The notes beneath the pieces are model-generated. The model saw only the letters and a list, made by a program, of their open reading frames with translations. It was not told where the DNA came from and did no database searches. A stretch of 64,000 nucleotides of DNA, from the NCBI GenBank assembly GCA_014896535.1, contig JADBKE010000009.1, positions 1-64,000 of the forward strand. Reading direction: 5' to 3'. Both the position numbers and the translations under genes were made by a program. This DNA comes from Candidatus Fermentithermobacillaceae bacterium. Its GTDB lineage: Bacteria; Bacillota; Sulfobacillia; Fermentithermobacillales; DUSS01. Positions 1-64,000 of this stretch are shown here, one piece after another (the first letter of the stretch is position 1; every line of letters begins with the position of its first letter).

Positions 1-14
1 CCTGGTTCAAAAAA

Positions 15-40
15 CTTGACTGTTTCTATTTTCAGTCAAG
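15..40. repeat. Left-end inverted repeat of the IS607 element
   Basis: CTTGACTG (15-22) and CAGTCAAG (33-40) form a perfect 8-bp stem around a T-rich 10-nt loop. The same core word recurs twice at the other element end, so it is probably a recombinase recognition site. It lies just beyond the non-coding region that follows tnpB, where the omega-RNA scaffold of TnpB systems usually ends. Confidence 0.6.
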
Positions 41-301
41 CCGGCCCCCAGACCAGGCTTTCGCCTCCTTTCCGGATATTTGATTTGCCCCCCGAGGGGC
101 AGGGCGACAGCGGACCTAGGCCCGGGAGTCCCACCCGGACAGGAGTGCTGCGCCGGAAGGGCACAACCGGTACGGACCGCCTGACAGCGGGGAAGCTTTG
201 GGCTTCCGCCGGACTGTGTGGACCTTCCGGCGGGGAATTGCTCCCGCCTCCCGCGTCCTGTTAGGACGCCTACCGGTTTTTCCGACACCGGCTAAACGGG
301 G
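41..301 (-). ncRNA. Candidate omega-RNA region 3' of tnpB
   Basis: This GC-rich non-coding stretch lies between the tnpB stop and the left element end, which is where the guide RNA scaffold of IS605/IS607 TnpB proteins is made, on the same strand as tnpB. Several hairpins are visible: TGCCCC/GGGGCA near 87-102, CCGCCGG/CCGGCGG around 208-236, GCGTCC/GGACGC around 255-270 and CCGGT/ACCGG around 272-292. The guide would be copied from flanking DNA left of position 15, mostly outside the window. The RNA itself is inferred from position and structure only. Confidence 0.4.
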
Positions 302-1990
302 TCACCGTAAGGACAGGGCCAAAAGCCTTAAGTCGTGCCAGACGGAATAATAGGCCTCCTGCTGCCACAGGACTAGCCCGTTGTGCGCAGAAAGCTTCCC
401 CTCCAGCCGCCTCAAGCAGGCCCTGACCCCACGGGTCATCCCTTCTCCTTCCCCCGGTGTATCAGGATCGACCTTTTGGGTCAGGTTTTGCTTGATTTGG
501 GCTACTAATTGTTTAAGCTCTTTTGTTACCCGTTCCTTAAAGCCCATCGCCCGGCGACCTACAACAAGTGCCGCCGCACAATGCACCGGAACAGCGTAAC
601 GCTCCATGTACTTCCAGTAACCTATAGTGGACGTGTGCCGGGCAGCCACTAGCTTGAAAGATACTCCCTCTTTGACCGCCCTCCGGCACACCGCCTCCAC
701 CATCTTCGCAAAGGGAAAGTTGGAAGCCATACGGTTGAACTTCTTACTGGCGTCCAGCCTGTCTTTACCGAAATCGAGGTCCTCCAGGGCAATCGGCTTG
801 CCCAAGAAAAAGGCTATGTCTACCACTACTTTGGCTAAAACGCCTATCAGGTAATCCCTCCGGAAGCCGGAAACATAGGCTAAGTCGGGTACCCTGAAGT
901 AAAGAAAACCGTTGGGGTACAGTCGGACCTGAAACTCTCCTTCGTACTTTCCCAGGTTGCCGGGGTAAGGGATATTAAAACCCTCCGGCCACGGCTCCGG
1001 CTGGCCTAAAGTGTTTATATTGCATAAGGCCACTCCGTCAGGATTCATGTCCAAGGCTAAACAACCTTTAGCAAAGTCGGGTTCTCGCATCCTACTCAAA
1101 TCAAACGTCAGATGCACTATATAGCGGCCCTCCAAGGTGCGGACCAGCTCTGCTGAATAAGGTAGCTTCATGGCCAGCCATACCCGTACCAGGTCCCGGT
1201 GCTTTTCCGGTAGCCACAGCCTGCCCTCCACCCTCGGGGCGCGGCTCATCTTGGGACGGCCCAAGGCGTCCTCGCCCAGCTTCTCTGAGAGGTGGGAGAT
1301 GGTCACCGCCAGGTAGAACTCCCCCTGCCGGTAAGTTACCTTTATGTTCGGGTTGCCGCCCTTGGTCTCGTCGCCCCGGGAGTAGAAGCGGTTTTTGCGG
1401 GCGGCCCGCCACTCTTCCCGCGTGGCCAGGCCCCTGCAGACCTTCTTCCACAGTTTCTTGCCGCCAAAGACCACCTTGGGTATGGTTCCATTCTCCCGGT
1501 GAGCCTCCAGCTCGGCCAGCTTCTTCTCTAAAGATACTACCCGGTTGTTCCGCCCCTTGACCACCAGACGGAGCTTTTCCACAACTTCCGGAGTAGCTCC
1601 CTTCTCCTCCACCTTCGCCAGCTTCTTCATAGCTAAGCCGAGTTTCTTCCTCGCCCTGCCCAGCTTCTTTTCCGTTTCCTCAATTTCCAACTCCAGAAGC
1701 TCTCTCTGGGAGTCCAACAGGGTTTGTGCCTTAAGCCTCGCGTCGTCCGCATACCGGGAATTGAGTCCGAAGAGTTCCTGGCCAAGTTTTTTGATCTCAT
1801 CACGGGAAACGCCTTCCAGGAGCCGGTTGAAGGCCCACCGCATGCAGGCGCAGAAAAGCCGCATTTCCGTAACAAGAGGGTCTTCATCACCGCGGCTCCA
1901 CTTGGAAGACCGATAGGCCGGGTTGACCTCCGGAAAAAACTCCCCGCATACTGTAAAGCTAAATTTGTCTTTCCTCGGCTTCTTCGGCAT
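302..1990 (-). CDS. tnpB: TnpB-related RuvC protein of an IS607 element
   Basis: A 562-residue member of the TnpB/OrfB group, long for the family (about 400). Residues 96-165 form a charged Lys/Glu coiled-coil insert. RuvC-I is visible as LALDMNPDG (Asp about 314) and RuvC-II as IALEDLDF (Glu about 403). The RuvC-III segment reads TIGYWKYMERYAVPVHCAAA: the CxxC zinc ribbon that normally precedes it is absent and the usual Asp of D-x-N-A-A is His470. This H-x-A-A-A form is shared, from memory, by proteins labelled TnpB-related in thermophilic Firmicutes. It may be a nuclease with a rearranged site or a DNA binder without cleavage. The start overlaps the end of tnpA by 32 bases, so the two genes are translated from one transcript. 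Confidence 0.85.
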   Translation of the reverse strand: MPKKPRKDKFSFTVCGEFFPEVNPAYRSSKWSRGDEDPLVTEMRLFCACMRWAFNRLLEGVSRDEIKKLGQELFGLNSRYADDARLKAQTLLDSQRELLELEIEETEKKLGRARKKLGLAMKKLAKVEEKGATPEVVEKLRLVVKGRNNRVVSLEKKLAELEAHRENGTIPKVVFGGKKLWKKVCRGLATREEWRAARKNRFYSRGDETKGGNPNIKVTYRQGEFYLAVTISHLSEKLGEDALGRPKMSRAPRVEGRLWLPEKHRDLVRVWLAMKLPYSAELVRTLEGRYIVHLTFDLSRMREPDFAKGCLALDMNPDGVALCNINTLGQPEPWPEGFNIPYPGNLGKYEGEFQVRLYPNGFLYFRVPDLAYVSGFRRDYLIGVLAKVVVDIAFFLGKPIALEDLDFGKDRLDASKKFNRMASNFPFAKMVEAVCRRAVKEGVSFKLVAARHTSTIGYWKYMERYAVPVHCAAALVVGRRAMGFKERVTKELKQLVAQIKQNLTQKVDPDTPGEGEGMTRGVRACLRRLEGKLSAHNGLVLWQQEAYYSVWHDLRLLALSLR

Positions 1991-2606
1991 CTCGTATCAT
2001 CTCCCGGAAGCCCTGCCGGATTTTCCTGCCACCCCTCGCACCATACAGCCGGGCCGAAAAAGAAGTCACTATGGCTAACAAATCTTGGATCAACTCCGTA
2101 TGTGCGTCCTCAGGCTCTTTCTGCGAAGTAACTTCTATCTCTACACCACAGTACTTTAAATGGCGCTCTAAATAGGCGTATCCGAACCTGGCCAACCTGT
2201 CGGGGTATTCGATGAGTAGTTTCTTAAACTCGCCCCGTTCGGCACTTTTTAGCACCCGTTCCAGGCCCCGGCGGTTCTGGTTTAAACCCGAAGCTACATC
2301 CGAATACTCCGCCACTACACGGTAGCCCTTCTCCCGTGCGTATGCCCGCAGCCTCTCCATCTGGCGCTCCAAATTCCCAGCATCAGCCTGCTTCTTCGTG
2401 GATACCCGAGTGTAAAGGACAACCGCGTCCGGCTCTGCCTTTATCCCTCCTGTTCCTAAAATGCGGTTGATTTCTTGCACCGGGTATCTCCGCTGGCCAC
2501 TGGGTAGCCGCACGGGCTTAATCAGTCCCTGTTTTTCCCATGCCCGCAGCCTGTTCGGGTGTACACCTAATCTCTTTGCTGCTTCTCCAATGGATAAGAG
2601 CTCCAT
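1959..2606 (-). CDS. tnpA: IS607-family serine recombinase (transposase)
   Basis: A 215-residue recombinase with an N-terminal MerR-like helix-turn-helix (SIGEAAKRLGVHPNRLRAWE, residues 5-24) followed by a small serine resolvase domain. The catalytic Ser is Ser69 in LYTRVSTKKQ, with the conserved YPDRLARFG segment near residues 135-143. It would cut and rejoin element ends through a 5' phosphoserine link. Length and domain order match the family, so it looks intact. There is no Shine-Dalgarno site; a promoter with its -10 ending six bases before the ATG suggests a leaderless message. Confidence 0.95.
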   Translation of the reverse strand: MELLSIGEAAKRLGVHPNRLRAWEKQGLIKPVRLPSGQRRYPVQEINRILGTGGIKAEPDAVVLYTRVSTKKQADAGNLERQMERLRAYAREKGYRVVAEYSDVASGLNQNRRGLERVLKSAERGEFKKLLIEYPDRLARFGYAYLERHLKYCGVEIEVTSQKEPEDAHTELIQDLLAIVTSFSARLYGARGGRKIRQGFREMIRDAEEAEERQI

Positions 2607-2612
2607 ACTTTT

Positions 2613-2641
2613 ACTATAGCAGAATAGTTAAGTACAGTCAA
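2613..2641 (-). promoter_or_regulatory. Sigma-A promoter of tnpA inside the end repeats
   Basis: On the minus strand, TTGACT (2641-2636), a 17-base spacer and TATAGT (2618-2613) with an extended TGC before the -10 form a near-consensus promoter. Transcription would start at about the A of the tnpA ATG (2606). The -35 box is part of the CAGTCAA repeat, so recombinase binding at the element end could shut off its own gene. Confidence 0.7.
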
Positions 2642-2651
2642 TTACAGTCAA
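2635..2651. repeat. Right-end tandem repeat of the IS607 element
   Basis: CAGTCAA is present twice, at 2635-2641 and 2645-2651, ten bases apart (about one helical turn). The word matches the left-end stem, which supports a role as recombinase binding sites. Confidence 0.55.
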
Positions 2652-2798
2652 ATCCCTCGAGGCTGCTGCAAACCTCCCTCCTGCAAGTATTCTTGCACAT
2701 CGGAGCAGCGCTGGGAAGACCGCTGATCCTCCCCGGGAATCTCCGGCCCGAAGCTGACATAAACATTATCCGACACAGTCTGGCAGGGGGGATTCGCG

Positions 2799-3176
2799 GT
2801 GGAAGAACTCTTAGACCGCGCCATCAAGCAGGTCACCCAGCTCGCCCAGGATTACAGGGAGCTTTATGAAAGGGCAACGGGGTCAACCGAACGCGAGCTC
2901 CTTGGAAAGATGCTAAGGCAAAAGAAGTTCGAAATGGACGCGCTCGAGCTTTTAAAGAGCGGTCGGGTTCCCGAACGGTTCATCGCATTCGGCACAGTGA
3001 CGGACAATTCGGTCAACCTGAGGGAAGCACCCAGCACCACCTCCCCGGTGCTGTTGACTCTACAACAAGATACCGGGTGCATCCTCATGGACCGGAAAGG
3101 GAACTGGGTGAATATCCAGCTTTACGACGGAAGGCAGGGATGGGTCTTCAAAGACTACGTCCGCGCCAGCGAATGA
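2799..3176 (+). CDS. Small protein with N-terminal helix and C-terminal SH3b domain
   Basis: 125 residues, GTG start with a G-rich site eight bases upstream. Residues 1-55 are a charged helical segment; residues 62-125 form a bacterial SH3 fold with the typical VNLREAPSTTSPVL and GWVFKDYVRA ends. There is no signal peptide or membrane segment, so it is probably cytosolic or deposited on the spore. A similar SH3 module closes the SPOCS protein at 6621. SH3b domains usually bind peptidoglycan or peptides; the exact role is unknown. It lies directly next to the IS607 element. Confidence 0.8.
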   Translation: MEELLDRAIKQVTQLAQDYRELYERATGSTERELLGKMLRQKKFEMDALELLKSGRVPERFIAFGTVTDNSVNLREAPSTTSPVLLTLQQDTGCILMDRKGNWVNIQLYDGRQGWVFKDYVRASE

Positions 3177-3308
3177 AGGCGCAACCACCACGGTCTGGAA
3201 ACGAAAGTGAACACACCGAAGCCTCGCGGAATCGAGTTATGTGTCATGGAACGAAGGTTCCACATAACATGTTAACGGCGAAACCGTCTTTCCGGGAGGT
3301 GAACCCTC

Positions 3309-3389
3309 GTGGCCGTGGCCTGGACATGGTGGTGGTGGTTTCTCTTTCTCATCATCGTACTCTTGATCTTCGTGTTCGCAACTCCGTAG
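3309..3389 (+). CDS. 26-residue Trp-rich hydrophobic peptide
   Basis: A GTG codon preceded by GGGAGGTG at ideal spacing opens a 27-codon frame. The product starts MAVAWTWWWWFLFLIIV and ends FVFATP: one membrane helix with four consecutive Trp. It resembles in style the tiny YjcZ-type sporulation membrane peptides of Bacilli, but no clear homology can be claimed. The strong ribosome site and the terminator 15 bases downstream support a real gene. Confidence 0.6.
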   Translation: MAVAWTWWWWFLFLIIVLLIFVFATP

Positions 3390-3403
3390 GCGCGTTCACG
3401 CAC

Positions 3404-3441
3404 AAAGCCGCGGAAACCCCGGGGGTTTCTGCGGCGGCTTT
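3404..3441. terminator. Bidirectional hairpin between 26-aa ORF and CAP gene
   Basis: AAAGCCGCGGAAACCCC pairs with GGGGTTTCTGCGGCGGCTTT with one bulge, giving a stem of about 16 pairs flanked by A and T runs. It separates the plus-strand small gene from the minus-strand CAP gene ending at 3468. Confidence 0.75.
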
Positions 3442-3467
3442 CATGCTCACCCACCGTCAGGCGCTAA

Positions 3468-4265
3468 TCAGTCGCCTATGAACATCTGGGTGAATACGAT
3501 GCCGTATGGCCCGCCTTTGGCCGCTCCAATTCCGATTTTGGTAAAGCCCGGGTTCAGAATGTTCCGCCTGTGCCCTTCGGAATTCATGAGCGCTTTATGC
3601 GCTGTAGCTGCGTCCGGAGCGCCAGCCAGGTTCTCCCCTGCGAGGCGGTATTCGATCCCCGCCGATTTCATCATGTCGAAGGGAGACCCGTATGTCGGGG
3701 AGTAGTGGCCGAAATAGTTTTTGTCTATCATGTCCTGACTCTTTTTTCTCGCGAGTTCCACAAGGCGAAAATCCACCGTCAGAGGTTTGAGTCCTCTCTT
3801 CGTCCTCTCCGCATTGACCAGTTCCAGCATTTCGGCTTCTTCAGGAGCCAGCCTCCTACCATCTTGGACCCCTGGCAGACGGCCCTCCTCCGTCGGCACC
3901 CGAGGCTGAGCAGGGCGGCTTTCGACCGGCGGCGTGGCAGGCGGCGACATGATAGGGGACCCGGTCTCGGGCAGCGGCGCGACTGGCGACCCCTCGTCGG
4001 GCAGTGGCGGTGACACGGGCGTACCCGGTTTCGGAATGGTGATCCCGGGACGTGCCTCAACGCGGCGCCATCCCCGCAAGAACCCTTCGAGCAGCAGGTC
4101 AAAACCCGGCCTGCCCGGGGTTGTGAATATGAACAGTCGAGTTCCGTCAGGTTTGGAAATGTACAGGCGCTGATAGGTTTGAGCACCAGCCATCGCCGGC
4201 CCCGTTGATCCGAGCACGCAAAGGCTTATGCCCAGAAAAAGAGCGAGGACTTGAACTTTCCTCAT
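3468..4265 (-). CDS. Secreted CAP/SCP-domain protein (YkwD-like)
   Basis: 265 residues from the ATG at 4265, which has GGGAGGGAC upstream; a longer in-frame reading upstream lacks a site and is rejected. Residues 1-27 are a Sec signal peptide (LALFLGISLCVLGSTGPAMA). Residues 28-75 are a small N-terminal region, 76-140 a Pro-rich linker, and 145-265 a CAP domain with LVNAERTKRGLKPL, NYFGHYSP and AGENLAGAP motifs and GHRRNILNPGFTKIGIG near the end. Firmicute CAP proteins of this kind are extracellular and linked to spores or envelope; their activity is not settled. Confidence 0.9.
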   Translation of the reverse strand: MRKVQVLALFLGISLCVLGSTGPAMAGAQTYQRLYISKPDGTRLFIFTTPGRPGFDLLLEGFLRGWRRVEARPGITIPKPGTPVSPPLPDEGSPVAPLPETGSPIMSPPATPPVESRPAQPRVPTEEGRLPGVQDGRRLAPEEAEMLELVNAERTKRGLKPLTVDFRLVELARKKSQDMIDKNYFGHYSPTYGSPFDMMKSAGIEYRLAGENLAGAPDAATAHKALMNSEGHRRNILNPGFTKIGIGAAKGGPYGIVFTQMFIGD

Positions 4266-4639
4266 AGTAGTGTCCCTCCCTTTCAAACTGTCTGTGTGCG
4301 GCTTCACCTCCTGTCTGGGCGTTGTACCGCCGCCGTACACCTTCTCTTGTCTATCTTTTGCCTCTATACTAGGGTCTCTGCAGCATAAACCACAAATCTT
4401 CCTTACTGCACTGGATTCCCTCGATTCGAAGTCAGCGCACACTATTTCCTCATTCCTTCCGCAATCTCGCTTTGCGGCGACGATGGTATTATTTGTAACT
4501 ACACCCCTTAAGGACGAGCACATTATGTTCACCTGACCAGGCTCCCAAGCAGCGGCTTGCAAGCACCCTTCGAGAAAATGAGCGGAACCATGTACTGGGC
4601 AGAGTCACAGCACCGTCGCGGTAAAGGAACGAGCGCATT
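4266..4639. repeat. Gene-poor region with a 20-base direct repeat
   Basis: This 374-base stretch between two divergent genes holds no credible gene. It contains ACGAGCACATTATGTTCAC at about 4514-4532, repeated with one change (ACGAGCGCATTATGTTCAC) at about 4629-4647, the second copy spanning the start codon of the NlpC/P60 gene. In the first copy the ATG frame closes after three codons. The repeat could be a duplicated translation-start region or a shared control site. Confidence 0.5.
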
Positions 4640-5113
4640 ATGTTCACACCATCGCGAGAACGCATAGAATGTTTAAGCCAGCCGAAACGGCTGCCGGGAG
4701 GTGCTTTCGCCCTGGAAAACCTCATCGGTATCCCTTACAAATTCAAGGGACGTGGCTTCGACGGCGTGGATTGCCTGGGCCTCGTCTGGCTCTACTTCCG
4801 CTCCAAGGGCATCTCGTTTCCGGACGGTGACGGCCTGCCGATAGAGGAAGAAGCCGGCCCCGATTACCTGAAACGAGCTTTGGACGCCCTCAACCGGATA
4901 GCTCGCCCGGTGTCAGAACCCCAGGCCGATGACATTGTGGTGATGCGGTTCCCCGGAGGCTACGTGCATCTGGGAGTCATGGTCGACCAAAGGAACATGC
5001 TCCACGTCGTGAAAGGCCGACCAAGCTCCGTCACGCCCCTGTGGAAGTTCCGCTTCAGGATCGTGGGAATATACCGGTTGATCGCTCCGAACCGGGGAAG
5101 CGCGCCCCCATGA
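4640..5113 (+). CDS. NlpC/P60-family cysteine peptidase
   Basis: 157 residues without a signal peptide. The papain-like NlpC/P60 fold is shown by GVDCLGLVWLYF (catalytic Cys about 45), VHLGVMVD (catalytic His) and MLHVV (polar third position). Such enzymes cut D-Glu-meso-DAP bonds or act as amidases on related substrates. AAAGGA lies about 11 bases before the ATG. Lack of export signal is similar to phage-tail or cytosolic P60 proteins; a spore or muropeptide-recycling role is possible. Confidence 0.85.
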   Translation: MFTPSRERIECLSQPKRLPGGAFALENLIGIPYKFKGRGFDGVDCLGLVWLYFRSKGISFPDGDGLPIEEEAGPDYLKRALDALNRIARPVSEPQADDIVVMRFPGGYVHLGVMVDQRNMLHVVKGRPSSVTPLWKFRFRIVGIYRLIAPNRGSAPP

Positions 5114-5134
5114 AAAAGCCACCGCTGAAAATCC

Positions 5135-5953
5135 TCACGCCTGCGAGTTCCCGGCCAGGATATCGTAAGCCCACTTCGCAACCTGTCCTATTGTTCTGTC
5201 ACCCACCCTCGTACTCGGCAGGTTTTGGGAGAGACAGACGATGACGAAGTTTACCCCGGGGCCCCGCACTATCCCCGCGTCATGAGTTACGCCTTGGATC
5301 TCCCCCGTTTTGTGCGCACACTCCACCCCCGGCGGGAGGTCCCACGGAATCTTTTCATTGTACTGCTGCCGCTTGAGGATCTCGTACATGGTGTCGCAAT
5401 CGCCGGGGTTGTCGATGGAACGGGTGGCTATTCCTCTTAAGAGATATGCCACCTCCGACGGGGTTACCGTGTTCCTGGGACCCTGGGGCTTGGGTTTCAT
5501 GAGGTAGTTTTCGAGCCTGGAGTCTTTTAACCCCCTCCGGGCCATGTACTGGTTGACCACGTCAATGCCGCCGATGGAGTCGATCACGAGGTTGGTCGCG
5601 GTGTTGTCGCTTACGACGATCATGAGGTGTATGGCGTCGAGAAGCGTCAGGCACAGCCCGTTGTGAAGCTCCAGAAGTACACCCGAGCCACCGACTTTGT
5701 CCTCCCGTTTCAACACGATAGTATCGTCCAGCCTGGAACGCCCATGTCTAACCTGATCAAAAGCCGCCATCATGATGGGGATCTTGATGACCGAAGCCGC
5801 TAGAAACTTCTTGTTCCCGTTGAGTTCAAGAAAGCCCTTCCCGTCCAGATCATCGATGACAATACCCCACTCCCCGCCGGCCGGTCGCAAAAGATCCAGA
5901 AGTTCTCCTTCCTTTCCCTGGAAAAGGCCACGGGTTTTGATGCAGTCGCTCAT
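5135..5953 (-). CDS. Class A beta-lactamase-like serine hydrolase
   Basis: 272 residues with the penicillin-recognising triad: SVIK (Ser about 54), SDN (VVSDNTATN about 114-122) and KTG (HKTGEIQG about 214). The omega loop lacks the canonical ExxLN, so beta-lactam deacylation is unlikely to be efficient. No signal peptide is seen, unlike true beta-lactamases. GGAGGTG sits six bases before the ATG, and the start overlaps a TGA of the upstream frame. It is probably a peptidase or esterase of the PF13354 type with unknown substrate. Confidence 0.85.
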   Translation of the reverse strand: MSDCIKTRGLFQGKEGELLDLLRPAGGEWGIVIDDLDGKGFLELNGNKKFLAASVIKIPIMMAAFDQVRHGRSRLDDTIVLKREDKVGGSGVLLELHNGLCLTLLDAIHLMIVVSDNTATNLVIDSIGGIDVVNQYMARRGLKDSRLENYLMKPKPQGPRNTVTPSEVAYLLRGIATRSIDNPGDCDTMYEILKRQQYNEKIPWDLPPGVECAHKTGEIQGVTHDAGIVRGPGVNFVIVCLSQNLPSTRVGDRTIGQVAKWAYDILAGNSQA

Positions 5954-6446
5954 TCGAACACCTCCAGCGCATTGAACAGATTCTTAACGTGTTCGCAAGT
6001 CGACTGCTCTTTTCCTCCTCGCGAATATAGGGCATCGCGGGTCTCCGCTCGGGCGGCGTTGACCGGGCTTTGCCCTGTGTTTTCTCCGGCGACCTGTCGC
6101 TGGCCTGAGCGATGTAGACCTGATACAGGAAACCGATGAGGACGGCACTGATCGCAAGCGCGGCCGTGGCACCAACGAAAGGGCTGAGAACGGGCGTGAC
6201 CGCTCCGCCAATAAAACCGCTGAACGTGTCGGCCATGATCTCGAGCTGTGTGAGCGGAGGGCCTCCGGCCAGAGCAATTCCCGCATCGTAGGCGACAGCG
6301 GTCAGTACTCCCTGCACACCTGAATTGAGCATGGCTTTACTGGAAACCTTCTCCCCTCCGGAACGGCTTTTCCGATCCCTGGGGGAAAGGCGACCTTCAT
6401 CTGCAGAAGGGAACCCGGCCCGATAGAGTCGTCCTACGTTCTCCAT
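5850..6446 (-). CDS. Small membrane protein, 3' end probably frameshifted
   Basis: The central part (residues about 38-115) has two hydrophobic segments, FSGFIGGAVTPVLSPFVGAT and ALAISAVLIGFLYQVYIAQ, preceded by a polar N-terminus. Read in one frame it would overlap the next gene by 104 bases. A shift of one base back near 6085 instead gives a frame that reads SPVNAARAETRDALYSRG, later EHVKNLFNALEVFE, and stops at 5950 in an ATGA overlap with the hydrolase gene. That second ending looks more natural. Start is uncertain (6446, 6332 or a TTG at 6542). No homology recognised. Confidence 0.45.
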   Translation of the reverse strand: MENVGRLYRAGFPSADEGRLSPRDRKSRSGGEKVSSKAMLNSGVQGVLTAVAYDAGIALAGGPPLTQLEIMADTFSGFIGGAVTPVLSPFVGATAALAISAVLIGFLYQVYIAQASDRSPEKTQGKARSTPPERRPAMPYIREEEKSSRLANTLRICSMRWRCSNERLHQNPWPFPGKGRRTSGSFATGRRGVGYCHR

Positions 6447-6620
6447 CCGCCTCACCCCGGCCCCGTTCGACCCAGTAACGTTGATGCCGATGGTTTCCTT
6501 GCTCAACCAGTAGTTAACAACCGGGTTGGTGGCCTCAGTCAACCAAACGAGGGAGACCGCATAGCCGGCCTCCCTCGCCCGTAGACTCCGTCCGGACCCG
6601 CAAGGTACGAGCTTTGAGCC

Positions 6621-8207
6621 TCAACCTCTGGGCATGCAGTCGTGCCGCACGAACTGGGCAAATACCCATCCCTCCTGCCCGGAAGGCAGTCTTACCCGCA
6701 GCCAGTCCTGGGTTATCTCGAGCACCGACACCTGTGTCCCCATATTCACCTGCGTCAGGACGGGGTAAGTCATCCCGGGACCTTCCCTCACGTTCACCAG
6801 GTTGGCTGTGATCACGCCGGTACAGGCGGGCTTTCCGATGGCGACACCTGTGACCACGGTGATCTGCCTGGTTCTGAACACCCTGGCCGTGAGCATCAGG
6901 ACCTTGGTTACCATCACCGGTTCCCCGGCAGGCGGTACTTCGAAGTTCACGTGCTCAACCTGGACGAATACCCGGGCGACCATACCGGGTTTCGCCTCCG
7001 GCAGCACGACGAACTCGGAGAACGGCACGGTGAAGTGCAGCGTCCTGACCGTCTGGGTGGGCTCCATCAGGGGCTCGTAAATGATGCGCTGAGCGATGGC
7101 TCCGTCCACGATAATCTTTCCCGGGGCAACGATGGTTCGCTTGACTTCTGGAGTTGCCGAGTAATCGAGCACTGCGGCGACGGGCGGCTTTTCGGGCGGC
7201 ACATCCACGAGCTCGCGTACGATGGCTTGAGCGGTGTTCTCCCCCAGCACCTCCTGAATCCGCACGACTTCTTTTTCAACCTCGAGGCCGGCCACGCCCG
7301 TGACTCCCGTAACCACCTGCACCGTCTGTACTCGGACGACCTTGGCGGTAATTTCTATGACGATTCGAGCGGTAATACTTCTCGCGTTCCCCGTGACGTC
7401 CAGAGCCACGAACTCCACGGCCACATCGGCCACCACCGCCATGCCGGGTTGCGCGCCGGGGATTTCCACGAAGCGTTCGAAAGGTATGGTAAAGTGAGCC
7501 ACGTGCACGGTCTGGTACGGGGTCCTGGCTTCGTAGATCACCCGGAGACTTATCACACCGTTGACTATCACCTTATTGGGCAGCACCGTAGTCGTAGTCA
7601 CGTTGGCCGTGGCCACGTAATCGATGATGGAGACGACGGGCGGTTTCGCCTCCGGAACCGTAAGCTGCTCCCTCACCACCGCCTGCGCCGTGACCTCGCC
7701 CAGAACCGTCTCGGCCTTGATCATCTCTTTTGTGACCTGCAGGCCCGGAACGCCCGAGACGTCGGTCACCACTTCTACGATCGCGGTTCGCACCACTCGC
7801 ACGTACATGCTGAGCACCATGCGAACAACGACGGTCCTTCCATCGGGTCGCACTTCAAACGCGGCGTGTTCCACCGTGACAACGGGAACGGCGACCATGC
7901 CCGGCTCTGCACCCGGGATCTCCACGAATGTGCTGAACGGCACTTCTGCATGGAAGACGTGAACGGTCTGGTATGGGACTTGCGCTTCGTAAATGATGGA
8001 CAGGGAAACCACTCCGTCCACCACGACCTTGCCCGGCAGAACGGTCACTCTGGTGATGCGCGTCCTCGCCGCGAAGTCGATGACCGACGCCACTACGGGC
8101 TTGGGCTCGGGTACGGATACGGGTTCGGAGATAACCACCTGCGAGGTACCTTCGCCCACTACTTCTTCAAGGCGAAGCTCTTCCTTTCTGACTTCGAGGG
8201 TGTCCAC
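6621..8207 (-). CDS. Three-repeat SPOCS (DUF3794) protein with SH3b domain
   Basis: 528 residues from GTG 8207, which has GGAGGAGG seven bases upstream (a TTG at 8213 touches that site). Three repeats of about 140 residues (roughly 15-150, 160-300, 305-450) share the pattern of a VLGE opening, VLPGKVVVDGVVSL-type strand, YQTVHVFHAEVPF and FVEIPGAEPGM. These are SPOCS domains, known from SipL and SafA-related spore-coat assembly proteins. Residues 465-528 are an SH3b domain. SipL normally ends in LysM; here SH3b takes that place. It likely sits at the spore surface layers and bridges coat protein and peptidoglycan. Confidence 0.9.
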   Translation of the reverse strand: MDTLEVRKEELRLEEVVGEGTSQVVISEPVSVPEPKPVVASVIDFAARTRITRVTVLPGKVVVDGVVSLSIIYEAQVPYQTVHVFHAEVPFSTFVEIPGAEPGMVAVPVVTVEHAAFEVRPDGRTVVVRMVLSMYVRVVRTAIVEVVTDVSGVPGLQVTKEMIKAETVLGEVTAQAVVREQLTVPEAKPPVVSIIDYVATANVTTTTVLPNKVIVNGVISLRVIYEARTPYQTVHVAHFTIPFERFVEIPGAQPGMAVVADVAVEFVALDVTGNARSITARIVIEITAKVVRVQTVQVVTGVTGVAGLEVEKEVVRIQEVLGENTAQAIVRELVDVPPEKPPVAAVLDYSATPEVKRTIVAPGKIIVDGAIAQRIIYEPLMEPTQTVRTLHFTVPFSEFVVLPEAKPGMVARVFVQVEHVNFEVPPAGEPVMVTKVLMLTARVFRTRQITVVTGVAIGKPACTGVITANLVNVREGPGMTYPVLTQVNMGTQVSVLEITQDWLRVRLPSGQEGWVFAQFVRHDCMPRG

Positions 8208-8254
8208 GTTCAACCTCCTCCCCTCCTTTCCAAAAGGAGCGAGACTAGCACATT

Positions 8255-8323
8255 TATATGCTCAGGCCGGAATCGTGGTGAAACCGAAAATGTAACGCAC
8301 CTTCAGCAAATCCCGAGCATATA
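8255..8323. promoter_or_regulatory. Mirror-image GAGCATATA elements between two divergent genes
   Basis: The nine bases GAGCATATA occur on the plus strand at 8315-8323 and on the minus strand at 8263-8255. Each points at a gene: the GT2 gene starts 29 bases after the first, the SPOCS gene about 48 bases after the second. CATA-type -10 boxes are typical of mother-cell sporulation sigma factors (sigma E/K). No clear -35 was assigned, so the sigma factor is inferred. Confidence 0.4.
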
Positions 8324-8351
8324 CCGGGTCTGTGTAGGAGGTTTTCGGGTT

Positions 8352-9161
8352 ATGGGAATATGGGCGGCCGTCCCCGCAAAAGACGAAGAGAAAACCATAC
8401 TCCACGTCATCCAGTCCTGTCTTGCTGCCGGATCAAACCGGGTGGTGGTCGTCGTAAACGGATCGCGGGATCGCACAGAGGATCTGGTGCGGGAATTGCG
8501 CGATACCAGGGTGATGGCGCTGGTATTCAAAGAGCCTCTAGGTGTAGACGTCGCCAGATCTATATCCGCTTTCGAAGCTCTTCGCGGCGGCGCCGATTCG
8601 CTTCTCTTCTGCGACGGTGACCTTTCCGGTCCCATCTCGAAGTGTCTTGCGGAGCTGGCAGGCGCAATGGCATGGGGATACGATCTCGCCCTGACCGACT
8701 GTTATCCCAGAGGACTGCCGGGAACGGGGCTCGCCGCACAGGTCCTCAGAGCCCGGCGTCTGTTAAACGAGGGAATCGGCAGGGCCGACCTGGGCGTGGC
8801 TTCCATGTCCCACGGACCTTCGTGCGTGTCGCGGAGATTTCTCGAGACCGTTCCGCTGAAAGCCCTGGCCATACCCCCTCTCGCGCAGGCCCTGGCTGTG
8901 AAAAAAGGCCTGGTGGTGAAAATAGGTTCGTCCTTTGACCACCGGCTGCTTGGAGCCAGGGAAAAGGATGTGAGCCACGCAGAAAGCATAGCCGAATGCA
9001 TCATGGGGGATTCGGCGGAAGCCCTCGAAACTTTCCACGACAAATCCCCCACGCGCACATTCGAAGGAGCTGTGAGAATTGGCGCTGCGTCGGCCAGGAG
9101 ATGGGATATCCTCGAGAGCTACCTCACTCAGCCGTCAATCCGACGGCCTCAACCGCTTTGA
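8352..9161 (+). CDS. Family 2 (GT-A) glycosyltransferase
   Basis: 269 residues from ATG 8352 with TAGGAGG ten bases upstream. The N-terminus AAVPAKDEEKTI and VVVVVNGSRDRTEDL is the nucleotide-sugar site of GT2 enzymes; LLFCDGDLSG supplies the DxD metal motif. Only the GT-A core is present, with no membrane helix. The open frame continues far upstream through the antisense of the SPOCS gene, but that part is an artefact of codon bias. Divergent pairing with the SPOCS gene and shared promoter words suggest a spore-surface glycan role. Confidence 0.8.
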   Translation: MGIWAAVPAKDEEKTILHVIQSCLAAGSNRVVVVVNGSRDRTEDLVRELRDTRVMALVFKEPLGVDVARSISAFEALRGGADSLLFCDGDLSGPISKCLAELAGAMAWGYDLALTDCYPRGLPGTGLAAQVLRARRLLNEGIGRADLGVASMSHGPSCVSRRFLETVPLKALAIPPLAQALAVKKGLVVKIGSSFDHRLLGAREKDVSHAESIAECIMGDSAEALETFHDKSPTRTFEGAVRIGAASARRWDILESYLTQPSIRRPQPL

Positions 9162-9360
9162 TCTCCGGTACCTCTTGCTTCAGCACCCGCTCTATTCCGG
9201 CCTTCAACGTAAGCATGGCGAAAGGACAACCGCCGCAGCTTCCGGTCAGCTTCACCTTAACGACTCCATCCTCGGATACATCGATGAGTTCCACGTCGCC
9301 ACCGTCCGCCTGAAGCTGCGGGCGTATGCTCTCCAATGCCGCCTCGACTTTTTCCCTCAC
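9124..9360 (-). CDS. Nfu-type iron-sulfur scaffold (NifU C-terminal domain)
   Basis: 78 residues, GTG start with AGAGAGGG upstream. The whole protein is one NifU-like domain with the cluster ligands in GSCGGCPFAMLTL (CxxC) and the QADGGDVEL motif. It would carry a 4Fe-4S cluster to target proteins. Many Fe-S enzymes lie in this window. Its 3' end overlaps that of the convergent glycosyltransferase by 38 bases. Confidence 0.92.
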   Translation of the reverse strand: MREKVEAALESIRPQLQADGGDVELIDVSEDGVVKVKLTGSCGGCPFAMLTLKAGIERVLKQEVPEIKAVEAVGLTAE

Positions 9361-9457
9361 GATTCATCCCTCTCTTCGGCGTTTATCAGGTTCCACATAG
9401 CAGAACTACTTCGGGTCCGTCCCGGCCCGTCGCAGACGCCTTCTGCGAGCTCTTGAT

Positions 9458-11152
9458 TCACTCTTCTTCCGATTCCGCCGATCGCATCTCCTCCTCGATG
9501 GCGTCCAGGAAGGTTTGATCGTCCGTAAACCTCCGGGCCTGAGCCAGGCAGGTCTGGACGACCCTTCGACGGTGGGCGTGGTCGATCCTGAACGTACGGG
9601 TGGCTTTCAACAAGTCTTCCTCCGTTACCACCTCGGCTTGCCTGTCGAAGGCGATCCTCTTCGCCCTGGTCACCAGCTCCTCGAGTTCGGCGCAAGAGAA
9701 ATTTTTCGTCAGCGGAACTATCCGTTCACGCAGAAACTCCGCGGCGCTTTCCCGGCTCATCGACAGGGGTACCTTCGGCCTCCTCGAGCCCTCGGCGAAC
9801 CCCAGGTGGACCATGAGAACTTCCAGCCTGGCCTGGGGACCCGGATACAGGAAGGGGATCTTGTAATCGAAACGACCTGCCCGGGTGAAAGCTTCGTCCA
9901 GATGTTCCGGCACGTTCGTTGTCCCGACGATGATAGCTTCCCTGGAGGGATTGCCCAGCCATTCGAGGAACTGCGAGAACACCCGCTGGGTCTCCTCTTC
10001 GGCGGAACCCGCCGCCACCCCGGTTCTCTTGCCGAACCTGTCTATTTCATCCACGAACACTATGGCCGGCGACATCTTTTCCGCCATCGTAATGGCGCTC
10101 TTCATGTTCTGGCCGGATTCTCCCAGCCACTTTGAGTAGATGTTCTCGGTGACGAGATATATGAATGGCAGGTGAACTTCACTGGCCAGCGCATTGGCGA
10201 ACAGGCTCTTCCCGGTGCCCGGAGGCCCGAAAAAGAGCAAGCCCTTGGGAAGGGACAGGCCGAAGTGCCTCGCCCTGTCCGAGTGTTTGAGCACGTTCAC
10301 GATGTATTTGGACACGAACTCCTTGACGGCGTGATACCCGCCGATGTCGGCAAACCTCCACTGAGGGTCCCGAACTTCGAGGACTCTGGATTTCCTCACC
10401 ATGTCGGATTTGAGGTCCTTGATTATTCTGAGATCGAAATCCCGGGTTCTCTGGTACGACTCCAGAAGAATGCTTTCCGTCTGGTGCAGGTTGAGCCCGG
10501 CCAGGGCTACTGCGAGCTGCTCCGTCTTTTCCGAATCGCAGGGTACTTCCAGGTCACGAGCTACCATCTGGACCAGGCGCCTTCTCTCCTCATCGCTGGA
10601 GGGATCCACTGGGATGATGACGACGAAGTCTTTCGTGAAGTCGTCCATGATCCTCGACGCGTCCGAGGTGAGGATGAATACGGACGACCCGTTGGAAATC
10701 ACCTGGGGATCTATCGCCCAGGCCCGGATGGCCGACTGGAAACCGCTGTCGAACTCCCTCGTCTCGGACAGGTTCTGAATTATGAACACGGTCCTCCTTT
10801 GCCTGAGAAACCTGTCCACCTCTTTGAGGACCGCTCTCAGATTCTGGAGCTCGACCAACCCATCCGGCCGGATCCTCGAAGCGAGCGGGGTTTCGGACTG
10901 GAGCTTTTTCCTGTACGGTTCCGCAACCGGCCCCGTCGGAGACAGTTTCAACAACCCCAGACCGTCCCACGGATCGTAGATAAATACCTGGTCCACTCCG
11001 GAGAACTCCCCTGACGTGAGCACGTACAACTTAAGCTGAAGGATGCGCTTGGGGTCCACCGTCTCGAAGCACATCACCGGCGAGTAGTTGGCCTTTCGTT
11101 TAAGTAGAGCTTTTTGTATCCAGGAATCGTCCAGATAACTTGCGGTTTTCAT
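9458..11152 (-). CDS. Ycf46-like AAA ATPase
   Basis: 564 residues. Residues 1-250 resemble the degenerate N-terminal ATPase half of Ycf46 proteins (VFIIQNLSETREF, FVVIIPVDPSSDEERRRLV, LAGLNLHQTESILLES). Residues 265-500 are an active AAA module: Walker A GPPGTGKS (309-316), Walker B IVFVDEID (364-371), and FTRAGRFDYKIPF with the arginine finger. The C-terminal helical lid runs to about 560. Ycf46 in cyanobacteria is encoded near Ycf35 and affects photosynthesis-related traits; here the organism seems non-phototrophic. Last gene of the operon that starts at 12951, twelve bases after the 76-aa gene. Confidence 0.88.
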   Translation of the reverse strand: MKTASYLDDSWIQKALLKRKANYSPVMCFETVDPKRILQLKLYVLTSGEFSGVDQVFIYDPWDGLGLLKLSPTGPVAEPYRKKLQSETPLASRIRPDGLVELQNLRAVLKEVDRFLRQRRTVFIIQNLSETREFDSGFQSAIRAWAIDPQVISNGSSVFILTSDASRIMDDFTKDFVVIIPVDPSSDEERRRLVQMVARDLEVPCDSEKTEQLAVALAGLNLHQTESILLESYQRTRDFDLRIIKDLKSDMVRKSRVLEVRDPQWRFADIGGYHAVKEFVSKYIVNVLKHSDRARHFGLSLPKGLLFFGPPGTGKSLFANALASEVHLPFIYLVTENIYSKWLGESGQNMKSAITMAEKMSPAIVFVDEIDRFGKRTGVAAGSAEEETQRVFSQFLEWLGNPSREAIIVGTTNVPEHLDEAFTRAGRFDYKIPFLYPGPQARLEVLMVHLGFAEGSRRPKVPLSMSRESAAEFLRERIVPLTKNFSCAELEELVTRAKRIAFDRQAEVVTEEDLLKATRTFRIDHAHRRRVVQTCLAQARRFTDDQTFLDAIEEEMRSAESEEE

Positions 11153-11164
11153 TTGCCACCCCGT

Positions 11165-11395
11165 CTATCCGCAGAAGGATACAGTGCGCGCCCGCATTTC
11201 GAGGCCAAGCTTCTTTAAAGCCTCGACGAGCCGCGCTGTTTTGCCGTCGCCTTGTCTTTCAAATACGTCTATGCGACCGGCAGATACCCACACTTCGATA
11301 TATGAGCCGCCCGGCGATGAACGGACACCCGGGCCGGCATCGCACTCCATCGAGCCCATCGCCACGGTTCCGGGCAGGTCCCTGGCACCCGTCAT
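11165..11395 (-). CDS. 76-residue orphan in the Ycf46 operon
   Basis: ATG at 11395 overlaps the DUF2997 stop by four bases (ATGA) and has GGAGGTC at good spacing. The product is basic, with a predicted beta segment (SYIEVWVSAGRIDVFE) and a helix (LVEALKKLGLEMRAR). No family recognised. Position between DUF2997 and the ATPase, with tight coupling, implies a small partner or adaptor. Confidence 0.7.
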   Translation of the reverse strand: MTGARDLPGTVAMGSMECDAGPGVRSSPGGSYIEVWVSAGRIDVFERQGDGKTARLVEALKKLGLEMRARTVSFCG

Positions 11396-11619
11396 TCGGC
11401 CTTGACCTCCTTACGCCGTTCCTCCTCGGCGCCAAGTTCCCGTTTTATGCGCTCCACGTCCTTTCTTTCGATGGTAATCGGCACCGCCCACAGGCCGAGA
11501 CTCCTCAATATCCTCGTGAGGTTTTCTTCCTCATCGAGGCAAGTTTCGCCCGGAAAACCGAGGAAATCCATCTCGATTCGCCCGTTTTTGGAGATCTCTA
11601 TGCGAATAGTCCTGGTCAT
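11392..11619 (-). CDS. DUF2997 protein
   Basis: 75 residues from ATG 11619, one base after the DUF1257 stop. It opens with the beta hairpin MTRTIRIEISKNGRIEMDF followed by GFPGETCLDEEENLTRIL, the hallmark layout of DUF2997 with its conserved Cys. The tail is a charged helix. DUF2997 and DUF1257 are found side by side across cyanobacteria and anaerobes; their biochemical role is unknown. Confidence 0.85.
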   Translation of the reverse strand: MTRTIRIEISKNGRIEMDFLGFPGETCLDEEENLTRILRSLGLWAVPITIERKDVERIKRELGAEEERRKEVKAE

Positions 11620-11620
11620 C

Positions 11621-12067
11621 TCAGAGGACCCCCGTGACGACCACCTTCCTGCCCTCGGTCGCATGCTTTTCTTCTACCACATCAACCTGATAGTTTAGCA
11701 GGGAGAGGGCTTTGGACACGGCTATTGCCGAGTAGTTTTGAAGCACCCTGTCCTTGATTTCCTGAATGCGGCGCTCGTACCCTTCTAAGCCGTACGAATC
11801 GTACACGAACATCACCTGGCCCGTCTTCCTGTCGACGTTGATGCCGATTCCCCGGGGAATCTCCGGCGTAGAAATGACCCAGTCAGCGTAAAAGGCCCTT
11901 CCGTAAAAATCCTTTACGGTGTGAGAAACCTCGCCCATGAATTCCTCGGCTGCAGCCCACACCGCCTCGTGTAAAATGTCCCAACCGGGATCTTCCTCCA
12001 CGGACCGCCCCTCGGACAGAGCCTGGGTCAGCCGGATATCGGTCTTATACGAGCTTATCAGACTCAT
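11621..12067 (-). CDS. DUF1257 (Ycf35-like) protein
   Basis: 148 residues. Family features include the SLISSYKTDIR opening, VKDFYGRAFYADWVI, the IGINVDRKTGQVMFVYDSYG segment and a C-terminal ALSLLNYQVDVVEE helix. Ycf35 is a plastid and cyanobacterial protein of unknown biochemistry. The ATG overlaps the upstream membrane gene by four bases and GGAGGGAG provides the ribosome site, so the genes are translationally coupled. Confidence 0.88.
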   Translation of the reverse strand: MSLISSYKTDIRLTQALSEGRSVEEDPGWDILHEAVWAAAEEFMGEVSHTVKDFYGRAFYADWVISTPEIPRGIGINVDRKTGQVMFVYDSYGLEGYERRIQEIKDRVLQNYSAIAVSKALSLLNYQVDVVEEKHATEGRKVVVTGVL

Positions 12068-12951
12068 CCCCGCTCCCTCCAGGAAAGCCTTATTTTCCGT
12101 CTGAGGAACGCTTCCCTCTCCGCGCGCGCCCGGGCGACCTGTCTTGAAACCTCTTCCAGTCTTCGCCGCAGCGTTTCCTCGGATTCCTCACCGCTGCCTT
12201 CCGGCGGGCTGGACAACCAGGCGGAAGACCGGTCCTGGCGCGAGCTCCTGGCACCTTCCGCGTCAGGCCGGTGAGCTTTACGCGAAAGGATTTCCATCTG
12301 AATCAGAGCTATCCTCACCTCGGTCTGTTCCCGAAGAGCCTGTTCGGTCGGATGCTCATCCTCCAGCCTCTTCTTTTCGCTGAGGAGCTCCTCCAGGGAC
12401 ATTCGCGCGTACTGTTCCCTCCACGATTCAAGTTTCAGCGCGCGAACCCTCGTCATTCCTGCGCTCTCCACCCAGCTGTTCACGACCTGTCTGAGCCTCG
12501 AGATTTCCTCATCAGGTTCTTCCGCCTTCTCGACGCGGGTGACAGGGTACACGGGGCCCGCCGTACCCCTCGCGAGTTCGCTTAGGAAGCGACCGTACCG
12601 GAGGGAATCCAGCTTCCGGCGGAGACGTTCCTCTTCCTCTTCCAGCCCCGATATGGTTTCGTCGATATCAAGAGTGAGGATGGCCTTCCAGATCGACACC
12701 AGCGCAACGGAGAGAATGTCGAAGTACACTATTCCAACGCCAACAGCTGCGACGGCCTGAACCTTGGCGGACCACCCCGGCCCGAACATGCGGGCAGTTT
12801 GCCATCCGAGCGCCAGAGCGATGAGGGCGACGACGAGCAAAAGCAGCCTCGATTCGGAGGTGTGTTCAAACTTGGTCTTGAGGGTTTGGACCCAGGCGGC
12901 GGTCCCCCATCCGACCACGACAAAGGACACCAGCACCCAGAAGATCCACAT
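12064..12951 (-). CDS. Membrane protein with cytosolic coiled coil, first gene of Ycf46 operon
   Basis: 295 residues from ATG 12951 (AAAGGGGGG upstream). Three membrane helices lie at about 1-22, 37-58 and 68-95 (MWIFWVLVSFVVVGWG, LLLLVVALIALALGW, VQAVAAVGVGIVYFDI). Residues 100-295 are a long Glu/Arg-rich region with coiled-coil segments (ISGLEEEEERLRRKLDSL, LEEVSRQVARARAEREAFL). It could tether the soluble operon products to the membrane. No family recognised. Confidence 0.75.
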   Translation of the reverse strand: MWIFWVLVSFVVVGWGTAAWVQTLKTKFEHTSESRLLLLVVALIALALGWQTARMFGPGWSAKVQAVAAVGVGIVYFDILSVALVSIWKAILTLDIDETISGLEEEEERLRRKLDSLRYGRFLSELARGTAGPVYPVTRVEKAEEPDEEISRLRQVVNSWVESAGMTRVRALKLESWREQYARMSLEELLSEKKRLEDEHPTEQALREQTEVRIALIQMEILSRKAHRPDAEGARSSRQDRSSAWLSSPPEGSGEESEETLRRRLEEVSRQVARARAEREAFLRRKIRLSWRERG

Positions 12952-13211
12952 CCCGTGCCCCCCTTTTTGCGGCACCGAGAACCATCCCCGAGGTTCATTA
13001 TACCATGGTTCCCAGGAAACACCCGCCTAAACCCGGTTAGCGTTCGACTGGCAACCGGGCGCACGAAGCAATGGACCCGCCCGTGGGCTTGCCACGCCCG
13101 CTAAATGCCCACGCAACAACTACCAGGCCCGCGTTCTTCGGCGATGCCCCGACAAGGATTGCTGCCGCGACTTGCCGCCGCCCGTCGGGCACCACTCAGC
13201 TCGTCGCACGG

Positions 13212-14246
13212 TCATTTTCCGCTCAAGAAAGACCTGGCCAACCACAGGTGGTCCGTACCCGGCGGATCTAAAGCTTCCTCGCCCGATTCCCTGAGGACCA
13301 CCCGTCTCGCGTCGGCGATAATCTTTCCTATGACCGCGGCGTTAATTCCGTTTTCCCGGTAAGCTTTAACCAGGGAATCGCCGTCCGGATGCGTGACGAT
13401 AAGGCATCCCGAGGAGGTCAGCTTTAACGGGTCTATTCCGGTTACGGAGGCGACTTGGCTCGTAATCGGAAGCACCGGAATCGCTTTCGCGTCCACGATA
13501 ACACCCGAACCCGAAGCTTCGCACAACTCGTAGACAGCCCCGAGGACGCCCCCTTCGGTGACGTCGTGACAGGCCGTAGCTCCGTTCGCAGCGGCGATCA
13601 TGCCGTCCCTCGTGACGCTCACCATGGCGAAAAGCTTTTCGCCCTCAGCGACCAGGGATTTTTCGTCATTGGCCGGGTCGGGCAATAGCCGGGCAAGTTG
13701 ACCCGGAAAGTCCATCAGCAACACAGCAGTGCCCTCAAGACCCGCCCACTTTGTGACCACGATGTCGTCACCGGGCCTGGCGCCGGAGGAACGCAGAATC
13801 CTCTTTCCCTTCGTCTTCCCGATGGCCACCACCGCGAGAATCGGATGCTGGAGCCCCGGAGTCACCTCAGTGTGGCCTCCCGCCACCGTCACGTTTTCTT
13901 CGAGACAGGCCTGGTGTATCTCGTCCACCAATCCTTCGAGGTCCTCAAGCCGGGCCCCCTCCGGTAAGAGTATCGTGACGAGAACCGCCACCGGTTCTGC
14001 TCCTTTGGCAGCGACGTCGTTCAGGGCAACTTTCACGCCCAGCCAGCCTTGCTTTCTGGATGCACCGGTTATCGGATCGATGCTCGCCACGACCAGTTCC
14101 GATCCCATGTCCAGGACGGTGCTATCCTCGCCTATGCTGGGGGGCACGATCATCTCTGCTCGAAGAGCACCGGTACGGCGGAACACGATGTTGCGCAATA
14201 AAGTTGTTCCGATCTTTCCCGTAGACAAACGCTCGCTAGTATCCAC
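13212..14246 (-). CDS. AIR synthase-like / HypE-related protein
   Basis: About 344 residues. It has the PurM fold: IGEDSTVLDMG (ATP and metal site), the VKVALNDVAAKGAEPVAVLV helix, VTVAGGHTEVTPG and HDVTEGGVLGAVYELCEAS in the C-terminal half. HypE dehydrates the carbamoyl group for hydrogenase cyanide ligands, but this protein lacks the Cys-terminated HypE tail, so it is probably a related factor of unknown substrate. Start is uncertain: GTG 14246 has AAAGG at better spacing than ATG 14252. No hyp genes lie nearby. Confidence 0.8.
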   Translation of the reverse strand: MDTSERLSTGKIGTTLLRNIVFRRTGALRAEMIVPPSIGEDSTVLDMGSELVVASIDPITGASRKQGWLGVKVALNDVAAKGAEPVAVLVTILLPEGARLEDLEGLVDEIHQACLEENVTVAGGHTEVTPGLQHPILAVVAIGKTKGKRILRSSGARPGDDIVVTKWAGLEGTAVLLMDFPGQLARLLPDPANDEKSLVAEGEKLFAMVSVTRDGMIAAANGATACHDVTEGGVLGAVYELCEASGSGVIVDAKAIPVLPITSQVASVTGIDPLKLTSSGCLIVTHPDGDSLVKAYRENGINAAVIGKIIADARRVVLRESGEEALDPPGTDHLWLARSFLSGK

Positions 14247-14534
14247 TGGCATCACCTTTACTCTTGCCTGCGGTTTGTTGGAGCGATCTCACGGCCTCGG
14301 ATGTACCGTATGAGATCCTCTCTCGTCCCTCTTTGATACGCGCCCCAACGCCCGCGCTCCTGTCCGGCTACGAGTTTAAGTGCTCCTGCAACGAAAGGTC
14401 GCCTGCGGACATCGTTGACTTCCGAATCGTTTTGAGCTTAGCATATTGCGAATGTACTTCGGACATGGTTCCAACAGGGGCTCGTGGCCACCAGGCAATG
14501 GATACCACGGTCACGTCCGCCGGAGGGATTGCGT

Positions 14535-15119
14535 TTGCTCAGGATAGCCGGGGGTCGCTTCAAGGGCCGGTTGATAAAGAGCGTTCCGGGAGATTCCACC
14601 CGCCCGCCGCTGGGCAGGGTGAGGCAAGCTCTGGGAAACATCCTCGCACCTGTTCTCGCCGGTGCGGACATCCTCGATCTGTATGCCGGAACCGGGAGCT
14701 ATTCCATAGAGCTTTTGAGCCGGGGGGCGAAGTCAGCCGTCCTGGTGGATAATGACCCCCTTGCGGTGAAAATCATCAGGGAAAACCTCCGGTCTCTGGG
14801 CATCGAGAACCTCTGCACGGTGATCCAGGGGGACGCTCTGGAGACTTTGTCGGCGATGGTGCGACGAAACCGGGTTTTCGATGTGATCGTGGTGGCACCG
14901 CCGTACTTCTGCGGACTGGACGCTCAGACCATGTCAAGACTGGGAGAACATCCTCCCTTAAAACCCGGAGGAGTAGTCGTGCTTCAGCAGCACCGCCGCG
15001 AAACGCCCGTCCTGAAGACGGGATTGCTCGAAGCCTTGAGAACCTATAAGTACGGTGAGACCAGGCTCACCCTTTACAGGGCTTGCGAGGAGGAGCAAGA
15101 AGGTTCGACATGTGGTTGA
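14535..15119 (+). CDS. RsmD-like methyltransferase with altered DPPY motif
   Basis: 194 residues from TTG 14535 (GGAGGG seven bases before), giving the standard start LRIAGGRFKGR. Motif I is ILDLYAGTGSYSIELLSRG and motif post-I VLVDNDPLAVKII. RsmD methylates N2 of G966 in 16S rRNA using SAM. Its substrate motif is normally DPPF/Y; here it reads VVAPPYFCG, so the first residue is Ala. Either a relaxed relative or a non-rRNA enzyme. The usual coaD neighbour is absent; the next gene is a convergent polymerase. Confidence 0.75.
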   Translation: MLRIAGGRFKGRLIKSVPGDSTRPPLGRVRQALGNILAPVLAGADILDLYAGTGSYSIELLSRGAKSAVLVDNDPLAVKIIRENLRSLGIENLCTVIQGDALETLSAMVRRNRVFDVIVVAPPYFCGLDAQTMSRLGEHPPLKPGGVVVLQQHRRETPVLKTGLLEALRTYKYGETRLTLYRACEEEQEGSTCG

Positions 15120-15140
15120 GTCCCCGGGAGGTCGTCCGCT

Positions 15141-18100
15141 TCAGCGAAGGACGTCGCTCAGGGGCACAATACACTGGGCCAGGACGCTCAGACCTTCTCC
15201 CCGCTTTTGCAGTTTCCCCAATACCGCGAGGGGAACCAGTTCGCCGGGGAACAGGTATTTTCCGTATCTGTGATATACGTTCTCGAAAACCGTTACATCG
15301 ATAAGGCCGGATTCGTCTTCCAGGGACAGAAACACCACCGTCTTACCGCTTTTTGTGGGGGGTCTGTGCGGCCTCACGGGAATGCCTGCGACTTTCACTA
15401 GGGCGCCGTGTTCAACTTCTTCGAGTTCGCTGGAATTCTTATATCCCTTTCGCCGCAACAAAGGTCGCCACAGCTCAGCCGGGTGCCCCGATACCCCGGT
15501 CCCCAGGATCTCATATTCAAACGCGATCTTCTCCGCTAAACTGAAATCGTCGCCGGAGGTGTCGATTTCCTCAAAGAGCGGCCCCGCGATGCCTCCCGCA
15601 GTTTTTGCAGCTTCTTTTGCCGCCACGGTCTTTTCAAGGCTCCATAAAAGCCCCTTTCTGGACAGACCGAGCTCATCAAATGCGCCGGCAAGGATGAGGG
15701 AACGCAGGGCATCCCTCTGCGCTCCGGTCCTTTCCACGAAGTCCTGAAAGGACCTGAATTCCCCTCGTTCTGACCTGGATGTGACTATGCGATCTATGAG
15801 AGAAGACGGCACGTCCTTCACCATTTTCAGAGGCAATCGTATGCTGCGACCTTCGACCGTCACGTCTTTAAAAGACTTATTGACGGAGGGTCCCAGGATC
15901 TTCACCCCTCTCTTTCTCGCCTCCACACATATGGTGGAGACGGGATAGAACCCCATGGGTTCGTTGTTGAGAATGGCGGCGAAGAACTCGGCGGGATAAT
16001 GCTCAACCAGATACGCCGTCTTATACGCGGTGGTGGCAAAAGCTCGGGCGTGAGCTTCGCAAAATCCGTAACTGGCGTAACCGAGAATCTTTTGAAAAAT
16101 GGCTTTAGCCACCTCGGGAGACGTTCCCCTTGCTCGAGCTTTTTCCACGAACAGCTCTCCCATTTCCGCCATCTCTTTTTCCGAACGCTTGTGGGTCATG
16201 AGCCTCCTCAGGTTGTCCGCTTCGCCCGGCGTAAACCCTCCGATTACCGTCGCGATCTCTATGACCTGCTCCTGAAATAAGATCACTCCATACGTCTTTT
16301 TGAGTATCGGCTCCAGCCGTTCATCCGGGTAAGTTACGGGCTCAAGCCCTCTTCGCCTGAGGATGAACGGGGAAACCATGTCGCCCTTGATCGGCCCGGG
16401 ACGTATCAGCGCCACGCTGGCAACGACGTCTTCGATGTTGTCCGCGCCGAGCCTGGTTTGAAGAGCCCTTTGAGCAGGGCTTTCCAGCTGAAACACGCCC
16501 ACGGTTTCACCGGCCCGGAGGCGGGCGTACGTGGCCGCGTCATCCAGAGGAATGCTCAGATAATCCAGGGGTTTTTCGCCTCGGGAACGCCTGGCACTGG
16601 AAATGTATTCGAGGGCGTCGTCTACCGCACCCAGAGTTCTCAAGCACAAAAGGTCTATCTTAACAAGACCCAGTTCTTCCACATCCTCTTTGTCAAAGGG
16701 GACTATTGTCACTCCCTTCGCGGAGAGCTGAAGCGGAGAAATCCAGCTAACAGGATCCCGGGAAATCACGATGCCCCCGAGGTGGGTTCCGAGGTGCCTC
16801 GGAAGGTCCGCGAGCTTCTCTGCGATGTCCACCAGTCTTCCTAGTTTCTCCCTGGAAAGATTGAGGTCCTTGAGTTCGGGCACGGAGTCCAACGCTCTTT
16901 CTATATCCTCCGCGGATATGTGAGGAAGGCGCCCGGCCAAAACGTCGAGGAATTCCTGAGGGAACTCCAGAACTTTGCCGGCTTCCCTGATGGCGGCGCG
17001 AGCCTGGAACGTGTTGTAAGTAGCTACGCACGCCACGTGATCTTCCCCATATTTTTCGTAGGCGTACCTCGTCACCTCATCCCTGCGCCTGGCATCGAAG
17101 TCCACGTCGATATCGGGCTTTTCCCCCCTCTCGAGACTTAAGAACCTTTCGAAGAGGAGTCCCTGACCTATGGCGTCCACGTCCGTTATGCCGAGGCAGA
17201 AAGCTACCGCCGAGTCCGCCGCTGAACCGCGCCCCACGTGACGGATGCCGCTCCTTCGAGCAAATTCCACCAAATCCCACACGACGAGGAAGTAATCTTC
17301 GTACCCGAGCCTGGTGATGACGCGGAGCTCCTCATCGAGCCTCCGTGAAATGTCCTCGGTTATCCTTCCGTACCGCTCCAGGGCCCCGTCGTAGACGAGC
17401 TTTCGCAGGTATTCCGCCGAAGACATCCCGGGCGGGACGGGAAATGAGGGGAAATTGGTTTTCCCCAACGGAAGCGTAAACCGGCATTCTTCCGCTATCC
17501 TCCTGGATGTTTCCAGCGCCAGGGGGTATTCCTGGAACTCCGCAGCCATCTCTTCGGGGCTTTTCAAGTAGTTCTCGGCATTAGGCCTTCTTTCGGGGCT
17601 CGGCTGCGAGATCTTGGTGAGCGTTCTTATGCAGGTGAGAACATCGTGGACGGGAAAGTCCTCTTTGTTGGCATAATGCACGTTATTGGTGGCGACGAGA
17701 CCTATCTTGAGTTGGGCACCGAGCTCTTCAAGAGCTTTGTTTAACCCCGAGGACCCAGGCAGGGCGCTTTCGGACATCTCCAGATAGAAGGAATCCCGTC
17801 CGAAAGCGCTCACGAGTTTTTCGCACGCCGCTTTAGCTTCGGAAAATCGTTTTCTCAGTATGAGCCAGGGAATTTCCCCTCGCCTGCAACCGGAAAGGAC
17901 GATCAATCCGTCCTTGTGGCGAACAAGACAGTCCATGCTAACTCGAGGCGAGCGTCTGTCGCTTTTCAGGTGCGATTCCGTCAGTATCCGGCAGAGGTTT
18001 CTGTAACCGGTTTCGTCTTTACAAAGGACGGTCAAGTGATGACCGTTTTCCAGCGTGAGTTCGGCACCCAGCACCGGCTTTATGCCCCTCTTTAAAGCTT

Positions 18101-18302
18101 CCCGTGTAAACCTCACAGCACCCGAGAGGCTCATGTGATCGGTGATAGCGAGACAGTCCATCCTCAGGGCTGCGGCCTTTTCCAGAAGGGAATTTATGTG
18201 GGATGCCCCGTCGAGAAAGGAAAACGGGCTGTGAACGTGGAGGTGCACAAACCCACGGGAAGATTTAATCGTAGACCCTGTAAAGGCGCCACCCCTTGCC
18301 AT
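15141..18302 (-). CDS. DnaE2/ImuC-type DNA polymerase III alpha subunit
   Basis: 1053 residues, shorter than replicative DnaE and typical of error-prone DnaE2. An N-terminal PHP domain (HLHVHSPFSFLDGAS, AITDH) is followed by the palm: PDIDVDFDARR gives two catalytic Asp and VKIDLLCLRTLG the third. The C-terminal part has a helix-hairpin-helix region and an OB fold (VKVAGIPVRPHRPP, LEDESGLIDVTVFE). It overlaps the DUF6504-like gene by 38 bases and follows an ImuB-like gene, which makes a translesion cassette. DnaE2 with ImuB carries out damage-induced mutagenesis. No LexA box was searched for systematically. Confidence 0.9.
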   Translation of the reverse strand: MARGGAFTGSTIKSSRGFVHLHVHSPFSFLDGASHINSLLEKAAALRMDCLAITDHMSLSGAVRFTREALKRGIKPVLGAELTLENGHHLTVLCKDETGYRNLCRILTESHLKSDRRSPRVSMDCLVRHKDGLIVLSGCRRGEIPWLILRKRFSEAKAACEKLVSAFGRDSFYLEMSESALPGSSGLNKALEELGAQLKIGLVATNNVHYANKEDFPVHDVLTCIRTLTKISQPSPERRPNAENYLKSPEEMAAEFQEYPLALETSRRIAEECRFTLPLGKTNFPSFPVPPGMSSAEYLRKLVYDGALERYGRITEDISRRLDEELRVITRLGYEDYFLVVWDLVEFARRSGIRHVGRGSAADSAVAFCLGITDVDAIGQGLLFERFLSLERGEKPDIDVDFDARRRDEVTRYAYEKYGEDHVACVATYNTFQARAAIREAGKVLEFPQEFLDVLAGRLPHISAEDIERALDSVPELKDLNLSREKLGRLVDIAEKLADLPRHLGTHLGGIVISRDPVSWISPLQLSAKGVTIVPFDKEDVEELGLVKIDLLCLRTLGAVDDALEYISSARRSRGEKPLDYLSIPLDDAATYARLRAGETVGVFQLESPAQRALQTRLGADNIEDVVASVALIRPGPIKGDMVSPFILRRRGLEPVTYPDERLEPILKKTYGVILFQEQVIEIATVIGGFTPGEADNLRRLMTHKRSEKEMAEMGELFVEKARARGTSPEVAKAIFQKILGYASYGFCEAHARAFATTAYKTAYLVEHYPAEFFAAILNNEPMGFYPVSTICVEARKRGVKILGPSVNKSFKDVTVEGRSIRLPLKMVKDVPSSLIDRIVTSRSERGEFRSFQDFVERTGAQRDALRSLILAGAFDELGLSRKGLLWSLEKTVAAKEAAKTAGGIAGPLFEEIDTSGDDFSLAEKIAFEYEILGTGVSGHPAELWRPLLRRKGYKNSSELEEVEHGALVKVAGIPVRPHRPPTKSGKTVVFLSLEDESGLIDVTVFENVYHRYGKYLFPGELVPLAVLGKLQKRGEGLSVLAQCIVPLSDVLR

Positions 18303-18504
18303 CGGTATAAATTTCGTACAACCTCCCTTCCCTGGACTGAATGCGGAAGAACGTCTTCTCCGTTTCCCCCGCCCACCACTGACCCGTCGCTCGCCAGCGA
18401 TCCGTTATCTTTTCCGCGTAGATCCAGCGCTTTCCCCAAAAGAATTTCACTGGCTTTTGCCTGTCTACGACCACCAGCACCGGTTCAAGAACGAGTTTGG
18501 ACAT
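18265..18504 (-). CDS. Small DUF6504-like protein of the mutasome cassette
   Basis: 79 residues, overlapping ImuB by 20 bases upstream and DnaE2 by 38 downstream. It is rich in Trp and aromatic residues (KFFWGKRWIYAEKITDRW, GQWWAGETEKTFFRI, LYEIYTDGKGWRLYRV), an all-beta look. Small proteins of this pattern, labelled DUF6504, lie with imuB/dnaE2 in Actinobacteria; that family match is from memory. A structural adaptor between ImuB and the polymerase is a reasonable inference. Confidence 0.75.
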   Translation of the reverse strand: MSKLVLEPVLVVVDRQKPVKFFWGKRWIYAEKITDRWRATGQWWAGETEKTFFRIQSREGRLYEIYTDGKGWRLYRVYD

Positions 18505-19774
18505 AGTTTCTACCTCCCTGGCTTCTCACCGGATCCCATAGCATCATCATTTCTTCATGCCAGAAGATCTCTGGAGGAATGGACTTTCCACCGGTTTCTT
18601 CCCGACCCCAGTAAACGGCACTATCTCCGAACTTCTTTTGAATGCCTTCCATCGCGATTTCGAGTTTGAGAGGAAGACGGGCTTTATCGGCGGGAGCAAG
18701 AGACCACAAGAGGGGCACGGAAACTCGTTGTGCCGGCAAGATATCGAAAAGCTTTATGGAAAACGAATGGATTTCGCCGCCGGGGAAATCGTTCAAGAGG
18801 TTTTCGATGATGATGAGCAGGGACTCCCGGGAAGAAACGGGGGAAAAAACGCGCCTCGTTCGACGGTACTCGGGGAAATCCCCGTTGAGGCACACCTCGA
18901 TTCCCATCGGGCCGGCACCTTTCTCTGCAAGAGCAGCTTGAAGCTCACCCACAGCTACGCTTAAAAACTCCCTCGAAAGGCCCGATATGGGTTGAACGAA
19001 GTTTCTTTGGAACACGACGGGCTCCTCCGGGTAGACCTTTTTCACCCGTTCCCAATCCTGCCCAAGAGCCCATTCCCTCACCCACAGAGCCCAATCCCCT
19101 AAATGGGTCGAAAGGTCATCTCGGGGCACATTAAGGACATCTCCTATGCTCCTCAAACCCAATTCCTTTAAAACGGTTCGCAATTCCAGAGGAAGCTTCC
19201 AGAGGTAAGAGAGGCTGAGTTCCCTCAAAAAACCCTTTTCCATCCCGGGTTCGAGGAAAAGTGCTGTATGAAGGCTATCTCGGAAAAGCTTACCCCACCT
19301 CGAGGTTTTAGGACATTTACCCGATGAAAACCTATCCCACAGCCATAGCGAAGCCGCCTTGGCCGTAAACTTTGTAGAAGCTATCGCGAATACGCAATGA
19401 AAAGACTTTCCTTGAAGCGCTTTTAAGAGGTTACCTATAGTTTCCGGCACATACTCCGTACCGGGGATCTCGAAAAAAATCCTGCTCTGGTCCTCGGGCT
19501 CCAGAGCCAACAACCCCTCTGCCATCCGGGAAAAGACATCGTGAGCTTCTCGTGAGAATCCCGAAGACCGGTAAACCAGATGGAGTTCCGGCATGGCCAT
19601 CTTCGCCCGGGATCCGCTATCCCCTGGTCTTACCCCCTTTTCCCATGCCGCCCGAGAGCAGTCATAAACGACTCCCCTCTCGAGGACGGCCACGGGACCG
19701 GAAATACTCCTCGCCTGAGCTTCGAGATAGCTTTCGAACCCCGCCAGGATTCCGTAGCCGACCGGCCCTTTCAT
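18485..19774 (-). CDS. ImuB-like Y-family polymerase homologue
   Basis: 429 residues from ATG 19774 (GGGGTGAG upstream). Palm-like N-terminus, then a helix-hairpin-helix region (KELGLRSIGDVLNVPRDDL about 255-275) and little-finger-like C-terminal half with LLWSLAPADKARLPLKLE. The Y-family metal-binding Asp/Glu motifs (DMDxFFAxVE, SxDE) are missing, as in ImuB, which is a catalytically dead scaffold that recruits DnaE2 and the sliding clamp. No ImuA/SulA-like gene is present next to it. First gene of the cassette. Confidence 0.8.
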   Translation of the reverse strand: MKGPVGYGILAGFESYLEAQARSISGPVAVLERGVVYDCSRAAWEKGVRPGDSGSRAKMAMPELHLVYRSSGFSREAHDVFSRMAEGLLALEPEDQSRIFFEIPGTEYVPETIGNLLKALQGKSFHCVFAIASTKFTAKAASLWLWDRFSSGKCPKTSRWGKLFRDSLHTALFLEPGMEKGFLRELSLSYLWKLPLELRTVLKELGLRSIGDVLNVPRDDLSTHLGDWALWVREWALGQDWERVKKVYPEEPVVFQRNFVQPISGLSREFLSVAVGELQAALAEKGAGPMGIEVCLNGDFPEYRRTRRVFSPVSSRESLLIIIENLLNDFPGGEIHSFSIKLFDILPAQRVSVPLLWSLAPADKARLPLKLEIAMEGIQKKFGDSAVYWGREETGGKSIPPEIFWHEEMMMLWDPVRSQGGRNYVQTRS

Positions 19775-19944
19775 GGGACTCACCCCGAACTTTTGTTTGA
19801 TTTCATGATAAAACGTTTGTTCGTAAGAAGTCAAGGGGGATGATAACCGGGACCAGCAGAATACAAACCCATTAACAAACCCATTAAGGCGCGAGCATCT
19901 GAGTATCTTTCTCCACGCAGGCCAAATGAGGAACAAGAAACGGA

Positions 19945-21207
19945 TTACAGGGACGGGGCAGGGGCCTTTTTCGGAAGCGACGTGTAAACGCTCGTTCCTA
20001 AATCCTCTATCTTCACCACAGTACCGCCGTAAAGGAAAATCCGCCGGGTCCGAACCATCCATCTTTTGCTTCCCGGCTCTTCGCCCTCGAGTTCCCTCAC
20101 AACGCTCGTCTCGATCTTTATCTCCTTCAACGGCTCCTTCTTGCCGAACACTTTTACCGTCAAAACACCGCCTTCGGCGTGCACCTTAACGACGACCGGG
20201 CCGGCCAAAACGTTTTTCATCTTGAGATCGAGGAGACCGTACGCCACGGTGGCATCTTCCCCCATGGGCAGGTAATCCACGGGCATTCCGTGGTTGTGTC
20301 TTTCCACCACTTCGAACCCGGCCCGCAACAGCGCGCCGTACAGAGTAGACGACACCTGACAGACCCCTCCACCGTAGTCGTCTTCAAGCCTCGTGCCAAC
20401 GTAAACGGGGGCCTTACGATATCCCCGTTCCGGGAGACGCGGACCTACCCTTTCGTTGAAGGAAATAACCTCTCCCGGCCAAACAACCGCTCCATCCAGG
20501 CCCCTCGCAGCAAGCGCCACGTTATGAGCTCTGTCGCAGTTGTCCTGATACCTCGTACTGAAAGCTGCGATGACTCCATCGATCCCGGCAGCTTCCAACT
20601 TCTCCTTTGTGACCGCGGCTCTAACTTCGACCAGCGGCACCTCCACCGAAACGGGTATCGAGGACCACCTGAAGTTCCCCACCACTCTTCGTCTGAACTC
20701 GTCCGTGTCTACCCGGTATCCTGGTTCATCGGGGACCACCGTCACGCGGTCCCCAGGCAAGATTTCCCAACTCGCATCTTTCGGGGGTATCTCAAAGAAG
20801 CGACATATCGCGGTGATGGCCGAAGCCCATCGCCCTTCGTCAACGCTGATGGCGAGGGGAAGAGCTTTTGGCTGGGAAAGCGGTCCGTACAGAAAACCCA
20901 GGGATTTAATGGTACCCTTCACGTCCGGGACGATGCCGAGACCATAGGGGACACCCAGGGGAATCTTCATGGTGCCTCCGAAGACGTCACCCTTGGGCGG
21001 CGTTATCTCCACCGTCCGCACGGAAAAATCCAGTTCTTTCTCGAGAAAAGCTGCAACTTCCCTTTTCGACAGACCCGAGCACGATATCCCGGCGATGCAA
21101 GTACCCTGCGGCAACGGGCCGAAGAAACAGGATGCAGCGTATCCCGCAGCCGCAATCAGAAAAAGCCCGAGGCAAATCCAGGCCTTTTTCAGTCTCCGGA
21201 ACCCCAA
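19945..21207 (-). CDS. VanW-family membrane-anchored protein
   Basis: About 420 residues if started at TTG 21207 behind GGGAGATGG, overlapping the sigma gene by 19 bases. One N-terminal membrane helix (AWICLGLFLIAAAGYAASCF), then a peptidoglycan-binding-like PF12229 region (about 50-220) and a VanW domain with STRYQDNCDRAHNVALAA, WPGEVISFNERVGPR and GGGVCQVSSTLYGALLRAG. VanW domains are extracytoplasmic and linked to the cell wall. A small C-terminal G5-like beta region follows. Coupled translation with the sigma factor suggests it is a target or the sensor of it. Confidence 0.88.
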   Translation of the reverse strand: MGFRRLKKAWICLGLFLIAAAGYAASCFFGPLPQGTCIAGISCSGLSKREVAAFLEKELDFSVRTVEITPPKGDVFGGTMKIPLGVPYGLGIVPDVKGTIKSLGFLYGPLSQPKALPLAISVDEGRWASAITAICRFFEIPPKDASWEILPGDRVTVVPDEPGYRVDTDEFRRRVVGNFRWSSIPVSVEVPLVEVRAAVTKEKLEAAGIDGVIAAFSTRYQDNCDRAHNVALAARGLDGAVVWPGEVISFNERVGPRLPERGYRKAPVYVGTRLEDDYGGGVCQVSSTLYGALLRAGFEVVERHNHGMPVDYLPMGEDATVAYGLLDLKMKNVLAGPVVVKVHAEGGVLTVKVFGKKEPLKEIKIETSVVRELEGEEPGSKRWMVRTRRIFLYGGTVVKIEDLGTSVYTSLPKKAPAPSL

Positions 21208-21821
21208 GAAACAGCCATCTCCCGTCCCAACATATTCGACGGGAGCGCCCCTGTATTCCAGTGGGCGACGAGGGCGAGCTCTTTCCGGAGCATGCCGTGA
21301 GCTCTTGAGACCCTCGACTTGACCGTCCCCTCCGGGCAACCGAGGAACCCGGCGATTTCTTCATACGACCGGTCGGAGATGTTCTTTAACAGAAAAGCCT
21401 CCCTATAGTGCCGGGGAAGTCGCCCCGCGGCGGCCAGGATCTCGCCAAGAGATTCCTGCTCCTCGAAGATCTCCTCGGGGCCGGGGTCTCCCGATGGAAA
21501 CTCGACGGCCTTTTCCTCGTCCCCGTCGTTCCACTCGGGCCACGGCACCGTCGGGATCCTCCTCTTTCTCGACCTGTCTATGCAGACGTTGGTAGCAATG
21601 CGATGAAGCCACCGCCCGAAGGAAGCTTCTCCGTTGTAAGAGCTCAACCACTGGTAGGCCCTGAAGAACACCTCTTGAGTAAGGTCCTCTGCGTCTTCCG
21701 CATCCCGCACCATCCTGAGGACGTGCCTGAAAATCTGCTTTTGGTACTTCCGCACCAGCGCCGAAAAAGCCTCCTCGTCTCCCTGCTGCGCCATGCGCAC
21801 CGTTTCGAGTTCTCCCGCCAC
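21189..21821 (-). CDS. ECF RNA polymerase sigma factor
   Basis: 210 residues, GTG start with GGAGGGATG. Region 2 is FSALVRKYQKQIFRHVLRM with DAEDLTQEVFFRAYQWL, region 4 is LPRHYREAFLLKNISDRSYE and GCPEGTVKSRVSRAHGMLRK. Length and order match SigW/RpoE-like ECF factors. No anti-sigma gene with a zinc HxxxCxxC motif follows; instead a VanW membrane protein overlaps its 3' end and may take that place. Confidence 0.93.
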   Translation of the reverse strand: MAGELETVRMAQQGDEEAFSALVRKYQKQIFRHVLRMVRDAEDAEDLTQEVFFRAYQWLSSYNGEASFGRWLHRIATNVCIDRSRKRRIPTVPWPEWNDGDEEKAVEFPSGDPGPEEIFEEQESLGEILAAAGRLPRHYREAFLLKNISDRSYEEIAGFLGCPEGTVKSRVSRAHGMLRKELALVAHWNTGALPSNMLGREMAVSWGSGD

Positions 21822-22033
21822 GGTTCATCCCTCCAGCCGCCTTATGGTCTCTTTCTCGTCCCGATGGTACGGCCTGGAAAACAACGCCACATCAGCAATT
21901 GATGAAGCCGGGATGAGCTTTGTTGCCTAGGCATTTTGGCGGAGAGAAACGATTGCCGGGCGTGTCTGGGATCACCCGGACCGCATGGCTTTTGCGGGCG
22001 AATGCCGCGAGGATGACCCGGCAGAAGGTGACA

Positions 22034-23632
22034 TCAAATGCCCGGCTTGCGGACGGGAATCCTCGCCGTTACCGTCGTACCTTTGGACGGCTCCGAATCG
22101 ATGCGGATGCTTCCGCCGAGAAGCTCGGCCCGCTCATACATTCCCACAAGGCCCATTTGCCCCGCCCTGGCCAGTGACGTCAGGGAGCCGGGAGGCGAGA
22201 AGCCCTGCCCGTTGTCGGCGACGCGGATTTCCACCATATCCTCCCTGAAAGCGAGCATGACCTCGACCGTGGATGCTTTTGAGTGTTTCATGGCGTTGGC
22301 AAGGGCTTCTTGAGTGATCCGGAAGCAGGCGACCTCTATGTCCCGGTCGAGTCTGCGGGGTTCCCCCTCGACCGTCAACTTTCCCTGGATGCCGGCCTTT
22401 TGTACTTGCTCTACCAGCCATTCGACCGCGTAGCTGAGTCCGAAATCGTCGAGGATGGGTGGCCTCAAGTTGCGGGAAAATTCCCTGAGGTCCTGGATAG
22501 CCCGTTCCACCAACGAGTCGATCTCTTTTAACACCGAAGCTTGCTCTTTCCGATTGCCCAGTTTCTCGAGGAGGTCCAGTTGCCTTCTCAAAGCCACCAG
22601 ATACTGTACTGGACCGTCGTGAAGCTCCCTCGCCACCCGCGCTCTTTCCTCTTCCTGGGCAAGCGTGGCCACGGCGAGGTACCCACGCATCCGCTCCTCG
22701 TTGGACCTGGTTTCATCCAGTTCCTGGCCGCGACGAAGAAGCTCCTCGTGGAGAGCTTTCTCCTGCGAGACATCCCTTGCGATGCCCTGATGTCTCAAGA
22801 TTTCGCCCCCGGATACCACCACTGAAGCTCGGACATCCAGGGTGAGCAACCGGCCGTCTTTTCCGGCTATGACCCACTGATAATCGAGAAACCTTTCTCC
22901 GCTGGAAACTGCCCTCCTCAGGGCCGACACGGTCTGGGCCCAGCTCTCGCCGCTCACGAACTCACCGAAATACCTGCCCAGCATTTCCTCGGCTTCGTAT
23001 CCCAGCATATCGCGGCACCTTGGGTTTACGTACAAGAACCGCCCGCCGCCATCGAGGACGAAAACCAGGTCTCTCGCTCCCTCCATCAGCACCTGGTAAC
23101 GCTCTTCGGAACGTTCGAGTTCATCCGCGAGGCGAGACTGGAGCGCAACCGCACCCGCTATCGCAGCGATTGCGCCGAGGATGCTCAGATCGCCTTCTCC
23201 CGGAACCGGGGATCCCGGGAGCGAAGCGTAAGCCACGAGGCCCAAGGTCTCGCCGCGGCTAGTCAGCGGAAACAGGATGACTCGCTTGAAGCCGGACGTG
23301 TCCAGTAGAGGGTCGACGTCCCCTTCCTCGAGAACCACCGGCCGCGAATCGCCTCGAAGGCACCGCGAAAAACGGGAATCGCCGTTGACCTTCAGCCTGA
23401 TATCTTCAGTTTCCAGCAAAGCTTCTGCCCTTCGGGCATCCGAGGCCACGTGGTGTAGGGAATTGGACTTGCCGTCGTAAAGGAAGATGGAGCACGAATC
23501 GACGGGAAGCTTTTCGACGACCATCCGACATATGGAGGCGTAAATCCGTTCGTCCCTATCGATATCGGCCAGATAAGAAAGGGCTTGAAGAAGGATTTCC
23601 CTTTCCAGTTCCGGGTTTTGACTTCGTCCCAA
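22034..23632 (-). CDS. GAF-PAS sensor histidine kinase (NarX/LiaS type)
   Basis: 532 residues without membrane helices, TTG start with AGAGGTG. GAF domain about 20-175, PAS about 185-300 (YQVLMEGARDLVFVLDGGGR), HisKA_3 dimerisation with phospho-His in ARELHDGPVQYLVAL (about 330-350), and HATPase with FRITQEALANAMKHSKAS, VADNGQGF and GLVGMYERAELLGG. It phosphorylates a NarL-type regulator, almost surely the one encoded 64 bases upstream. The cytosolic GAF/PAS pair points to an internal ligand or redox signal. Confidence 0.92.
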   Translation of the reverse strand: MGRSQNPELEREILLQALSYLADIDRDERIYASICRMVVEKLPVDSCSIFLYDGKSNSLHHVASDARRAEALLETEDIRLKVNGDSRFSRCLRGDSRPVVLEEGDVDPLLDTSGFKRVILFPLTSRGETLGLVAYASLPGSPVPGEGDLSILGAIAAIAGAVALQSRLADELERSEERYQVLMEGARDLVFVLDGGGRFLYVNPRCRDMLGYEAEEMLGRYFGEFVSGESWAQTVSALRRAVSSGERFLDYQWVIAGKDGRLLTLDVRASVVVSGGEILRHQGIARDVSQEKALHEELLRRGQELDETRSNEERMRGYLAVATLAQEEERARVARELHDGPVQYLVALRRQLDLLEKLGNRKEQASVLKEIDSLVERAIQDLREFSRNLRPPILDDFGLSYAVEWLVEQVQKAGIQGKLTVEGEPRRLDRDIEVACFRITQEALANAMKHSKASTVEVMLAFREDMVEIRVADNGQGFSPPGSLTSLARAGQMGLVGMYERAELLGGSIRIDSEPSKGTTVTARIPVRKPGI

Positions 23633-23696
23633 GTCAGGACACCTCTACAGCTGGCGGGAAGCCGTTATCGACACGATACCTCCCCGGCGACCCGGG

Positions 23697-24398
23697 TCAG
23701 GGAGCCTCTACGTCGGGTGGAGCGATGAGCCCGCGCCGCAACGCCTCCAAAACCGCCTCGGTTCTCGATCCCACCGCCATTTTCCCGAAAATGCTGGCCA
23801 TGTGAGATTGCACGGTCCTGGGACTTATGCCCAGCTCCGACGCTATTTCTTTGTTTGAAAGACCCCTGGATGCCAGCTTCAGAACCTCGATTTCCTTTTC
23901 GGTAAGGGGTGGGCCCGCCCCGGGGCTCCTGGTCGCGCCACTGGAGGCTGACCCCACCGGTCCCGCCAACGCCGAGCGCATACCGCGGGAAAAAATCTTC
24001 TGAGCCACGGACCGACTGAGCACGGCGTCTCCGGTAGCGGCAGCTCGGATGGCGAGTACGAGCTCCTCTGATCTCGCACTCTTCAGGATATATCCAGCCG
24101 CACCCGACTCGAGTATTGCGGAGATATAGGGTAGGTCATCGTATGCGGTAAGAGCTATGACCGCCGTCTCGGGCAAGATCGATTTGATTTTCCTCGTGGC
24201 TTCGATACCGTTCATGCCCGGCATCGCTATGTCCATCGCGATTACGCGCGGCCGGAGAGACCGGGCTTTTTCCACCGCTTCAGCGCCGTCCCGAGCCTCC
24301 CCGACCACCTCAATGTCGCTTTCCTGCTCCAGCAGCTTTCTCGTCCCCTCGCGGACGATGGCGTGGTCATCGCATATGAGTACCGTGATCTTGTCCAC
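23697..24398 (-). CDS. NarL/LuxR-family response regulator
   Basis: 233 residues, GTG start behind AGGGGAAATC. Receiver domain 1-125 with phospho-acceptor Asp in VIAMDIAMPGMNG and switch residues ALTAYDD and LKSARS. C-terminal LuxR helix-turn-helix at about 165-225 (LTEKEIEVLKLASRGLSNKE, ELGISPRTVQSHMASIFGKM). It sits between the FMN-binding gene and the kinase, in one operon. Confidence 0.94.
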   Translation of the reverse strand: MDKITVLICDDHAIVREGTRKLLEQESDIEVVGEARDGAEAVEKARSLRPRVIAMDIAMPGMNGIEATRKIKSILPETAVIALTAYDDLPYISAILESGAAGYILKSARSEELVLAIRAAATGDAVLSRSVAQKIFSRGMRSALAGPVGSASSGATRSPGAGPPLTEKEIEVLKLASRGLSNKEIASELGISPRTVQSHMASIFGKMAVGSRTEAVLEALRRGLIAPPDVEAP

Positions 24399-24431
24399 GA
24401 TTTCCCCTCGCCGGACTCACAAGCTGCCTGT

Positions 24432-25238
24432 TCACTTTGTGGCCTTTGACAGAGCGTCTTTCACCGCCTGGATAATGCCCTTCGATGTGAACGTAGCACC
24501 GCTGACTACGTCCACGTCTACCTTTTGACTTTCGATCATGGACTTGGGAACACCCTTTACGGCCTGCGACGCTATATCCGGGGTATCGGAATGACTGATG
24601 ACCTCGATCTTAGTTACTTTGCCCCCAGATACCGTGACCGACACTTCGATAGGACCAAAGAGACCATTACCGGTACCCTTGTAAGTGCCGTCGGGAATAG
24701 AAGCCAGATCGATGGGGCGTTCCTCAGATGGCGCAACTACAGGGGTCAGGATTTCCAGAGCTTGGTTTACCCCCGCCTTGACGGCTGACGAGGAAACCGT
24801 CGCCCCGGAAATACCGTCTACGCCCGAGGTGTCTTTTTTCCCTATGAACCTCTGAAGAAATGCGGGATCTTTCACTCGAGAACCTATACCGGGCGTCTCC
24901 GAAAGGGACAAAATCGTGAGGGAAGCTATCTTCCCCTCTTTATCGACGCCAACCATCATCTGGATGGGCGATTGGCCGAAACCCGACGCGCTGACGCGCA
25001 TAGCGGCACCCACGACCTCTTCCCCTGCTTTGCCTATCCAGAACGTATTCCCCTTTTCGTCGGTAACCTCCTGAATCAACTCGGCACCGGGTATGGCGGC
25101 CTTGGCCGCGTTCAACAAGTCTTCTTTCTCCCTGCGCTCGATTACCGGCTTGGTCATAGCGTAGACGGCCGCCAAACCGCCACCGGCAACCGCGCATATG
25201 ATCATGAGTATGAGTCCCAGTTTAAGGCTGCTCTTCAT
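24432..25238 (-). CDS. Membrane-anchored protein with two covalent FMN domains
   Basis: 268 residues. Membrane helix at 6-28 (LGLILMIICAVAGGGLAAVY), then an RnfG-like FMN-binding domain with DGISGATVSS (about 142-151) and a second one with VVSGATFTS (about 245-253). The Thr of SGAT carries phosphoester-linked FMN in RnfG and NqrC. No other Rnf subunits are here, so it probably acts in a separate extracytoplasmic electron-transfer or sensing route. It heads the operon with the response regulator and the kinase, 33 bases apart. Confidence 0.9.
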   Translation of the reverse strand: MKSSLKLGLILMIICAVAGGGLAAVYAMTKPVIERREKEDLLNAAKAAIPGAELIQEVTDEKGNTFWIGKAGEEVVGAAMRVSASGFGQSPIQMMVGVDKEGKIASLTILSLSETPGIGSRVKDPAFLQRFIGKKDTSGVDGISGATVSSSAVKAGVNQALEILTPVVAPSEERPIDLASIPDGTYKGTGNGLFGPIEVSVTVSGGKVTKIEVISHSDTPDIASQAVKGVPKSMIESQKVDVDVVSGATFTSKGIIQAVKDALSKATK

Positions 25239-25455
25239 AAACGGTCTCCTCCCAAAAAGGTCGTGTGCACCGCTCCGTTTGAGCTTTCGGCGTCATAATA
25301 GCATACAGATCCCGTTTAGTGAACCGCTGACCTACGATTCGAGGCAGCTAACCGCGGCCAGGCGCACTGTAACTTCGGCCATTCCCAGGTGAGCGGGAGG
25401 ACTTTCCGGAGGCAGAACCGAATTCCGCAGTGAACTCCGCAGGGAGGTGTCGTAC

Positions 25456-26298
25456 ATGCGTAATACGGAGGTATGGAGCGGTATTCTGCTGGGAGCCGTT
25501 GCCCTCTTTTTTTACGCCCGGCAGGCGAAGGACTGGAAAACGCTGCATCCCTACAGGCGCATGGGGATAGCCGTTGGCGTGGTCACCGTGGTCGTCGCCG
25601 CCGCGGTCTCAACTCTCAACATCCCCTGGGTTGGCCGTTACGTGCTGGGCTCCATCATCGCAGGATTCCTGAGCTACGGCGCGCTTTACGCGCTGAGTGT
25701 GAAGAGGCACGAAAAAGCCCTTTCCTCCTTCGCCGACGCCGTCGGCATGAGGGCCATCAATAATCCTCAGGAAGAATCATCCGACCCCGACCTTTTCAAC
25801 ATCAAGAAGTGGCTGGATAAGGACATATACAAATGGAAAGTAGGCGGAACATACCCCGCTCTCGTCAAGAAGGAGGGAGACTGGGTTTACGTGGTGAGGG
25901 TGCCCAAGGCTCTCGACTTCGATTACGCTGCCCCGGAGGCCACCTGTTTCGCGGCGGTCAGAAAGATACCCTTCAATACCCTCACGCTCGTGGAGAGAAG
26001 TCGCGCATCCCGCCAGCCGAAAAAACTATTCATCACGGGGGATGACTCTTTCGATTCCCGGTTCTTCCTGTCTGCCGCCCAGTCGTCCGACGCAGAAACC
26101 CTGTTCACGCCACCGGTCAGGGAGTTCTTTCGCGCGATGAAGGAATTCCCCGGGACGCTGCGGATCGAACATTACGGCGTCTACTACTACGTGCCGGGGA
26201 GAGTCCAAACTCAGGAAGAGGTCCAGGAGGGGCTGCGCGTCGTCGGTCAGGTATGCCGGTGGGTGGAAGAAAGCATGAAAGGTTCCCGGTCGTCGTAA
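25456..26298 (+). CDS. Membrane protein of unknown function
   Basis: 280 residues from ATG 25456 with GGGAGG eight bases before. Three hydrophobic segments lie in the first 90 residues (WSGILLGAVALFFYA, MGIAVGVVTVVVAAAVSTL, YVLGSIIAGFLSYGALYAL), and the remaining 190 residues are a soluble domain rich in aromatic residues. No family recognised. Promoter region shared with the divergent FMN/kinase operon. Confidence 0.7.
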   Translation: MRNTEVWSGILLGAVALFFYARQAKDWKTLHPYRRMGIAVGVVTVVVAAAVSTLNIPWVGRYVLGSIIAGFLSYGALYALSVKRHEKALSSFADAVGMRAINNPQEESSDPDLFNIKKWLDKDIYKWKVGGTYPALVKKEGDWVYVVRVPKALDFDYAAPEATCFAAVRKIPFNTLTLVERSRASRQPKKLFITGDDSFDSRFFLSAAQSSDAETLFTPPVREFFRAMKEFPGTLRIEHYGVYYYVPGRVQTQEEVQEGLRVVGQVCRWVEESMKGSRSS

Positions 26299-26361
26299 CA
26301 CTATCCTAGCGCCAAAATGCCCCCGGAACCGCGCGCTGGGGGCCAAAGGAGACGGGCACCG

Positions 26362-26391
26362 ATGGGAAAGCGCCGATGCCGGACCGAATGA
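26362..26391 (+). other. Possible 9-codon leader peptide before the YkvI gene
   Basis: ATG 26362 follows AAAGGAG at proper spacing and reads MGKRRCRTE before TGA. The YkvI reading frame opens inside it (26376) with no good ribosome site of its own and has two in-frame ATGs at 26388 and 26391 that touch the TGA. Translational coupling from the leader could supply ribosomes. Confidence 0.35.
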
Positions 26392-27464
26392 TGCGTGACA
26401 AAGAAACGTCCAACACATCGAGCATCCCGTGGCTGGCCGCGGCCCTGGCCTACGTGGGAACCGTCGTAGGGGCGGGTTTCGCCTCCGGACAAGAAGTCCT
26501 TCAGTTTTTCGGTCTCCTGGGTCCCTCGGGGATAGCAGGCATCGCCCTTGCCGTTGCGGGATTCGCCTTTTTCGGATACGTCATAATGGCCCTCGGTCGG
26601 ACGGAACGCGCCGCTTCCCACCTGCCGGTGATAAGGTCAGCGGTGGGGAACGTTTTGACACCTTTTGTCGATTTGGTAGTCACCTTCTTTCTTTTCGGCG
26701 CCACCTGCGCCATGTTCGCAGGCGCAGGTTCCGTGCTGCACCAGGAGTTCGGTCTCCCGTGGGTCTGGGGAGCCGGGGCGATGGCCGCGGCCAGCGTCCT
26801 TACGGTAGTCTTCGGACTCAGGGGCGTGGTATCGTCCCTCAGCGCCGTCGCGCCGGTCCTCATCGGAGCAGTGATTCTCGTAAGCGCAAAAGCCACGTCG
26901 CTTCGGGGGCTTAAACTGCCGTCTCCGCCTCCGGGACACGGTCCGGTGCTGCCGGGATGGTTCGTATCCGGGGCCGCTTACGTATCGTACAACATCATAA
27001 TGGCTGTGCCGGTGCTGGCCGCGATGGGGGCCAGGACGGGCACATCTGGTGACCTGCGAAGGTCTTCTTTCGCAGGGGCTTTCGGCCTTGGCCTCTGCCT
27101 TCTCGCCGTCTACTTGGCCCTGGTGTCGAACTTCCCCAATTCGCTGGGGTACGAAGTTCCCATGGCCCGGCTCGCTGAACTCGTCCACCCCTCGGGAAAG
27201 CTGATTTACTCCGCCGTCTTCCTTCTCGAGGTTTACACCACGGCGGTGGCGGATCTCTTCGGCTTTGCCTCCCGCTTGAGAACCGAAGGTACAACCGCCT
27301 TCAAGCTGGTGGTATTCGGGTCCGCCTTGGTGGCGCTCGCCGTGGCGAGAACCGGATTTTCCAACCTGGTCCGGACGGTTTATCCTCTTGCGGGTCTCAC
27401 CGGGCTCCTGTTTCTCGCAGGGCTCGTCCGGACGGCAGCGCGTCAAGCCCACCGGGACCGTTAA
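26376..27464 (+). CDS. YkvI-family membrane transporter-like protein
   Basis: 362 residues with about ten membrane helices. The start of the first helix, VGTVVGAGFASGQEVLQFFG, is the hallmark of the YkvI/COG3949 group in the APC-like superfamily. Family members are found in sporulating Firmicutes; substrate unknown. True start may be 26376, 26388 or 26391. No obvious partner gene; a strong hairpin follows the stop. Confidence 0.85.
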   Translation: MPDRMMRDKETSNTSSIPWLAAALAYVGTVVGAGFASGQEVLQFFGLLGPSGIAGIALAVAGFAFFGYVIMALGRTERAASHLPVIRSAVGNVLTPFVDLVVTFFLFGATCAMFAGAGSVLHQEFGLPWVWGAGAMAAASVLTVVFGLRGVVSSLSAVAPVLIGAVILVSAKATSLRGLKLPSPPPGHGPVLPGWFVSGAAYVSYNIIMAVPVLAAMGARTGTSGDLRRSSFAGAFGLGLCLLAVYLALVSNFPNSLGYEVPMARLAELVHPSGKLIYSAVFLLEVYTTAVADLFGFASRLRTEGTTAFKLVVFGSALVALAVARTGFSNLVRTVYPLAGLTGLLFLAGLVRTAARQAHRDR

Positions 27465-27471
27465 AAACAAA

Positions 27472-27504
27472 GGGTTCGGCGACGAGGCTTCGAACGCCGA
27501 ACCC
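27472..27504 (-). terminator. Intrinsic terminator of the Gmad2 lipoprotein gene
   Basis: GGGTTCGGCG pairs with CGCCGAACCC (10 bp, loop 13). On the minus strand it is followed by CCTTTGTTTTTAA, a good T run. It also closes the convergent YkvI gene. Confidence 0.85.
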
Positions 27505-27529
27505 GCATCCTTTACGAGGACAGCAAGCC

Positions 27530-28606
27530 TCACTTGCCTCCAAACATCACCGGCACCAAGAGTTCTTCCACTCTCGAGCCGTCTTTAGGAGAAGAAGTGG
27601 TGAAGATGATGCTGCCGAAGGGATTCGTCGGCGCCTTCAAATCCATCCACACGTCGAAGTCTCCCCACTCCGGTGCACCTGCGGATGCGGTCACGGTTTT
27701 CTTTCCCAGAATGTCGTGACCGTCCTCGATCTCCACCATTAGAGTGGCCTCCCATACCCGCGCTTTGCCTACCAGCCTCACCCGTTCGGTTAGGACGGAG
27801 CCAGCTTCGGGCTGAAAGAGGATGACGTTTTGCCCCACGGAGGCCATGGGAACCCGCGCGGCCTTTTCGCCCGTGCCGGTAGGAACCTCGAACTCCACCT
27901 CGACCGGCACCTTAGCCGACACTGTGTATGCCTGATAAGGATAGCTCGCTACCTTTGCCTCGTCCCCCGCAGGGGGCCTGAGGTTGAATTTGAGCAAAGC
28001 TCTGTTGACGTTCGACCCGGCCGCCGGTCCCCATACCACCCCCATGAGTTCCAGGGAATAACCCGCAGTGGGAACCTCTCCGCCGCATACCACGAGGAAG
28101 TACTTTCCGCCCCGCTCAAAGAACATCGCCACGGGATTGGCCGTCCTGGTGAGCGAAGGGAGCCAGCTTTCCAGTTCCTTATCGTCGATCCCCGGCGTGA
28201 ATACTGGAGGGAGCAAAGAGGCCAGGGACTTCAGGGCGGCAGACAGGTCCCCCTGGAACACCCGGCGAGTCCCCTGCGAACTTACAAAGGCAAGATACTT
28301 TCCTGCGGAGTCGTAGTAGATCTTTCCGTTCTCCGTCGTGACAACGTAATCGGCCTCGGTTTCGGGCTTGACGTCTCCGGGGTCCTTTACCGGTTTAGCA
28401 GCCTTCAAAGCGTTCAGGAGCTCCTGGGGTTCGGGGACTGGCACGCTGTTTCCCCATCTATCGCCCACGTAAATCCTCCCTTTGCTCGCTCCGCTCAAAG
28501 AGACAAGGTCCTTAGACGCGCACGCCACAAGAGAAACCGAAAAACACAGAACCGCCATGGCAACCAGCGTCGCCGAAAGCCACGAAGCTTTCTTTTTCAC
28601 CGTCAT
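27530..28606 (-). CDS. Lipoprotein with PrcB-like and Gmad2 domains
   Basis: 358 residues. Signal peptide 1-29 ends in the lipobox LVAC. A middle region (about 150-250) with VVCGGEVPTAGYSLELMGV fits the PrcB C-terminal domain. The last 100 residues (LVGKARVWEATLMVEI to the end) are a Gmad2 immunoglobulin-like domain, known from spore and germination-associated proteins. It would be anchored to the outer face of the membrane. Single-gene unit with its own terminator. Confidence 0.85.
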   Translation of the reverse strand: MTVKKKASWLSATLVAMAVLCFSVSLVACASKDLVSLSGASKGRIYVGDRWGNSVPVPEPQELLNALKAAKPVKDPGDVKPETEADYVVTTENGKIYYDSAGKYLAFVSSQGTRRVFQGDLSAALKSLASLLPPVFTPGIDDKELESWLPSLTRTANPVAMFFERGGKYFLVVCGGEVPTAGYSLELMGVVWGPAAGSNVNRALLKFNLRPPAGDEAKVASYPYQAYTVSAKVPVEVEFEVPTGTGEKAARVPMASVGQNVILFQPEAGSVLTERVRLVGKARVWEATLMVEIEDGHDILGKKTVTASAGAPEWGDFDVWMDLKAPTNPFGSIIFTTSSPKDGSRVEELLVPVMFGGK

Positions 28607-28730
28607 CGCCTCCGAGGTATATTGACGAAATCCAGAGCCTGGAGTTCCTTCTGGAATCCTTTGCCGTGCGTGTCACGATTATACCCAACCCGTGGCACGC
28701 AACGCAAACGATCCAGTTCGACGGAGGCCT

Positions 28731-30095
28731 TCAAAACGGTCCCATATTGGAGGCAAGGGCGAGACGGTCAGTCCCTTCGATCTGCTCGTCCAGAAGGTCC
28801 CTGTACGTTTGCCTGCGCACAACGGGAAAAGCCCTACCTTCCCAGACGTGCACCACGGCCGGCCTCGGGAGGGCATTGTAGTTGGACGACATCGAGTAGT
28901 GGTAGGCGCCGGTCACCATGACCGCGAGGATATCTCCGGTTTTCACCAGCGGGAGAAACGCCTCTTCTATGAGGGTATCGCCCTCCTCGCAATTCTTCCC
29001 CACCACCCTGTAGGATAGCTGGCCTTCCCGGGCCTGGCGCGCAAGAAGGCACCGGTACTTAGCGGAATAGAGCATGGGCCGGGGGTTGTCGGCCATGCCC
29101 CCGTCGACAGCCAGGAGTCTCTGCCCCGAAGGGAGCCTTTTGATGGTGCCGACCTTGTACAAAGTTATCCCGGCTTGAGCTACTATGGATCTCCCCGGTT
29201 CGATGAAGATTCGGGGGCAGGGCAATCCGAGACTACTCAACCGCTCCCGAAAAGATCCCACCAGTGCCTCGCAGTAGTCTTTGACGGAAAGCTCCTTGTC
29301 CTCCGGCACGTAAGCTACACCCAGCCCTCCTCCCAGATCGCACTCTTCCGGGAGGACGCCCGTGGCTTTGACGCAATCATCGTAAATCTCCGCCATAGTG
29401 TTGCCCGCCAGCTCAAACCACCTTCTCTCGAAGATTTGCGAACCGACGTGGCAATGGAAGCCCATGAACCGGACGTTTCTCATCTTAAGCGCCAGGCGGA
29501 CCGCCTCGATGTGAGCACCGCGATAAACCGGGATACCGAACTTGGAATCGATTCGCCCGGTCGCCAGAGCCTTGTGGGTGTGAGGGTCGATTCCCGGGGC
29601 AACTCGTATGAGCACCGGCTGGGTCCTTCCTAAAGCAGAAGCGATCCCCTGGATTCGCTTGATTTCGGGTAAGTTGTCCGCGACGATCCTTCCTACTCCG
29701 TTCTTTATCGCCATTTTCAACTCTTCCGGGCTCTTGTTATTGCCGTGAAACAAAATGCGCTCCGGGGGGAAACCCGCCTTCATCGCCAGGAAGAACTCCC
29801 CCGCGGAAGCCACGTCCAGCCACAGACCTTCCTCATAGGCGATTCGGGCCATCCTCAGAGAGAGATAAGCTTTGCTGGCGTACGCCACATCTGCCGGAAC
29901 CGAAACGCGTCGCAATTCCTTCAGGTATTCCCGGGCCTTCCAGCGGATGGCGTCTTCCACGTACACGTAGAGGGGTGTTCCGAATATCCTGGCCAGGTCG
30001 AGCGCCCTCAGTCCTCCCACCAGGAGTTCCCCACCGGGGCCGACTTCGATGCCGGCGTAAAGTTGCAATGGGGGGTCATCATCAGATGGTGCCAT
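28731..30095 (-). CDS. lysA: Diaminopimelate decarboxylase
   Basis: 454 residues from ATG 30095; the frame extends upstream but lies beyond a clear promoter, so the longer version is wrong. PLP fold III barrel with YASKAYLSL (PLP Lys), GFHCHVGSQI, DLGGGLGVAY, and the C-terminal GGMADNPRPM and CEEGDTL motifs. It decarboxylates meso-diaminopimelate to lysine. Fits a diderm-free Firmicute with DAP-type wall. Monocistronic. Confidence 0.95.
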   Translation of the reverse strand: MAPSDDDPPLQLYAGIEVGPGGELLVGGLRALDLARIFGTPLYVYVEDAIRWKAREYLKELRRVSVPADVAYASKAYLSLRMARIAYEEGLWLDVASAGEFFLAMKAGFPPERILFHGNNKSPEELKMAIKNGVGRIVADNLPEIKRIQGIASALGRTQPVLIRVAPGIDPHTHKALATGRIDSKFGIPVYRGAHIEAVRLALKMRNVRFMGFHCHVGSQIFERRWFELAGNTMAEIYDDCVKATGVLPEECDLGGGLGVAYVPEDKELSVKDYCEALVGSFRERLSSLGLPCPRIFIEPGRSIVAQAGITLYKVGTIKRLPSGQRLLAVDGGMADNPRPMLYSAKYRCLLARQAREGQLSYRVVGKNCEEGDTLIEEAFLPLVKTGDILAVMVTGAYHYSMSSNYNALPRPAVVHVWEGRAFPVVRRQTYRDLLDEQIEGTDRLALASNMGPF

Positions 30096-30167
30096 CGTTC
30101 GTCTCTCATCTCCAAGTACCGTTACCCCCGTCGCAGCAGCGGGAACAGGGGAACGGGAGTTTCGTTG

Positions 30168-30196
30168 AATATAGCACGGAGGAAACCTGAAGACAA
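30168..30196 (-). promoter_or_regulatory. Sigma-A promoter of lysA
   Basis: On the minus strand TTGTCT (30196-30191), 17 bases, TATATT (30173-30168) with an extended TGC just before the -10. Transcription would start near 30161, leaving a leader of about 65 bases before ATG 30095. Confidence 0.7.
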
Positions 30197-30304
30197 CAGG
30201 TCGGGCAAAACTTTTGATACAATGTTTCATGAAGGCAGCGATGACAAAGCCACATACCATACGTTAGAGATGCCGGTCAATCGAGAACAGAGGGTCGTCA
30301 AAGC

Positions 30305-31471
30305 ATGGGGCAACAAAACAACTCGAAGCGTCCTCCGGTGCTCCTGGCCACGATGAGTTTGGGTCTCGGGGGCGCAGAGACGCATGTCGTGAGCCTTGCC
30401 ACGGGACTCAAGAGGAGAGGTTGGCAAGTAATAGTAGCGTCTGCCGGAGGGTACCAGGTTCGCGAGCTGGAGCGGGAGCTCATACCGCACGTGGAGATCC
30501 CACTTGATTCCAGATCCCCTTTCAAAATGGCAGAAAGCTTCGTCCGTTTGAGCAAGCTGGTGCAAAGGGAGGGAGTTGGTCTCATCCATGCTCATGCCCG
30601 AATTCCCGGGTTTTTGTCCAGAGCCGTCGCCCGACAATACGGAATACCGATGGTGATGACATACCACTTTCCCTTCAAAAGCGGTTTCCCGTGGAAGTTC
30701 TTCAGCCCCCCGGGAGACATCACCATAGCCGTGAGCGAAGATATTCGCACGTACATAGGCAGGGAGTTCGGAATACCCACCGAGTCCACGGTGGTGATAC
30801 CCAACGGCATCGACACCGCCGTCTTTCGTCCTCCTTCCGCGGAAGAAGTAGAAGCATCGCGGACTCTTTTCGGTCTTTCGCCCGCAGACTGGCCTGTGCT
30901 TGCCTATGCCTCCAGGCTGGCCCCGGAACTTGCAGAAGCCGCCATCGCTACCATTCAGGCTGTGGGCATGTTGGCGGAAGGAATGCCAGGAATCACCCTT
31001 CTTGTCGCCGGTGACGGTTCCGAGCTGCCGGTGGTGGAAGCGGAAGCTGCCAAAATAAACTCCAGCCTGCGCCGGAAAGCCGTACGCGTTCTCGGGTTGG
31101 TGGAAAACATGCCTCCCGTTTACTGGGTGTCCTCGCTGGTAGTCGGGATGTCCAGAGTAGCTCTGGAAGCGATGGCGTGCGCTAAACCCGTCGTCATAGC
31201 TGGGCCCGGGGGCGTCACGGGACCCGTGCAAAGCGACACCCTCCCTTTCCTTGCGTTGCGGAATTTCACTTCTAGAGACGCGCCAGAGGCTCTGAGCGCC
31301 TCGTCCATCGCGGCCCACGTGCGGACGGTGCTCAACGAGCCCGCCCGCGCAGAGGATCTCGGGCGTTACGGAAGAGACCTCGTCGTCCGCAGCTATTCCG
31401 TCGATTCCATGGTAGCTCAAACGGAGTCCGTTTACGAAAACCTCTTGAGCACACGGCAGTTTTCCAGATAA
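30305..31471 (+). CDS. Family 4 (GT-B) glycosyltransferase
   Basis: 388 residues. N-terminal Rossmann half opens with LGLGGAETHVVSLATGLKRR, the linker holds VVIPNGIDTAVFRPP, and the C-terminal half ends in SRVALEAMACAKPVVIAGPGG, the E-x7-E donor-binding motif of GT4. Its layout is like glycosyltransferases that act on cell-wall or exopolysaccharide lipid carriers. Substrate cannot be told. Divergent from lysA. Confidence 0.88.
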   Translation: MGQQNNSKRPPVLLATMSLGLGGAETHVVSLATGLKRRGWQVIVASAGGYQVRELERELIPHVEIPLDSRSPFKMAESFVRLSKLVQREGVGLIHAHARIPGFLSRAVARQYGIPMVMTYHFPFKSGFPWKFFSPPGDITIAVSEDIRTYIGREFGIPTESTVVIPNGIDTAVFRPPSAEEVEASRTLFGLSPADWPVLAYASRLAPELAEAAIATIQAVGMLAEGMPGITLLVAGDGSELPVVEAEAAKINSSLRRKAVRVLGLVENMPPVYWVSSLVVGMSRVALEAMACAKPVVIAGPGGVTGPVQSDTLPFLALRNFTSRDAPEALSASSIAAHVRTVLNEPARAEDLGRYGRDLVVRSYSVDSMVAQTESVYENLLSTRQFSR

Positions 31472-31635
31472 CCGGAGTTGCTTTTCCCCCCGTTGCGACT
31501 CTTCGCCCTCACCGTGACCCCTCGACTTACCGGTTCGTGCCGCGCTCAGTCTGTTGTGCCCTTCAAAGCGGAAATCGTCCTTTGGTGAATGCGCCGTCTC
31601 GCCGACCGGAAAAGCTTCACCTGGAGGTGGAATTC

Positions 31636-32913
31636 ATGAACGCACGGGGAAACCCTGAGCCCGGCACCAAGACCGTCCGTACTCACCGCATTCCTCAAGG
31701 GGACGTGAGTGAATCCCGCTTACAAGCGAAGCCGTCGAGGGTCGTAGTAGTGGGTTCGGGGCTGGTCGGTTCCACTTACGCTTACAGCCTTCTCGTCGAA
31801 GAAGTCGCCGACGAGATCTGCCTCGTTGACGTAGCCAAGGAAAAGGCTTTCGGTCAAGCCCTGGACCTGGGGCATGCCGTTCCTTTCGCCAGAAAGACGC
31901 AGGTTTGGGCCGGGACTATCGATGATTGCAACAGCGCCGACGTGGTCGTCATCGCCGCCGGAGCAGCCCAGAAACCCGGAGAGACCCGGCTGGACCTTCT
32001 CCGGGAAAACTCCAGGATCGTATGGGAGATTTCCCGGGAAGTGGGCCGCTTAAACCCCGGTGTCATTTTGCTGGTGGTGACAAACCCCGTCGACGTCATG
32101 GCATACGTGGCGTGGAAAGCTTCGGGACTCCCATGGAACCAGGTTATGGGTTCCGGAACCCTTCTCGATACGGCGAGGTTGAGATGGAGCATCGCCAGGG
32201 AACTGGACATCGACCCTAGAAGTGTGCACATCTACGTCATCGGCGAACACGGCGATTCGGAAACGGTGGCGTGGAACCTCGGCAATGTTGCGGGAATTCC
32301 TCTTAGCTCCTTTGCCAGCTTGACCCTGGAGAAACGCCGTGAACTCTTCGAACAAGTCCGGAACGCAGCATACCACATCATAGACACCAAAGGCGCGACG
32401 TATTACGCCATAGCCCTGGGACTGGCCCGGTTGACCCAGGCGATCTTGAAAGACTCCCGCACGGTGTTCTCGGTTTCCACCCTCCTTCGAGACTGCCAAG
32501 GGGTGCAGGAAGTCTTCGCCGGTATGCCCTGCGTAGTGGGGCGAAAAGGAGTCATTCGGGTTCTGGAGCTTCCGGTGACGGGACAGGAGGCGGCCGATCT
32601 CCGGCGGTCTCTGGAAATCCTCAAGCAGGCGCAGGATTCCCTCGCCCTCGAAGGCTGCGCAGCCGGCGGTGCTCAAGAAGACCCGGGGAGAGCCGTCCCG
32701 GACGCGTCTTTTGAGGCCGGATGCGACCTGGGAGAAGGCTGTGACACCGCGGGCCGGAAACTCCCTGGCCGTTTCCCCGCTCGGCCGTGTAAGCGAGCAA
32801 CGTCCGTCGCGATCTTGGGACGACCTCCGCGTCGGCCCGGGAAGCTTCGCCGACCCGACCGACCCCCACCTATCGAAGACCCGGGTAGCTCCATCCAAAG
32901 GGTGAGGTCTTGA
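31636..32913 (+). CDS. ldh: L-lactate dehydrogenase with N- and C-terminal extensions
   Basis: 425 residues from ATG 31636 (GGAGGTG five bases upstream). The 310-residue core is complete: VVVVGSGLVGSTYAYSL (NAD), AAGAAQKPGETRLDLL (Gln of lactate specificity plus Arg), VTNPVDVMAYV, and GEHGDSE with the catalytic His. It is extended by about 34 residues before the core and about 85 after it. The C-terminal tail is Arg/Pro/Gly-rich without predicted structure and might reflect a lost stop codon. The core should reduce pyruvate to L-lactate. Confidence 0.9.
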   Translation: MNARGNPEPGTKTVRTHRIPQGDVSESRLQAKPSRVVVVGSGLVGSTYAYSLLVEEVADEICLVDVAKEKAFGQALDLGHAVPFARKTQVWAGTIDDCNSADVVVIAAGAAQKPGETRLDLLRENSRIVWEISREVGRLNPGVILLVVTNPVDVMAYVAWKASGLPWNQVMGSGTLLDTARLRWSIARELDIDPRSVHIYVIGEHGDSETVAWNLGNVAGIPLSSFASLTLEKRRELFEQVRNAAYHIIDTKGATYYAIALGLARLTQAILKDSRTVFSVSTLLRDCQGVQEVFAGMPCVVGRKGVIRVLELPVTGQEAADLRRSLEILKQAQDSLALEGCAAGGAQEDPGRAVPDASFEAGCDLGEGCDTAGRKLPGRFPARPCKRATSVAILGRPPRRPGKLRRPDRPPPIEDPGSSIQRVRS

Positions 32914-33073
32914 AAGCGCAACGAGTCAAAGCGGGTAGTTCGACCGGGTTGCCCGGGCCGATTTCAGCATCGCCCGCCCGGAAAACCTCCGGCACGCGCC
33001 GTGGCCAATTCCGGCTAACCTTTCCCTCGTCCGGCGCATAACATGGATAAAACGCGATACGAAGGGGTTACAG

Positions 33074-33541
33074 TTGAGACTAGAATCGGTCGACCTGTTC
33101 ATAGGAGCTCCCGAAGTCCGCCGGGCGTTTCTTTCCGCCAGAATGCCGGAGGGAGTCACCGTATATGATGTCCTTTTGGGCCGCCAGGCCATCGATCTCT
33201 ACGTCAAAGTGAGCCGGGCCCTGGCGATCCCGGCCCGAATCCGGCTCGAACTGCTGAGTCATTCCGGATGTAAGGTCCGCTTCCGGATGCGGTCTCTAAG
33301 CCCGATCGCGCCCGCGAGCCAGATCGTCGGCGAACTGCTCCAGGCGACCCCGGACGCGGCGGGAAACGGTCGCGACATCGTGGAAATCGACCTGGTTCAG
33401 ATGTCCGGAGGCTGGGTGAGGAGCCTTGAAATCACGGGAATAAACATCGACCCGGGGGGCATCACCCTCTCGGCAAAAAACATCGACCTGAGCCTGGACT
33501 GGGCAAACCTCGGCGAGCACACAATCACGCCAACAAGGTGA
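33074..33541 (+). CDS. Hypothetical protein upstream of YmaF-like gene
   Basis: 155 residues, TTG start after GAAGGGG. Mixed alpha/beta soluble protein; segments like VDLFIGAPEVRRAFLSARM and INIDPGGITLSAKNIDLSL look like beta-rich lipid- or ligand-binding domains, but no family is recognised. A GTG start of the following frame overlaps its stop, so the two are probably co-transcribed. Confidence 0.6.
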   Translation: MRLESVDLFIGAPEVRRAFLSARMPEGVTVYDVLLGRQAIDLYVKVSRALAIPARIRLELLSHSGCKVRFRMRSLSPIAPASQIVGELLQATPDAAGNGRDIVEIDLVQMSGGWVRSLEITGINIDPGGITLSAKNIDLSLDWANLGEHTITPTR

Positions 33542-33585
33542 CCCTCATATACTCCGGTAGACGTTACAGTTTTGGGGGAATCCAT

Positions 33586-34047
33586 ATGGATCACCGGAGA
33601 GAACACGTTCACAACTATCGCGGCAGGACGTCCTCGGACATGGAACATTACCACACGTTCGCCGACGTCACCGGGGCGCCGGTGTCCACCAACGAAAACC
33701 ACGTGCACGACTACGCCACCGAGACGTCCGTCGTCCGAGATCACAGCCACAGAATCACCGGTACGTCCGGGATGCAGATTCGCGCGCCTCTGGGCCACGT
33801 CCACCGCATCCAGGGCCTGACGTCATATGCTCATGGCCACGCCCACAGCTACGACGTATACACGGGCCGGCCCAGGTCCCCGATGCGAATGAGCACTCTA
33901 GCTGCAGAAAAGCGCGCCAGAGAAAACGAAGTTCCGGCACCGGCCGGCGGGAAAGACGAGGACCGGTCCGGACCACCCAAGACCCGGTTTGGTCGCCTTT
34001 TTAGGAAGCCATCCTCTCCCGGACAAGAGAAAGACAGCGGTCCCTGA
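33586..34047 (+). CDS. His-rich YmaF-family protein
   Basis: 153 residues from ATG 33586 (GGGGG eight bases before). Residues 1-95 hold repeated H-x-H units: EHVHNY, EHYHTF, NHVHDY, DHSHRI, GHVHRI, HGHAHSY, spaced about 20 residues apart with Thr/Gly loops, matching the YmaF pattern. The tail is basic and polar. Metal binding is likely; YmaF has no settled function. The 3' end overlaps the convergent fchA by 47 bases. Confidence 0.8.
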   Translation: MDHRREHVHNYRGRTSSDMEHYHTFADVTGAPVSTNENHVHDYATETSVVRDHSHRITGTSGMQIRAPLGHVHRIQGLTSYAHGHAHSYDVYTGRPRSPMRMSTLAAEKRARENEVPAPAGGKDEDRSGPPKTRFGRLFRKPSSPGQEKDSGP

Positions 34048-34636
34048 TCTCCTGCGCTCTCCGGGATAGAGAGAGCCTCTCCTCCAGGGAGGCTCTCTTG
34101 AACTCCTCGTCCTTGATGGACGGGAGGTTTATATCGACGTTGAGCAGGGCTGACTGAACCGCCGCCTCGAGAAGATTTGCGGCGACGCCGGCATCGCTTA
34201 TTGCCATCTTGTTTCCGATGGTAGCTATCTCGGCGGCAATTTCCAGCCCCTCGAGACACGCCCGGGCTATCCGAAGAGGAGTCTCCGTCGACGCCTTGAG
34301 AGCCTCCTCCATCAGGAGCGCTCTGGTGTCCTCCTGCTCGGGTGTTTCCCGAGGCATCTTGTAAACCTCCATAAAACGTTGAAAACTGGTCATGTCCTCA
34401 TCCACGAGCGCCTCCAGCCTGTTCATGAGGGACAACGCCCGGTCCCGGATGGCCACGGCCCGTGCTTCCACATCCCGGTATTTCTTTTTCCCGATCGTCA
34501 GGTTGGCGACCATGGATACCATGGCAGCTCCAAAGCACCCGGCGATGGCGCTCACGCTGCCTCCGCCCGGAACGGGGTCGCTGGACGCGGCAACTCTCAA
34601 AACCTCGCGTAAAGGCTGGGAAAAAAGATCGCCCAT
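34001..34636 (-). CDS. fchA: Formiminotetrahydrofolate cyclodeaminase-like protein
   Basis: 211 residues of an all-helical FTCD-C fold with SSDPVPGGGSVSAIAGCFGAA near the start (folate site) and AISDAGVAANLLEAAVQSAL. FchA makes 5,10-methenyl-THF with release of ammonia. It starts three bases after folD, with GGGAGGCG before the ATG, so the pair forms a C1-folate operon feeding purine synthesis or the methyl branch of acetogenesis. Confidence 0.9.
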   Translation of the reverse strand: MGDLFSQPLREVLRVAASSDPVPGGGSVSAIAGCFGAAMVSMVANLTIGKKKYRDVEARAVAIRDRALSLMNRLEALVDEDMTSFQRFMEVYKMPRETPEQEDTRALLMEEALKASTETPLRIARACLEGLEIAAEIATIGNKMAISDAGVAANLLEAAVQSALLNVDINLPSIKDEEFKRASLEERLSLSRRAQEIRDRCLSLVRERMAS

Positions 34637-34639
34637 CGC

Positions 34640-35497
34640 TCACGCCTCCCCTCTCTGCATTCGCAAAGCTTTCATGAGGTTCTTCTGGATGAGCACCGTC
34701 GTCAGGGCACCCACACCGCCCGGAACAGGTGTTATGTAACCGGCAACGTTCAAAGCTTCTTCGAACTTCACGTCCCCGGTAATGCCACCGCCCTCCACTT
34801 CGTTGATTCCCGCGTCCACCACGCACGCTCCCGGCTTGATCATGTCCCCAGAGATGAGTCCAGGCTTCCCCGCCGCTACCACCAGCACGTCCGCTTGTCG
34901 GGTATGATACCCGAGGTCCCGCGTCCTGGTATGGCAAATCGTCACGGTTGCGTTTTCCTGAAGCAGGAGGAAAATAAGGGGTTTACCTACGGTGTCGCCT
35001 CGGCCCACAAGCACCACGTGCTTGCCTTCAAGGTTTATTCCCGAACGCCTGAGAATCTCCACACAGCTCAGGGGCGTAGCCGGAAATAAGCCCTCTTTCC
35101 TCGAGAAAAGAAATCCCCGGTTTTGAGGGTTCACGCAATCCACGTCTTTCAGAGGTGCTACTTCCAGCGTGACCCTCTCCTTGGATATGTGCGGGGGAAC
35201 CGGCAGTTCAACCATGATGCCGTGGATCGAGGGATCGGCGGAAAGCTCCCGGAGCTTTGCGACCACCTCTTTTTCGCTGGCCGAAGCGGGAAAGCGGATG
35301 AGTTCGTAGCCTATGCCCACTTTCTGGCACGCCTTCTCCTTCGCCCGAGCGTAGACCACCGAAGCGGGATCGTCCCCCACCAGTACCACTGCCATCTTCG
35401 GCGATATGCCCCTCTCCTTAAAAGATTGGACTTCCCGGACGACCTCGTCTCGTATTTCGGCGGCGATCTTTTTCCCATCGAGCACGACCGCAGACAT
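34640..35497 (-). CDS. folD: Methylenetetrahydrofolate dehydrogenase/cyclohydrolase
   Basis: 285 residues, GGAGGTC before ATG. YARAKEKACQKVGIGYE contains the catalytic Lys/Tyr region, GIMVELPVP and DVDCVNPQNRG are family signatures, and VLVGRGDTVGKP is the NAD(P) site; the usual GRSxxVG is slightly changed (GRGDTVG). ITPVPGGVGALTTVLI closes the protein. It interconverts methylene-, methenyl- and formyl-THF. Confidence 0.95.
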   Translation of the reverse strand: MSAVVLDGKKIAAEIRDEVVREVQSFKERGISPKMAVVLVGDDPASVVYARAKEKACQKVGIGYELIRFPASASEKEVVAKLRELSADPSIHGIMVELPVPPHISKERVTLEVAPLKDVDCVNPQNRGFLFSRKEGLFPATPLSCVEILRRSGINLEGKHVVLVGRGDTVGKPLIFLLLQENATVTICHTRTRDLGYHTRQADVLVVAAGKPGLISGDMIKPGACVVDAGINEVEGGGITGDVKFEEALNVAGYITPVPGGVGALTTVLIQKNLMKALRMQRGEA

Positions 35498-35788
35498 CTC
35501 GACGACCTCCTCCGACCCGACTGTGCGGTCCGCTTTGAGCCGCGGACACCCCGTGACTCATTCTTACACCCACAGCGTTGTTCCTTCTACTCCCTCCGGC
35601 TTTCGCGCCAGCAGAGTCGCAGGACCGGGCGCTTCGAAACGCTGCACAACCAGACGAGAAGGAAATTCGAGCCTCGGAGGTAAATCAATATCCGAAAGGA
35701 GACCCGCGCCTGGTCTCAAGACTATCTTCGTTGCGGACAGAAGCGACGGCCCTTTTGGAACAAAGCTCGATGAATGGGGGCTTTGCCG

Positions 35789-37342
35789 ATGAACGTCTGG
35801 CGAAACAAGCTATTGCTGCTGGTGGCGGTGCTTTCAGTCCTCGTAGCTTCGTTTTCGGCTCATTCGGCTCAACCGTGCGTGGCTTCGGGGTCTGAAAGCG
35901 GCGCTCCCACAAGCTCCACCGCTCCCGAAACCGCGGCGGGCCAAGCAAGAGAGCCTTCTTCCGCTCTCGCTCTGTGCGTAAACCACCTTAAACTCGACCT
36001 GCCCGTCGTTCCTTCCGTCGAGGACGGAGTCATAATGGTCCCGATCCGGGCCGTATCGGACTTTTTGGGGCTCACGTTGACGTGGGACCAGTCGACTCAG
36101 TCTGCGGTCGGTATCTGGATGGGGCAGACTCTCGAGCTTCCGTACGGAAAGCCCTACTTCCGATTTGGCAGACAGGAATTTCCTCTCACGCGAGAGATAT
36201 CGGTCAGGGATGGGGCTCTTCTCGTTCCCTCTTCCGTGCTGGAGGAGGTTTTCCATTGTGAGTTGCAGTTGGATGAAAAGTCGGCCGTGGTTAACGTAAC
36301 GCTTCCGCCTTCTACCATGGAAATATGGGGCTTCTACGCGTTGGGGTCCCAGGACTACTCGAGCTGGACGGACTTCTTCGGGGATACATACCCGGCGATT
36401 GCCCCTGCCCCTCCTGCGGACCAGTTCTCCGGTGTCATCCTCGGGTGGTTTTCGGTTAGACCAGACGGTACTGTGGCGGCTGACGGGAATCCGTCTGGCT
36501 TCAACCGTCCTTCGGGCTGGCCCGCCGTTCTCATACACTCCAGGATCAGAAACGTCCCGCCTTACGCCATGTTCTACGCCAATAACGCTGGCGAAACTCT
36601 CTCTAACCTCCTCGCCGACCAAGTCCTGCGGACGAGCTTGGCTCTAGAAGTGGAGAGGGCTGCCCGGGGATTTGATGGAGTAGTCATTGATTTCGAAGGC
36701 CTCGGCTCGTCTCCGGAAAGAATCGATAAAGACGCATGCAACCTGACCGAGTTCCTGAAGTATCTGCGGAATCTCCTTACCCCCGAAAAAGACCTGATAG
36801 TAGCCGTGCCTCCTTTGAACGGTCATTACCGGGGATACGACCACAAGGCCATTGGGGAAATCGCCGACAGGGTGGTGCTCATGGCCTACGGGTACGAGGA
36901 ACCGGGAAGAATGGGTCCGACGTCCCCCAGGAAGCAGGTGGAAGAAGCGGTTTCTCTCGAAACGGCCCAGGTACAACCGGAAAAGATTCTCCTGGGCGTT
37001 GCTTTATACGGCACCCTCTACTGCCAGGACCAGTCCGGCGCCGTGACCTTGAAAGCCCGTCCGGCGTTCAAGGACTGGCCGTCTCTGGAACAGCGAGCCG
37101 GAAATCCTCCCCGGTGGGATCCCGATCTGGGCGCATGGGTGCTCAGCTGGAACGAGGCGAATTTGAATCTTTGCGCTTTCCTCGACCGCCCCTCCACCAT
37201 CGACTCGAGGTTGGCTCTTGCCCGGAAATACCGCCTGGCGGGAATAGCTTTGTGGCGACTCGGCTTGATGGGGCAGGACGGATGGACCTATCTTTTCCGG
37301 TCGGCAAGCGGCGTAAAGCTTACACCCGCCCCGGTGCAGTGA
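35789..37342 (+). CDS. GH18 glycoside hydrolase with stalk (Cu-amine-oxidase N) domain
   Basis: 517 residues from ATG 35789, GGGGG upstream. Signal peptide 1-27, low-complexity linker, then a PF07833 stalk-like domain (about 75-175: DGVIMVPIRAVSDFLGL) and a GH18 barrel from about 180 with the active site FDGVVIDFEG (DxxxxDxE; the final Glu is the acid). This layout resembles SleL/YaaH N-acetylglucosaminidases that cut spore-cortex fragments. Export and wall binding through the stalk are likely. Confidence 0.88.
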   Translation: MNVWRNKLLLLVAVLSVLVASFSAHSAQPCVASGSESGAPTSSTAPETAAGQAREPSSALALCVNHLKLDLPVVPSVEDGVIMVPIRAVSDFLGLTLTWDQSTQSAVGIWMGQTLELPYGKPYFRFGRQEFPLTREISVRDGALLVPSSVLEEVFHCELQLDEKSAVVNVTLPPSTMEIWGFYALGSQDYSSWTDFFGDTYPAIAPAPPADQFSGVILGWFSVRPDGTVAADGNPSGFNRPSGWPAVLIHSRIRNVPPYAMFYANNAGETLSNLLADQVLRTSLALEVERAARGFDGVVIDFEGLGSSPERIDKDACNLTEFLKYLRNLLTPEKDLIVAVPPLNGHYRGYDHKAIGEIADRVVLMAYGYEEPGRMGPTSPRKQVEEAVSLETAQVQPEKILLGVALYGTLYCQDQSGAVTLKARPAFKDWPSLEQRAGNPPRWDPDLGAWVLSWNEANLNLCAFLDRPSTIDSRLALARKYRLAGIALWRLGLMGQDGWTYLFRSASGVKLTPAPVQ

Positions 37343-37353
37343 CCTCGTGGGAA

Positions 37354-37391
37354 TGTCCGGGCGGAGGGAAGTCGCCGTTTCCGCCCGGACA
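37354..37391. terminator. Strong hairpin between GH18 and the dehydrogenase operon
   Basis: TGTCCGGGCGGA pairs perfectly with TCCGCCCGGACA (12 bp, loop 14) between two convergent genes. No T run follows on either strand, so it may act with Rho or as an mRNA end stabiliser. Confidence 0.55.
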
Positions 37392-37450
37392 CCGCAAACT
37401 TATATCGACATGCGGGATAACGAAGACCAACCTTGTCCGTACTTACACCA

Positions 37451-38599
37451 CTAGACTACCGAAGGCTCAACTTGCAGTTCCCCTCGCTCGAACCTGCCCA
37501 GATCAAGGCCGGTTATGTCTATGAAAGGCGTCTTGCCGACGACCAGTTCGCTTATGATGCGGCCGACAGCAGGAGCGAGCATGAATCCGTGACCGCTGAA
37601 TCCTACAGCCTGGTAGTAACCCTCGATGCCAGGAACTCCTCCGAGAATGGGATGAGCGTCAGGCGTGACCGTGTACAACCCGGACCACTGGCGCACGACT
37701 CTCAAACTTTCCAGGGCCGGCAAGATGCGCAGTATGAGCCGGGACATTTCCCTGAGAAATTCCCAGCTCGACCCGATGTCGTACCCTTTCGGTTCGTTCG
37801 GGTCTCCCATTCCCATGATTACGCTTCCGTGGGGAGTCTGCTGGCAGTAGATGCCCATGGAAAACGACATTACCATAGGGTCGATGATGGGACCGGTGGG
37901 TTCCGTCGCGAGGATCTGGTGCCTTTGGGTGTAGACGGGGAGATCTATTCCCACCATCTTCGCCACGGGCTTTGCCCAAGGTCCGGCCGCGTTTATGACC
38001 ACGGGAGTGGATATGGTTCCCCTGGTCGTGTCCACCGCCACCACCCTGCCGCCTTCCAGACGGATCCCCGTAGCTTCGGTGAAGTACTGAAGCTCAACTC
38101 CCAGGCGCCGGGCGGCCTGAGCATAAGCCCACGTGGTGTGAAACGGATTGCAGTGGCCGTCCCTCTTGTTATAAGTGGCCCCGAGCATGCCTTCGGTGTT
38201 GAGAATCGGAACGATTTCTTTGGCCTCCTGCGGGGTCAGTAGTCTCGAGGGGATGCCCAGTGAATTTTGAAGGGCGACGTTCTTCTTGAACTGCTCCCAC
38301 TCCTTTTCGGTGTGGGCCAGGATGAGATATCCCTTCTGCTTGAACTCGATGTCCCCCTCGTAACCCAGTTCCTCTTCGAGATGCTCAAAAGCATTTATAC
38401 TGGCTTGAGCCAGCCTGCAGTTCCGCTCGCTCCCCCACTGCTCTCGAACTCCAGCACCGCAACGGCCGGTTGAGCCCGTGCAAAACGAGTGCCGCTCGAG
38501 CAACACTACGTTTCTCACGCCTTCTTTGGCGAGATGATAGGCAATAGACGAGCCGATAACCCCTCCGCCGATTATCACGGCGTCCGCCGTAGACCTCAT
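37451..38599 (-). CDS. FAD-dependent amine/amino-acid oxidoreductase (DAO fold, HcnC/SoxB-like)
   Basis: 382 residues. GGGVIGSSIAYHLAKEG binds FAD; STGRCGAGVREQW, NPFHTTWAYAQAARRLG and the C-terminal PDAHPILGGVPG and GFSGHGFMLAPAVG are typical for the beta subunit of sarcosine oxidase, dye-linked proline dehydrogenase and HcnC. It would oxidise a secondary amine or amino acid. Last gene of a five-gene operon with four-base overlaps; electrons pass to the Fe-S partners encoded upstream. Confidence 0.9.
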   Translation of the reverse strand: MRSTADAVIIGGGVIGSSIAYHLAKEGVRNVVLLERHSFCTGSTGRCGAGVREQWGSERNCRLAQASINAFEHLEEELGYEGDIEFKQKGYLILAHTEKEWEQFKKNVALQNSLGIPSRLLTPQEAKEIVPILNTEGMLGATYNKRDGHCNPFHTTWAYAQAARRLGVELQYFTEATGIRLEGGRVVAVDTTRGTISTPVVINAAGPWAKPVAKMVGIDLPVYTQRHQILATEPTGPIIDPMVMSFSMGIYCQQTPHGSVIMGMGDPNEPKGYDIGSSWEFLREMSRLILRILPALESLRVVRQWSGLYTVTPDAHPILGGVPGIEGYYQAVGFSGHGFMLAPAVGRIISELVVGKTPFIDITGLDLGRFERGELQVEPSVV

Positions 38600-38949
38600 C
38601 GGGATTCACCTCCTTCAAGAGACGAACCCTCGTCGCCGCGGGGCGCATTTTCCACCATCCGGGATAGAAGCCCGAGTTTCACGGGCTTCGCCGGAGGACG
38701 AAACGTCGGAGGCATTATTTCGGCCACAGGCTTCCCGAGGTGCTCTGCAAGCTCCCTAGCCAAAAGCTCCCTGCAGGTCCTGCCCTGGCAGGGTCCCATC
38801 CCCACCCTGAGGAGCCTTTTGAGCTCATCCAGCGTCGTGGCCCCCTGAGCTATAGCCCTCCTGATTTCCTCAAGGGTTACGTCTTCACACCTGCACACGA
38901 TCACGTTGCGCTGCTCAAGCCAGTTTCTTTCCTCTACGGAGCGCTTCAA
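38596..38949 (-). CDS. BFD-like 2Fe-2S protein
   Basis: 117 residues, TTG start (GGGAGG upstream) overlapping the previous gene by four bases. Cluster ligands are CRCEDVT near residue 20 and GPCQGRTC near 54, as in bacterioferritin-associated ferredoxin and the middle domain of several amine dehydrogenase alpha subunits. Here the domain is a separate protein. Confidence 0.88.
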   Translation of the reverse strand: MKRSVEERNWLEQRNVIVCRCEDVTLEEIRRAIAQGATTLDELKRLLRVGMGPCQGRTCRELLARELAEHLGKPVAEIMPPTFRPPAKPVKLGLLSRMVENAPRGDEGSSLEGGESR

Positions 38950-39491
38950 TTTCCAGACCTCCCTTGGCTTTCGGGTAAGCCGAGGGCTCGGGCAACGTAT
39001 GCCAGAGCCTTGGGGGCTCGAACCCAGACCACGGGTGTGGCCAGCTTGTCTCTGCCCCGAATCACGCGATGCACTATCCCCTCACCGACGTGCCGCCCTG
39101 CGCGGTCGTAGAGGAGAACAACCTGGTCTCGCTCGGGTAGGGGTACGAATTCATGCGGCATGGCGATGAGGCATTCTTCTGGTGAATATGTTTCGTCCAC
39201 GACGAAGATGGCGAGGCCCGGACAAGCTGCGACGCACTGGCCACATCCGGTACACTTCGTCCAGTCGATGACCGGAAGATCGTTCACATCTGAAAACTCC
39301 TTGATAGCGCCGAGCTTACAGGCTTGCGCACACGGGTCACAGGGTATTTTCTGAAAGCATTCGAGAACGGCCACAGGACCCTTTCGTCTTGCTTCCGGCG
39401 GCGGAAGAACCCGGTCGAGGTCCTCCACGGATGGTATTCCCGAGCTCAAAAGGGAATCTTTCTCCGGCAAGTCACCGTAAAGGTTTTTCAT
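38946..39491 (-). CDS. 4Fe-4S ferredoxin-type subunit
   Basis: 181 residues from ATG 39491. Cys motifs CDPCAQACKLGAI and CTGCGQCVAACPG can bind two 4Fe-4S clusters, although the first group is reduced (CxxCxxxC). N-terminal and C-terminal parts are soluble. Such a subunit is present in clostridial proline/hydroxyproline-type dehydrogenase operons and points to transfer to ferredoxin or a quinone rather than to oxygen. Confidence 0.85.
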   Translation of the reverse strand: MKNLYGDLPEKDSLLSSGIPSVEDLDRVLPPPEARRKGPVAVLECFQKIPCDPCAQACKLGAIKEFSDVNDLPVIDWTKCTGCGQCVAACPGLAIFVVDETYSPEECLIAMPHEFVPLPERDQVVLLYDRAGRHVGEGIVHRVIRGRDKLATPVVWVRAPKALAYVARALGLPESQGRSGN

Positions 39492-40588
39492 GATCCGCGC
39501 CTCCCCTGAACCAGCGCTCGTATGCGCTCGTAACCGGTTCGCACTTTGCTGGACAAAGGTCCGCTTCGCAGCGCCGCGAGTTCCCGGGCCAGAACATTCC
39601 GCTCCTCCTCGAAACGGTGACGAGGGATCTTGCCGAGCTTGGCGGCAACCGCGAGACCGGCTATTTCTCCGCAAAGCATGGCCGTGGAAGCTTCTTCGAT
39701 TCCCGCCGCATCTCCAGCCACGAAAATCCCGGGTCTTTCCGTTTCCATGTTTTCGTCGTATATCGGGACGAAGCCTCCGAGTTCCGGCACGTAAGTCATA
39801 GAAACCCCCGCTTGCCACAGGAGGTCCCCGAGAGGTGTAAGACCCGTCGCAAGGCAAATCACGTCCACATCCAAGTCCTTTTCGGTCCCGGGGATGCCGC
39901 GAAACTTATCGTCCAGCTCCCAGATGGTGGCACCCTCAACGCACTCTTTCCCGTGGGCTTCCTTGATGCTGTGCCTGGTAAGAATGGGGATACCGAGCCT
40001 TCGCACCTTCGAAGCGTGAACCGCATACCCACCGATTTGGGGTAATGCCTCTACGATTGCCCTGACCGCTACTCCCGCCTGCCTCAGTTGATAGGAGACG
40101 ATGAGTCCTATGTTGCCGGAGCCCACCATGAGGACCGACCGCCCGGGTCTCACCCCGTACACGTTCATCAGAGTTTGCACGGCTCCGGCGCCGTACACGC
40201 CCGGGAGGTCGTTTCCGGGAAACAAGATCATTCTCTCCTGAGCACCCGTGGCAAATAGAAACGTCTTGCCCGTGATGCGGCTTACCCCGGAAGGGCCTTC
40301 TATCAGGAGCGAGTTATCGGGATAGTAACCCAGCGCTTCGGTACCCGTAAAAACCGTAATGTGCGGCTGGGCTAAAACCGCGTTCCGCAGCCTCCTGCCT
40401 ATCTCAATACCCCGTATACCCGCACCTCTCCGGCTCCAGCCGAAAAACTTGTGGGTCTGCTTGACCAGCTGACCGCCGAGCTCTTCCTGCCTGTCGACGA
40501 TGGCAACCCGCACCCCATTTTGGGCCGCTTTGAGCGCCCCCGATAACCCCGCAGGGCCGCCACCCACCACAACCAGCTCGTACTCCAT
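39488..40588 (-). CDS. FAD/NAD-dependent oxidoreductase (HcnB-like alpha subunit)
   Basis: 366 residues, GAAGGAGG before ATG. VVVGGGPAGLSGALKAAQNG binds FAD and SVLMVGSGNIGLIVSYQLRQ a second nucleotide; FVAGDAAGIEEASTAMLCGE closes the FAD site. It has the pyridine-nucleotide disulfide oxidoreductase fold of HcnB and SoxA. It likely receives electrons from the DAO subunit. Confidence 0.9.
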   Translation of the reverse strand: MEYELVVVGGGPAGLSGALKAAQNGVRVAIVDRQEELGGQLVKQTHKFFGWSRRGAGIRGIEIGRRLRNAVLAQPHITVFTGTEALGYYPDNSLLIEGPSGVSRITGKTFLFATGAQERMILFPGNDLPGVYGAGAVQTLMNVYGVRPGRSVLMVGSGNIGLIVSYQLRQAGVAVRAIVEALPQIGGYAVHASKVRRLGIPILTRHSIKEAHGKECVEGATIWELDDKFRGIPGTEKDLDVDVICLATGLTPLGDLLWQAGVSMTYVPELGGFVPIYDENMETERPGIFVAGDAAGIEEASTAMLCGEIAGLAVAAKLGKIPRHRFEEERNVLARELAALRSGPLSSKVRTGYERIRALVQGRRGS

Positions 40589-40602
40589 GAATCAAGCCTC
40601 CT

Positions 40603-40926
40603 TCACCGGGCCGCGAGGGAGGGTCCGCGTCCAACCTGTCTTTCCACGCGCATCCCCTCCCGAAGTTTCTCGGTGCAAGCCCTCACGTTGGGGACCCCGT
40701 CCACTATCATCAGGCAAGAAGAGCAGTTACCGATGGCGCAGAAAAACCCTCTGGGTCGCCCCAGTTTCAAACTATGATGAAGGACCTTCACGCCGGCGGC
40801 ATGGAGAGCCGCAGCGATTGGCTCCCCTTCGTAACCTTCCATCTCCTTGCCCTCGAAAAAGAATTTCACCTTCTTCCGCTTGGGGAAATCCAAAACGGGA
40901 TGTTCCTCGATTCTGAGACCGGTCAA
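40603..40926 (-). CDS. 2Fe-2S ferredoxin-like subunit (HcnA-like)
   Basis: 107 residues. The fold is that of SoxA/HcnA N-terminal ferredoxin: KVKFFFEGKEMEGYEGEP, then FCAIGNCSSCLMIVDG and a later Cys in RACT. One usual Cys before FCAIG is not seen, so ligand number should be checked. First gene of the operon; GAGGAGG lies before the ATG. Confidence 0.85.
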   Translation of the reverse strand: MTGLRIEEHPVLDFPKRKKVKFFFEGKEMEGYEGEPIAAALHAAGVKVLHHSLKLGRPRGFFCAIGNCSSCLMIVDGVPNVRACTEKLREGMRVERQVGRGPSLAAR

Positions 40927-40953
40927 TTCATAGACCTCCTCTTCTCAAACCAT

Positions 40954-40984
40954 GCGGCCTTCGATCCGGAAGGCACAAGGCCGC
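40954..40984 (-). promoter_or_regulatory. Hairpin in the leader of the dehydrogenase operon
   Basis: GCGGCCTT (40954-40961) pairs with AAGGCCGC (40977-40984), 28 bases upstream of the first start codon. A smaller CCTTC/GAAGG stem in the same place would exclude it. No T run follows, so a translational or RNA-stability role is more likely than termination. Confidence 0.35.
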
Positions 40985-41061
40985 TTCAAACGCCATTAAT
41001 CCTTCTTCGTCACGAATATAAGCTCCTGCATAGAGGTAAAGCCGTGGCGGGAAAAACAAGA

Positions 41062-41088
41062 GCCGGGTCCCACATACGACGGCCCGGC
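41062..41088 (-). terminator. Intrinsic terminator after the FmdB gene
   Basis: GCCGGG and CCCGGC form the stem; on the minus strand it is followed by TCTTGTTTTT. It ends the zinc-ribbon gene stop at 41132. Confidence 0.75.
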
Positions 41089-41131
41089 CTTCAACATCAT
41101 TCGCGGTCGGCAGACGTCTTGTCAGGTTTAT

Positions 41132-41338
41132 TTATTTTCCGCAGGTCGAGCACAGCCCGCTCGAACAGGTCGAACAGGTCGCGCTCCCCTTTGAACCGGC
41201 TACGTTAGAATTAAACCTGGACATTAGTTTAGTAAGACGGGTAGATCCACAATAAGGACACTTAGGTTCTTCGTCGGCTCTTTTCAAGAACTCGTGGGTC
41301 CGCCCGCAATCAAGGCACCTGTATTCGAATATGGGCAC
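41132..41338 (-). CDS. FmdB-type zinc-ribbon protein
   Basis: 68 residues from GTG 41338, with GGAGGTGAAG at ideal spacing. PIFEYRCLDCGRTHEFL and CPYCGST give the CxxC...CxxC ribbon; the C-terminus carries further CSTC and CSTCGK pairs. FmdB family proteins are putative regulators of unclear function. Separate single-gene unit. Confidence 0.9.
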   Translation of the reverse strand: MPIFEYRCLDCGRTHEFLKRADEEPKCPYCGSTRLTKLMSRFNSNVAGSKGSATCSTCSSGLCSTCGK

Positions 41339-41383
41339 GGTCTTCACCTCCAGCTCGCAGTCTAACTCGGCCCGAGCCACCTT

Positions 41384-41686
41384 TCAAGCTTCTCGGCCCT
41401 CCCAAGCCTTCCGCAGAACCCGACCCGCGCTTTCTGCGGCCGCCACCAAGGATTCGAGCATGGCGATGACCTCGTCGGTGTCACCGCGTCCGGTCCAAAT
41501 CAGCGGTTCTGACTGAAAGGAGTTCATAAACTCCTTGATTCCCAGGGCAAGATCGGCTATCTCGTCCAGAGCCTGTCTCACCCTGGCGTTTCTGGACACT
41601 TCCGGTTCCACCTGAAGATCCGAGCATAATTCGATGATGCGGTCAAGGTTGTCTCGGAACACCCCTACTCTCAAAAACCGTGCCAT
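41384..41686 (-). CDS. Small helical protein of unknown function
   Basis: 100 residues from ATG 41686 (GGGGTGG upstream); the open frame upstream is a shadow over the next gene. It is helical and acidic with LDRIIELCSDLQVEPEVSR and DEIADLALGIKEFMNSF. No family recognised. Lies 45 bases from FmdB on the same strand. Confidence 0.55.
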   Translation of the reverse strand: MARFLRVGVFRDNLDRIIELCSDLQVEPEVSRNARVRQALDEIADLALGIKEFMNSFQSEPLIWTGRGDTDEVIAMLESLVAAAESAGRVLRKAWEGREA

Positions 41687-41935
41687 AAGACCACCCCACG
41701 TTGGATATTCCCCCCGAAGCCATCGAGTTCCTCCGGTTTTTCGACACGATCCGACAGGTGTTGTCGCTCTAATAACGCCCTTTCCGGTGCGGAACAATGA
41801 TTCTGAGGAGGTGATGCTTTGCGACGTTCCGGTGGGCGTCTTACCCCCGGTTGTCCCTGACGAGCACACCAAAGAGATCCCACGCATGTTGGAAATCTTG
41901 CTCCGGGCTGTCCCCGGGAAGAAAGGAGAGGTTTT

Positions 41936-42484
41936 GTGCCTAAGAACGAGGATTACGCCATAGGAAGCATAGACGTGGACCAAAACCCCACCAGCCATGT
42001 GGTGGACGAACTGAGACGCTCCTTTAAGCCACCGGGGGCCGGGCTTCCCACCACGCCGGCGGAGAAGATAGAAAGCGCCCTGTCGCTGGTTCAGAACGGC
42101 ATCAGGGAACAGCAAATGGCCAGCGAACAGAACCTTCAGCAATGCTTGAGTCAAGCATCAACCCATGTAGCCGATTCCCAGGCCATCGACACGCTTTTCG
42201 CCCTCTCCCAGCAGGTGGCGAGCATCGTTTCCCAGGGCAACGAGTCTCTCAGAGCCAACGCCCAACAAGTCTCGGACCTCATTTCGCAGTTGCAAACCCA
42301 GATCCAGATGCAGCAATCCAAAGCCGATCGACAGGTAGCCAAGTCCCTGCAACAGGCCATATCCTCGCTGGCGGAAGCCCAGAACGCCATGTTCCAGAGC
42401 ATGACCCTGGGCGAGCTTGCGCAACAGGTTTCCGGGGCTCTCCAGATCGTCAAAGACGTGATTGCCCCCGGGCAAGTCCAGTAA
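41936..42484 (+). CDS. Gln-rich coiled-coil protein
   Basis: 182 residues, GTG start with GGAGAGG. From about residue 45 on it is almost wholly helical and rich in Gln, Ser and Ala (QMASEQNLQQCLSQAS, SDLISQLQTQIQMQQSK). No membrane segment, one Cys. Unknown family; the composition is like that of spore-coat or filament-forming proteins. Ends just before a clear hairpin. Confidence 0.65.
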   Translation: MPKNEDYAIGSIDVDQNPTSHVVDELRRSFKPPGAGLPTTPAEKIESALSLVQNGIREQQMASEQNLQQCLSQASTHVADSQAIDTLFALSQQVASIVSQGNESLRANAQQVSDLISQLQTQIQMQQSKADRQVAKSLQQAISSLAEAQNAMFQSMTLGELAQQVSGALQIVKDVIAPGQVQ

Positions 42485-42487
42485 GGA

Positions 42488-42549
42488 AAAGGAACGGCCG
42501 TCCCCTTGCGGTGAAGTTCCGTGAGGAATCTGCAGGCGGCCGCTCCTTT
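42488..42549. terminator. Hairpin between Gln-rich gene and deacetylase gene
   Basis: AAAGGAACGGCCG pairs with CGGCCGCTCCTTT (12 pairs, one mismatch) over a 36-base loop that could hold another stem. It sits between convergent genes and has A/T ends on both sides, so it may serve both. Confidence 0.6.
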
Positions 42550-42570
42550 GACAAACACCCGCTCCGGTCT

Positions 42571-43722
42571 TCAGCGGAGAGCCTGGAACCCGAAGCCTCT
42601 TTTAGCCAGTTCCTCGACAATGCGAGGCAGCGCCTCTAATACGTGCGGGTTACTCTCGTGCAGGAGGATGATGGCGCCGTCCCTGGCGTAATTCAGGACA
42701 CCTCGAAGGACTTCATCGGCGTCTGAAGCTGGAAGATCCCCTCCGCAGATGTTCGTCCACATTACGAGGGTGAGATCGAGCTCCCTCGTGAGGTCCCGGG
42801 TCATGTCGTCAACGGCTCCTTCTGGAGGTCTCCAGAAAGCCGGACGAGCTCCTATGATCCTCTCCACCACCTGGAGAGCTTTGGATAGGTCCGCAAGCGC
42901 CTGTTGACGCGAAACACCGGCCAACGGAACGTGCTCGTATCCGTGGATGCCAACAACGTGCCCGCGCTCGTGAATCTCTCTGACAAGTTCGGGATAGCGT
43001 TCAGCGTTTTTTCCTATTACGAAGAATACAGCGGGTATCCCGTATTCGGAGAGGATATCGAGGATTTTTGGGGTTGTGGCTGGGTCGGGTCCGTCGTTGA
43101 ACGTGAGGCATATCTTCTTATCCGGTGCGGGAAAGGATGCGCGCCAACCCGGTGGGTAGCCGACCGAGTCCTCAGGAACCGGTCTCTGCGGCTGCGCCGG
43201 ACCGCCCTGTCCGTCTTGGCCAGCCTGTTCCGGTTCGGATGGTTTCAGGATCAGCGTCTGCCCGGCATAGACCAGGTCGGGGTCCTTGATGCCGTTGGTC
43301 CGCACGACCTCTCCCAGACTCACTCCGAACCGTGCACAGACCAGGGAAAGGGTCTCCCCAGGTCGCAAGGTATATGTTTCCGGAGGGAATTTTCTCGCCC
43401 AAATCCGCTCAAGGGACTCCACCGTTCGGGGACCAACGACGCCATCCACGGCGATGCCGGAGTCCTTCTGGAAGCGCCTGACCGCCTCCAGAGTTCTTGG
43501 ACCGAACACACCGTCTTGCGGGCCGGGGTCATATCCCAAAGCGGTCAGGACTCGCTGCAGTACGAGAACGGACTGGCCTTTTGAGTCCTCGCTCAGGATT
43601 TTCCCCTTCAGAAGGGACAGTTCCTCTATGGGGGACGGTGCTCCATACGAGCTCCTTGAGATCACGAGACAAAGAAGTACAAATCCGAAAAGCGCGCGCA
43701 AGCTCGTCCGCCGTCGCCTCAA
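42571..43722 (-). CDS. Polysaccharide deacetylase with PG-binding and LysM domains
   Basis: 383 residues, TTG start with GGGGG. Signal peptide about 1-27, peptidoglycan-binding_1 domain about 45-105 (LQRVLTALGYDPGPQDGVFG), LysM about 118-162 (YTLRPGETLSLVCARFGVSL), then a NodB fold from about 195. NodB motif 1 reads TFNDGPDP, where the catalytic-base Asp of TFDDG is Asn; motif 2 is HGYEH and motif 3 WRPPEGAVDD. It should bind the wall, but catalysis may be weak or lost. Related proteins make muramic lactam in spores. Confidence 0.88.
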   Translation of the reverse strand: MRRRRTSLRALFGFVLLCLVISRSSYGAPSPIEELSLLKGKILSEDSKGQSVLVLQRVLTALGYDPGPQDGVFGPRTLEAVRRFQKDSGIAVDGVVGPRTVESLERIWARKFPPETYTLRPGETLSLVCARFGVSLGEVVRTNGIKDPDLVYAGQTLILKPSEPEQAGQDGQGGPAQPQRPVPEDSVGYPPGWRASFPAPDKKICLTFNDGPDPATTPKILDILSEYGIPAVFFVIGKNAERYPELVREIHERGHVVGIHGYEHVPLAGVSRQQALADLSKALQVVERIIGARPAFWRPPEGAVDDMTRDLTRELDLTLVMWTNICGGDLPASDADEVLRGVLNYARDGAIILLHESNPHVLEALPRIVEELAKRGFGFQALR

Positions 43723-43786
43723 ACTCGATACCCCCTTAGCTGGTGCAGGAACTATGGTTTCCGCGCTAAGGGGAAAGCTATTCGGT

Positions 43787-44206
43787 CTACAGGTTGACCC
43801 CCAGTATGCTGCCGACTGCGCCAGTCAAGACGAGCAAGACGAGTCTGAAGAGGAAAGCCGTAATGCGAAGAGACTCCGACGGAAAGGCTAGCCCCAGCAA
43901 CGTGCCGACCAAGCAATAAAGGGCGCCGATCGAAGCTCCGTAGGCAAGCCCGTGGTTTCTCACCCGTCTCCCAACGAAAAACGCCGTAACCCCCAGCACC
44001 AGAAAACTTCCAGCGTCCATCGCGTACTCGGGAATCCGTTCGTCCAGGGACGACAACTGGATTGCGACAGCGGAAGCCAGCGCCAGGAGCAAGCCGAGAC
44101 CCAGGGCGCCGAGCGCACCCAAAAACGCGGTTTTGAACGAAAACTCTTCCTGTCTCATATGCTTTCGTAAAGTCCAGGCGCGGGTCCTGACTCCGAGATC
44201 GGGCAT
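43787..44206 (-). CDS. TIGR04086/YrzE-like membrane protein
   Basis: 139 residues from ATG 44206 with GGGGGG before it. Four membrane helices (TAFLGALGALGLGLLLALAS, AGSFLVLGVTAFFVGRRV, YGASIGALYCLVGTLLGL, LFRLVLLVLTGAVGSILG) and a final GSILGVNL are typical of the TIGR04086 family found in sporulating Firmicutes. No known function. Confidence 0.8.
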   Translation of the reverse strand: MPDLGVRTRAWTLRKHMRQEEFSFKTAFLGALGALGLGLLLALASAVAIQLSSLDERIPEYAMDAGSFLVLGVTAFFVGRRVRNHGLAYGASIGALYCLVGTLLGLAFPSESLRITAFLFRLVLLVLTGAVGSILGVNL

Positions 44207-44248
44207 TTTCAACCCCCCGGTCTTCCTAATATTAGCGAGGGGTGGACC

Positions 44249-45124
44249 TTATTCGCCGGTATCGGCCCCGCGCAGGTGGTCGTAGCCCAACAGGCCCAAC
44301 AGATCGCGAGTGACTTCCGAAAGCTCGACGAAAGCTTCGGTGTCGGTGAGGTCGAGCTTGAGGGGGGTTATGGATATGAGGTTCCTCGAAACTGCTGAAA
44401 CATCCGTGTCGCTGACGGTATCTCCCTGATAAGCTTCGCCGGCCATCCAGTACCAGCATCTTCCAAACGGGTCCTGACGTTTTCGGAAAAAGTCCCTGGG
44501 TCTCGTAAGTTCAAGACGGGTGATGGCTACACCCGCCACGTCTTCAGGCCTGACGGCAGGAACGTTTATGTTTAGTAAGATCGGACGGCCACCGGGTCGG
44601 CGTACCTCACCGTTGAGAGCACCCCGCAAAACTCTTTCCGCGACCGTCACCGCAAAATGAGCTGCGAAATCATACTCCACCTGTTCAAATGCGGCCACGG
44701 ACACGGCAATTGCGTCCACGCCCCCGAGGGCTGCCTCCAACGCGGCGGAAACCGTACCCGAGTAAAACACATCTTGTCCCAGGTTAGGACCCCGGTTAAT
44801 CCCCGAAACCGTGATGGCGGGCTTTTCCGGCAAAAGTCCCGACAAGGCCAGTTTCACGCAGTCGGCGGGAGTACCGCTGGTGGCATAAACGTGAAGCCGA
44901 GGCGTTCCGGACGGCCTTTCGCAGACCTCAATTGGGTGATGTATACTTATGGAGTGCCCCGAAGCGCTCCTCTCTCTATCCGGCGCCACTACCCAGACTT
45001 CCGTACCTCCGCGTTTCAGGAAGGCGCCTGCGAGAGCCCACAGGCCTTCGGCGAGAACACCATCGTCGTTGGTCACGAGCACCCTTCGGATCTCGCCTGA
45101 CTTTCCGCGAGGTGCGTCTTCCAT
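44249..45124 (-). CDS. surE: 5'-nucleotidase SurE
   Basis: 291 residues from ATG 45124, whose GTGATG overlaps the stop of the upstream gene. VLVTNDDGVLAEGLWAL holds the metal-binding DD; APDRERSASGHSI, SGTPADCVKLAL and SGINRGPNLGQDVFYSGTVSAA are signature segments. SurE removes phosphate from nucleoside monophosphates and polyphosphate. Coupling to an exonuclease-type protein may link it to nucleotide salvage. Confidence 0.93.
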   Translation of the reverse strand: MEDAPRGKSGEIRRVLVTNDDGVLAEGLWALAGAFLKRGGTEVWVVAPDRERSASGHSISIHHPIEVCERPSGTPRLHVYATSGTPADCVKLALSGLLPEKPAITVSGINRGPNLGQDVFYSGTVSAALEAALGGVDAIAVSVAAFEQVEYDFAAHFAVTVAERVLRGALNGEVRRPGGRPILLNINVPAVRPEDVAGVAITRLELTRPRDFFRKRQDPFGRCWYWMAGEAYQGDTVSDTDVSAVSRNLISITPLKLDLTDTEAFVELSEVTRDLLGLLGYDHLRGADTGE

Positions 45125-47862
45125 CACCGTACCACCTCCTCCACCTCGACGGACAACCACGATTTTATGCGATTGAGCGCGACGAGCGGGGGACAGACCA
45201 CATGTTCACCGGGAGTGAGCGCTTTAAATACTTCGGAACCGTAACTGCTTCCCGCGGGGCGCGCCCGGGAATCCAGCACAACCAGAACCCGCCTGCCCGT
45301 TTCGCTTCTCAGGGCATCCACGACCTGACTTAACCTCGACAGGATCCCGGTAAGAGTGACATCCCTGAAGTAGTCTCCCCCAGCGTTTCTGACTTCCGTC
45401 TCCCTTATCCAGTCCTCAGGTCTCCGCAAGCCGAAAGGTAACCTGGATATGATCACACACCTGGCCCTGGAGAAATCGTCCTCGTCAAAGGCAAGAAACC
45501 TGGAAAGAACAACGGTGTCCGGCTGCTCGAGGTATTCCAGCGCTCTTCCGGTTCCGTCCGCCGACACTACGAGGATGCCCCGGGACTCAAGAGCTGGAGC
45601 GATCTTTTCGAAGAGCGTTTCTGAGTTGGAGGAAAATGGATTCAAGACCAGGCATCCGGTCCGGACGGCCCCGACGAGCTCCACGATGAACGAAGCGGAG
45701 CGCTGGTCGAAAGCTTCTTTGTCCGTCGGCTTGGGTAACCCGTCGACAAATACCGTAAGGATATCGGCGGGTTCCTCGTACGTCCCCGCTGCGACCAACT
45801 TCGGAGTTTCGGACATCGCCAGGAGCTTTTCGTAGCCCCGCCTGCCGGCGAGCATTTGGGCAAAGGGCGACACCAGGACCACCTTGCGAGCGCGGACACC
45901 CATGCCATTCTTGATCTCCTGCCCCGGGCAAACCCACAACCGCTTCATCACCGGAACGAGCCCAGCGCTCTTGTATCTCCCGTCAACAACAAGAACCTTG
46001 TCTGGTTCCTCATTCAACATCTTTTCGATGGCATCGAAAAATCTCTCGGCGGCGGAGATATCTCGTCCGATAATGGGCAGGTGACCCGGGATCTCGTCCA
46101 GCGACATTCGGAGTTTGACGTCGTCATCCTCACGGGCTCTTCTCCTGATGTACTCGCCCAGGACCTGTCGTCCATCCCGGAGCAAGCACCGGATGTCAGC
46201 AGGCATCTCGACTCGACCTCGAAACCAGAGGACCCTTTCGTCCCTGGAAAGGGCATCGCCGAGGCGTCTGTCCAAATCGAGGAAAATCTGCCCTTCGGTG
46301 GGCCCGATGAGTTCGGCAATCTGGCGAGGCTCGAATACGTCCGCCCTCCTGTCAGCCCAGTCCAAAACTTTTTGATAACCCAGTACGACCACGGCGGCGA
46401 AAGGCGACCGCACCAGCAGGTCCTGGGAAAGGAGTTCCTCCAGATACATCAGGGAAACGCCGGGCACATCGGGTTCTTCTTGCTTTGGGCAAAAGCAGTG
46501 CCGGGAATAGGCGCAACCCTCCAGGCACCCGGGATACCACGAAGCCTGGAGCTCTGCAAAGACCTGGTAGCCACAGCCGAACATCTGGATCTCCCGGGGT
46601 GACCCGGTTTTCGTCCTTGACAACCAGTTTGCCATCATGGCCAAAAACTGACGGGTCTCCAGGTCCAGTTCGCCAACGGCCCGGTTCGCGACGAGGATCT
46701 CGAGAGCTCGCCACCGCGCAAGGCACACACGACGCCGGGGCGACTGGAGAAACGCCACTGCGGCACCCGAGCTTCCCGGTAAACCGGCAAGAACCCTTTC
46801 CATCTTGGACGCCGTCCTGGCATCCAGGCAGGCCACGGCCACCCTGTCTTTCAATTCGTGGGCAGCCCTAATGGCGGCAGCCAGCATTCCGGCCAGGGCG
46901 TCCGCGGTCTCCGGCGCCTGCACCAAGATCGCATTGTCCCATACTTCCCCCGATATCTCGGGGCCGGCGCCACATCCGGCCTTCGCTTCCTCCATTATCG
47001 CCGAGTATATGGCCCGCTCCACGTTGGGCCGGGAAAACAAAGTGGGGCCGGCCTGAACGCGAGCCGCGATCCCTTCGGGCGGGAGGAGCTCCCGTGGCTT
47101 CGCCTTGATCAGCCCCTGGGACGGCGTTCCTCCTCCGGTTTCCGGCAGCTGCGTCTCATCCTTTCCCGCGGCTGCAGTGAGGTTTTTCGTAGTACCCCGG
47201 CTCCCATCGGAGATGTCCCCAACCAGAGGCTGCAGCGCAGACTCTCCTGCCACCTGACCTGTACCTTGAGCGTCTGTGTGGCCGAATAGGTCCCTCGACG
47301 CCCAGTTATCTCCCATTACGCTCACGATAAACGAAGACGCGCTTCTTAGGACCTGCCTTGCCCTTTCCTGAAGCAAACCGAACAGGATGCCGCTGGCCCT
47401 GGCATCGTCGAGGGCACGATGGGCCGTCACCAGCGGAATGCCGAGGTTTTCGCATAAAGCTGAAAGCTTGTAGCTGGAAAGACCGGGAATTACGATCCTG
47501 GAAAGTTCAAGCGTGTCGTGACACGGTCTCAGGCCGATATCGGTAACGATCTTTCCGAGAAAGGCGATATCGAACGAGGAATTGTGCCCGACCAGCGGGG
47601 AGTCTCCGATGAACTCTCGGATCCGCCAAAGCACATCTTCGAGGACCGGAGCGTTTGCCAGGTCAGCTTCGGTTATTCCGGTAAGCCTTAAAACGTAAAG
47701 GGGGACTTTCTGCGACGGCTTCACGAGGGAAGACCATTCTTCGTCGGGCCTGCCACGGCGAAATCTCACCATCGCGACTTCCAGTATTTCGTCGATCTGG
47801 GGGTCAAGCCCGGTTGTTTCCAGGTCGAACGCGACGTACTCCCCAAGATCTCCGGTCCTCAT
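45124..47862 (-). CDS. DEDDh exonuclease fused to a degenerate DinG-like helicase
   Basis: 912 residues. Residues 1-180 are a DnaQ-type exonuclease with all motifs (FDLETTGLD, GHNSSFDIAFL, HRALDDA). A low-complexity linker (about 190-265) follows. The rest keeps DinG-like organisation, including a Cys cluster (PGCLEGCAYSRHCFCP) at the Fe-S site, but the Walker A position reads ILVQAPETADALAG with no GKT, and no DEAH box is seen at the LGYQKVLDWAD region. The final motif VI area reads CVIISRLPFGLRRPED, where an active enzyme has QAxGRxIR-like residues later. So the nuclease seems active and the helicase dead. Overlaps surE. Confidence 0.85.
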   Translation of the reverse strand: MRTGDLGEYVAFDLETTGLDPQIDEILEVAMVRFRRGRPDEEWSSLVKPSQKVPLYVLRLTGITEADLANAPVLEDVLWRIREFIGDSPLVGHNSSFDIAFLGKIVTDIGLRPCHDTLELSRIVIPGLSSYKLSALCENLGIPLVTAHRALDDARASGILFGLLQERARQVLRSASSFIVSVMGDNWASRDLFGHTDAQGTGQVAGESALQPLVGDISDGSRGTTKNLTAAAGKDETQLPETGGGTPSQGLIKAKPRELLPPEGIAARVQAGPTLFSRPNVERAIYSAIMEEAKAGCGAGPEISGEVWDNAILVQAPETADALAGMLAAAIRAAHELKDRVAVACLDARTASKMERVLAGLPGSSGAAVAFLQSPRRRVCLARWRALEILVANRAVGELDLETRQFLAMMANWLSRTKTGSPREIQMFGCGYQVFAELQASWYPGCLEGCAYSRHCFCPKQEEPDVPGVSLMYLEELLSQDLLVRSPFAAVVVLGYQKVLDWADRRADVFEPRQIAELIGPTEGQIFLDLDRRLGDALSRDERVLWFRGRVEMPADIRCLLRDGRQVLGEYIRRRAREDDDVKLRMSLDEIPGHLPIIGRDISAAERFFDAIEKMLNEEPDKVLVVDGRYKSAGLVPVMKRLWVCPGQEIKNGMGVRARKVVLVSPFAQMLAGRRGYEKLLAMSETPKLVAAGTYEEPADILTVFVDGLPKPTDKEAFDQRSASFIVELVGAVRTGCLVLNPFSSNSETLFEKIAPALESRGILVVSADGTGRALEYLEQPDTVVLSRFLAFDEDDFSRARCVIISRLPFGLRRPEDWIRETEVRNAGGDYFRDVTLTGILSRLSQVVDALRSETGRRVLVVLDSRARPAGSSYGSEVFKALTPGEHVVCPPLVALNRIKSWLSVEVEEVVR

Positions 47863-47915
47863 CCCGCAATTTCACCTCGTCCCCGATCTCGCTGGCGCCC
47901 CCATCCAAAGCGGTC

Positions 47916-48701
47916 TTATCCGGACCTGAGCAGAAGGTCTCGAAGCATTCGAGCGTTGAGGGCAGCCTGGCCCCGGTGACAGTTGTTGTACGCCACGTAA
48001 GTTTCCGTGGTCTTGGCTTCCATGTCCCTGAGCTTGGGAATCCACTCGAGGAGTTCGTCCTCGCTGTACATGTAGTCGTACCTTTCCCAAGCTTTGTCGT
48101 GCTTGAACCACTTTTCCGCATTTCGACCGTGGAAACGGACGTAGCCCACGGGTCCGGTAGCTACGGCTATCGGGGGAAACAGCGACGGAAGGCGTGGCTC
48201 GTCCACGCAGCAGAATCCCAGGCCCGACCTGCGTAGCAACTCAAAGGTATCTTCTTCGGCCCACACTCTGTTCCTGAATTCGACAACCGTGGGGAGACCT
48301 CGGAGCCGCTCTCTCAGGGAAGCGACATATTCCCGGTTCTGGGGGGAAGGCTTGAAGGACCAGGGAAACTGCGCCAGTACGCATCCTAACCGGCCCGATT
48401 GGACCAGCGGAGAAATACCCTCCAGGAAGATGTCGAATTGTTTGTTGACTCCCTGAACGTCGTCGATTTCGTGAGTCATGGTTTTGTGAGCCTTCACGCA
48501 AAATTTGAAGCCCTCCGGAACCTTCTTCGCCATGGCAGCGAGCGTTCGCGGATTGGGCTGAGTATAGTAGGTAAAGTCCAGCTCCACGAAGGGAAACTCC
48601 CTGGAATAGTAAGCCAGAAACTCCCTTTCGTGCATTCCCTCGGGGTAAAACACCCCCCGCCAGTCCGGGTAGCTGAACCCGGCAGTACCGACGAGTATCA
48701 T
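47916..48701 (-). CDS. DUF72 TIM-barrel protein
   Basis: 261 residues from ATG 48701 (GGGGGGACG upstream). Family markers are VGTAGFSYPDWRGVFYPEG, FTYYTQPNPRTLAAMA, FKFCVKAHKTMTHE, VVEFRNRVW, YVRFHGRN and AYNNCHRGQAALNA. Also called YecE-like; function is unsettled. Single gene, in the same direction as the exonuclease. Confidence 0.92.
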   Translation of the reverse strand: MILVGTAGFSYPDWRGVFYPEGMHEREFLAYYSREFPFVELDFTYYTQPNPRTLAAMAKKVPEGFKFCVKAHKTMTHEIDDVQGVNKQFDIFLEGISPLVQSGRLGCVLAQFPWSFKPSPQNREYVASLRERLRGLPTVVEFRNRVWAEEDTFELLRRSGLGFCCVDEPRLPSLFPPIAVATGPVGYVRFHGRNAEKWFKHDKAWERYDYMYSEDELLEWIPKLRDMEAKTTETYVAYNNCHRGQAALNARMLRDLLLRSG

Positions 48702-48819
48702 CCCGCGTCCCCCCTTTCTCCGCTCCACCCGTTACAAACAACGCGTGGTCGCTGACCACACCGGACCAACCTTGCCCGACCACGCCCTCAAAGCCCCGCA
48801 CCGACGTCCCCGGCCGAGC

Positions 48820-49272
48820 TCACTTGCCCCGGATGAACTCTTCTCCAGGCCGCTTCCAGTCGTAAATCTCGAAAGGTTTGAAGAATAGAGCTATCTCCTT
48901 TTCTGCGGAATCTACCGAGTCCGAGCCGTGGACGAGATTGTTGGAAATGTCCAGCGCCAGATCGCCCCTGATAGTTCCGGGAGACGCTTTGGCCGGGTCC
49001 GTTGCACCCATTACTGCCCTCACGCTGGACACAGCGGAGGGCCCTTCCCATACCATAGCTACAATGGGAAGAGACGTTATGTACTCGACAAGTCCCTCGA
49101 AGAAATCTTTTCCCTTGTGTACCTGATAGTGACGCTCGGCCATTTCCTTATCCATCCAGACCATCTTCATGGCAACGAGCTTGAGCCCTTTTCGCTCCAA
49201 TCTCGAAACGATTTCCCCGACGAGCCCTCGAGCTACCGCATCGGGTTTTGCCAGCACCAGCGTTCTCTCCAA
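48820..49272 (-). CDS. ndk: Nucleoside diphosphate kinase
   Basis: 150 residues, TTG start with GGAGGAG six bases upstream. TLVLAKPDAVARG is the nucleotide site and NLVHGSDS holds the phospho-His. It equilibrates NTP pools. Complete by length. Monocistronic. Confidence 0.96.
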   Translation of the reverse strand: MERTLVLAKPDAVARGLVGEIVSRLERKGLKLVAMKMVWMDKEMAERHYQVHKGKDFFEGLVEYITSLPIVAMVWEGPSAVSSVRAVMGATDPAKASPGTIRGDLALDISNNLVHGSDSVDSAEKEIALFFKPFEIYDWKRPGEEFIRGK

Positions 49273-49339
49273 GGAAGACTCCTCCTGTCGGCTTTCAAGC
49301 TGCCTTTGCTCTTCTCCTTTATATTCTCGCGCCTAAATG

Positions 49340-49374
49340 AAAGCCCTGCGGCCATCTTCCGGACGCAGGGCTTT
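49340..49374 (-). terminator. Intrinsic terminator after speH
   Basis: AAAGCCCTGCG and CGCAGGGCTTT form a perfect 11-bp stem. On the minus strand it follows speH by about 70 bases and ends in TTTC. Confidence 0.75.
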
Positions 49375-49442
49375 ACTCAAACGCGGTTCCGTCGCAAGTT
49401 TGACGGGATAGAATAACACATCACCTTTCCCCGGTTACTTGC

Positions 49443-49814
49443 TCAATCCGCACACGCAAGGGGCCTTGGGAACACGCCCCGCTTGACTTCGGAAGCTGTC
49501 ACCGACTTAGCGCCGAAGTCCTTAAAGATCTTGTTCATCGCCACCCAGGGATCAACGTGGTCGCCACAAGTAAAAACATCCACGGCGGCGTAGCCGTACT
49601 CAGGCCACGTGTGTATGGCGATGTGAGACTCGGAAATCACCACCACTCCGCTGATACCCTGAGGGGAAAACCTGTGAAATGCCTCTTCCCTGACTTCCGC
49701 ACCAGCGGACAGAGCCGCACTGACCAAGATCTCCCGGATCCTATCGAGGTCGTTCAGGATGTCAAAATCGCATCCGTAGACCTCAGCCAGAATGTGACGG
49801 CCCAGCCCTTCCAT
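49443..49814 (-). CDS. speH: S-adenosylmethionine decarboxylase proenzyme
   Basis: 123 residues from ATG 49814, like the Bacillus SpeH length (126). VISESHIAIHTWPEYGYAAV contains the self-cleavage Ser that becomes pyruvoyl, and VDVFTCGDHVDPW the catalytic Cys. It makes decarboxylated SAM for spermidine synthesis. No speE lies nearby. A longer open frame upstream is rejected because it lacks a site and the length fits poorly. Confidence 0.94.
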   Translation of the reverse strand: MEGLGRHILAEVYGCDFDILNDLDRIREILVSAALSAGAEVREEAFHRFSPQGISGVVVISESHIAIHTWPEYGYAAVDVFTCGDHVDPWVAMNKIFKDFGAKSVTASEVKRGVFPRPLACAD

Positions 49815-49894
49815 TTCATTCCCAGCCCCCTTTAAGCGATTTTTCGACCCCCTTAAGACCATCAATGCAATTCTAGGTACGGGGTTCTCTACTG

Positions 49895-50674
49895 TCAACA
49901 ATATATCGTCGGGTCTCCAGCGGGAGCCACCTTCAGCTCGCCTGCGAACCCGCATCCGCTCAGGGCGCCGCTGCACGACTGGATGGCCTTTTCCGGCGTA
50001 TTGCAGTCGAGGCTGAGATGAGCCAGGATGACTTTCCGCGTGTTCTTGGTCGCAATCCGCGACAGAGCTGCACCCGCCTGGACATTGGAAAGGTGGCCGT
50101 AGTCTCCCAGGACCCGCGCTACGAGAGCATACGGCCTCCCCGAAGATTTCTCCATCTCCACGTCGTGATTGGATTCGAGAATCAGGTACTCTACCCCACG
50201 CAACAGCGAGATTATGCGGGACGGAACGTGCCCCAGGTCTGTAAGAAGAGCTGCCCTCCCGTCCTTTCCCTCAACGACGAAGCTCAGAGGATCTACCGAG
50301 TCATGCGGTTTCCAGAAGGCTCCGATCACAAACCCGCCTGCTTTTACGCGCTCTCCATCCTGTATGGTACGGACGAGCCCGCGGTCCAGACTGTACCCGC
50401 AGCTGAAATACCATCTCCAGAAAAGCGGTGACGCATACACCGGGATGGAGAAACGTTCGGGGAACGGTTGCTTCAGGCAAAGCGCCCGTATGTGATCGGT
50501 GTGTTCGTGGCTAATGAATACGGCGCGGATGTCGTCCGGTGAAAAACCCAGGGCATCGAGCCCCCGCAAAAGCTTGGCCAGTGGCATCCCGCAGTCAAAG
50601 AGAATCGGTCCGCATGAATCATCCCATACTATGTACCCGTTGCCGTGTACGCTCGAGCTTGATATAGACGCCAA
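49895..50674 (-). CDS. MBL-fold metallo-hydrolase (YycJ/WalJ-like)
   Basis: About 259 residues from TTG at about 50674 (GGCGGGG upstream), giving the family opening LASISSSSVHGNGYIV. Metal ligands: SHEHTDH (motif II), DLGHV, LESNHD and LAHLSLDCN. It resembles WalJ of the WalKR locus, implicated in genome and wall maintenance. The WalKR genes are not next to it here. Confidence 0.88.
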   Translation of the reverse strand: MASISSSSVHGNGYIVWDDSCGPILFDCGMPLAKLLRGLDALGFSPDDIRAVFISHEHTDHIRALCLKQPFPERFSIPVYASPLFWRWYFSCGYSLDRGLVRTIQDGERVKAGGFVIGAFWKPHDSVDPLSFVVEGKDGRAALLTDLGHVPSRIISLLRGVEYLILESNHDVEMEKSSGRPYALVARVLGDYGHLSNVQAGAALSRIATKNTRKVILAHLSLDCNTPEKAIQSCSGALSGCGFAGELKVAPAGDPTIYC

Positions 50675-50837
50675 ATGAAGCCCCGCCAGACAAACCACCC
50701 CCGCCCGGCGCCCCAGACCGGTCCGCACCCCCTTTGCTATTCACCACGGACCCAGGCCGCTCCTTCAGGCCAAAATCCGGCTCAAAAGCTAAACCCCGGT
50801 AGAAGGTTTATCGATTCATATTCACGGGTGATGAATA

Positions 50838-51905
50838 ATGGGAGGTGCACCTCGCGTCTCCTCTTCTACCAGGCATTTTGTGGAAGAGGACCCTTTGACC
50901 GGACTCCCCAACGTGTTTGCCTTCCTCCTGGAGGTGCCAGAGCTGCTCGAGAGTACGACCGGGACCATCCTGGTCGTCGACATAAAAGGCCTCGCCGAGG
51001 TCAACCTGACTTGCGGCGAATCCAAAGGCGACGAAGTCATCCGGAGAGTATCTTCCCATCTCAAGGACATCACGTACCGGGCAAACCCGGAGGGACAGGT
51101 CTATCGCATCGGAGGGGATGAATTTGTCGCGGTGATACCGTCTTCTCCTCGATCAAACTCCCCCTCTACTCCCGGATACCTGCAGTACCCGGTGGCAGAC
51201 CCCCTCCAACTGGTGGACGGCATCTCAACCCGGGCGTTTGAGCTCCACTATCCTTCCGACGTCAAGGACGTCATCGAGGTTTTGGACGTCGCTGCACACA
51301 GGCTCCAACCGGGCAGTTCCCAGTCTCCCGGTAAAGCCGCCAAGGTCTTGTCCAGAAGGATTCGCGAGACCATCGATCTCCTGCGAGAGGCGCTGGCGCT
51401 GGCCTATACTGACGACATCTCCGGACTCCCCAATCACCGGGCCGCCAAGCACGCCATCCGCCGCGCCCTGCGGTGTCAGACCCCGGAAAGCCGACACCTG
51501 AGCCTTCTTCTGGTCGATGGCGACCACCTTCGGGTTTATAACGATAACCTCGGCTACCAGGCCGGGCACGAGCTCATCAGGAAGCTCGGGGCGATCCTCG
51601 CCGGAGAAACGCTCCCCGGCGAAACGGTGGCTCGGTGGCTCTCCGGTGACGAGTTCATGATAGTGCTCCCCGGCGTGAGGAGGGCAGAAGCTTTCAGGCG
51701 CGCCCAAAAACTGTGTAAGAGCGTGGCCAGAGCCACCAGCCAGTGGGTTTACCCCGTCACGATCTCCGTAGGAGTGGCCTCCTTCCCCGACGATGCCGAC
51801 AACGAAGAAGATCTCATCCGCAAAGCGGAGGAAGCTAACTCGAGAGCCAAAAGGGAGGGCAAAAACAGAGCCTGCTATCCGCCGGCTTCCCCCACACCCG
51901 ACTAA
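50838..51905 (+). CDS. Tandem GGDEF-domain protein
   Basis: 355 residues, soluble. First GGDEF about 15-125 with DPLTGLPN and RIGGDEFVAVI; second about 190-350 with DDISGLPNHRAA and WLSGDEFMIVL (SGDEF), followed by TISVGVASFPDDAD. The two are joined by a 65-residue linker. The second core is still compatible with diguanylate cyclase activity. No sensor or membrane part, and no EAL. It would make or bind c-di-GMP. Start is uncertain, since the ribosome site is weak. Confidence 0.85.
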   Translation: MGGAPRVSSSTRHFVEEDPLTGLPNVFAFLLEVPELLESTTGTILVVDIKGLAEVNLTCGESKGDEVIRRVSSHLKDITYRANPEGQVYRIGGDEFVAVIPSSPRSNSPSTPGYLQYPVADPLQLVDGISTRAFELHYPSDVKDVIEVLDVAAHRLQPGSSQSPGKAAKVLSRRIRETIDLLREALALAYTDDISGLPNHRAAKHAIRRALRCQTPESRHLSLLLVDGDHLRVYNDNLGYQAGHELIRKLGAILAGETLPGETVARWLSGDEFMIVLPGVRRAEAFRRAQKLCKSVARATSQWVYPVTISVGVASFPDDADNEEDLIRKAEEANSRAKREGKNRACYPPASPTPD

Positions 51906-51912
51906 GGTCGTG

Positions 51913-53022
51913 CTACCCGGCTCGGTCAGCTTCCCTCTCGGGCAAACCTCTCTTCGCCGCCGACAAAACGCTCCTGTGAGTTTCCCAGGCGTGCACAACG
52001 AGGGCGGCTGCGATTATTCCGTAAGCCACGAACACTCTAAAATACTCACCCACCTGCGGACTTCCCATAAGCCTCTGTCCGGCGTAAGGGGAAACGATGA
52101 ACAGGAGGTGAAACAAAAACGTCCCTGCGAGCGCCTGACCGACCGTGGCTCTGGTGACCGTAGCCCCGCCGAGAAGGAGCGATGCTATGGCGAACGTCGC
52201 TACTTGCTCATGGCTGTTATATGTGTTGAGGGTGCCTATGTTCTGCAAGAACACAAGTTGCCCCAGAGAAGCCAGCACCGTGGCGATTACCACGGCTAAA
52301 AGCCTCGTTTTGTTTACATCGATCCCGGCGACCGAGGCAACGTGCATGTCCTGGCCCACCGCTCTGAAGTCCTGACCCAGTTTGGTCCTGTAAAGGCGAT
52401 TGAGGCCCAGGCAAACGAGACCGACCAGGACGAAAGTAGCCACCGGGATAACCAAGCCCGAAAGGGATACGGTCAGCAAGTTATCCAGGGCATACTTCAT
52501 GTACTTGAGCTCCACCGTGTTTCGCAAACCAAAACCCTGCGGTAGCATGAGATCCGGGTTCTTCATCGGGATCACCGTTCCGACCATAAAGAGGAAGACC
52601 AGCTGGTACACCCCGTTCATGAAGAACCCTAACATCATCCCGGCGATCATTTCTCGACCTTTCGCCCTGTTCATGATGTTCCCTGCGACGAGACCAAGGG
52701 CAACGGCGATGGGAAATGACACGGTTAACGCCCCAAGAAACCCAAGCATGCCGGGGACTTTCAAGTGGGTCATCACGATGATTCCCGTCTGCGCCGCCAT
52801 CGCGCCCAACACCATGCTGAAGTTCAGGCCGAGGCCCGCGGAAATGGGTACGAGGAGTGATAGGACCAGTATCCAGTTCCGGGCCAGCCTGGTTATTACC
52901 TCCTGCAACAGGAAGCTCCAGCTCTTACCGCTCACGACGACGCCGAAGAGGCAAAGGATTCCAAAGACTAGCGGCATTGGATTGCTTGATAACGATTCTC
53001 GGATCTTGCGCCACACCTTCAT
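51913..53022 (-). CDS. BMP-type ABC transporter permease
   Basis: 369 residues, GGAGGCATAGAG before ATG. About nine hydrophobic helices (PLVFGILCLFGVVVSG, LVLSLLVPISAGLGLNFS, LGGATVTRATVGQALAGTF) with the EAA-like loop TKLGQDFRAVGQDMHVASVAGI. It belongs to the BPD_transp_2 group (sugar/nucleoside and BMP systems). Second permease of a heterodimer, two bases after the first. Confidence 0.9.
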   Translation of the reverse strand: MKVWRKIRESLSSNPMPLVFGILCLFGVVVSGKSWSFLLQEVITRLARNWILVLSLLVPISAGLGLNFSMVLGAMAAQTGIIVMTHLKVPGMLGFLGALTVSFPIAVALGLVAGNIMNRAKGREMIAGMMLGFFMNGVYQLVFLFMVGTVIPMKNPDLMLPQGFGLRNTVELKYMKYALDNLLTVSLSGLVIPVATFVLVGLVCLGLNRLYRTKLGQDFRAVGQDMHVASVAGIDVNKTRLLAVVIATVLASLGQLVFLQNIGTLNTYNSHEQVATFAIASLLLGGATVTRATVGQALAGTFLFHLLFIVSPYAGQRLMGSPQVGEYFRVFVAYGIIAAALVVHAWETHRSVLSAAKRGLPEREADRAG

Positions 53023-53024
53023 CT

Positions 53025-54047
53025 CTATGCCTCCTTGCGCGTGAGAGCGTACAGGATCATGCCGTTGGAGATGATGAGTTTGGCGACTTCGGATATGTCG
53101 CCTCCGATAACGCTCTGAGTAACCGGGAGCGAAATCGTGAGGAGGGTTTGAAACAACGTTACCCCCGCCACAGCGTTGAACACCGTCGCCCGGCTGGTGC
53201 TAGCCCCGCCCAGGAGGACGGCCGCTACCGCGGGGAACGCCATCATCAGCGGGGCTAAATACAGCTGAACGAAACCCAGGCTCTGGGCGTAAACGGCTAT
53301 GCCCACGGCCCCCAGAACGGTCGACAGCGTGGCCCCGAGTATCCTCATTTTTTCCACGTTCACACCCGAAGCGCGGGCAAACGCCGGGTTCATGCCGGCA
53401 GCCTTCATGGCGATGCCCGTTCTGGTGAAGGAAAACAGGTGGACCAGAACGCACAGAAAGGCGAAAAACAGAAGGAGCCCTGTGGGCACCTCAACTCCTC
53501 CGATGCTGAACTTGCCGAGGTTATCCAGGACACCGCCAAAGCGGTGGCCTATGGGTATGGTCACCCGCAGGCCCTTGCCGCCGACCACCCATATCATCTC
53601 GGGGTTTTTGAACGGAGCGAGCAGCCAGAACATACACATTCCCGCGACCGCGGAAAACCCCGTATACGTTCCGACCATCATCTCCTCACCTTTTACTCGG
53701 TTCAGGAGGAGGCCGTACGCGTATCCTACGGGCAGAGAAAGAAGAACCCCAACGAGCAGCGCAAAAAAGAAACCGGCAAGTCCGCTGAGGCGAAGCTCAA
53801 GGCTGACGAGCATTCCCACGATTCCTGCGATCACACCCAGGGGCAGCCCAAAGTTCAACCCAAGGCCCGCTCGTATGCTCGGCAACATCGCCAGGACCAA
53901 CACGCCGTTCATTCCTATTCTCACCAGGGCACTGGAGATGAGCATCTTTACGGGCAACCGCTCGAGTCCGGCCAGGGCAAACAGTATGAGCAGAAAAAGC
54001 CCCACGAGCAATCTGGGAACACCAACGCCTTCAACCAGTCGTCTCAT
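53025..54047 (-). CDS. BMP-type ABC transporter permease
   Basis: 340 residues from ATG 54047 (GGGGAGC upstream), 17 bases into the ATPase gene end. BPD_transp_2 fold with ISSALVRIGMNGVLVLAMLP, GLGLNFGLPLGVIAGIVGML and the coupling loop RTGIAMKAAGMNPAFARASG, and LLGGASTSRATVFNAVAG near the end. Pairs with the downstream permease to form the channel. Confidence 0.9.
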   Translation of the reverse strand: MRRLVEGVGVPRLLVGLFLLILFALAGLERLPVKMLISSALVRIGMNGVLVLAMLPSIRAGLGLNFGLPLGVIAGIVGMLVSLELRLSGLAGFFFALLVGVLLSLPVGYAYGLLLNRVKGEEMMVGTYTGFSAVAGMCMFWLLAPFKNPEMIWVVGGKGLRVTIPIGHRFGGVLDNLGKFSIGGVEVPTGLLLFFAFLCVLVHLFSFTRTGIAMKAAGMNPAFARASGVNVEKMRILGATLSTVLGAVGIAVYAQSLGFVQLYLAPLMMAFPAVAAVLLGGASTSRATVFNAVAGVTLFQTLLTISLPVTQSVIGGDISEVAKLIISNGMILYALTRKEA

Positions 54048-55650
54048 GCTCCCCGCTCCTTTCCGTGCTCTTCTCTCCTGACATGGTGAGACCAAACTCG
54101 GCATCAGACGCGTCAGGAGGCAGGATCCCGGCGATTTTCCCATCGTACATGATCATTATCCTGTGACAGATACGTCTGAGCTCGACGAGTTCCGAAGAAG
54201 TCATGATAATGGTCAGACCCTTTTCCCGGTTGAGACGGTACAGAATCTCGAGGACCTTTTGCTTGGCTCCCACGTCGATGCCCCTGGTCGGCTCCGAAAC
54301 CAGCAAGAGCTTGGGTTCAAGAGATATAGCCCTGGCGATGCATACTTTTTGCTGATTCCCACCGCTCAAGCGCCGAACGACTTGTCTCGGACCTGTGGTT
54401 CTGATATCGAACTCCTTTATGGTTTCCAGAGCGTGCCTGCGGATGCTTCCGGAATCTCTCATCGCAAAGGGCCCGACCCGGCGCAGAAACCGCCCGTGGA
54501 CCTGCATCGCCGCGAGCACGAGGTTGTCCTCGAGCGTTTCATCGAGGAGAAGGCCTATGTTGCGACGGTCTTCTGACACGAAGGCAAGCCCGGCTTTGAG
54601 TGCCGATAGAGGATCGTTCAGGGAAATTTCCTTTCCGAGAAACTTTACCCGACCGGACGCCGGCTGAAGGCCCATGATTCCGTTGGCTATCCCCAGCTTG
54701 CCGTGGCCAGCAAGCCCTCCGATACCCAGGATCTCCCCGCGCTTGACGGTAAAACTCACCCCTCTAACTCTTTCTCCGGGCATGTTCACAGAGAGATCCT
54801 CTACGACCAGAACATCTTCACCCGTCTCCGGGGGCTTTGCCTCGTCCGCAAGCCGAAGCCCGTCCACCTTTCGCCCTACCATCAGTTCGGCCAGCTCGAT
54901 TACCGTAGTCTCCCCGGCCTTCTTTTCCGCCACCACTTCGCCGTCCCTAAGGACGGTGATCCTGTCGCACGTGGCCAGTACCTCGTCCAGCCGGTGGCTG
55001 ATGAATAGGATGCCGATTCCCCGCCGAGCCAGCCGTTTCAGAGCGTCGAGCAAAATGGCGGCCTCGGACTCGGTCAGGACGGCCGTGGGCTCATCGAACA
55101 CCAGAAGTTTTACGTTTTCTTTGTCGATTTCCCGCGCGATCTCTACAAACTGTTTGTGGCCCACGGGCATTCCCGCAACCGGGGCCCACTCGTCGATCCC
55201 TTCAAAGGCCAGCGCGTCGATGGCCTTTCTGGAGTCGGCCGCCATGGCGGGCATATCAAGTGTCTCGAGTTTCCTCGAAAACATCCTGCTCAAGAGGTTT
55301 TCTCTGGTGATCTCGCGGTTGAGTTTTATGTTCTCGGTGACGGAAAACCCGGGGATGAGCATGAACTCCTGGTGAACCATGCCGATGCCCGCGGCCATCG
55401 CCTGCCGGGGTTCCCGAGGCAGGAACTCTCTGCCGTCAAATAAGATTCGGCCGGAAAAACCGCCCGTCTCCTGAATCACTGGCATCCCGAATAGGATGTT
55501 CATCAGAGTGGTCTTCCCGGCACCGTTTTCGCCTACGAGTCCGTGAATCTCCCCTTGCTTGACGTCGAGGCTCACGTTCTTGAGAACGGGGTTACCGTAA
55601 AACTCCTTGGTAATCCCCTCCATTTTGAGTACCATCGGGGCCGATGGCAA
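54031..55650 (-). CDS. ABC transporter ATPase with two nucleotide-binding domains
   Basis: 539 residues. NBD1: Walker A VGENGAGKTTLMNI, Walker B LLVFDEPTAVLTESEA. NBD2: GIGGLAGHGKLGIANG (a degenerate Walker A, GHGKLGI) and signature RLSGGNQQKVCIARAISLEP, SEPTRGIDVGAK. This double-domain layout belongs to the RbsA/MglA/BMP family. Start at TTG 55650 has AGGAG 12 bases upstream; an ATG at 55635 has none. It powers import with the two permeases. Confidence 0.92.
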   Translation of the reverse strand: MPSAPMVLKMEGITKEFYGNPVLKNVSLDVKQGEIHGLVGENGAGKTTLMNILFGMPVIQETGGFSGRILFDGREFLPREPRQAMAAGIGMVHQEFMLIPGFSVTENIKLNREITRENLLSRMFSRKLETLDMPAMAADSRKAIDALAFEGIDEWAPVAGMPVGHKQFVEIAREIDKENVKLLVFDEPTAVLTESEAAILLDALKRLARRGIGILFISHRLDEVLATCDRITVLRDGEVVAEKKAGETTVIELAELMVGRKVDGLRLADEAKPPETGEDVLVVEDLSVNMPGERVRGVSFTVKRGEILGIGGLAGHGKLGIANGIMGLQPASGRVKFLGKEISLNDPLSALKAGLAFVSEDRRNIGLLLDETLEDNLVLAAMQVHGRFLRRVGPFAMRDSGSIRRHALETIKEFDIRTTGPRQVVRRLSGGNQQKVCIARAISLEPKLLLVSEPTRGIDVGAKQKVLEILYRLNREKGLTIIMTSSELVELRRICHRIMIMYDGKIAGILPPDASDAEFGLTMSGEKSTERSGEHETTG

Positions 55651-55693
55651 AAGTTATCCATCTCCTTTCCATCCCAACGCGCCGGAGCACGCC

Positions 55694-55724
55694 GAACCGG
55701 GCGGGTGGGCCACCCGCCCGGTTC
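55694..55724. repeat. Very strong intercistronic hairpin between binding protein and ATPase genes
   Basis: GAACCGGGCGGGT pairs perfectly with ACCCGCCCGGTTC (13 bp, possibly 15). No T run follows, so it is likely an mRNA-stabilising structure that raises the level of the solute-binding protein over the ATPase and permeases, as known for other ABC operons. Confidence 0.6.
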
Positions 55725-55742
55725 GATCCTTGGAGACCCAAG

Positions 55743-56861
55743 CTACTTCTTTCCGAAGATGTACGACCCGGACACCACCAGGTACATGTTCTTGCCTTCT
55801 TCGTACCTCTTCATCTGAATGTCAACGCCAGCGACTTCTTTCATGGTTGCCTTGACAGCTTCCATGTCGCTGAGTTTGACCTTCCCTTCGACTGCCTTAA
55901 ACGCGAGCTCGACCGCGGTCTCGATGAACACCATGTTGATGGGAACCGGCCAAGTGGCAAACCTTCCAGCTCCGCCCTTAGCTACGATCTTTTCTTCGAT
56001 AGCTGCCAGGATAGCTTTCATGTCACCCGCCATTCCAGAAACGTCGATCTCGAGAGCTCCAGGATACCCGTGGGTCGGGCTGGGGCAACACTGCTCGGGG
56101 AAGATCGCGCCTGTCTCAAGACAAGCTTTTATCAGAGGCTCCTGCATCGCGCAGTTTGTGGAGAAAACGGCGATATCCTTCCCGTGAGCTGCCACCTGCC
56201 GAGGTACATCCTCCAGTATGAACTTCTGAGCTCCGGGAATGCCTTCGGGTCCCATCGGGTCGGGCGCCGTGACGAAGATGAACTCCATGCCCAGTCTCTC
56301 GCACTCTTCCTTCATTATGTCCCTGCGTTTAGCCAGGAGTTCCATGGACATATGCCGCGGGAACGAGTAGTGAAGGAACTTCTTGGCACCCATTTCCTTG
56401 GCCAGCCTTACGATGGTGCGGCCGCGCTCCAGGTTGTCCGTCTCAAATGCGAGATCCGCCTTTTCCGCAATGATCTTGGGATCTTCGTGAGGGACTCCAA
56501 CGAGGATGAGCACATCCTTCCGGGTCTGGCGTATCTTGTCTATTGCCGCTGCAGTGCCCGGAACGGCCTGACAGATGACTATGGCCTTCACCGATTTGTC
56601 AGCAGCTAGACCTGTTATCTGGGCGATGGTGGTTTCCTGCTCCTGCATGAAGTTGTCGGGATAGGTCACGTGGATGATCCTGTCACCGTACTTCGCCTTT
56701 ACCCTTTCGGCCGCCCTGTACTCGTCTTCACCTTGAGACACCGTTCCGGTAACCACACCGATTTTGAACTCTTTTGGAGTCTTCTCCCCGCATCCTCCCA
56801 GACCCAGGAGAAGCACAAGGAGAACAAGTACTGACAACACCTTCAAGCCATGCTTTGACAT
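55743..56861 (-). CDS. DUF3798 solute-binding lipoprotein
   Basis: 372 residues from ATG 56861 (GGGAGGGG upstream). Lipobox LGLGGC after a hydrophobic signal segment. The fold is type-1 periplasmic-binding, opening FKIGVVTGTVSQGEDEYRAA, with AIVICQAVPGTAAAIDKIRQ and LHYSFPRHMSMELLAKRRD, matching DUF3798 by appearance. First gene of the transporter operon. Ligand unknown; sugars and nucleosides are typical for the associated permeases. Confidence 0.88.
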   Translation of the reverse strand: MSKHGLKVLSVLVLLVLLLGLGGCGEKTPKEFKIGVVTGTVSQGEDEYRAAERVKAKYGDRIIHVTYPDNFMQEQETTIAQITGLAADKSVKAIVICQAVPGTAAAIDKIRQTRKDVLILVGVPHEDPKIIAEKADLAFETDNLERGRTIVRLAKEMGAKKFLHYSFPRHMSMELLAKRRDIMKEECERLGMEFIFVTAPDPMGPEGIPGAQKFILEDVPRQVAAHGKDIAVFSTNCAMQEPLIKACLETGAIFPEQCCPSPTHGYPGALEIDVSGMAGDMKAILAAIEEKIVAKGGAGRFATWPVPINMVFIETAVELAFKAVEGKVKLSDMEAVKATMKEVAGVDIQMKRYEEGKNMYLVVSGSYIFGKK

Positions 56862-57222
56862 TTTGTTAACCCCTCCCAATGGAAAGTCTGTGATCGCCAT
56901 TTCTACGCATGAGCGTCTTTTCCTTCTCGCCTGTAGTAGGTATAGAGGTGCGATACAGGTCAACTTCATGTTTTGCATCGGGCATCCAGGGCAGGAAAGG
57001 CAAACCGCGGACTATGGTAAACACCGATTCCCCGACGTCCCTCCACTTGACCGAACAGTTCTACCTTCTGGCAAGTCTACGTCTGGATCGAGTATGCAGG
57101 AATCGACGGCGTCTCGGCGAATGAATAGAAAATACCCGTATGGGGGTAAAAGCGGTGAAGGCATCCTGCGAGCTGTGTTCACCCATGGCCTATACCTATT
57201 CGGAAGCTACGAGGAGTGAAAC
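56862..57222. other. Divergent regulatory region between transporter operon and sigma54 activator
   Basis: A 361-base non-coding region. No open frame here has a convincing ribosome site. A minus-strand TGGATGCCCGATGCA near 56980 resembles a sigma54 -24/-12 element but has 9 rather than 10 bases between GG and GC. Nothing else distinct was recognised; activator sites must be sought by footprinting or comparison. Confidence 0.35.
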
Positions 57223-59130
57223 ATGCAACTCCCTGAGTACCTATTAAACCGGTCCTTCGACCTCATCCGCGAAGGCGTCATCATCGTGGACCGAACTGGC
57301 GTCGTTGTGTTCTCCAATCGAAGGGCCAAAGCCCTCCTCGGACTCGGTGAAAGCGTAGGCCCGGGTCACCCCGAGGGTCGAATCCGGGAAGGCGACATAG
57401 TGCTGATCGCCGACAGCTGCCTTGGCCTGGACGACGGAGGTCTTACCCCCAAGGATCTCAAACTACTCGGCGTGCGCTCCGACCTCGTGAAGATCGGTGA
57501 CGCTTTCGTCCTGATAGGGATATACAAAGGCATGCCGGGGAGCGGTTCTATAGCTGTGAGACATGAACCGCCTAAAGATCCGCTGGCCCTCTACCGGCTC
57601 TGGCCAGGAAAAGACGGAAAGACCCATAAGCTCTGGGTTAAGCTTTCCGAACCGGACAGGCTTGCGTCAGCCGGCATCGATAACCAAGCATTCTCGTTTG
57701 AATACCAGGTTGCGGTCGGACACATGGTGATCGTCGATCCGGAGACCCTTGAAGTGAGGTTCTACCAGACTCTCGGATACACTCCCCGCCGGGAAGATAT
57801 TCGCAGTATCCTAATGGGTTCGAAGTACAGGGCCAAACATCCGGGCAAGGAGTCCATGGACATAACGGGCGAGGCCATCTGGAAGATTTGCCCCGAGGGT
57901 CTCGATACGGCGGCAATAGCCCAGGCGTTGTCCGGTCTCAAGACGAGGTTTGGTCCTCACGAAGCTCACATAAACGGCATTCCCATGCGCTACTCGATCC
58001 TGCCGGTAGGAGAAGGGCCGAAACCTGAATACGCCGTCATCATCCTGGACGACATCCTCGAGGTGACCGCTCTTTCCAGCCGAGCCGACGCCGCCTCCAA
58101 GTACGCCTCGTTTCTTCGCATGCGGCTGGGCAAGTCAGCGTCGTCGAACCCCGCTTTCGCAGGAATAGTCGGGCGAAGTAAGGCCATCAGGGAATGCGTG
58201 GCGCTTGCCGAGAAAGCTGCAAACCTCCGATCCAATGTGCTTCTTCTAGGGGAAAGCGGCACGGGCAAGAGCGTGCTGGCCCGAGCTATCCACGACGCTT
58301 CTCCCCGGCGTGGAAAGCCCTTTGTGGTGGTGAACTGCGCCGCGATTCCTCCCAACCTCATGGAAAGCGAACTCTTCGGCTACGCGGGAGGCGCCTTCAC
58401 TGGCGCTCTAAAGAGCGGAAAGAAAGGAAAATTCCAAGAAGCTCACGAAGGCACGCTTCTCCTGGACGAGGTAGCTGATCTCGATCTGGCGTGCCAGGCC
58501 AAGCTCCTCCACGCCATCGAGGAAGGGGTTATCCAACCCCTAGGCAGCTCTTGCAGCGTCAAAGTAGATGTGAGGATCATCGCCGCCACAAACCAAGACC
58601 TTAGGGAGCTGGTTCAGGAGGGAAAATTCAGGCGCGACCTCTATTACCGGCTCAACGTCTTCCCCATCTGGGTGCCTCCATTACGAGAAAGGCCCGAGGA
58701 TATACTCGAGCTCGTCGAAGTCTTTCTCTGGACCTTCTCCGCCATGTACCGTAAAGAGTTCACCATCACCCAGAGATGCCTCACAGCGCTCGTCTCCCAT
58801 GACTGGCCGGGAAACGTCCGCGAGCTAGAGAACGTGCTGGAGAGAGCTTGCGCTCTGGCGGAAGATGGAGTTATAGACTTGGGCCACCTTCCGCCCGACA
58901 TCCGTACGGATGAACACTCCCTGCCGGTTCCCCTCCCCGCGCGCTTACCGGTCACCCTTGATGAGGCGCGTAAAGAGGCGGAGAGAAATGCGATACTCCA
59001 AGCTATAGAGTTCTCCCAGGGGAACTTCTCAGAGGCCGTGAGAATTCTCGGGATTTCCCGTACTACCTTCTATCAAAAACTGAAGGAGCTGGGGATTCCA
59101 ACGCGATTTCCGTTCACGGTCTCGCGGTAA
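57223..59130 (+). CDS. Sigma54-dependent transcriptional activator (PAS/AAA/Fis)
   Basis: 635 residues, ACGAGGAG before ATG. An N-terminal PAS-like domain ([20 protein letters not shown]), an unfamiliar middle region of about 200 residues, a linker to about 315, and an AAA+ domain with [18 protein letters not shown] (Walker A), GGAFTGA loop present and [10 protein letters not shown] (Walker B). Fis-type HTH at the end ([20 protein letters not shown]). Divergent from the DUF3798 transporter, so probably its regulator. The middle region may bind the ligand. Confidence 0.92.
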
Positions 59131-59309
59131 GCGGCATCCCCATCTCCCACTGATTGCTGCACCGGACGCCTTCCTCGCTCAGCTAATGTTTTTAACCTTT
59201 CGCGTTCCCCGCCCCCTCAGCGGAGGAATCCCACCATCTCTTGCCTACGTCAAGCTGCGACCTCCCCTGCGCCAGCGTCGTCCCGACCCAAGCCACACTT
59301 ACTCGAGCT

Positions 59310-60698
59310 TTACTTCTCTCCGTCGTCGCCAGACTGCGTCGCCGCAGCTTCTGCCGGATGCCTCTCGAACCAGACGGGGTCCGCCTTCTCAGCCCACGCC
59401 CGAGCGTAAGAGTAAAGCGGTCTGCAGAGGTCCGCGGCGGAAATCCTGTTCTTTTGAGTCGAATACGCACCAGTTGAGGTCACTATCTCTTCCAGTGCCC
59501 ACGGGTTGTCAATGATGGGACACGGTCTCATCAAATTGTGGTTGAACGGCTGATGAGCTTGGTAGGCACGGAACAGCGGACACCCGAGAGCTTCTACGAG
59601 GCTTGTGTTCTTGATGTTGACGTTAGCGTAGTGTACGAAGGCGCAGGGTTCCACATCACCCATGGCGTTGATATGGAAGTAGTTTCTGCCCCCGGCGATG
59701 CATCCGCCAGCGAGTTCCCCGTCGTTCCAGAAATCTATCACGAAAATCGGCTTTTCCTGTCGCCACCTGCGCACCTGGTTATACATGAACATCCTCTGGT
59801 CGACCGTGGCCATGTACTCGAGGTCGGCCCCGCCACCGACGGGCACGTAGGTGAAGTACCACCCGAGCACGCAGCCCTTGTCGATCATGAAGTCGATGAA
59901 GGCATCGCTGCCCACTTCTTCGGTGTTGTCTCTGGTGTACGTCGCGGAGAACCCGAACACGACCCCTGCGTTTCTGAGGTTATCCATCGCCCGCATCACT
60001 CGGGAGAAAACCCCTTTGCCCCTTCGGGCATCGGTGGCCTCCTCAAACCCGTCCACGCTTATGGCGAATGTCACGTTGCCCAGTTCCCCGAATTTCTTGG
60101 CAGCAGCTTCGTCGATTAGGGTACCGTTGGTGAACACGTGAAAGACGGACTCATCGTGCTTTTCCGCCAGGGATATGAGATCATCCATCCTTACGGTGGG
60201 CTCGCCCCCGGACACCACTATGAAGTGAATGCCGAGATCTTCTGCCTCACCGATGACGCGATCCAAGGTGGCGTAGTCCATATCGAGAGTTCTGTCGTAT
60301 TCCGCGGCCCAACACCCCTTACAGCGAAGGTTGCACCGGCCTGTCGGGTCTATCAGCATAGCCCAAGGCACGTGGATGCCGTACTTCTTCCCCATTTCCC
60401 TCTGCTTGGGAATTCCGAGCATCCCAGCGTGGACAAAGAAGTTCACCCCGAGCTTCTCCCGGACGGTAGGCGAAACCTGCCGGAATATCCGCACCGCCAG
60501 CTTGCGCCAGGGATTATCTGGTTCCGAGAAAACCCGAAGGGCATTTCTAGCGTACTCTTTGTGCTTTTCGTCCCGGGCAATCGCTTCGGCCCACCTGGCC
60601 AGGTTTAACAGGTTTTTCTCAGGGTCTCCAGCTAAGTAACGCAGACCTTGTCGGAGAGCAGCTTCACCTATCGCAGCTTTGGCCCACTCGAAGGCCAT
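59310..60698 (-). CDS. Radical SAM protein
   Basis: 462 residues, GGAGGTG before ATG. CNLRCKGCWAAEY (CxxxCxxC) binds the catalytic cluster; VSGGEPT and ISVDGFEEATDARRG are typical TIM-barrel motifs. C-terminal Cys residues (GGCIAGGRNYFHINAMGDVE then PCAFVHY and MRPCPI) could hold a SPASM-like cluster. Substrate unknown. It resembles the HpnH/MoaA branch. Regulator gene lies upstream on the same strand. Confidence 0.88.
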   Translation of the reverse strand: MAFEWAKAAIGEAALRQGLRYLAGDPEKNLLNLARWAEAIARDEKHKEYARNALRVFSEPDNPWRKLAVRIFRQVSPTVREKLGVNFFVHAGMLGIPKQREMGKKYGIHVPWAMLIDPTGRCNLRCKGCWAAEYDRTLDMDYATLDRVIGEAEDLGIHFIVVSGGEPTVRMDDLISLAEKHDESVFHVFTNGTLIDEAAAKKFGELGNVTFAISVDGFEEATDARRGKGVFSRVMRAMDNLRNAGVVFGFSATYTRDNTEEVGSDAFIDFMIDKGCVLGWYFTYVPVGGGADLEYMATVDQRMFMYNQVRRWRQEKPIFVIDFWNDGELAGGCIAGGRNYFHINAMGDVEPCAFVHYANVNIKNTSLVEALGCPLFRAYQAHQPFNHNLMRPCPIIDNPWALEEIVTSTGAYSTQKNRISAADLCRPLYSYARAWAEKADPVWFERHPAEAAATQSGDDGEK

Positions 60699-60805
60699 TC
60701 AGAACACCTCCGTGGAAAGATCATCCAGGTTCGCAGCCCATCTGACCAAAAAGACCAAAAAACTCGCGAACAAATAAGGAAGCGAGCAACCACCTCCTGA
60801 GATAC

Positions 60806-61492
60806 CTATGCCGAAGTAGCTTTCCCTAGGACTTCCCTCGCGAAACCCGCGAGCGCCTGCCTCTCTTCCCCGCCGAAAGACCGGAGCTCCTTAGCAAATC
60901 TTTCCAACAAGGACCCGATAGAGGGCAACTTTCGGGTAAGGCCTTTTACCAGAAGACTACCTGCCACGAACCCTACCAAAAGCAAAGGGCCCGCTTCCAG
61001 GTCAGCTAAGCTCAAGACACGCCCCGCAAGCACCAGATCAAGTCCTACTCGCCTTGCTTCAACGATCAATGCAGCGACGACTGCGGCGCAGAATAGCGCA
61101 GATGAATTCGAGGCCAATTCCTTTCTGAAAAACTCAAAACCTTTCTTTTGCTCCAGGGCCACACCGAACTTCGATAGCATTCTCTGCTTGAGCTTGGACC
61201 ATTCCTCCGTGGTACTGGAGATTTCCGCTCGGGACTCGATAAGGCGGGCCCCTTTTTCGGTCGTCGAGAAGAGCACCTGGGACCTTCCAGGATACCCGGG
61301 ATCAGACCGGGCGTATACCGCCGCGACCAGACCGTCCTTCGCAAGTTCTCTCATCATATCGTAAGCGGTCCATCTGGAAACACCCATCTCTCTGGCCAGG
61401 TCGGCATAATGCACGGGACCGCCGCAGGCCCTTGCCATACGGAAAAGAGTCTCCAGAAACGCGTACCTTCGCGGACTTAAACGCAACAACAT
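60806..61492 (-). CDS. Winged-helix transcriptional regulator
   Basis: 228 residues from ATG 61492. N-terminal wHTH about 8-85 (HYADLAREMGVSRWTAYDMM, PGYPGRSQVLFSTTEKG) similar to MarR/PadR-type regulators. The C-terminal half has a helical domain with a hydrophobic stretch (LFCAAVVAALIVEARRVGLD, GPLLLVGFVAGSLLVKGL). A perfect 8-bp palindrome 20 bases upstream suggests autoregulation. May control the radical SAM gene 107 bases downstream. Confidence 0.78.
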   Translation of the reverse strand: MLLRLSPRRYAFLETLFRMARACGGPVHYADLAREMGVSRWTAYDMMRELAKDGLVAAVYARSDPGYPGRSQVLFSTTEKGARLIESRAEISSTTEEWSKLKQRMLSKFGVALEQKKGFEFFRKELASNSSALFCAAVVAALIVEARRVGLDLVLAGRVLSLADLEAGPLLLVGFVAGSLLVKGLTRKLPSIGSLLERFAKELRSFGGEERQALAGFAREVLGKATSA

Positions 61493-61511
61493 CCACTCCC
61501 AATAAACCAAA

Positions 61512-61534
61512 ATATACTCCCGTCACGAGTATAT
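61512..61534. promoter_or_regulatory. Palindromic operator upstream of the wHTH regulator
   Basis: ATATACTC (61512-61519) and GAGTATAT (61527-61534) form a perfect inverted repeat with a 7-base spacer and 15-base centre distance, the geometry of a dimeric wHTH site. It sits 20 bases before the regulator start. No second copy was noticed before the radical SAM gene. Confidence 0.65.
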
Positions 61535-61571
61535 GTCCGGCTGGGACAAGGCGTCAACGGTTTGTACTAGT

Positions 61572-61775
61572 TCAAGTCATGCGGCACTCTGGTCCCGGCG
61601 GACCATCGTTGATGATGACTTTCTTTCCCTCCCTGCGAGCGATGAGCCGGGCTTCGCGGCGGACCAGCGACACCAGTTTCGCCGAATTTTCCTCGCCCGG
61701 TTCGAGTCTGGCGTGAACAAGCGTCCCCTTATGCGTTTTCGAAACGAACCATCGACCCGAGACACCTGCCGTCAT
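61572..61775 (-). pseudogene. MinD-superfamily ATPase fragment
   Basis: A 67-codon frame that reads GRWFVSKTHKGTLVHARL, then EENSAKLVSLVRREARLIA and ends IINDGPPGPECRMT. This matches the middle of MinD-type P-loop ATPases with inserted ferredoxin, where the Walker-like text is DGPPGIGCPV. The N-terminal P-loop region and the last half are gone. It follows the remnant of a NifX-like gene, its usual partner. Confidence 0.6.
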
Positions 61776-61920
61776 CTCGATAGCCCCTCTTGTACAGTGT
61801 TACGCACCACGTCAAATGCGCCCGTTTCGGTATCCACTATGACGAGTACGCGCAACGCCCGAACCTTTCGTCCACGGGAGAACCCATTGTGTTTCCCTTC
61901 GAACATACAGCGACCTTCAT
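61772..61920 (-). pseudogene. Frameshifted NifX-like (dinitrogenase FeMo-cofactor type) gene
   Basis: ATG 61920 with GGAGGCAGG upstream begins MKVAVCSKGNTMGSPVDERF then GRCAY, the start of NifX/NafY-like proteins. The frame then meets a stop at 61837; one lost base near 61848 restores VIVDTETGAFDVVRN, which ends at 61772. The C-terminal third is missing. The start overlaps the upstream Mrp fragment by four bases. Confidence 0.65.
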
Positions 61921-62123
61921 CGGTCCTGCCTCCTCTCTGCCTTCTCCAGTTGTTCCAGCATGTACGCAATCTCGAGCAAAAAGTCCGCTCGATATTCCTC
62001 AATCCTTCCCTCATCCCCGAGCACGCTTATCATCGGATCCATTGGTAAAGACCCGATCAGAGGTATTCCGAGGTAGGAGGACACTTCACGGTGCTCGCCG
62101 GTGTTCTTCCGGATGGTATTCAT
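61917..62123 (-). pseudogene. Mrp/NBP35-like ATPase C-terminal fragment
   Basis: 68 codons; YLGIPLIGSLPMDPMISVLG and DEGRIEEYRADFLLEI resemble the C-terminal end of Mrp/ApbC ATPases (LGEIPLDP, DxG). The P-loop half is absent in the sequence upstream, so it is a remnant even though the frame is open. In many anaerobes mrp, nifX-like and minD genes are arranged exactly this way. Confidence 0.5.
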
Positions 62124-62304
62124 CCGCCAAGCTCACGTAGCAAATGTCCCGACGCAGCAGAGCATCAGTTCGTACTCCGCCCGTCCGGAAAGCATGAGGT
62201 CAAAAAGAACGACAAGGCGAATAGCAGGACATAAGGCTATTACGCCGCGGCATTGACTCACGTTACCCGGCAGCTGGGCCGTTGAGCGACCTGGTGAAAA
62301 ATAT

Positions 62305-62340
62305 GGTCGAAGGGACACCAGGGAGGGCATCCCTTCGACC
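62305..62340 (-). terminator. Intrinsic terminator of the membrane module operon
   Basis: GGTCGAAGGGA and TCCCTTCGACC form a perfect 11-bp stem with a 14-base loop; on the minus strand ATATTTTTC follows. It lies 27 bases after the last gene stop at 62367. Confidence 0.88.
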
Positions 62341-62366
62341 GTTTCCTTTTACGCGGCGTCTTGCCC

Positions 62367-62987
62367 CTACTTCACCAGGTGCAGGGCGTCTTTGAAGATG
62401 ACCTGAAGCTTGCCTATCACCAGGGACAGGTAGGCCATGGTGATTGAACCGTATGCCGAGCCGAAGGCCACCATCAAAGCGTATCTTCCGAACATGGAGC
62501 CGTACTTGAGGACGCCGCTTTCCTTCTTCACCGTAAAGAGGAAGTACATGAGGGCCGTGATCACCACAAGGAAGTAGAGGACGCCCTCGAAATTGAACCG
62601 CCCGTCCTTGATGAAAGGCGTGAACGTATCGAAGACCTGCTTGAGGTAGACCGGGGGACTGAAGGCCAAGGTGTAACCGGCCCCATAACCGATCCAGAAG
62701 CCCATCGTGATCCTGGCCACCCACCGGAGCCCCTTAAAGAACCAGCAGTATATGAGAAGCCCGATTACGACCGGAATCAGGAGCGACCACTGGCCTTTCT
62801 CCGCTATGTCCTTTAGGATTAGAGGCTTCAACTGGTTCTCGAAGGTGTAGGTGAGCCCCCTGGCGACGGTCAACCCGACGAACAGGTGCTCAGCGAAGTA
62901 ATAGACGTCGCTTTCCTTAAATAGGTAGGACCAGGCCATGATTATGCAGATGCTGCCCGCAATGGCACCCCACTGTTCAGCTGTCAT
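62367..62987 (-). CDS. Polytopic membrane protein of unknown function
   Basis: 206 residues, AGGAGGTGAACG before ATG. About six membrane helices: WGAIAGSICIIMAWSYLF, YYFAEHLFVGLTVARGLTY, SLLIPVVIGLLIYCWFF, ITMGFWIGYGAGYTLAF, GVLYFLVVITALMYFLF and GRYALMVAFGSAYGSITMAY. An invariant-looking YYFAEH segment faces the membrane. No family recognised. Last gene of an operon that enters from the right. Confidence 0.75.
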   Translation of the reverse strand: MTAEQWGAIAGSICIIMAWSYLFKESDVYYFAEHLFVGLTVARGLTYTFENQLKPLILKDIAEKGQWSLLIPVVIGLLIYCWFFKGLRWVARITMGFWIGYGAGYTLAFSPPVYLKQVFDTFTPFIKDGRFNFEGVLYFLVVITALMYFLFTVKKESGVLKYGSMFGRYALMVAFGSAYGSITMAYLSLVIGKLQVIFKDALHLVK

Positions 62988-63001
62988 GCTCGTTCACCTC
63001 C

Positions 63002-63841
63002 TCAAGCGCGAGACTTCTTTCTGGCGGAAGCGAAGTAACCTATGTTCCCCAAGATGAGGAAGGTGATGATCATCATGTGGCCAAGGGACTGAGCGTCCAT
63101 CCCGGAGCACCCCTTACCCGGAGCGCCCACCAGTTTCTCGTATTCTGCCGCCCCCCTGAGACCGCCCAGGAATCCCTGGAGCTGCCCGGAGCGGATGTAC
63201 TGCTGAAGTCCGGAATACATGGTGAGAGACGCGCCACCAGTGAGAGGCTTTTTCAAAGGCTCCGCTACGTATGTCATCCAATCCGCGTACCCGGGCGTTC
63301 CGACCGTTGTGACGAAAATGAGGTCTACATCGTCCTTGATGGATTTGACCTCGTTCATGATGGGGAACTCCGAAAGAGGTTTGTTTTGCCAGTCGACCCC
63401 GAGCATGGCGCCGTGGATGTCATCGCACATCTGGCGCATGGTCGCTGTGGCGTTCAGCCTGAAGCCCAGGTTGATCCAATCCACGCCGTACTTCTTCCCC
63501 ATCTTTTCAGCTACCGAGCCCACGTATTCCTGAAACATGGGCGGCCCAACCAGCTGGTCGAAGAAAGCTACCCCAACTATCTTGCAGTTCTTCTCGAATG
63601 CCTGCTTGGCGAGGGCCGAAAGCATGGGGTTAAGTTCGGGAGCGTTGCCTGGACCGGTGTCATGGGATACCAGGATGACCGAGCCCGGAGGCAGCTTGTC
63701 GACGGCCTCCCACACCTTTCTCGTATTTTCCGATATGGTAATAGGCAATCCCAGGGGCCAGAACATCGGCACCAGGAGACAGACGATCACAAGGACATAG
63801 ATCCACCTGACGTCTATGCGCTGGAGCTTATCCCAATCCAT
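63002..63841 (-). CDS. Membrane-anchored soluble-domain protein of unknown function
   Basis: 279 residues, AAGGGGGTG before ATG. N-terminal helix (WIYVLVIVCLLVPMFWPLGL), a soluble domain of about 220 residues outside or inside the cell, and a C-terminal helix (LGHMMIITFLILGNIGYFA). The domain includes GSVILVSHDTGPGNAPELNP, KIVGVAFFDQLVGPP and VDLIFVTTVGTPGYADWMTY, an alternating beta/alpha look suggestive of a Rossmann-like fold. Family not recognised. Coupled to the 206-aa gene, 14 bases apart. Confidence 0.75.
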   Translation of the reverse strand: MDWDKLQRIDVRWIYVLVIVCLLVPMFWPLGLPITISENTRKVWEAVDKLPPGSVILVSHDTGPGNAPELNPMLSALAKQAFEKNCKIVGVAFFDQLVGPPMFQEYVGSVAEKMGKKYGVDWINLGFRLNATATMRQMCDDIHGAMLGVDWQNKPLSEFPIMNEVKSIKDDVDLIFVTTVGTPGYADWMTYVAEPLKKPLTGGASLTMYSGLQQYIRSGQLQGFLGGLRGAAEYEKLVGAPGKGCSGMDAQSLGHMMIITFLILGNIGYFASARKKSRA

Positions 63842-63855
63842 CTAAGCTCACCCCC

Positions 63856-64000
63856 TTAGTCCGCGGTGCTTCCGCCGACCCAGCTTCGCTCAAGACCGAG
63901 GATTACCCGGATGCTAGCGGCGAAAGCTCCTATGGCAGCGCCAAGGCGTATCCCCCGCATGCCGGCGGAGTTGGGAACCGACAGGATCCACTCACCCCAT
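63856..64000 (-). CDS. Partial gene, C-terminus of a membrane-module protein
   Basis: The frame enters from the right edge and ends at TAA 63858-63856, 14 bases before the next gene. Visible text: GEWILSVPNSAGMRGIRLG, then FAASIRVILGLERSW near the end. About 47 codons seen. Same operon as the two genes that follow. Product unknown. Confidence 0.55.
   Translation of the reverse strand, partial: WGEWILSVPNSAGMRGIRLGAAIGAFAASIRVILGLERSWVGGSTAD

Follow-up and report, generated by a model that had tools for sequence, protein, structure and literature searches.

Ycf46 and Ycf35 are long-standing entries among the conserved genes of plastids and cyanobacteria, and we know of no role assigned to either. 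In cyanobacteria, ycf35 (DUF1257) lies in 'cluster g', which consists of duf2997, ycf35 and fed7 (PMC4284462). Fed7 has a role in oxidative, metal and iron stress.

We observed related genes in a non-phototrophic setting. Within the window, by which we mean the whole 64,000-nucleotide stretch of DNA that was analysed, five genes on the minus strand encode a membrane protein, a Ycf35-like protein, a DUF2997-like protein, a 76-aa protein and an AAA+ ATPase (Table 1). In transcription order, their junctions are a 4-nt overlap, a 1-nt gap, a 4-nt overlap and a 12-nt gap, in agreement with an earlier note on this DNA that had described five genes overlapping or lying 1–12 bases apart. AAGGAGGT precedes the start of the 76-aa gene, and a promoter scan gave no signal above chance. 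The host had also been described as sporulating and non-phototrophic; this is confirmed within an assembly that is 92.6% complete, since SpoIVA is present and neither PsaA/B nor BchN found a match.

Table 1 Coordinates of the operon genes and of selected motifs within the window.
Feature	Position	Strand	Length	Remark
Membrane protein gene	12064..12951	−	295 aa	First in transcription order
DUF1257/Ycf35-like gene	11621..12067	−	148 aa	Second in transcription order
DUF2997-like gene	11392..11619	−	75 aa	Third in transcription order
Cys27 codon, DUF2997-like protein (GFxGxxC motif)	11539..11541	−		Invariant, 25/25 aligned
76-aa protein gene	11165..11395	−	76 aa	Fourth in transcription order
Terminal Cys-Gly codons, 76-aa protein	11168..11173	−		Immediately 5' of stop codon
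AAA+ ATPase gene	9458..11152	−	564 aa	Fifth and last in transcription order
Walker A GPPGTGKS, residues 309-316	10205..10228	−		(Nearly) invariant in 23 relatives
Pore loop 1 YSKWLGES, residues 339-346	10115..10138	−		Aromatic in 23/23
Walker B FVDEID, residues 366-371	10040..10057	−		

We confirm the five-gene operon and find it conserved. The same set in the same order recurs in 41 loci, far above chance, with the 76-aa gene present in 40 of them (L059 is the locus that lacks it), and the intact unit is spread over 33 genera. Of 101 related genomes, the 45 that encode the Ycf35-like protein are exactly those that encode the operon AAA, a perfect co-occurrence, and the membrane protein was found in all 45; the adjacency put forward in the earlier note thus extends well beyond this locus. 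Across the phylum, the form with membrane protein and CG protein (the 76-aa protein, named for its Cys-Gly end) is present in 5 of 399 genomes, and since all five come from the host's own class, we regard it as a lineage-specific variant. Four genomes (G031, G051, G066 and G088) carry the membrane protein without the other operon genes, and it may therefore also serve a separate role outside the operon. A constant outer neighbour was rejected, as the outer neighbours differ within the host's class. The recurrent neighbours are ordinary chromosomal genes; a gene for an Nfu-type protein lies near the operon in 16 of the 41 loci and one for a HypE/ThiL-like AIR-synthase protein in 15. Both occur in only some members of the class, possibly through inherited synteny.

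The AAA domain of the last gene product is certain (Pfam AAA, E 1e-31). Walker A and B, sensor 1 and the arginine fingers are kept in all 23 relatives, so that, judged by its motifs, the motor appears intact and carries the hallmarks of substrate-threading AAA+ motors; we take its KWLGES-type pore loop to resemble that of Vps4/CDC48 D2. In the plasmid Ycf46-like AAAs the aromatic pore-loop residue is mostly absent, and threading may therefore not apply to the whole group. Profile comparison with HHalign aligned the operon AAA to Ycf46-like proteins over 444 columns, and its N-terminal part alone matched the plasmid Ycf46-like set with P 90 and E 1.7e-6 over 183 columns (controls, P<=5). These data show a degenerate, Ycf46-like N-terminal region joined to one active AAA domain. 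The reference set consisted of plasmid and phage proteins, the former of which we class as Ycf46-like by their Ycf46 motifs; in a tree built on it, the Ycf46-like clade received support of 100/100 and the operon AAA fell outside, in a clade of its own, possibly sister to the Ycf46-like one, that excluded CDC48 and FtsH domains as well. Because of this separate position, the protein is not Ycf46 proper. The earlier label 'Ycf46-like AAA' therefore holds for the N-terminal region but not for the clade.

Naming the two proteins encoded upstream required more sensitive comparisons. The Pfam profile for DUF1257 (PF06868) gave no match to the Ycf35-like protein at E<=10, nor any in the genome at E<=0.001, but comparison with genuine DUF1257 proteins in HHalign gave P 98.3 and E 2e-14 over 113 columns, with a score of 86.6 against a mean of 11.8 and a maximum of 18.8 for shuffled controls. 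Likewise, the 75-aa protein matched DUF2997 (PF11211) at E 2e-4 and 21.5 bits, below the cut-off of 24.1, which the equivalent in a relative (G040) clears; against genuine DUF2997 proteins it reached P 97.7 and E 2e-12. Both small proteins thus appear to group with the genuine families, at the level of remote homology only, and the DUF1257 and DUF2997 labels given earlier stand on profile–profile comparison, not on Pfam. The GxxC cysteine of the DUF2997-like protein is also found in nearly all plasmid and phage DUF2997 proteins. The AlphaFold model of the Ycf35-like protein (pLDDT 91) retrieved nothing significant from the PDB and, among viral proteins, A0A7S5REL3 alone (147 aa, E 3e-5), which is as long as the Rhizobium phage RHph_I4 DUF1257 protein and may be identical to it. 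Solved structures held no credible relative of the Ycf35-like, DUF1257, DUF2997-like or CG families, and Pfam, NCBIfam, PHROGs and PADLOC gave no usable name for the small proteins except the weak DUF2997 match.

The 76-aa protein ends in exactly Cys-Gly in 40 of 40 copies, while the remaining sequence is highly variable; apart from this dipeptide, one glycine is its only absolute constraint. The terminal cysteine is the sole conserved one, and the GxxC cysteine of DUF2997 is absent. In HHalign, the protein matched the operon DUF2997-like family with P 84 and a score of 30.8 (maximum of 60 shuffles, 19.1) and plasmid DUF2997 proteins with P 11. It is probably a diverged DUF2997-like paralog, where the earlier note had seen an orphan and missed the invariant end. 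A model of modest quality (pLDDT 72) predicts a beta-beta-alpha-beta fold with a flexible tail, and a fold search with it returned nothing significant and no beta-grasp carrier. Plasmid and phage DUF2997 proteins mostly lack the CG end. At one locus (L079), DUF1257 and DUF2997 are fused into a single protein that has the GxxC cysteine and also ends in CG; used as a query in phages, it found no match.

The membrane protein has three hydrophobic helices in residues 1–95 by hydropathy, followed by a predicted coiled-coil/helical cytoplasmic part in which W160, R168, R170, W177 and L289 are invariant. It had no usable match in Pfam, NCBIfam or PHROGs. A small hydrophobic protein is encoded within or adjoining the AAA–DUF1257–DUF2997 set in Bacillus, Paenibacillus, Rhodococcus and Arthrobacter.

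Beyond the class, a Ycf46-like AAA, DUF1257 and DUF2997 occur together in 15 of the 22 loci examined on plasmids, phages and mobile elements, and span about six phyla; scans of viral contigs found few relatives. Since plasmids and phages from many different phyla carry the module as well, it is not tied to photosynthesis, and the earlier proposal of a general, photosynthesis-independent association is borne out by these loci and by the chromosomal operon. An NrdG-like radical-SAM gene directly follows DUF2997 in Paenibacillus and lies in the same run in Rhodococcus; such genes are present in some plasmid loci only.

We propose that the operon encodes one membrane-tethered AAA+ complex that remodels or unfolds a client, with an adaptor and a CG-tail subunit (probability roughly 0.55). 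A hexameric motor would act on the client at the cytoplasmic membrane, where the helical cytoplasmic portion of the three-helix protein would hold the complex in place. Client recognition may fall to an adaptor formed by the Ycf35-like and DUF2997-like proteins, and the 76-aa protein, as a diverged DUF2997-like subunit, would present its flexible tail. This tail could place a thiol near the GxxC cysteine of DUF2997 for metal, Fe-S or disulfide chemistry, or could itself be engaged by the motor; ATP hydrolysis would thread the client, or else the adaptor, past the aromatic pore loop. In favour count the fixed gene order and co-occurrence, the kept motor motifs, the DUF1257 and DUF2997 homology, the recurrence of the triad on mobile elements with a small hydrophobic protein beside it in some genera, the CG end with the L079 fusion, and the Fe-S neighbours elsewhere (fed7 and the NrdG-like genes). 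Against it speak the genomes with the membrane protein alone, the CG-less locus L059, the mostly CG-less plasmid and phage DUF2997 proteins, the missing pore-loop aromatic in most plasmid AAAs and the changing outer neighbours. The intact motor, the co-inheritance, the family relationships and the conserved cysteines are read from sequence; complex formation, membrane tethering, the adaptor role and the tail chemistry we infer. The earlier phrase 'remodelling machine at the membrane' has the same standing, as it builds on two things: the AAA motor is intact and has an aromatic pore loop, and the gene for a three-helix membrane protein is closely linked to it.

Alternatively, the operon might serve metal, Fe-S or thiol maturation, the GxxC cysteine and CG tail holding a metal, cluster or sulfur while the AAA and Ycf35-like proteins load or repair a client enzyme much as AAA-type activases do. 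The conserved cysteines of the DUF2997-like and CG proteins would fit, as would the Nfu-type and AIR-synthase neighbours and, elsewhere, fed7 in cyanobacteria (PMC4284462) and the NrdG-like genes on plasmids. However, the three small operon proteins lack a conserved CxxC or any other cluster motif built on several cysteines, and the Nfu-type and AIR-synthase neighbours, like the radical-SAM genes, are patchily distributed as described above, so we consider this reading unlikely. A ubiquitin-like or ThiS-like carrier, whose C-terminal tail is activated and then conjugated to a target or charged with sulfur, is suggested by the beta-rich fold modelled for the small 76-aa protein, by its flexible tail and by the final dipeptide, which never varies and ends in Gly. 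That dipeptide is CG, not GG, though, the fold search with the modest model gave no carrier match, and the recurrent neighbours include no E1/ThiF-like or peptidase gene, which makes such tagging improbable.

The frequency of the triad on plasmids and phages also raises the idea that the chromosome has captured a system of anti-phage defence or of a mobile element, and the sgiAT antitoxin of SGI1 belongs to the AAA+ proteins of the SpoVK/Ycf46/Vps4 superfamily (PMC10954446). The operon AAA is weakly similar to IetA, but only via its AAA domain, to which all padloc matches were limited, the four other proteins having none; together with the ordinary neighbours and the spread of the intact unit over genera, this renders capture very doubtful. 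A sporulation machine, for which SpoIVA in the host and a SipL-domain protein encoded downstream in the window might speak, is hardly credible: the operon is present in 40 of 89 SpoIVA-positive and 5 of 12 SpoIVA-negative genomes, showing no association, and the link was rejected on these counts. Sporulation, anti-phage defence and ubiquitin-like tagging thus find little or no support, and we retain the membrane-tethered remodelling complex.

In bacteria without photosynthesis, on plasmids and in phages, the Ycf46 and Ycf35 families keep company with DUF2997, which argues for action in one pathway, and the sets are small enough for purification. Two specific clues come from the operon: it has a membrane protein of its own, and one subunit has an absolute C-terminal Cys-Gly. 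It is conceivable, if still rather doubtful, that Ycf46-related AAA, Ycf35/DUF1257 and DUF2997 constitute one unrecognised AAA+ machine across phages, plasmids, cyanobacteria and plastids, and Bacillota, with DUF2997-type cysteines (GxxC, and here also the CG end) as its chemical heart and fixed to the membrane in this lineage.

Compared with known systems, the operon AAA has the Walker and arginine-finger set in common with Vps4/CDC48-type unfoldases, whereas its N-terminal region and partners are unlike theirs. With plastid and cyanobacterial Ycf46 it shares a degenerate N-terminal region and one active AAA domain, but it differs in lying outside the Ycf46-like clade and in its Vps4/CDC48-like aromatic pore loop. 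In the plasmid and phage sets (such as those of Ca. Manganitrophus, Paenibacillus polymyxa pPPM1a and Rhizobium phage RHph_I4), the same three families are adjacent or within ~2 kb, and the AAA N-terminal region is homologous although the AAA clade is different; for the 295-aa membrane protein, no homologue was seen in such sets, and their DUF2997 proteins lack the CG end except in the L079 fusion. Cyanobacterial cluster g, as described, has a ferredoxin as the partner and lacks the AAA, membrane and CG proteins, but DUF2997 adjoins Ycf35 there just as it does in the operon (PMC4284462).

We found the five-gene operon to be a compact and conserved unit. Its genes lie on one strand and, as the earlier note had described, overlap or nearly touch (successive junctions of -4, +1, -4 and +12 nt). 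The host assembly (92.6% complete) encodes SpoIVA and gave no match to PsaA/B or BchN; the anatomy and the picture of a sporulating, non-phototrophic host therefore stand. Its Ycf35-like protein is 93-95% identical to those of the nearest named records, placing the host within or very close to the Ca. Fermentithermobacillaceae MAGs. Among 101 related genomes, the Ycf35-like protein and the AAA ATPase (E<=1e-100) occur in the identical set of 45, and the membrane protein in these plus a few more. Detailed reading of 41 loci (40 relatives and the window) showed the anticipated adjacency, with the order membrane protein, Ycf35-like, DUF2997-like, 76-aa protein, AAA maintained throughout. The 76-aa gene is absent from one locus (L059), an IS607/TnpB-type insertion (resolvase and TnpB) separates it from the AAA gene in another (L038), and apparent order breaks at two loci reflect ORF starts called too long. 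In a phylum sample, the operon's Ycf35-like family was present in 5 of 399 genomes, all from the host's class; given this and the 45/101 relatives, the operon form is a unit of that class, retained patchily. A few genomes keep the membrane protein without the other genes, a reason not to assume that it always belongs with the operon; near one such lone gene (L119) lies an Nfu gene, an arrangement that a deletion of the operon core would leave.

Coordinates of the operon and of features in the window and other loci
Feature	Locus	Position	Strand
Operon, five genes	window	12951-9458	-
Membrane protein	window	12951-12064	-
Ycf35-like	window	12067-11621	-
DUF2997-like	window	11619-11392	-
76-aa (CG) protein	window	11395-11165	-
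AAA ATPase	window	11152-9458	-
530-aa protein, three SipL/SPOCS domains, C-terminal SH3	window	6621-8213	-
AIR-synthase-fold protein	window	13212-14255	-
IS607/TnpB-type insertion	L038	7982-9817	
Membrane-protein homologue, no other operon genes	L116	5439-6275	
Same	L117	5221-6030	
Same	L119	1600-2433	
DUF1257-DUF2997 fusion	L080	6591-7259	
Lone 76-aa DUF2997 protein	L081	6800-7030	
About 210-230-aa protein between AAA and DUF1257	L101	4546-5184	
Same	L106	4753-5415	
Same	L099	4753-5379	
Same	L103	4485-5177	

Proteins similar to the downstream SipL/SPOCS protein also follow the operon in some other loci. The AIR-synthase-fold gene, immediately upstream in 15/41 loci, encodes a product scoring between HypE, ThiL and SelD, under every cut-off of these.

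Pfam identified the AAA clearly, placed DUF2997 slightly under cut-off and gave no DUF1257 match in the Ycf35-like protein. Genuine DUF1257 and DUF2997 proteins were therefore gathered from plasmids and mobile-element loci for HHalign profile comparison. As these are single-pair values, uncorrected for database search, shuffled nulls were run: the Ycf35-like protein matched DUF1257 at P 98.3 with a score of 86.6, against 11.8 on average and 18.8 at most for its shuffles. The DUF2997-like protein matched DUF2997 at P 97.7, and unrelated pairs gave P 0.3 and 1.4. Thus, the family labels proposed earlier hold by Pfam for the AAA and, failing the Pfam cut-off, by profile comparison, as remote homology, for the other two. 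With the operon DUF2997-like family as partner, the 76-aa family reached P 84 and a score of 30.8, above the shuffled maximum of 19.1; with DUF2997s from plasmids, P was only 11. Its kinship with DUF2997 is therefore probable but short of certain.

The AAA ATPase keeps Walker A, Walker B, sensor 1 and both arginine residues in 23/23, as well as the aromatic residue of its pore loop (YSKWLGES). Its alignment to plasmid Ycf46-like proteins extends across 444 columns, and its N-terminal part, compared separately, matched theirs (P 90, E 1.7e-6); CDC48, FtsH and unrelated controls gave P<=5, the first two being less sensitive because each was represented by one sequence. In an AAA-domain tree, a clade with 100/100 support unites the Ycf46-like proteins, and the operon AAAs form a second. 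Long branches leave the order of the two unsure; they may be sisters, and nesting inside the Ycf46-like clade was unsupported. The "Ycf46-like" of the earlier note thus holds for N-terminal similarity, not clade membership, and the accurate label is Ycf46-related.

Every copy of the 76-aa protein (40 loci) ends in Cys-Gly. Otherwise it is highly variable (mean column identity 27%, 25 aligned), one internal glycine being the sole other invariant position; it is modelled as beta-beta-alpha-beta plus a flexible tail (pLDDT 72). A separate invariant cysteine lies in the GFxGxxC motif of the DUF2997-like protein and is common to nearly all plasmid/phage DUF2997 proteins. Since a DUF1257-DUF2997 fusion adjoining a Ycf46-like AAA (L079) combines the GxxC cysteine with a CG terminus in a single polypeptide, the two cysteines may act jointly, split across two proteins in the operon; the fusion suggests this without proving it. 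A ThiF-like protein accompanies another fusion (L080), whose surroundings resemble a phage or plasmid; the stretch read there has no Ycf46-like AAA. The lone protein of L081 ends in LCG and lacks the GxxC cysteine. Several plasmid/phage DUF2997 proteins (L090, L099, L101, L106) end in tryptophan (QSW, PAW or VGW), which may be a second tail motif.

The intact motor, co-inheritance, homology and cysteine invariance are read directly from the sequences, and the operon products best fit a membrane-associated AAA+ remodelling complex. We infer its assembly and membrane tethering: the motor would remodel a client at the membrane by threading, the Ycf35-like and DUF2997-like proteins would be its adaptor, and a thiol-bearing tail would take part. 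The main rival to this remodelling complex is a maturation or redox role; carrier-protein and defence readings are weaker. So is a link to sporulation, which we rejected, as 40/89 SpoIVA-positive and 5/12 SpoIVA-negative genomes carry the operon.

Beyond the operon, a profile search of 22 Ycf46-like loci (plasmids, phages and one mobile-element-like contig) located DUF1257 together with DUF2997 no more than about 2 kb away in 15, a ratio that is descriptive only because three loci were found via DUF1257/DUF2997 themselves, two of these being near-copies, and loci were picked by rank. The 15 span Nitrospirota, Aquificota, Bacillota, Actinomycetota, Pseudomonadota and their phages, and Cyanobacteriota. 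NrdG-like radical-SAM genes lie immediately 3' of DUF2997 in Paenibacillus polymyxa, close to the set in Rhodococcus and Arthrobacter, and 5' of an AAA without DUF1257/DUF2997 in Treponema. Between the Ycf46-like AAA and DUF1257, phages of Rhizobium, Aeromonas and Rhodobacter, and one Rhizobium plasmid, encode a further protein. The association is recurrent, and the largely non-subscription literature searched gave no description of it. In conclusion, the operon is a real, conserved and uncharacterised variant of a gene association that, as far as this literature shows, is undescribed. The known cyanobacterial cluster, duf2997-ycf35-fed7 (PMC4284462), pairs duf2997 and ycf35 with fed7, which encodes a ferredoxin of redox and metal stress that binds a DnaJ protein.
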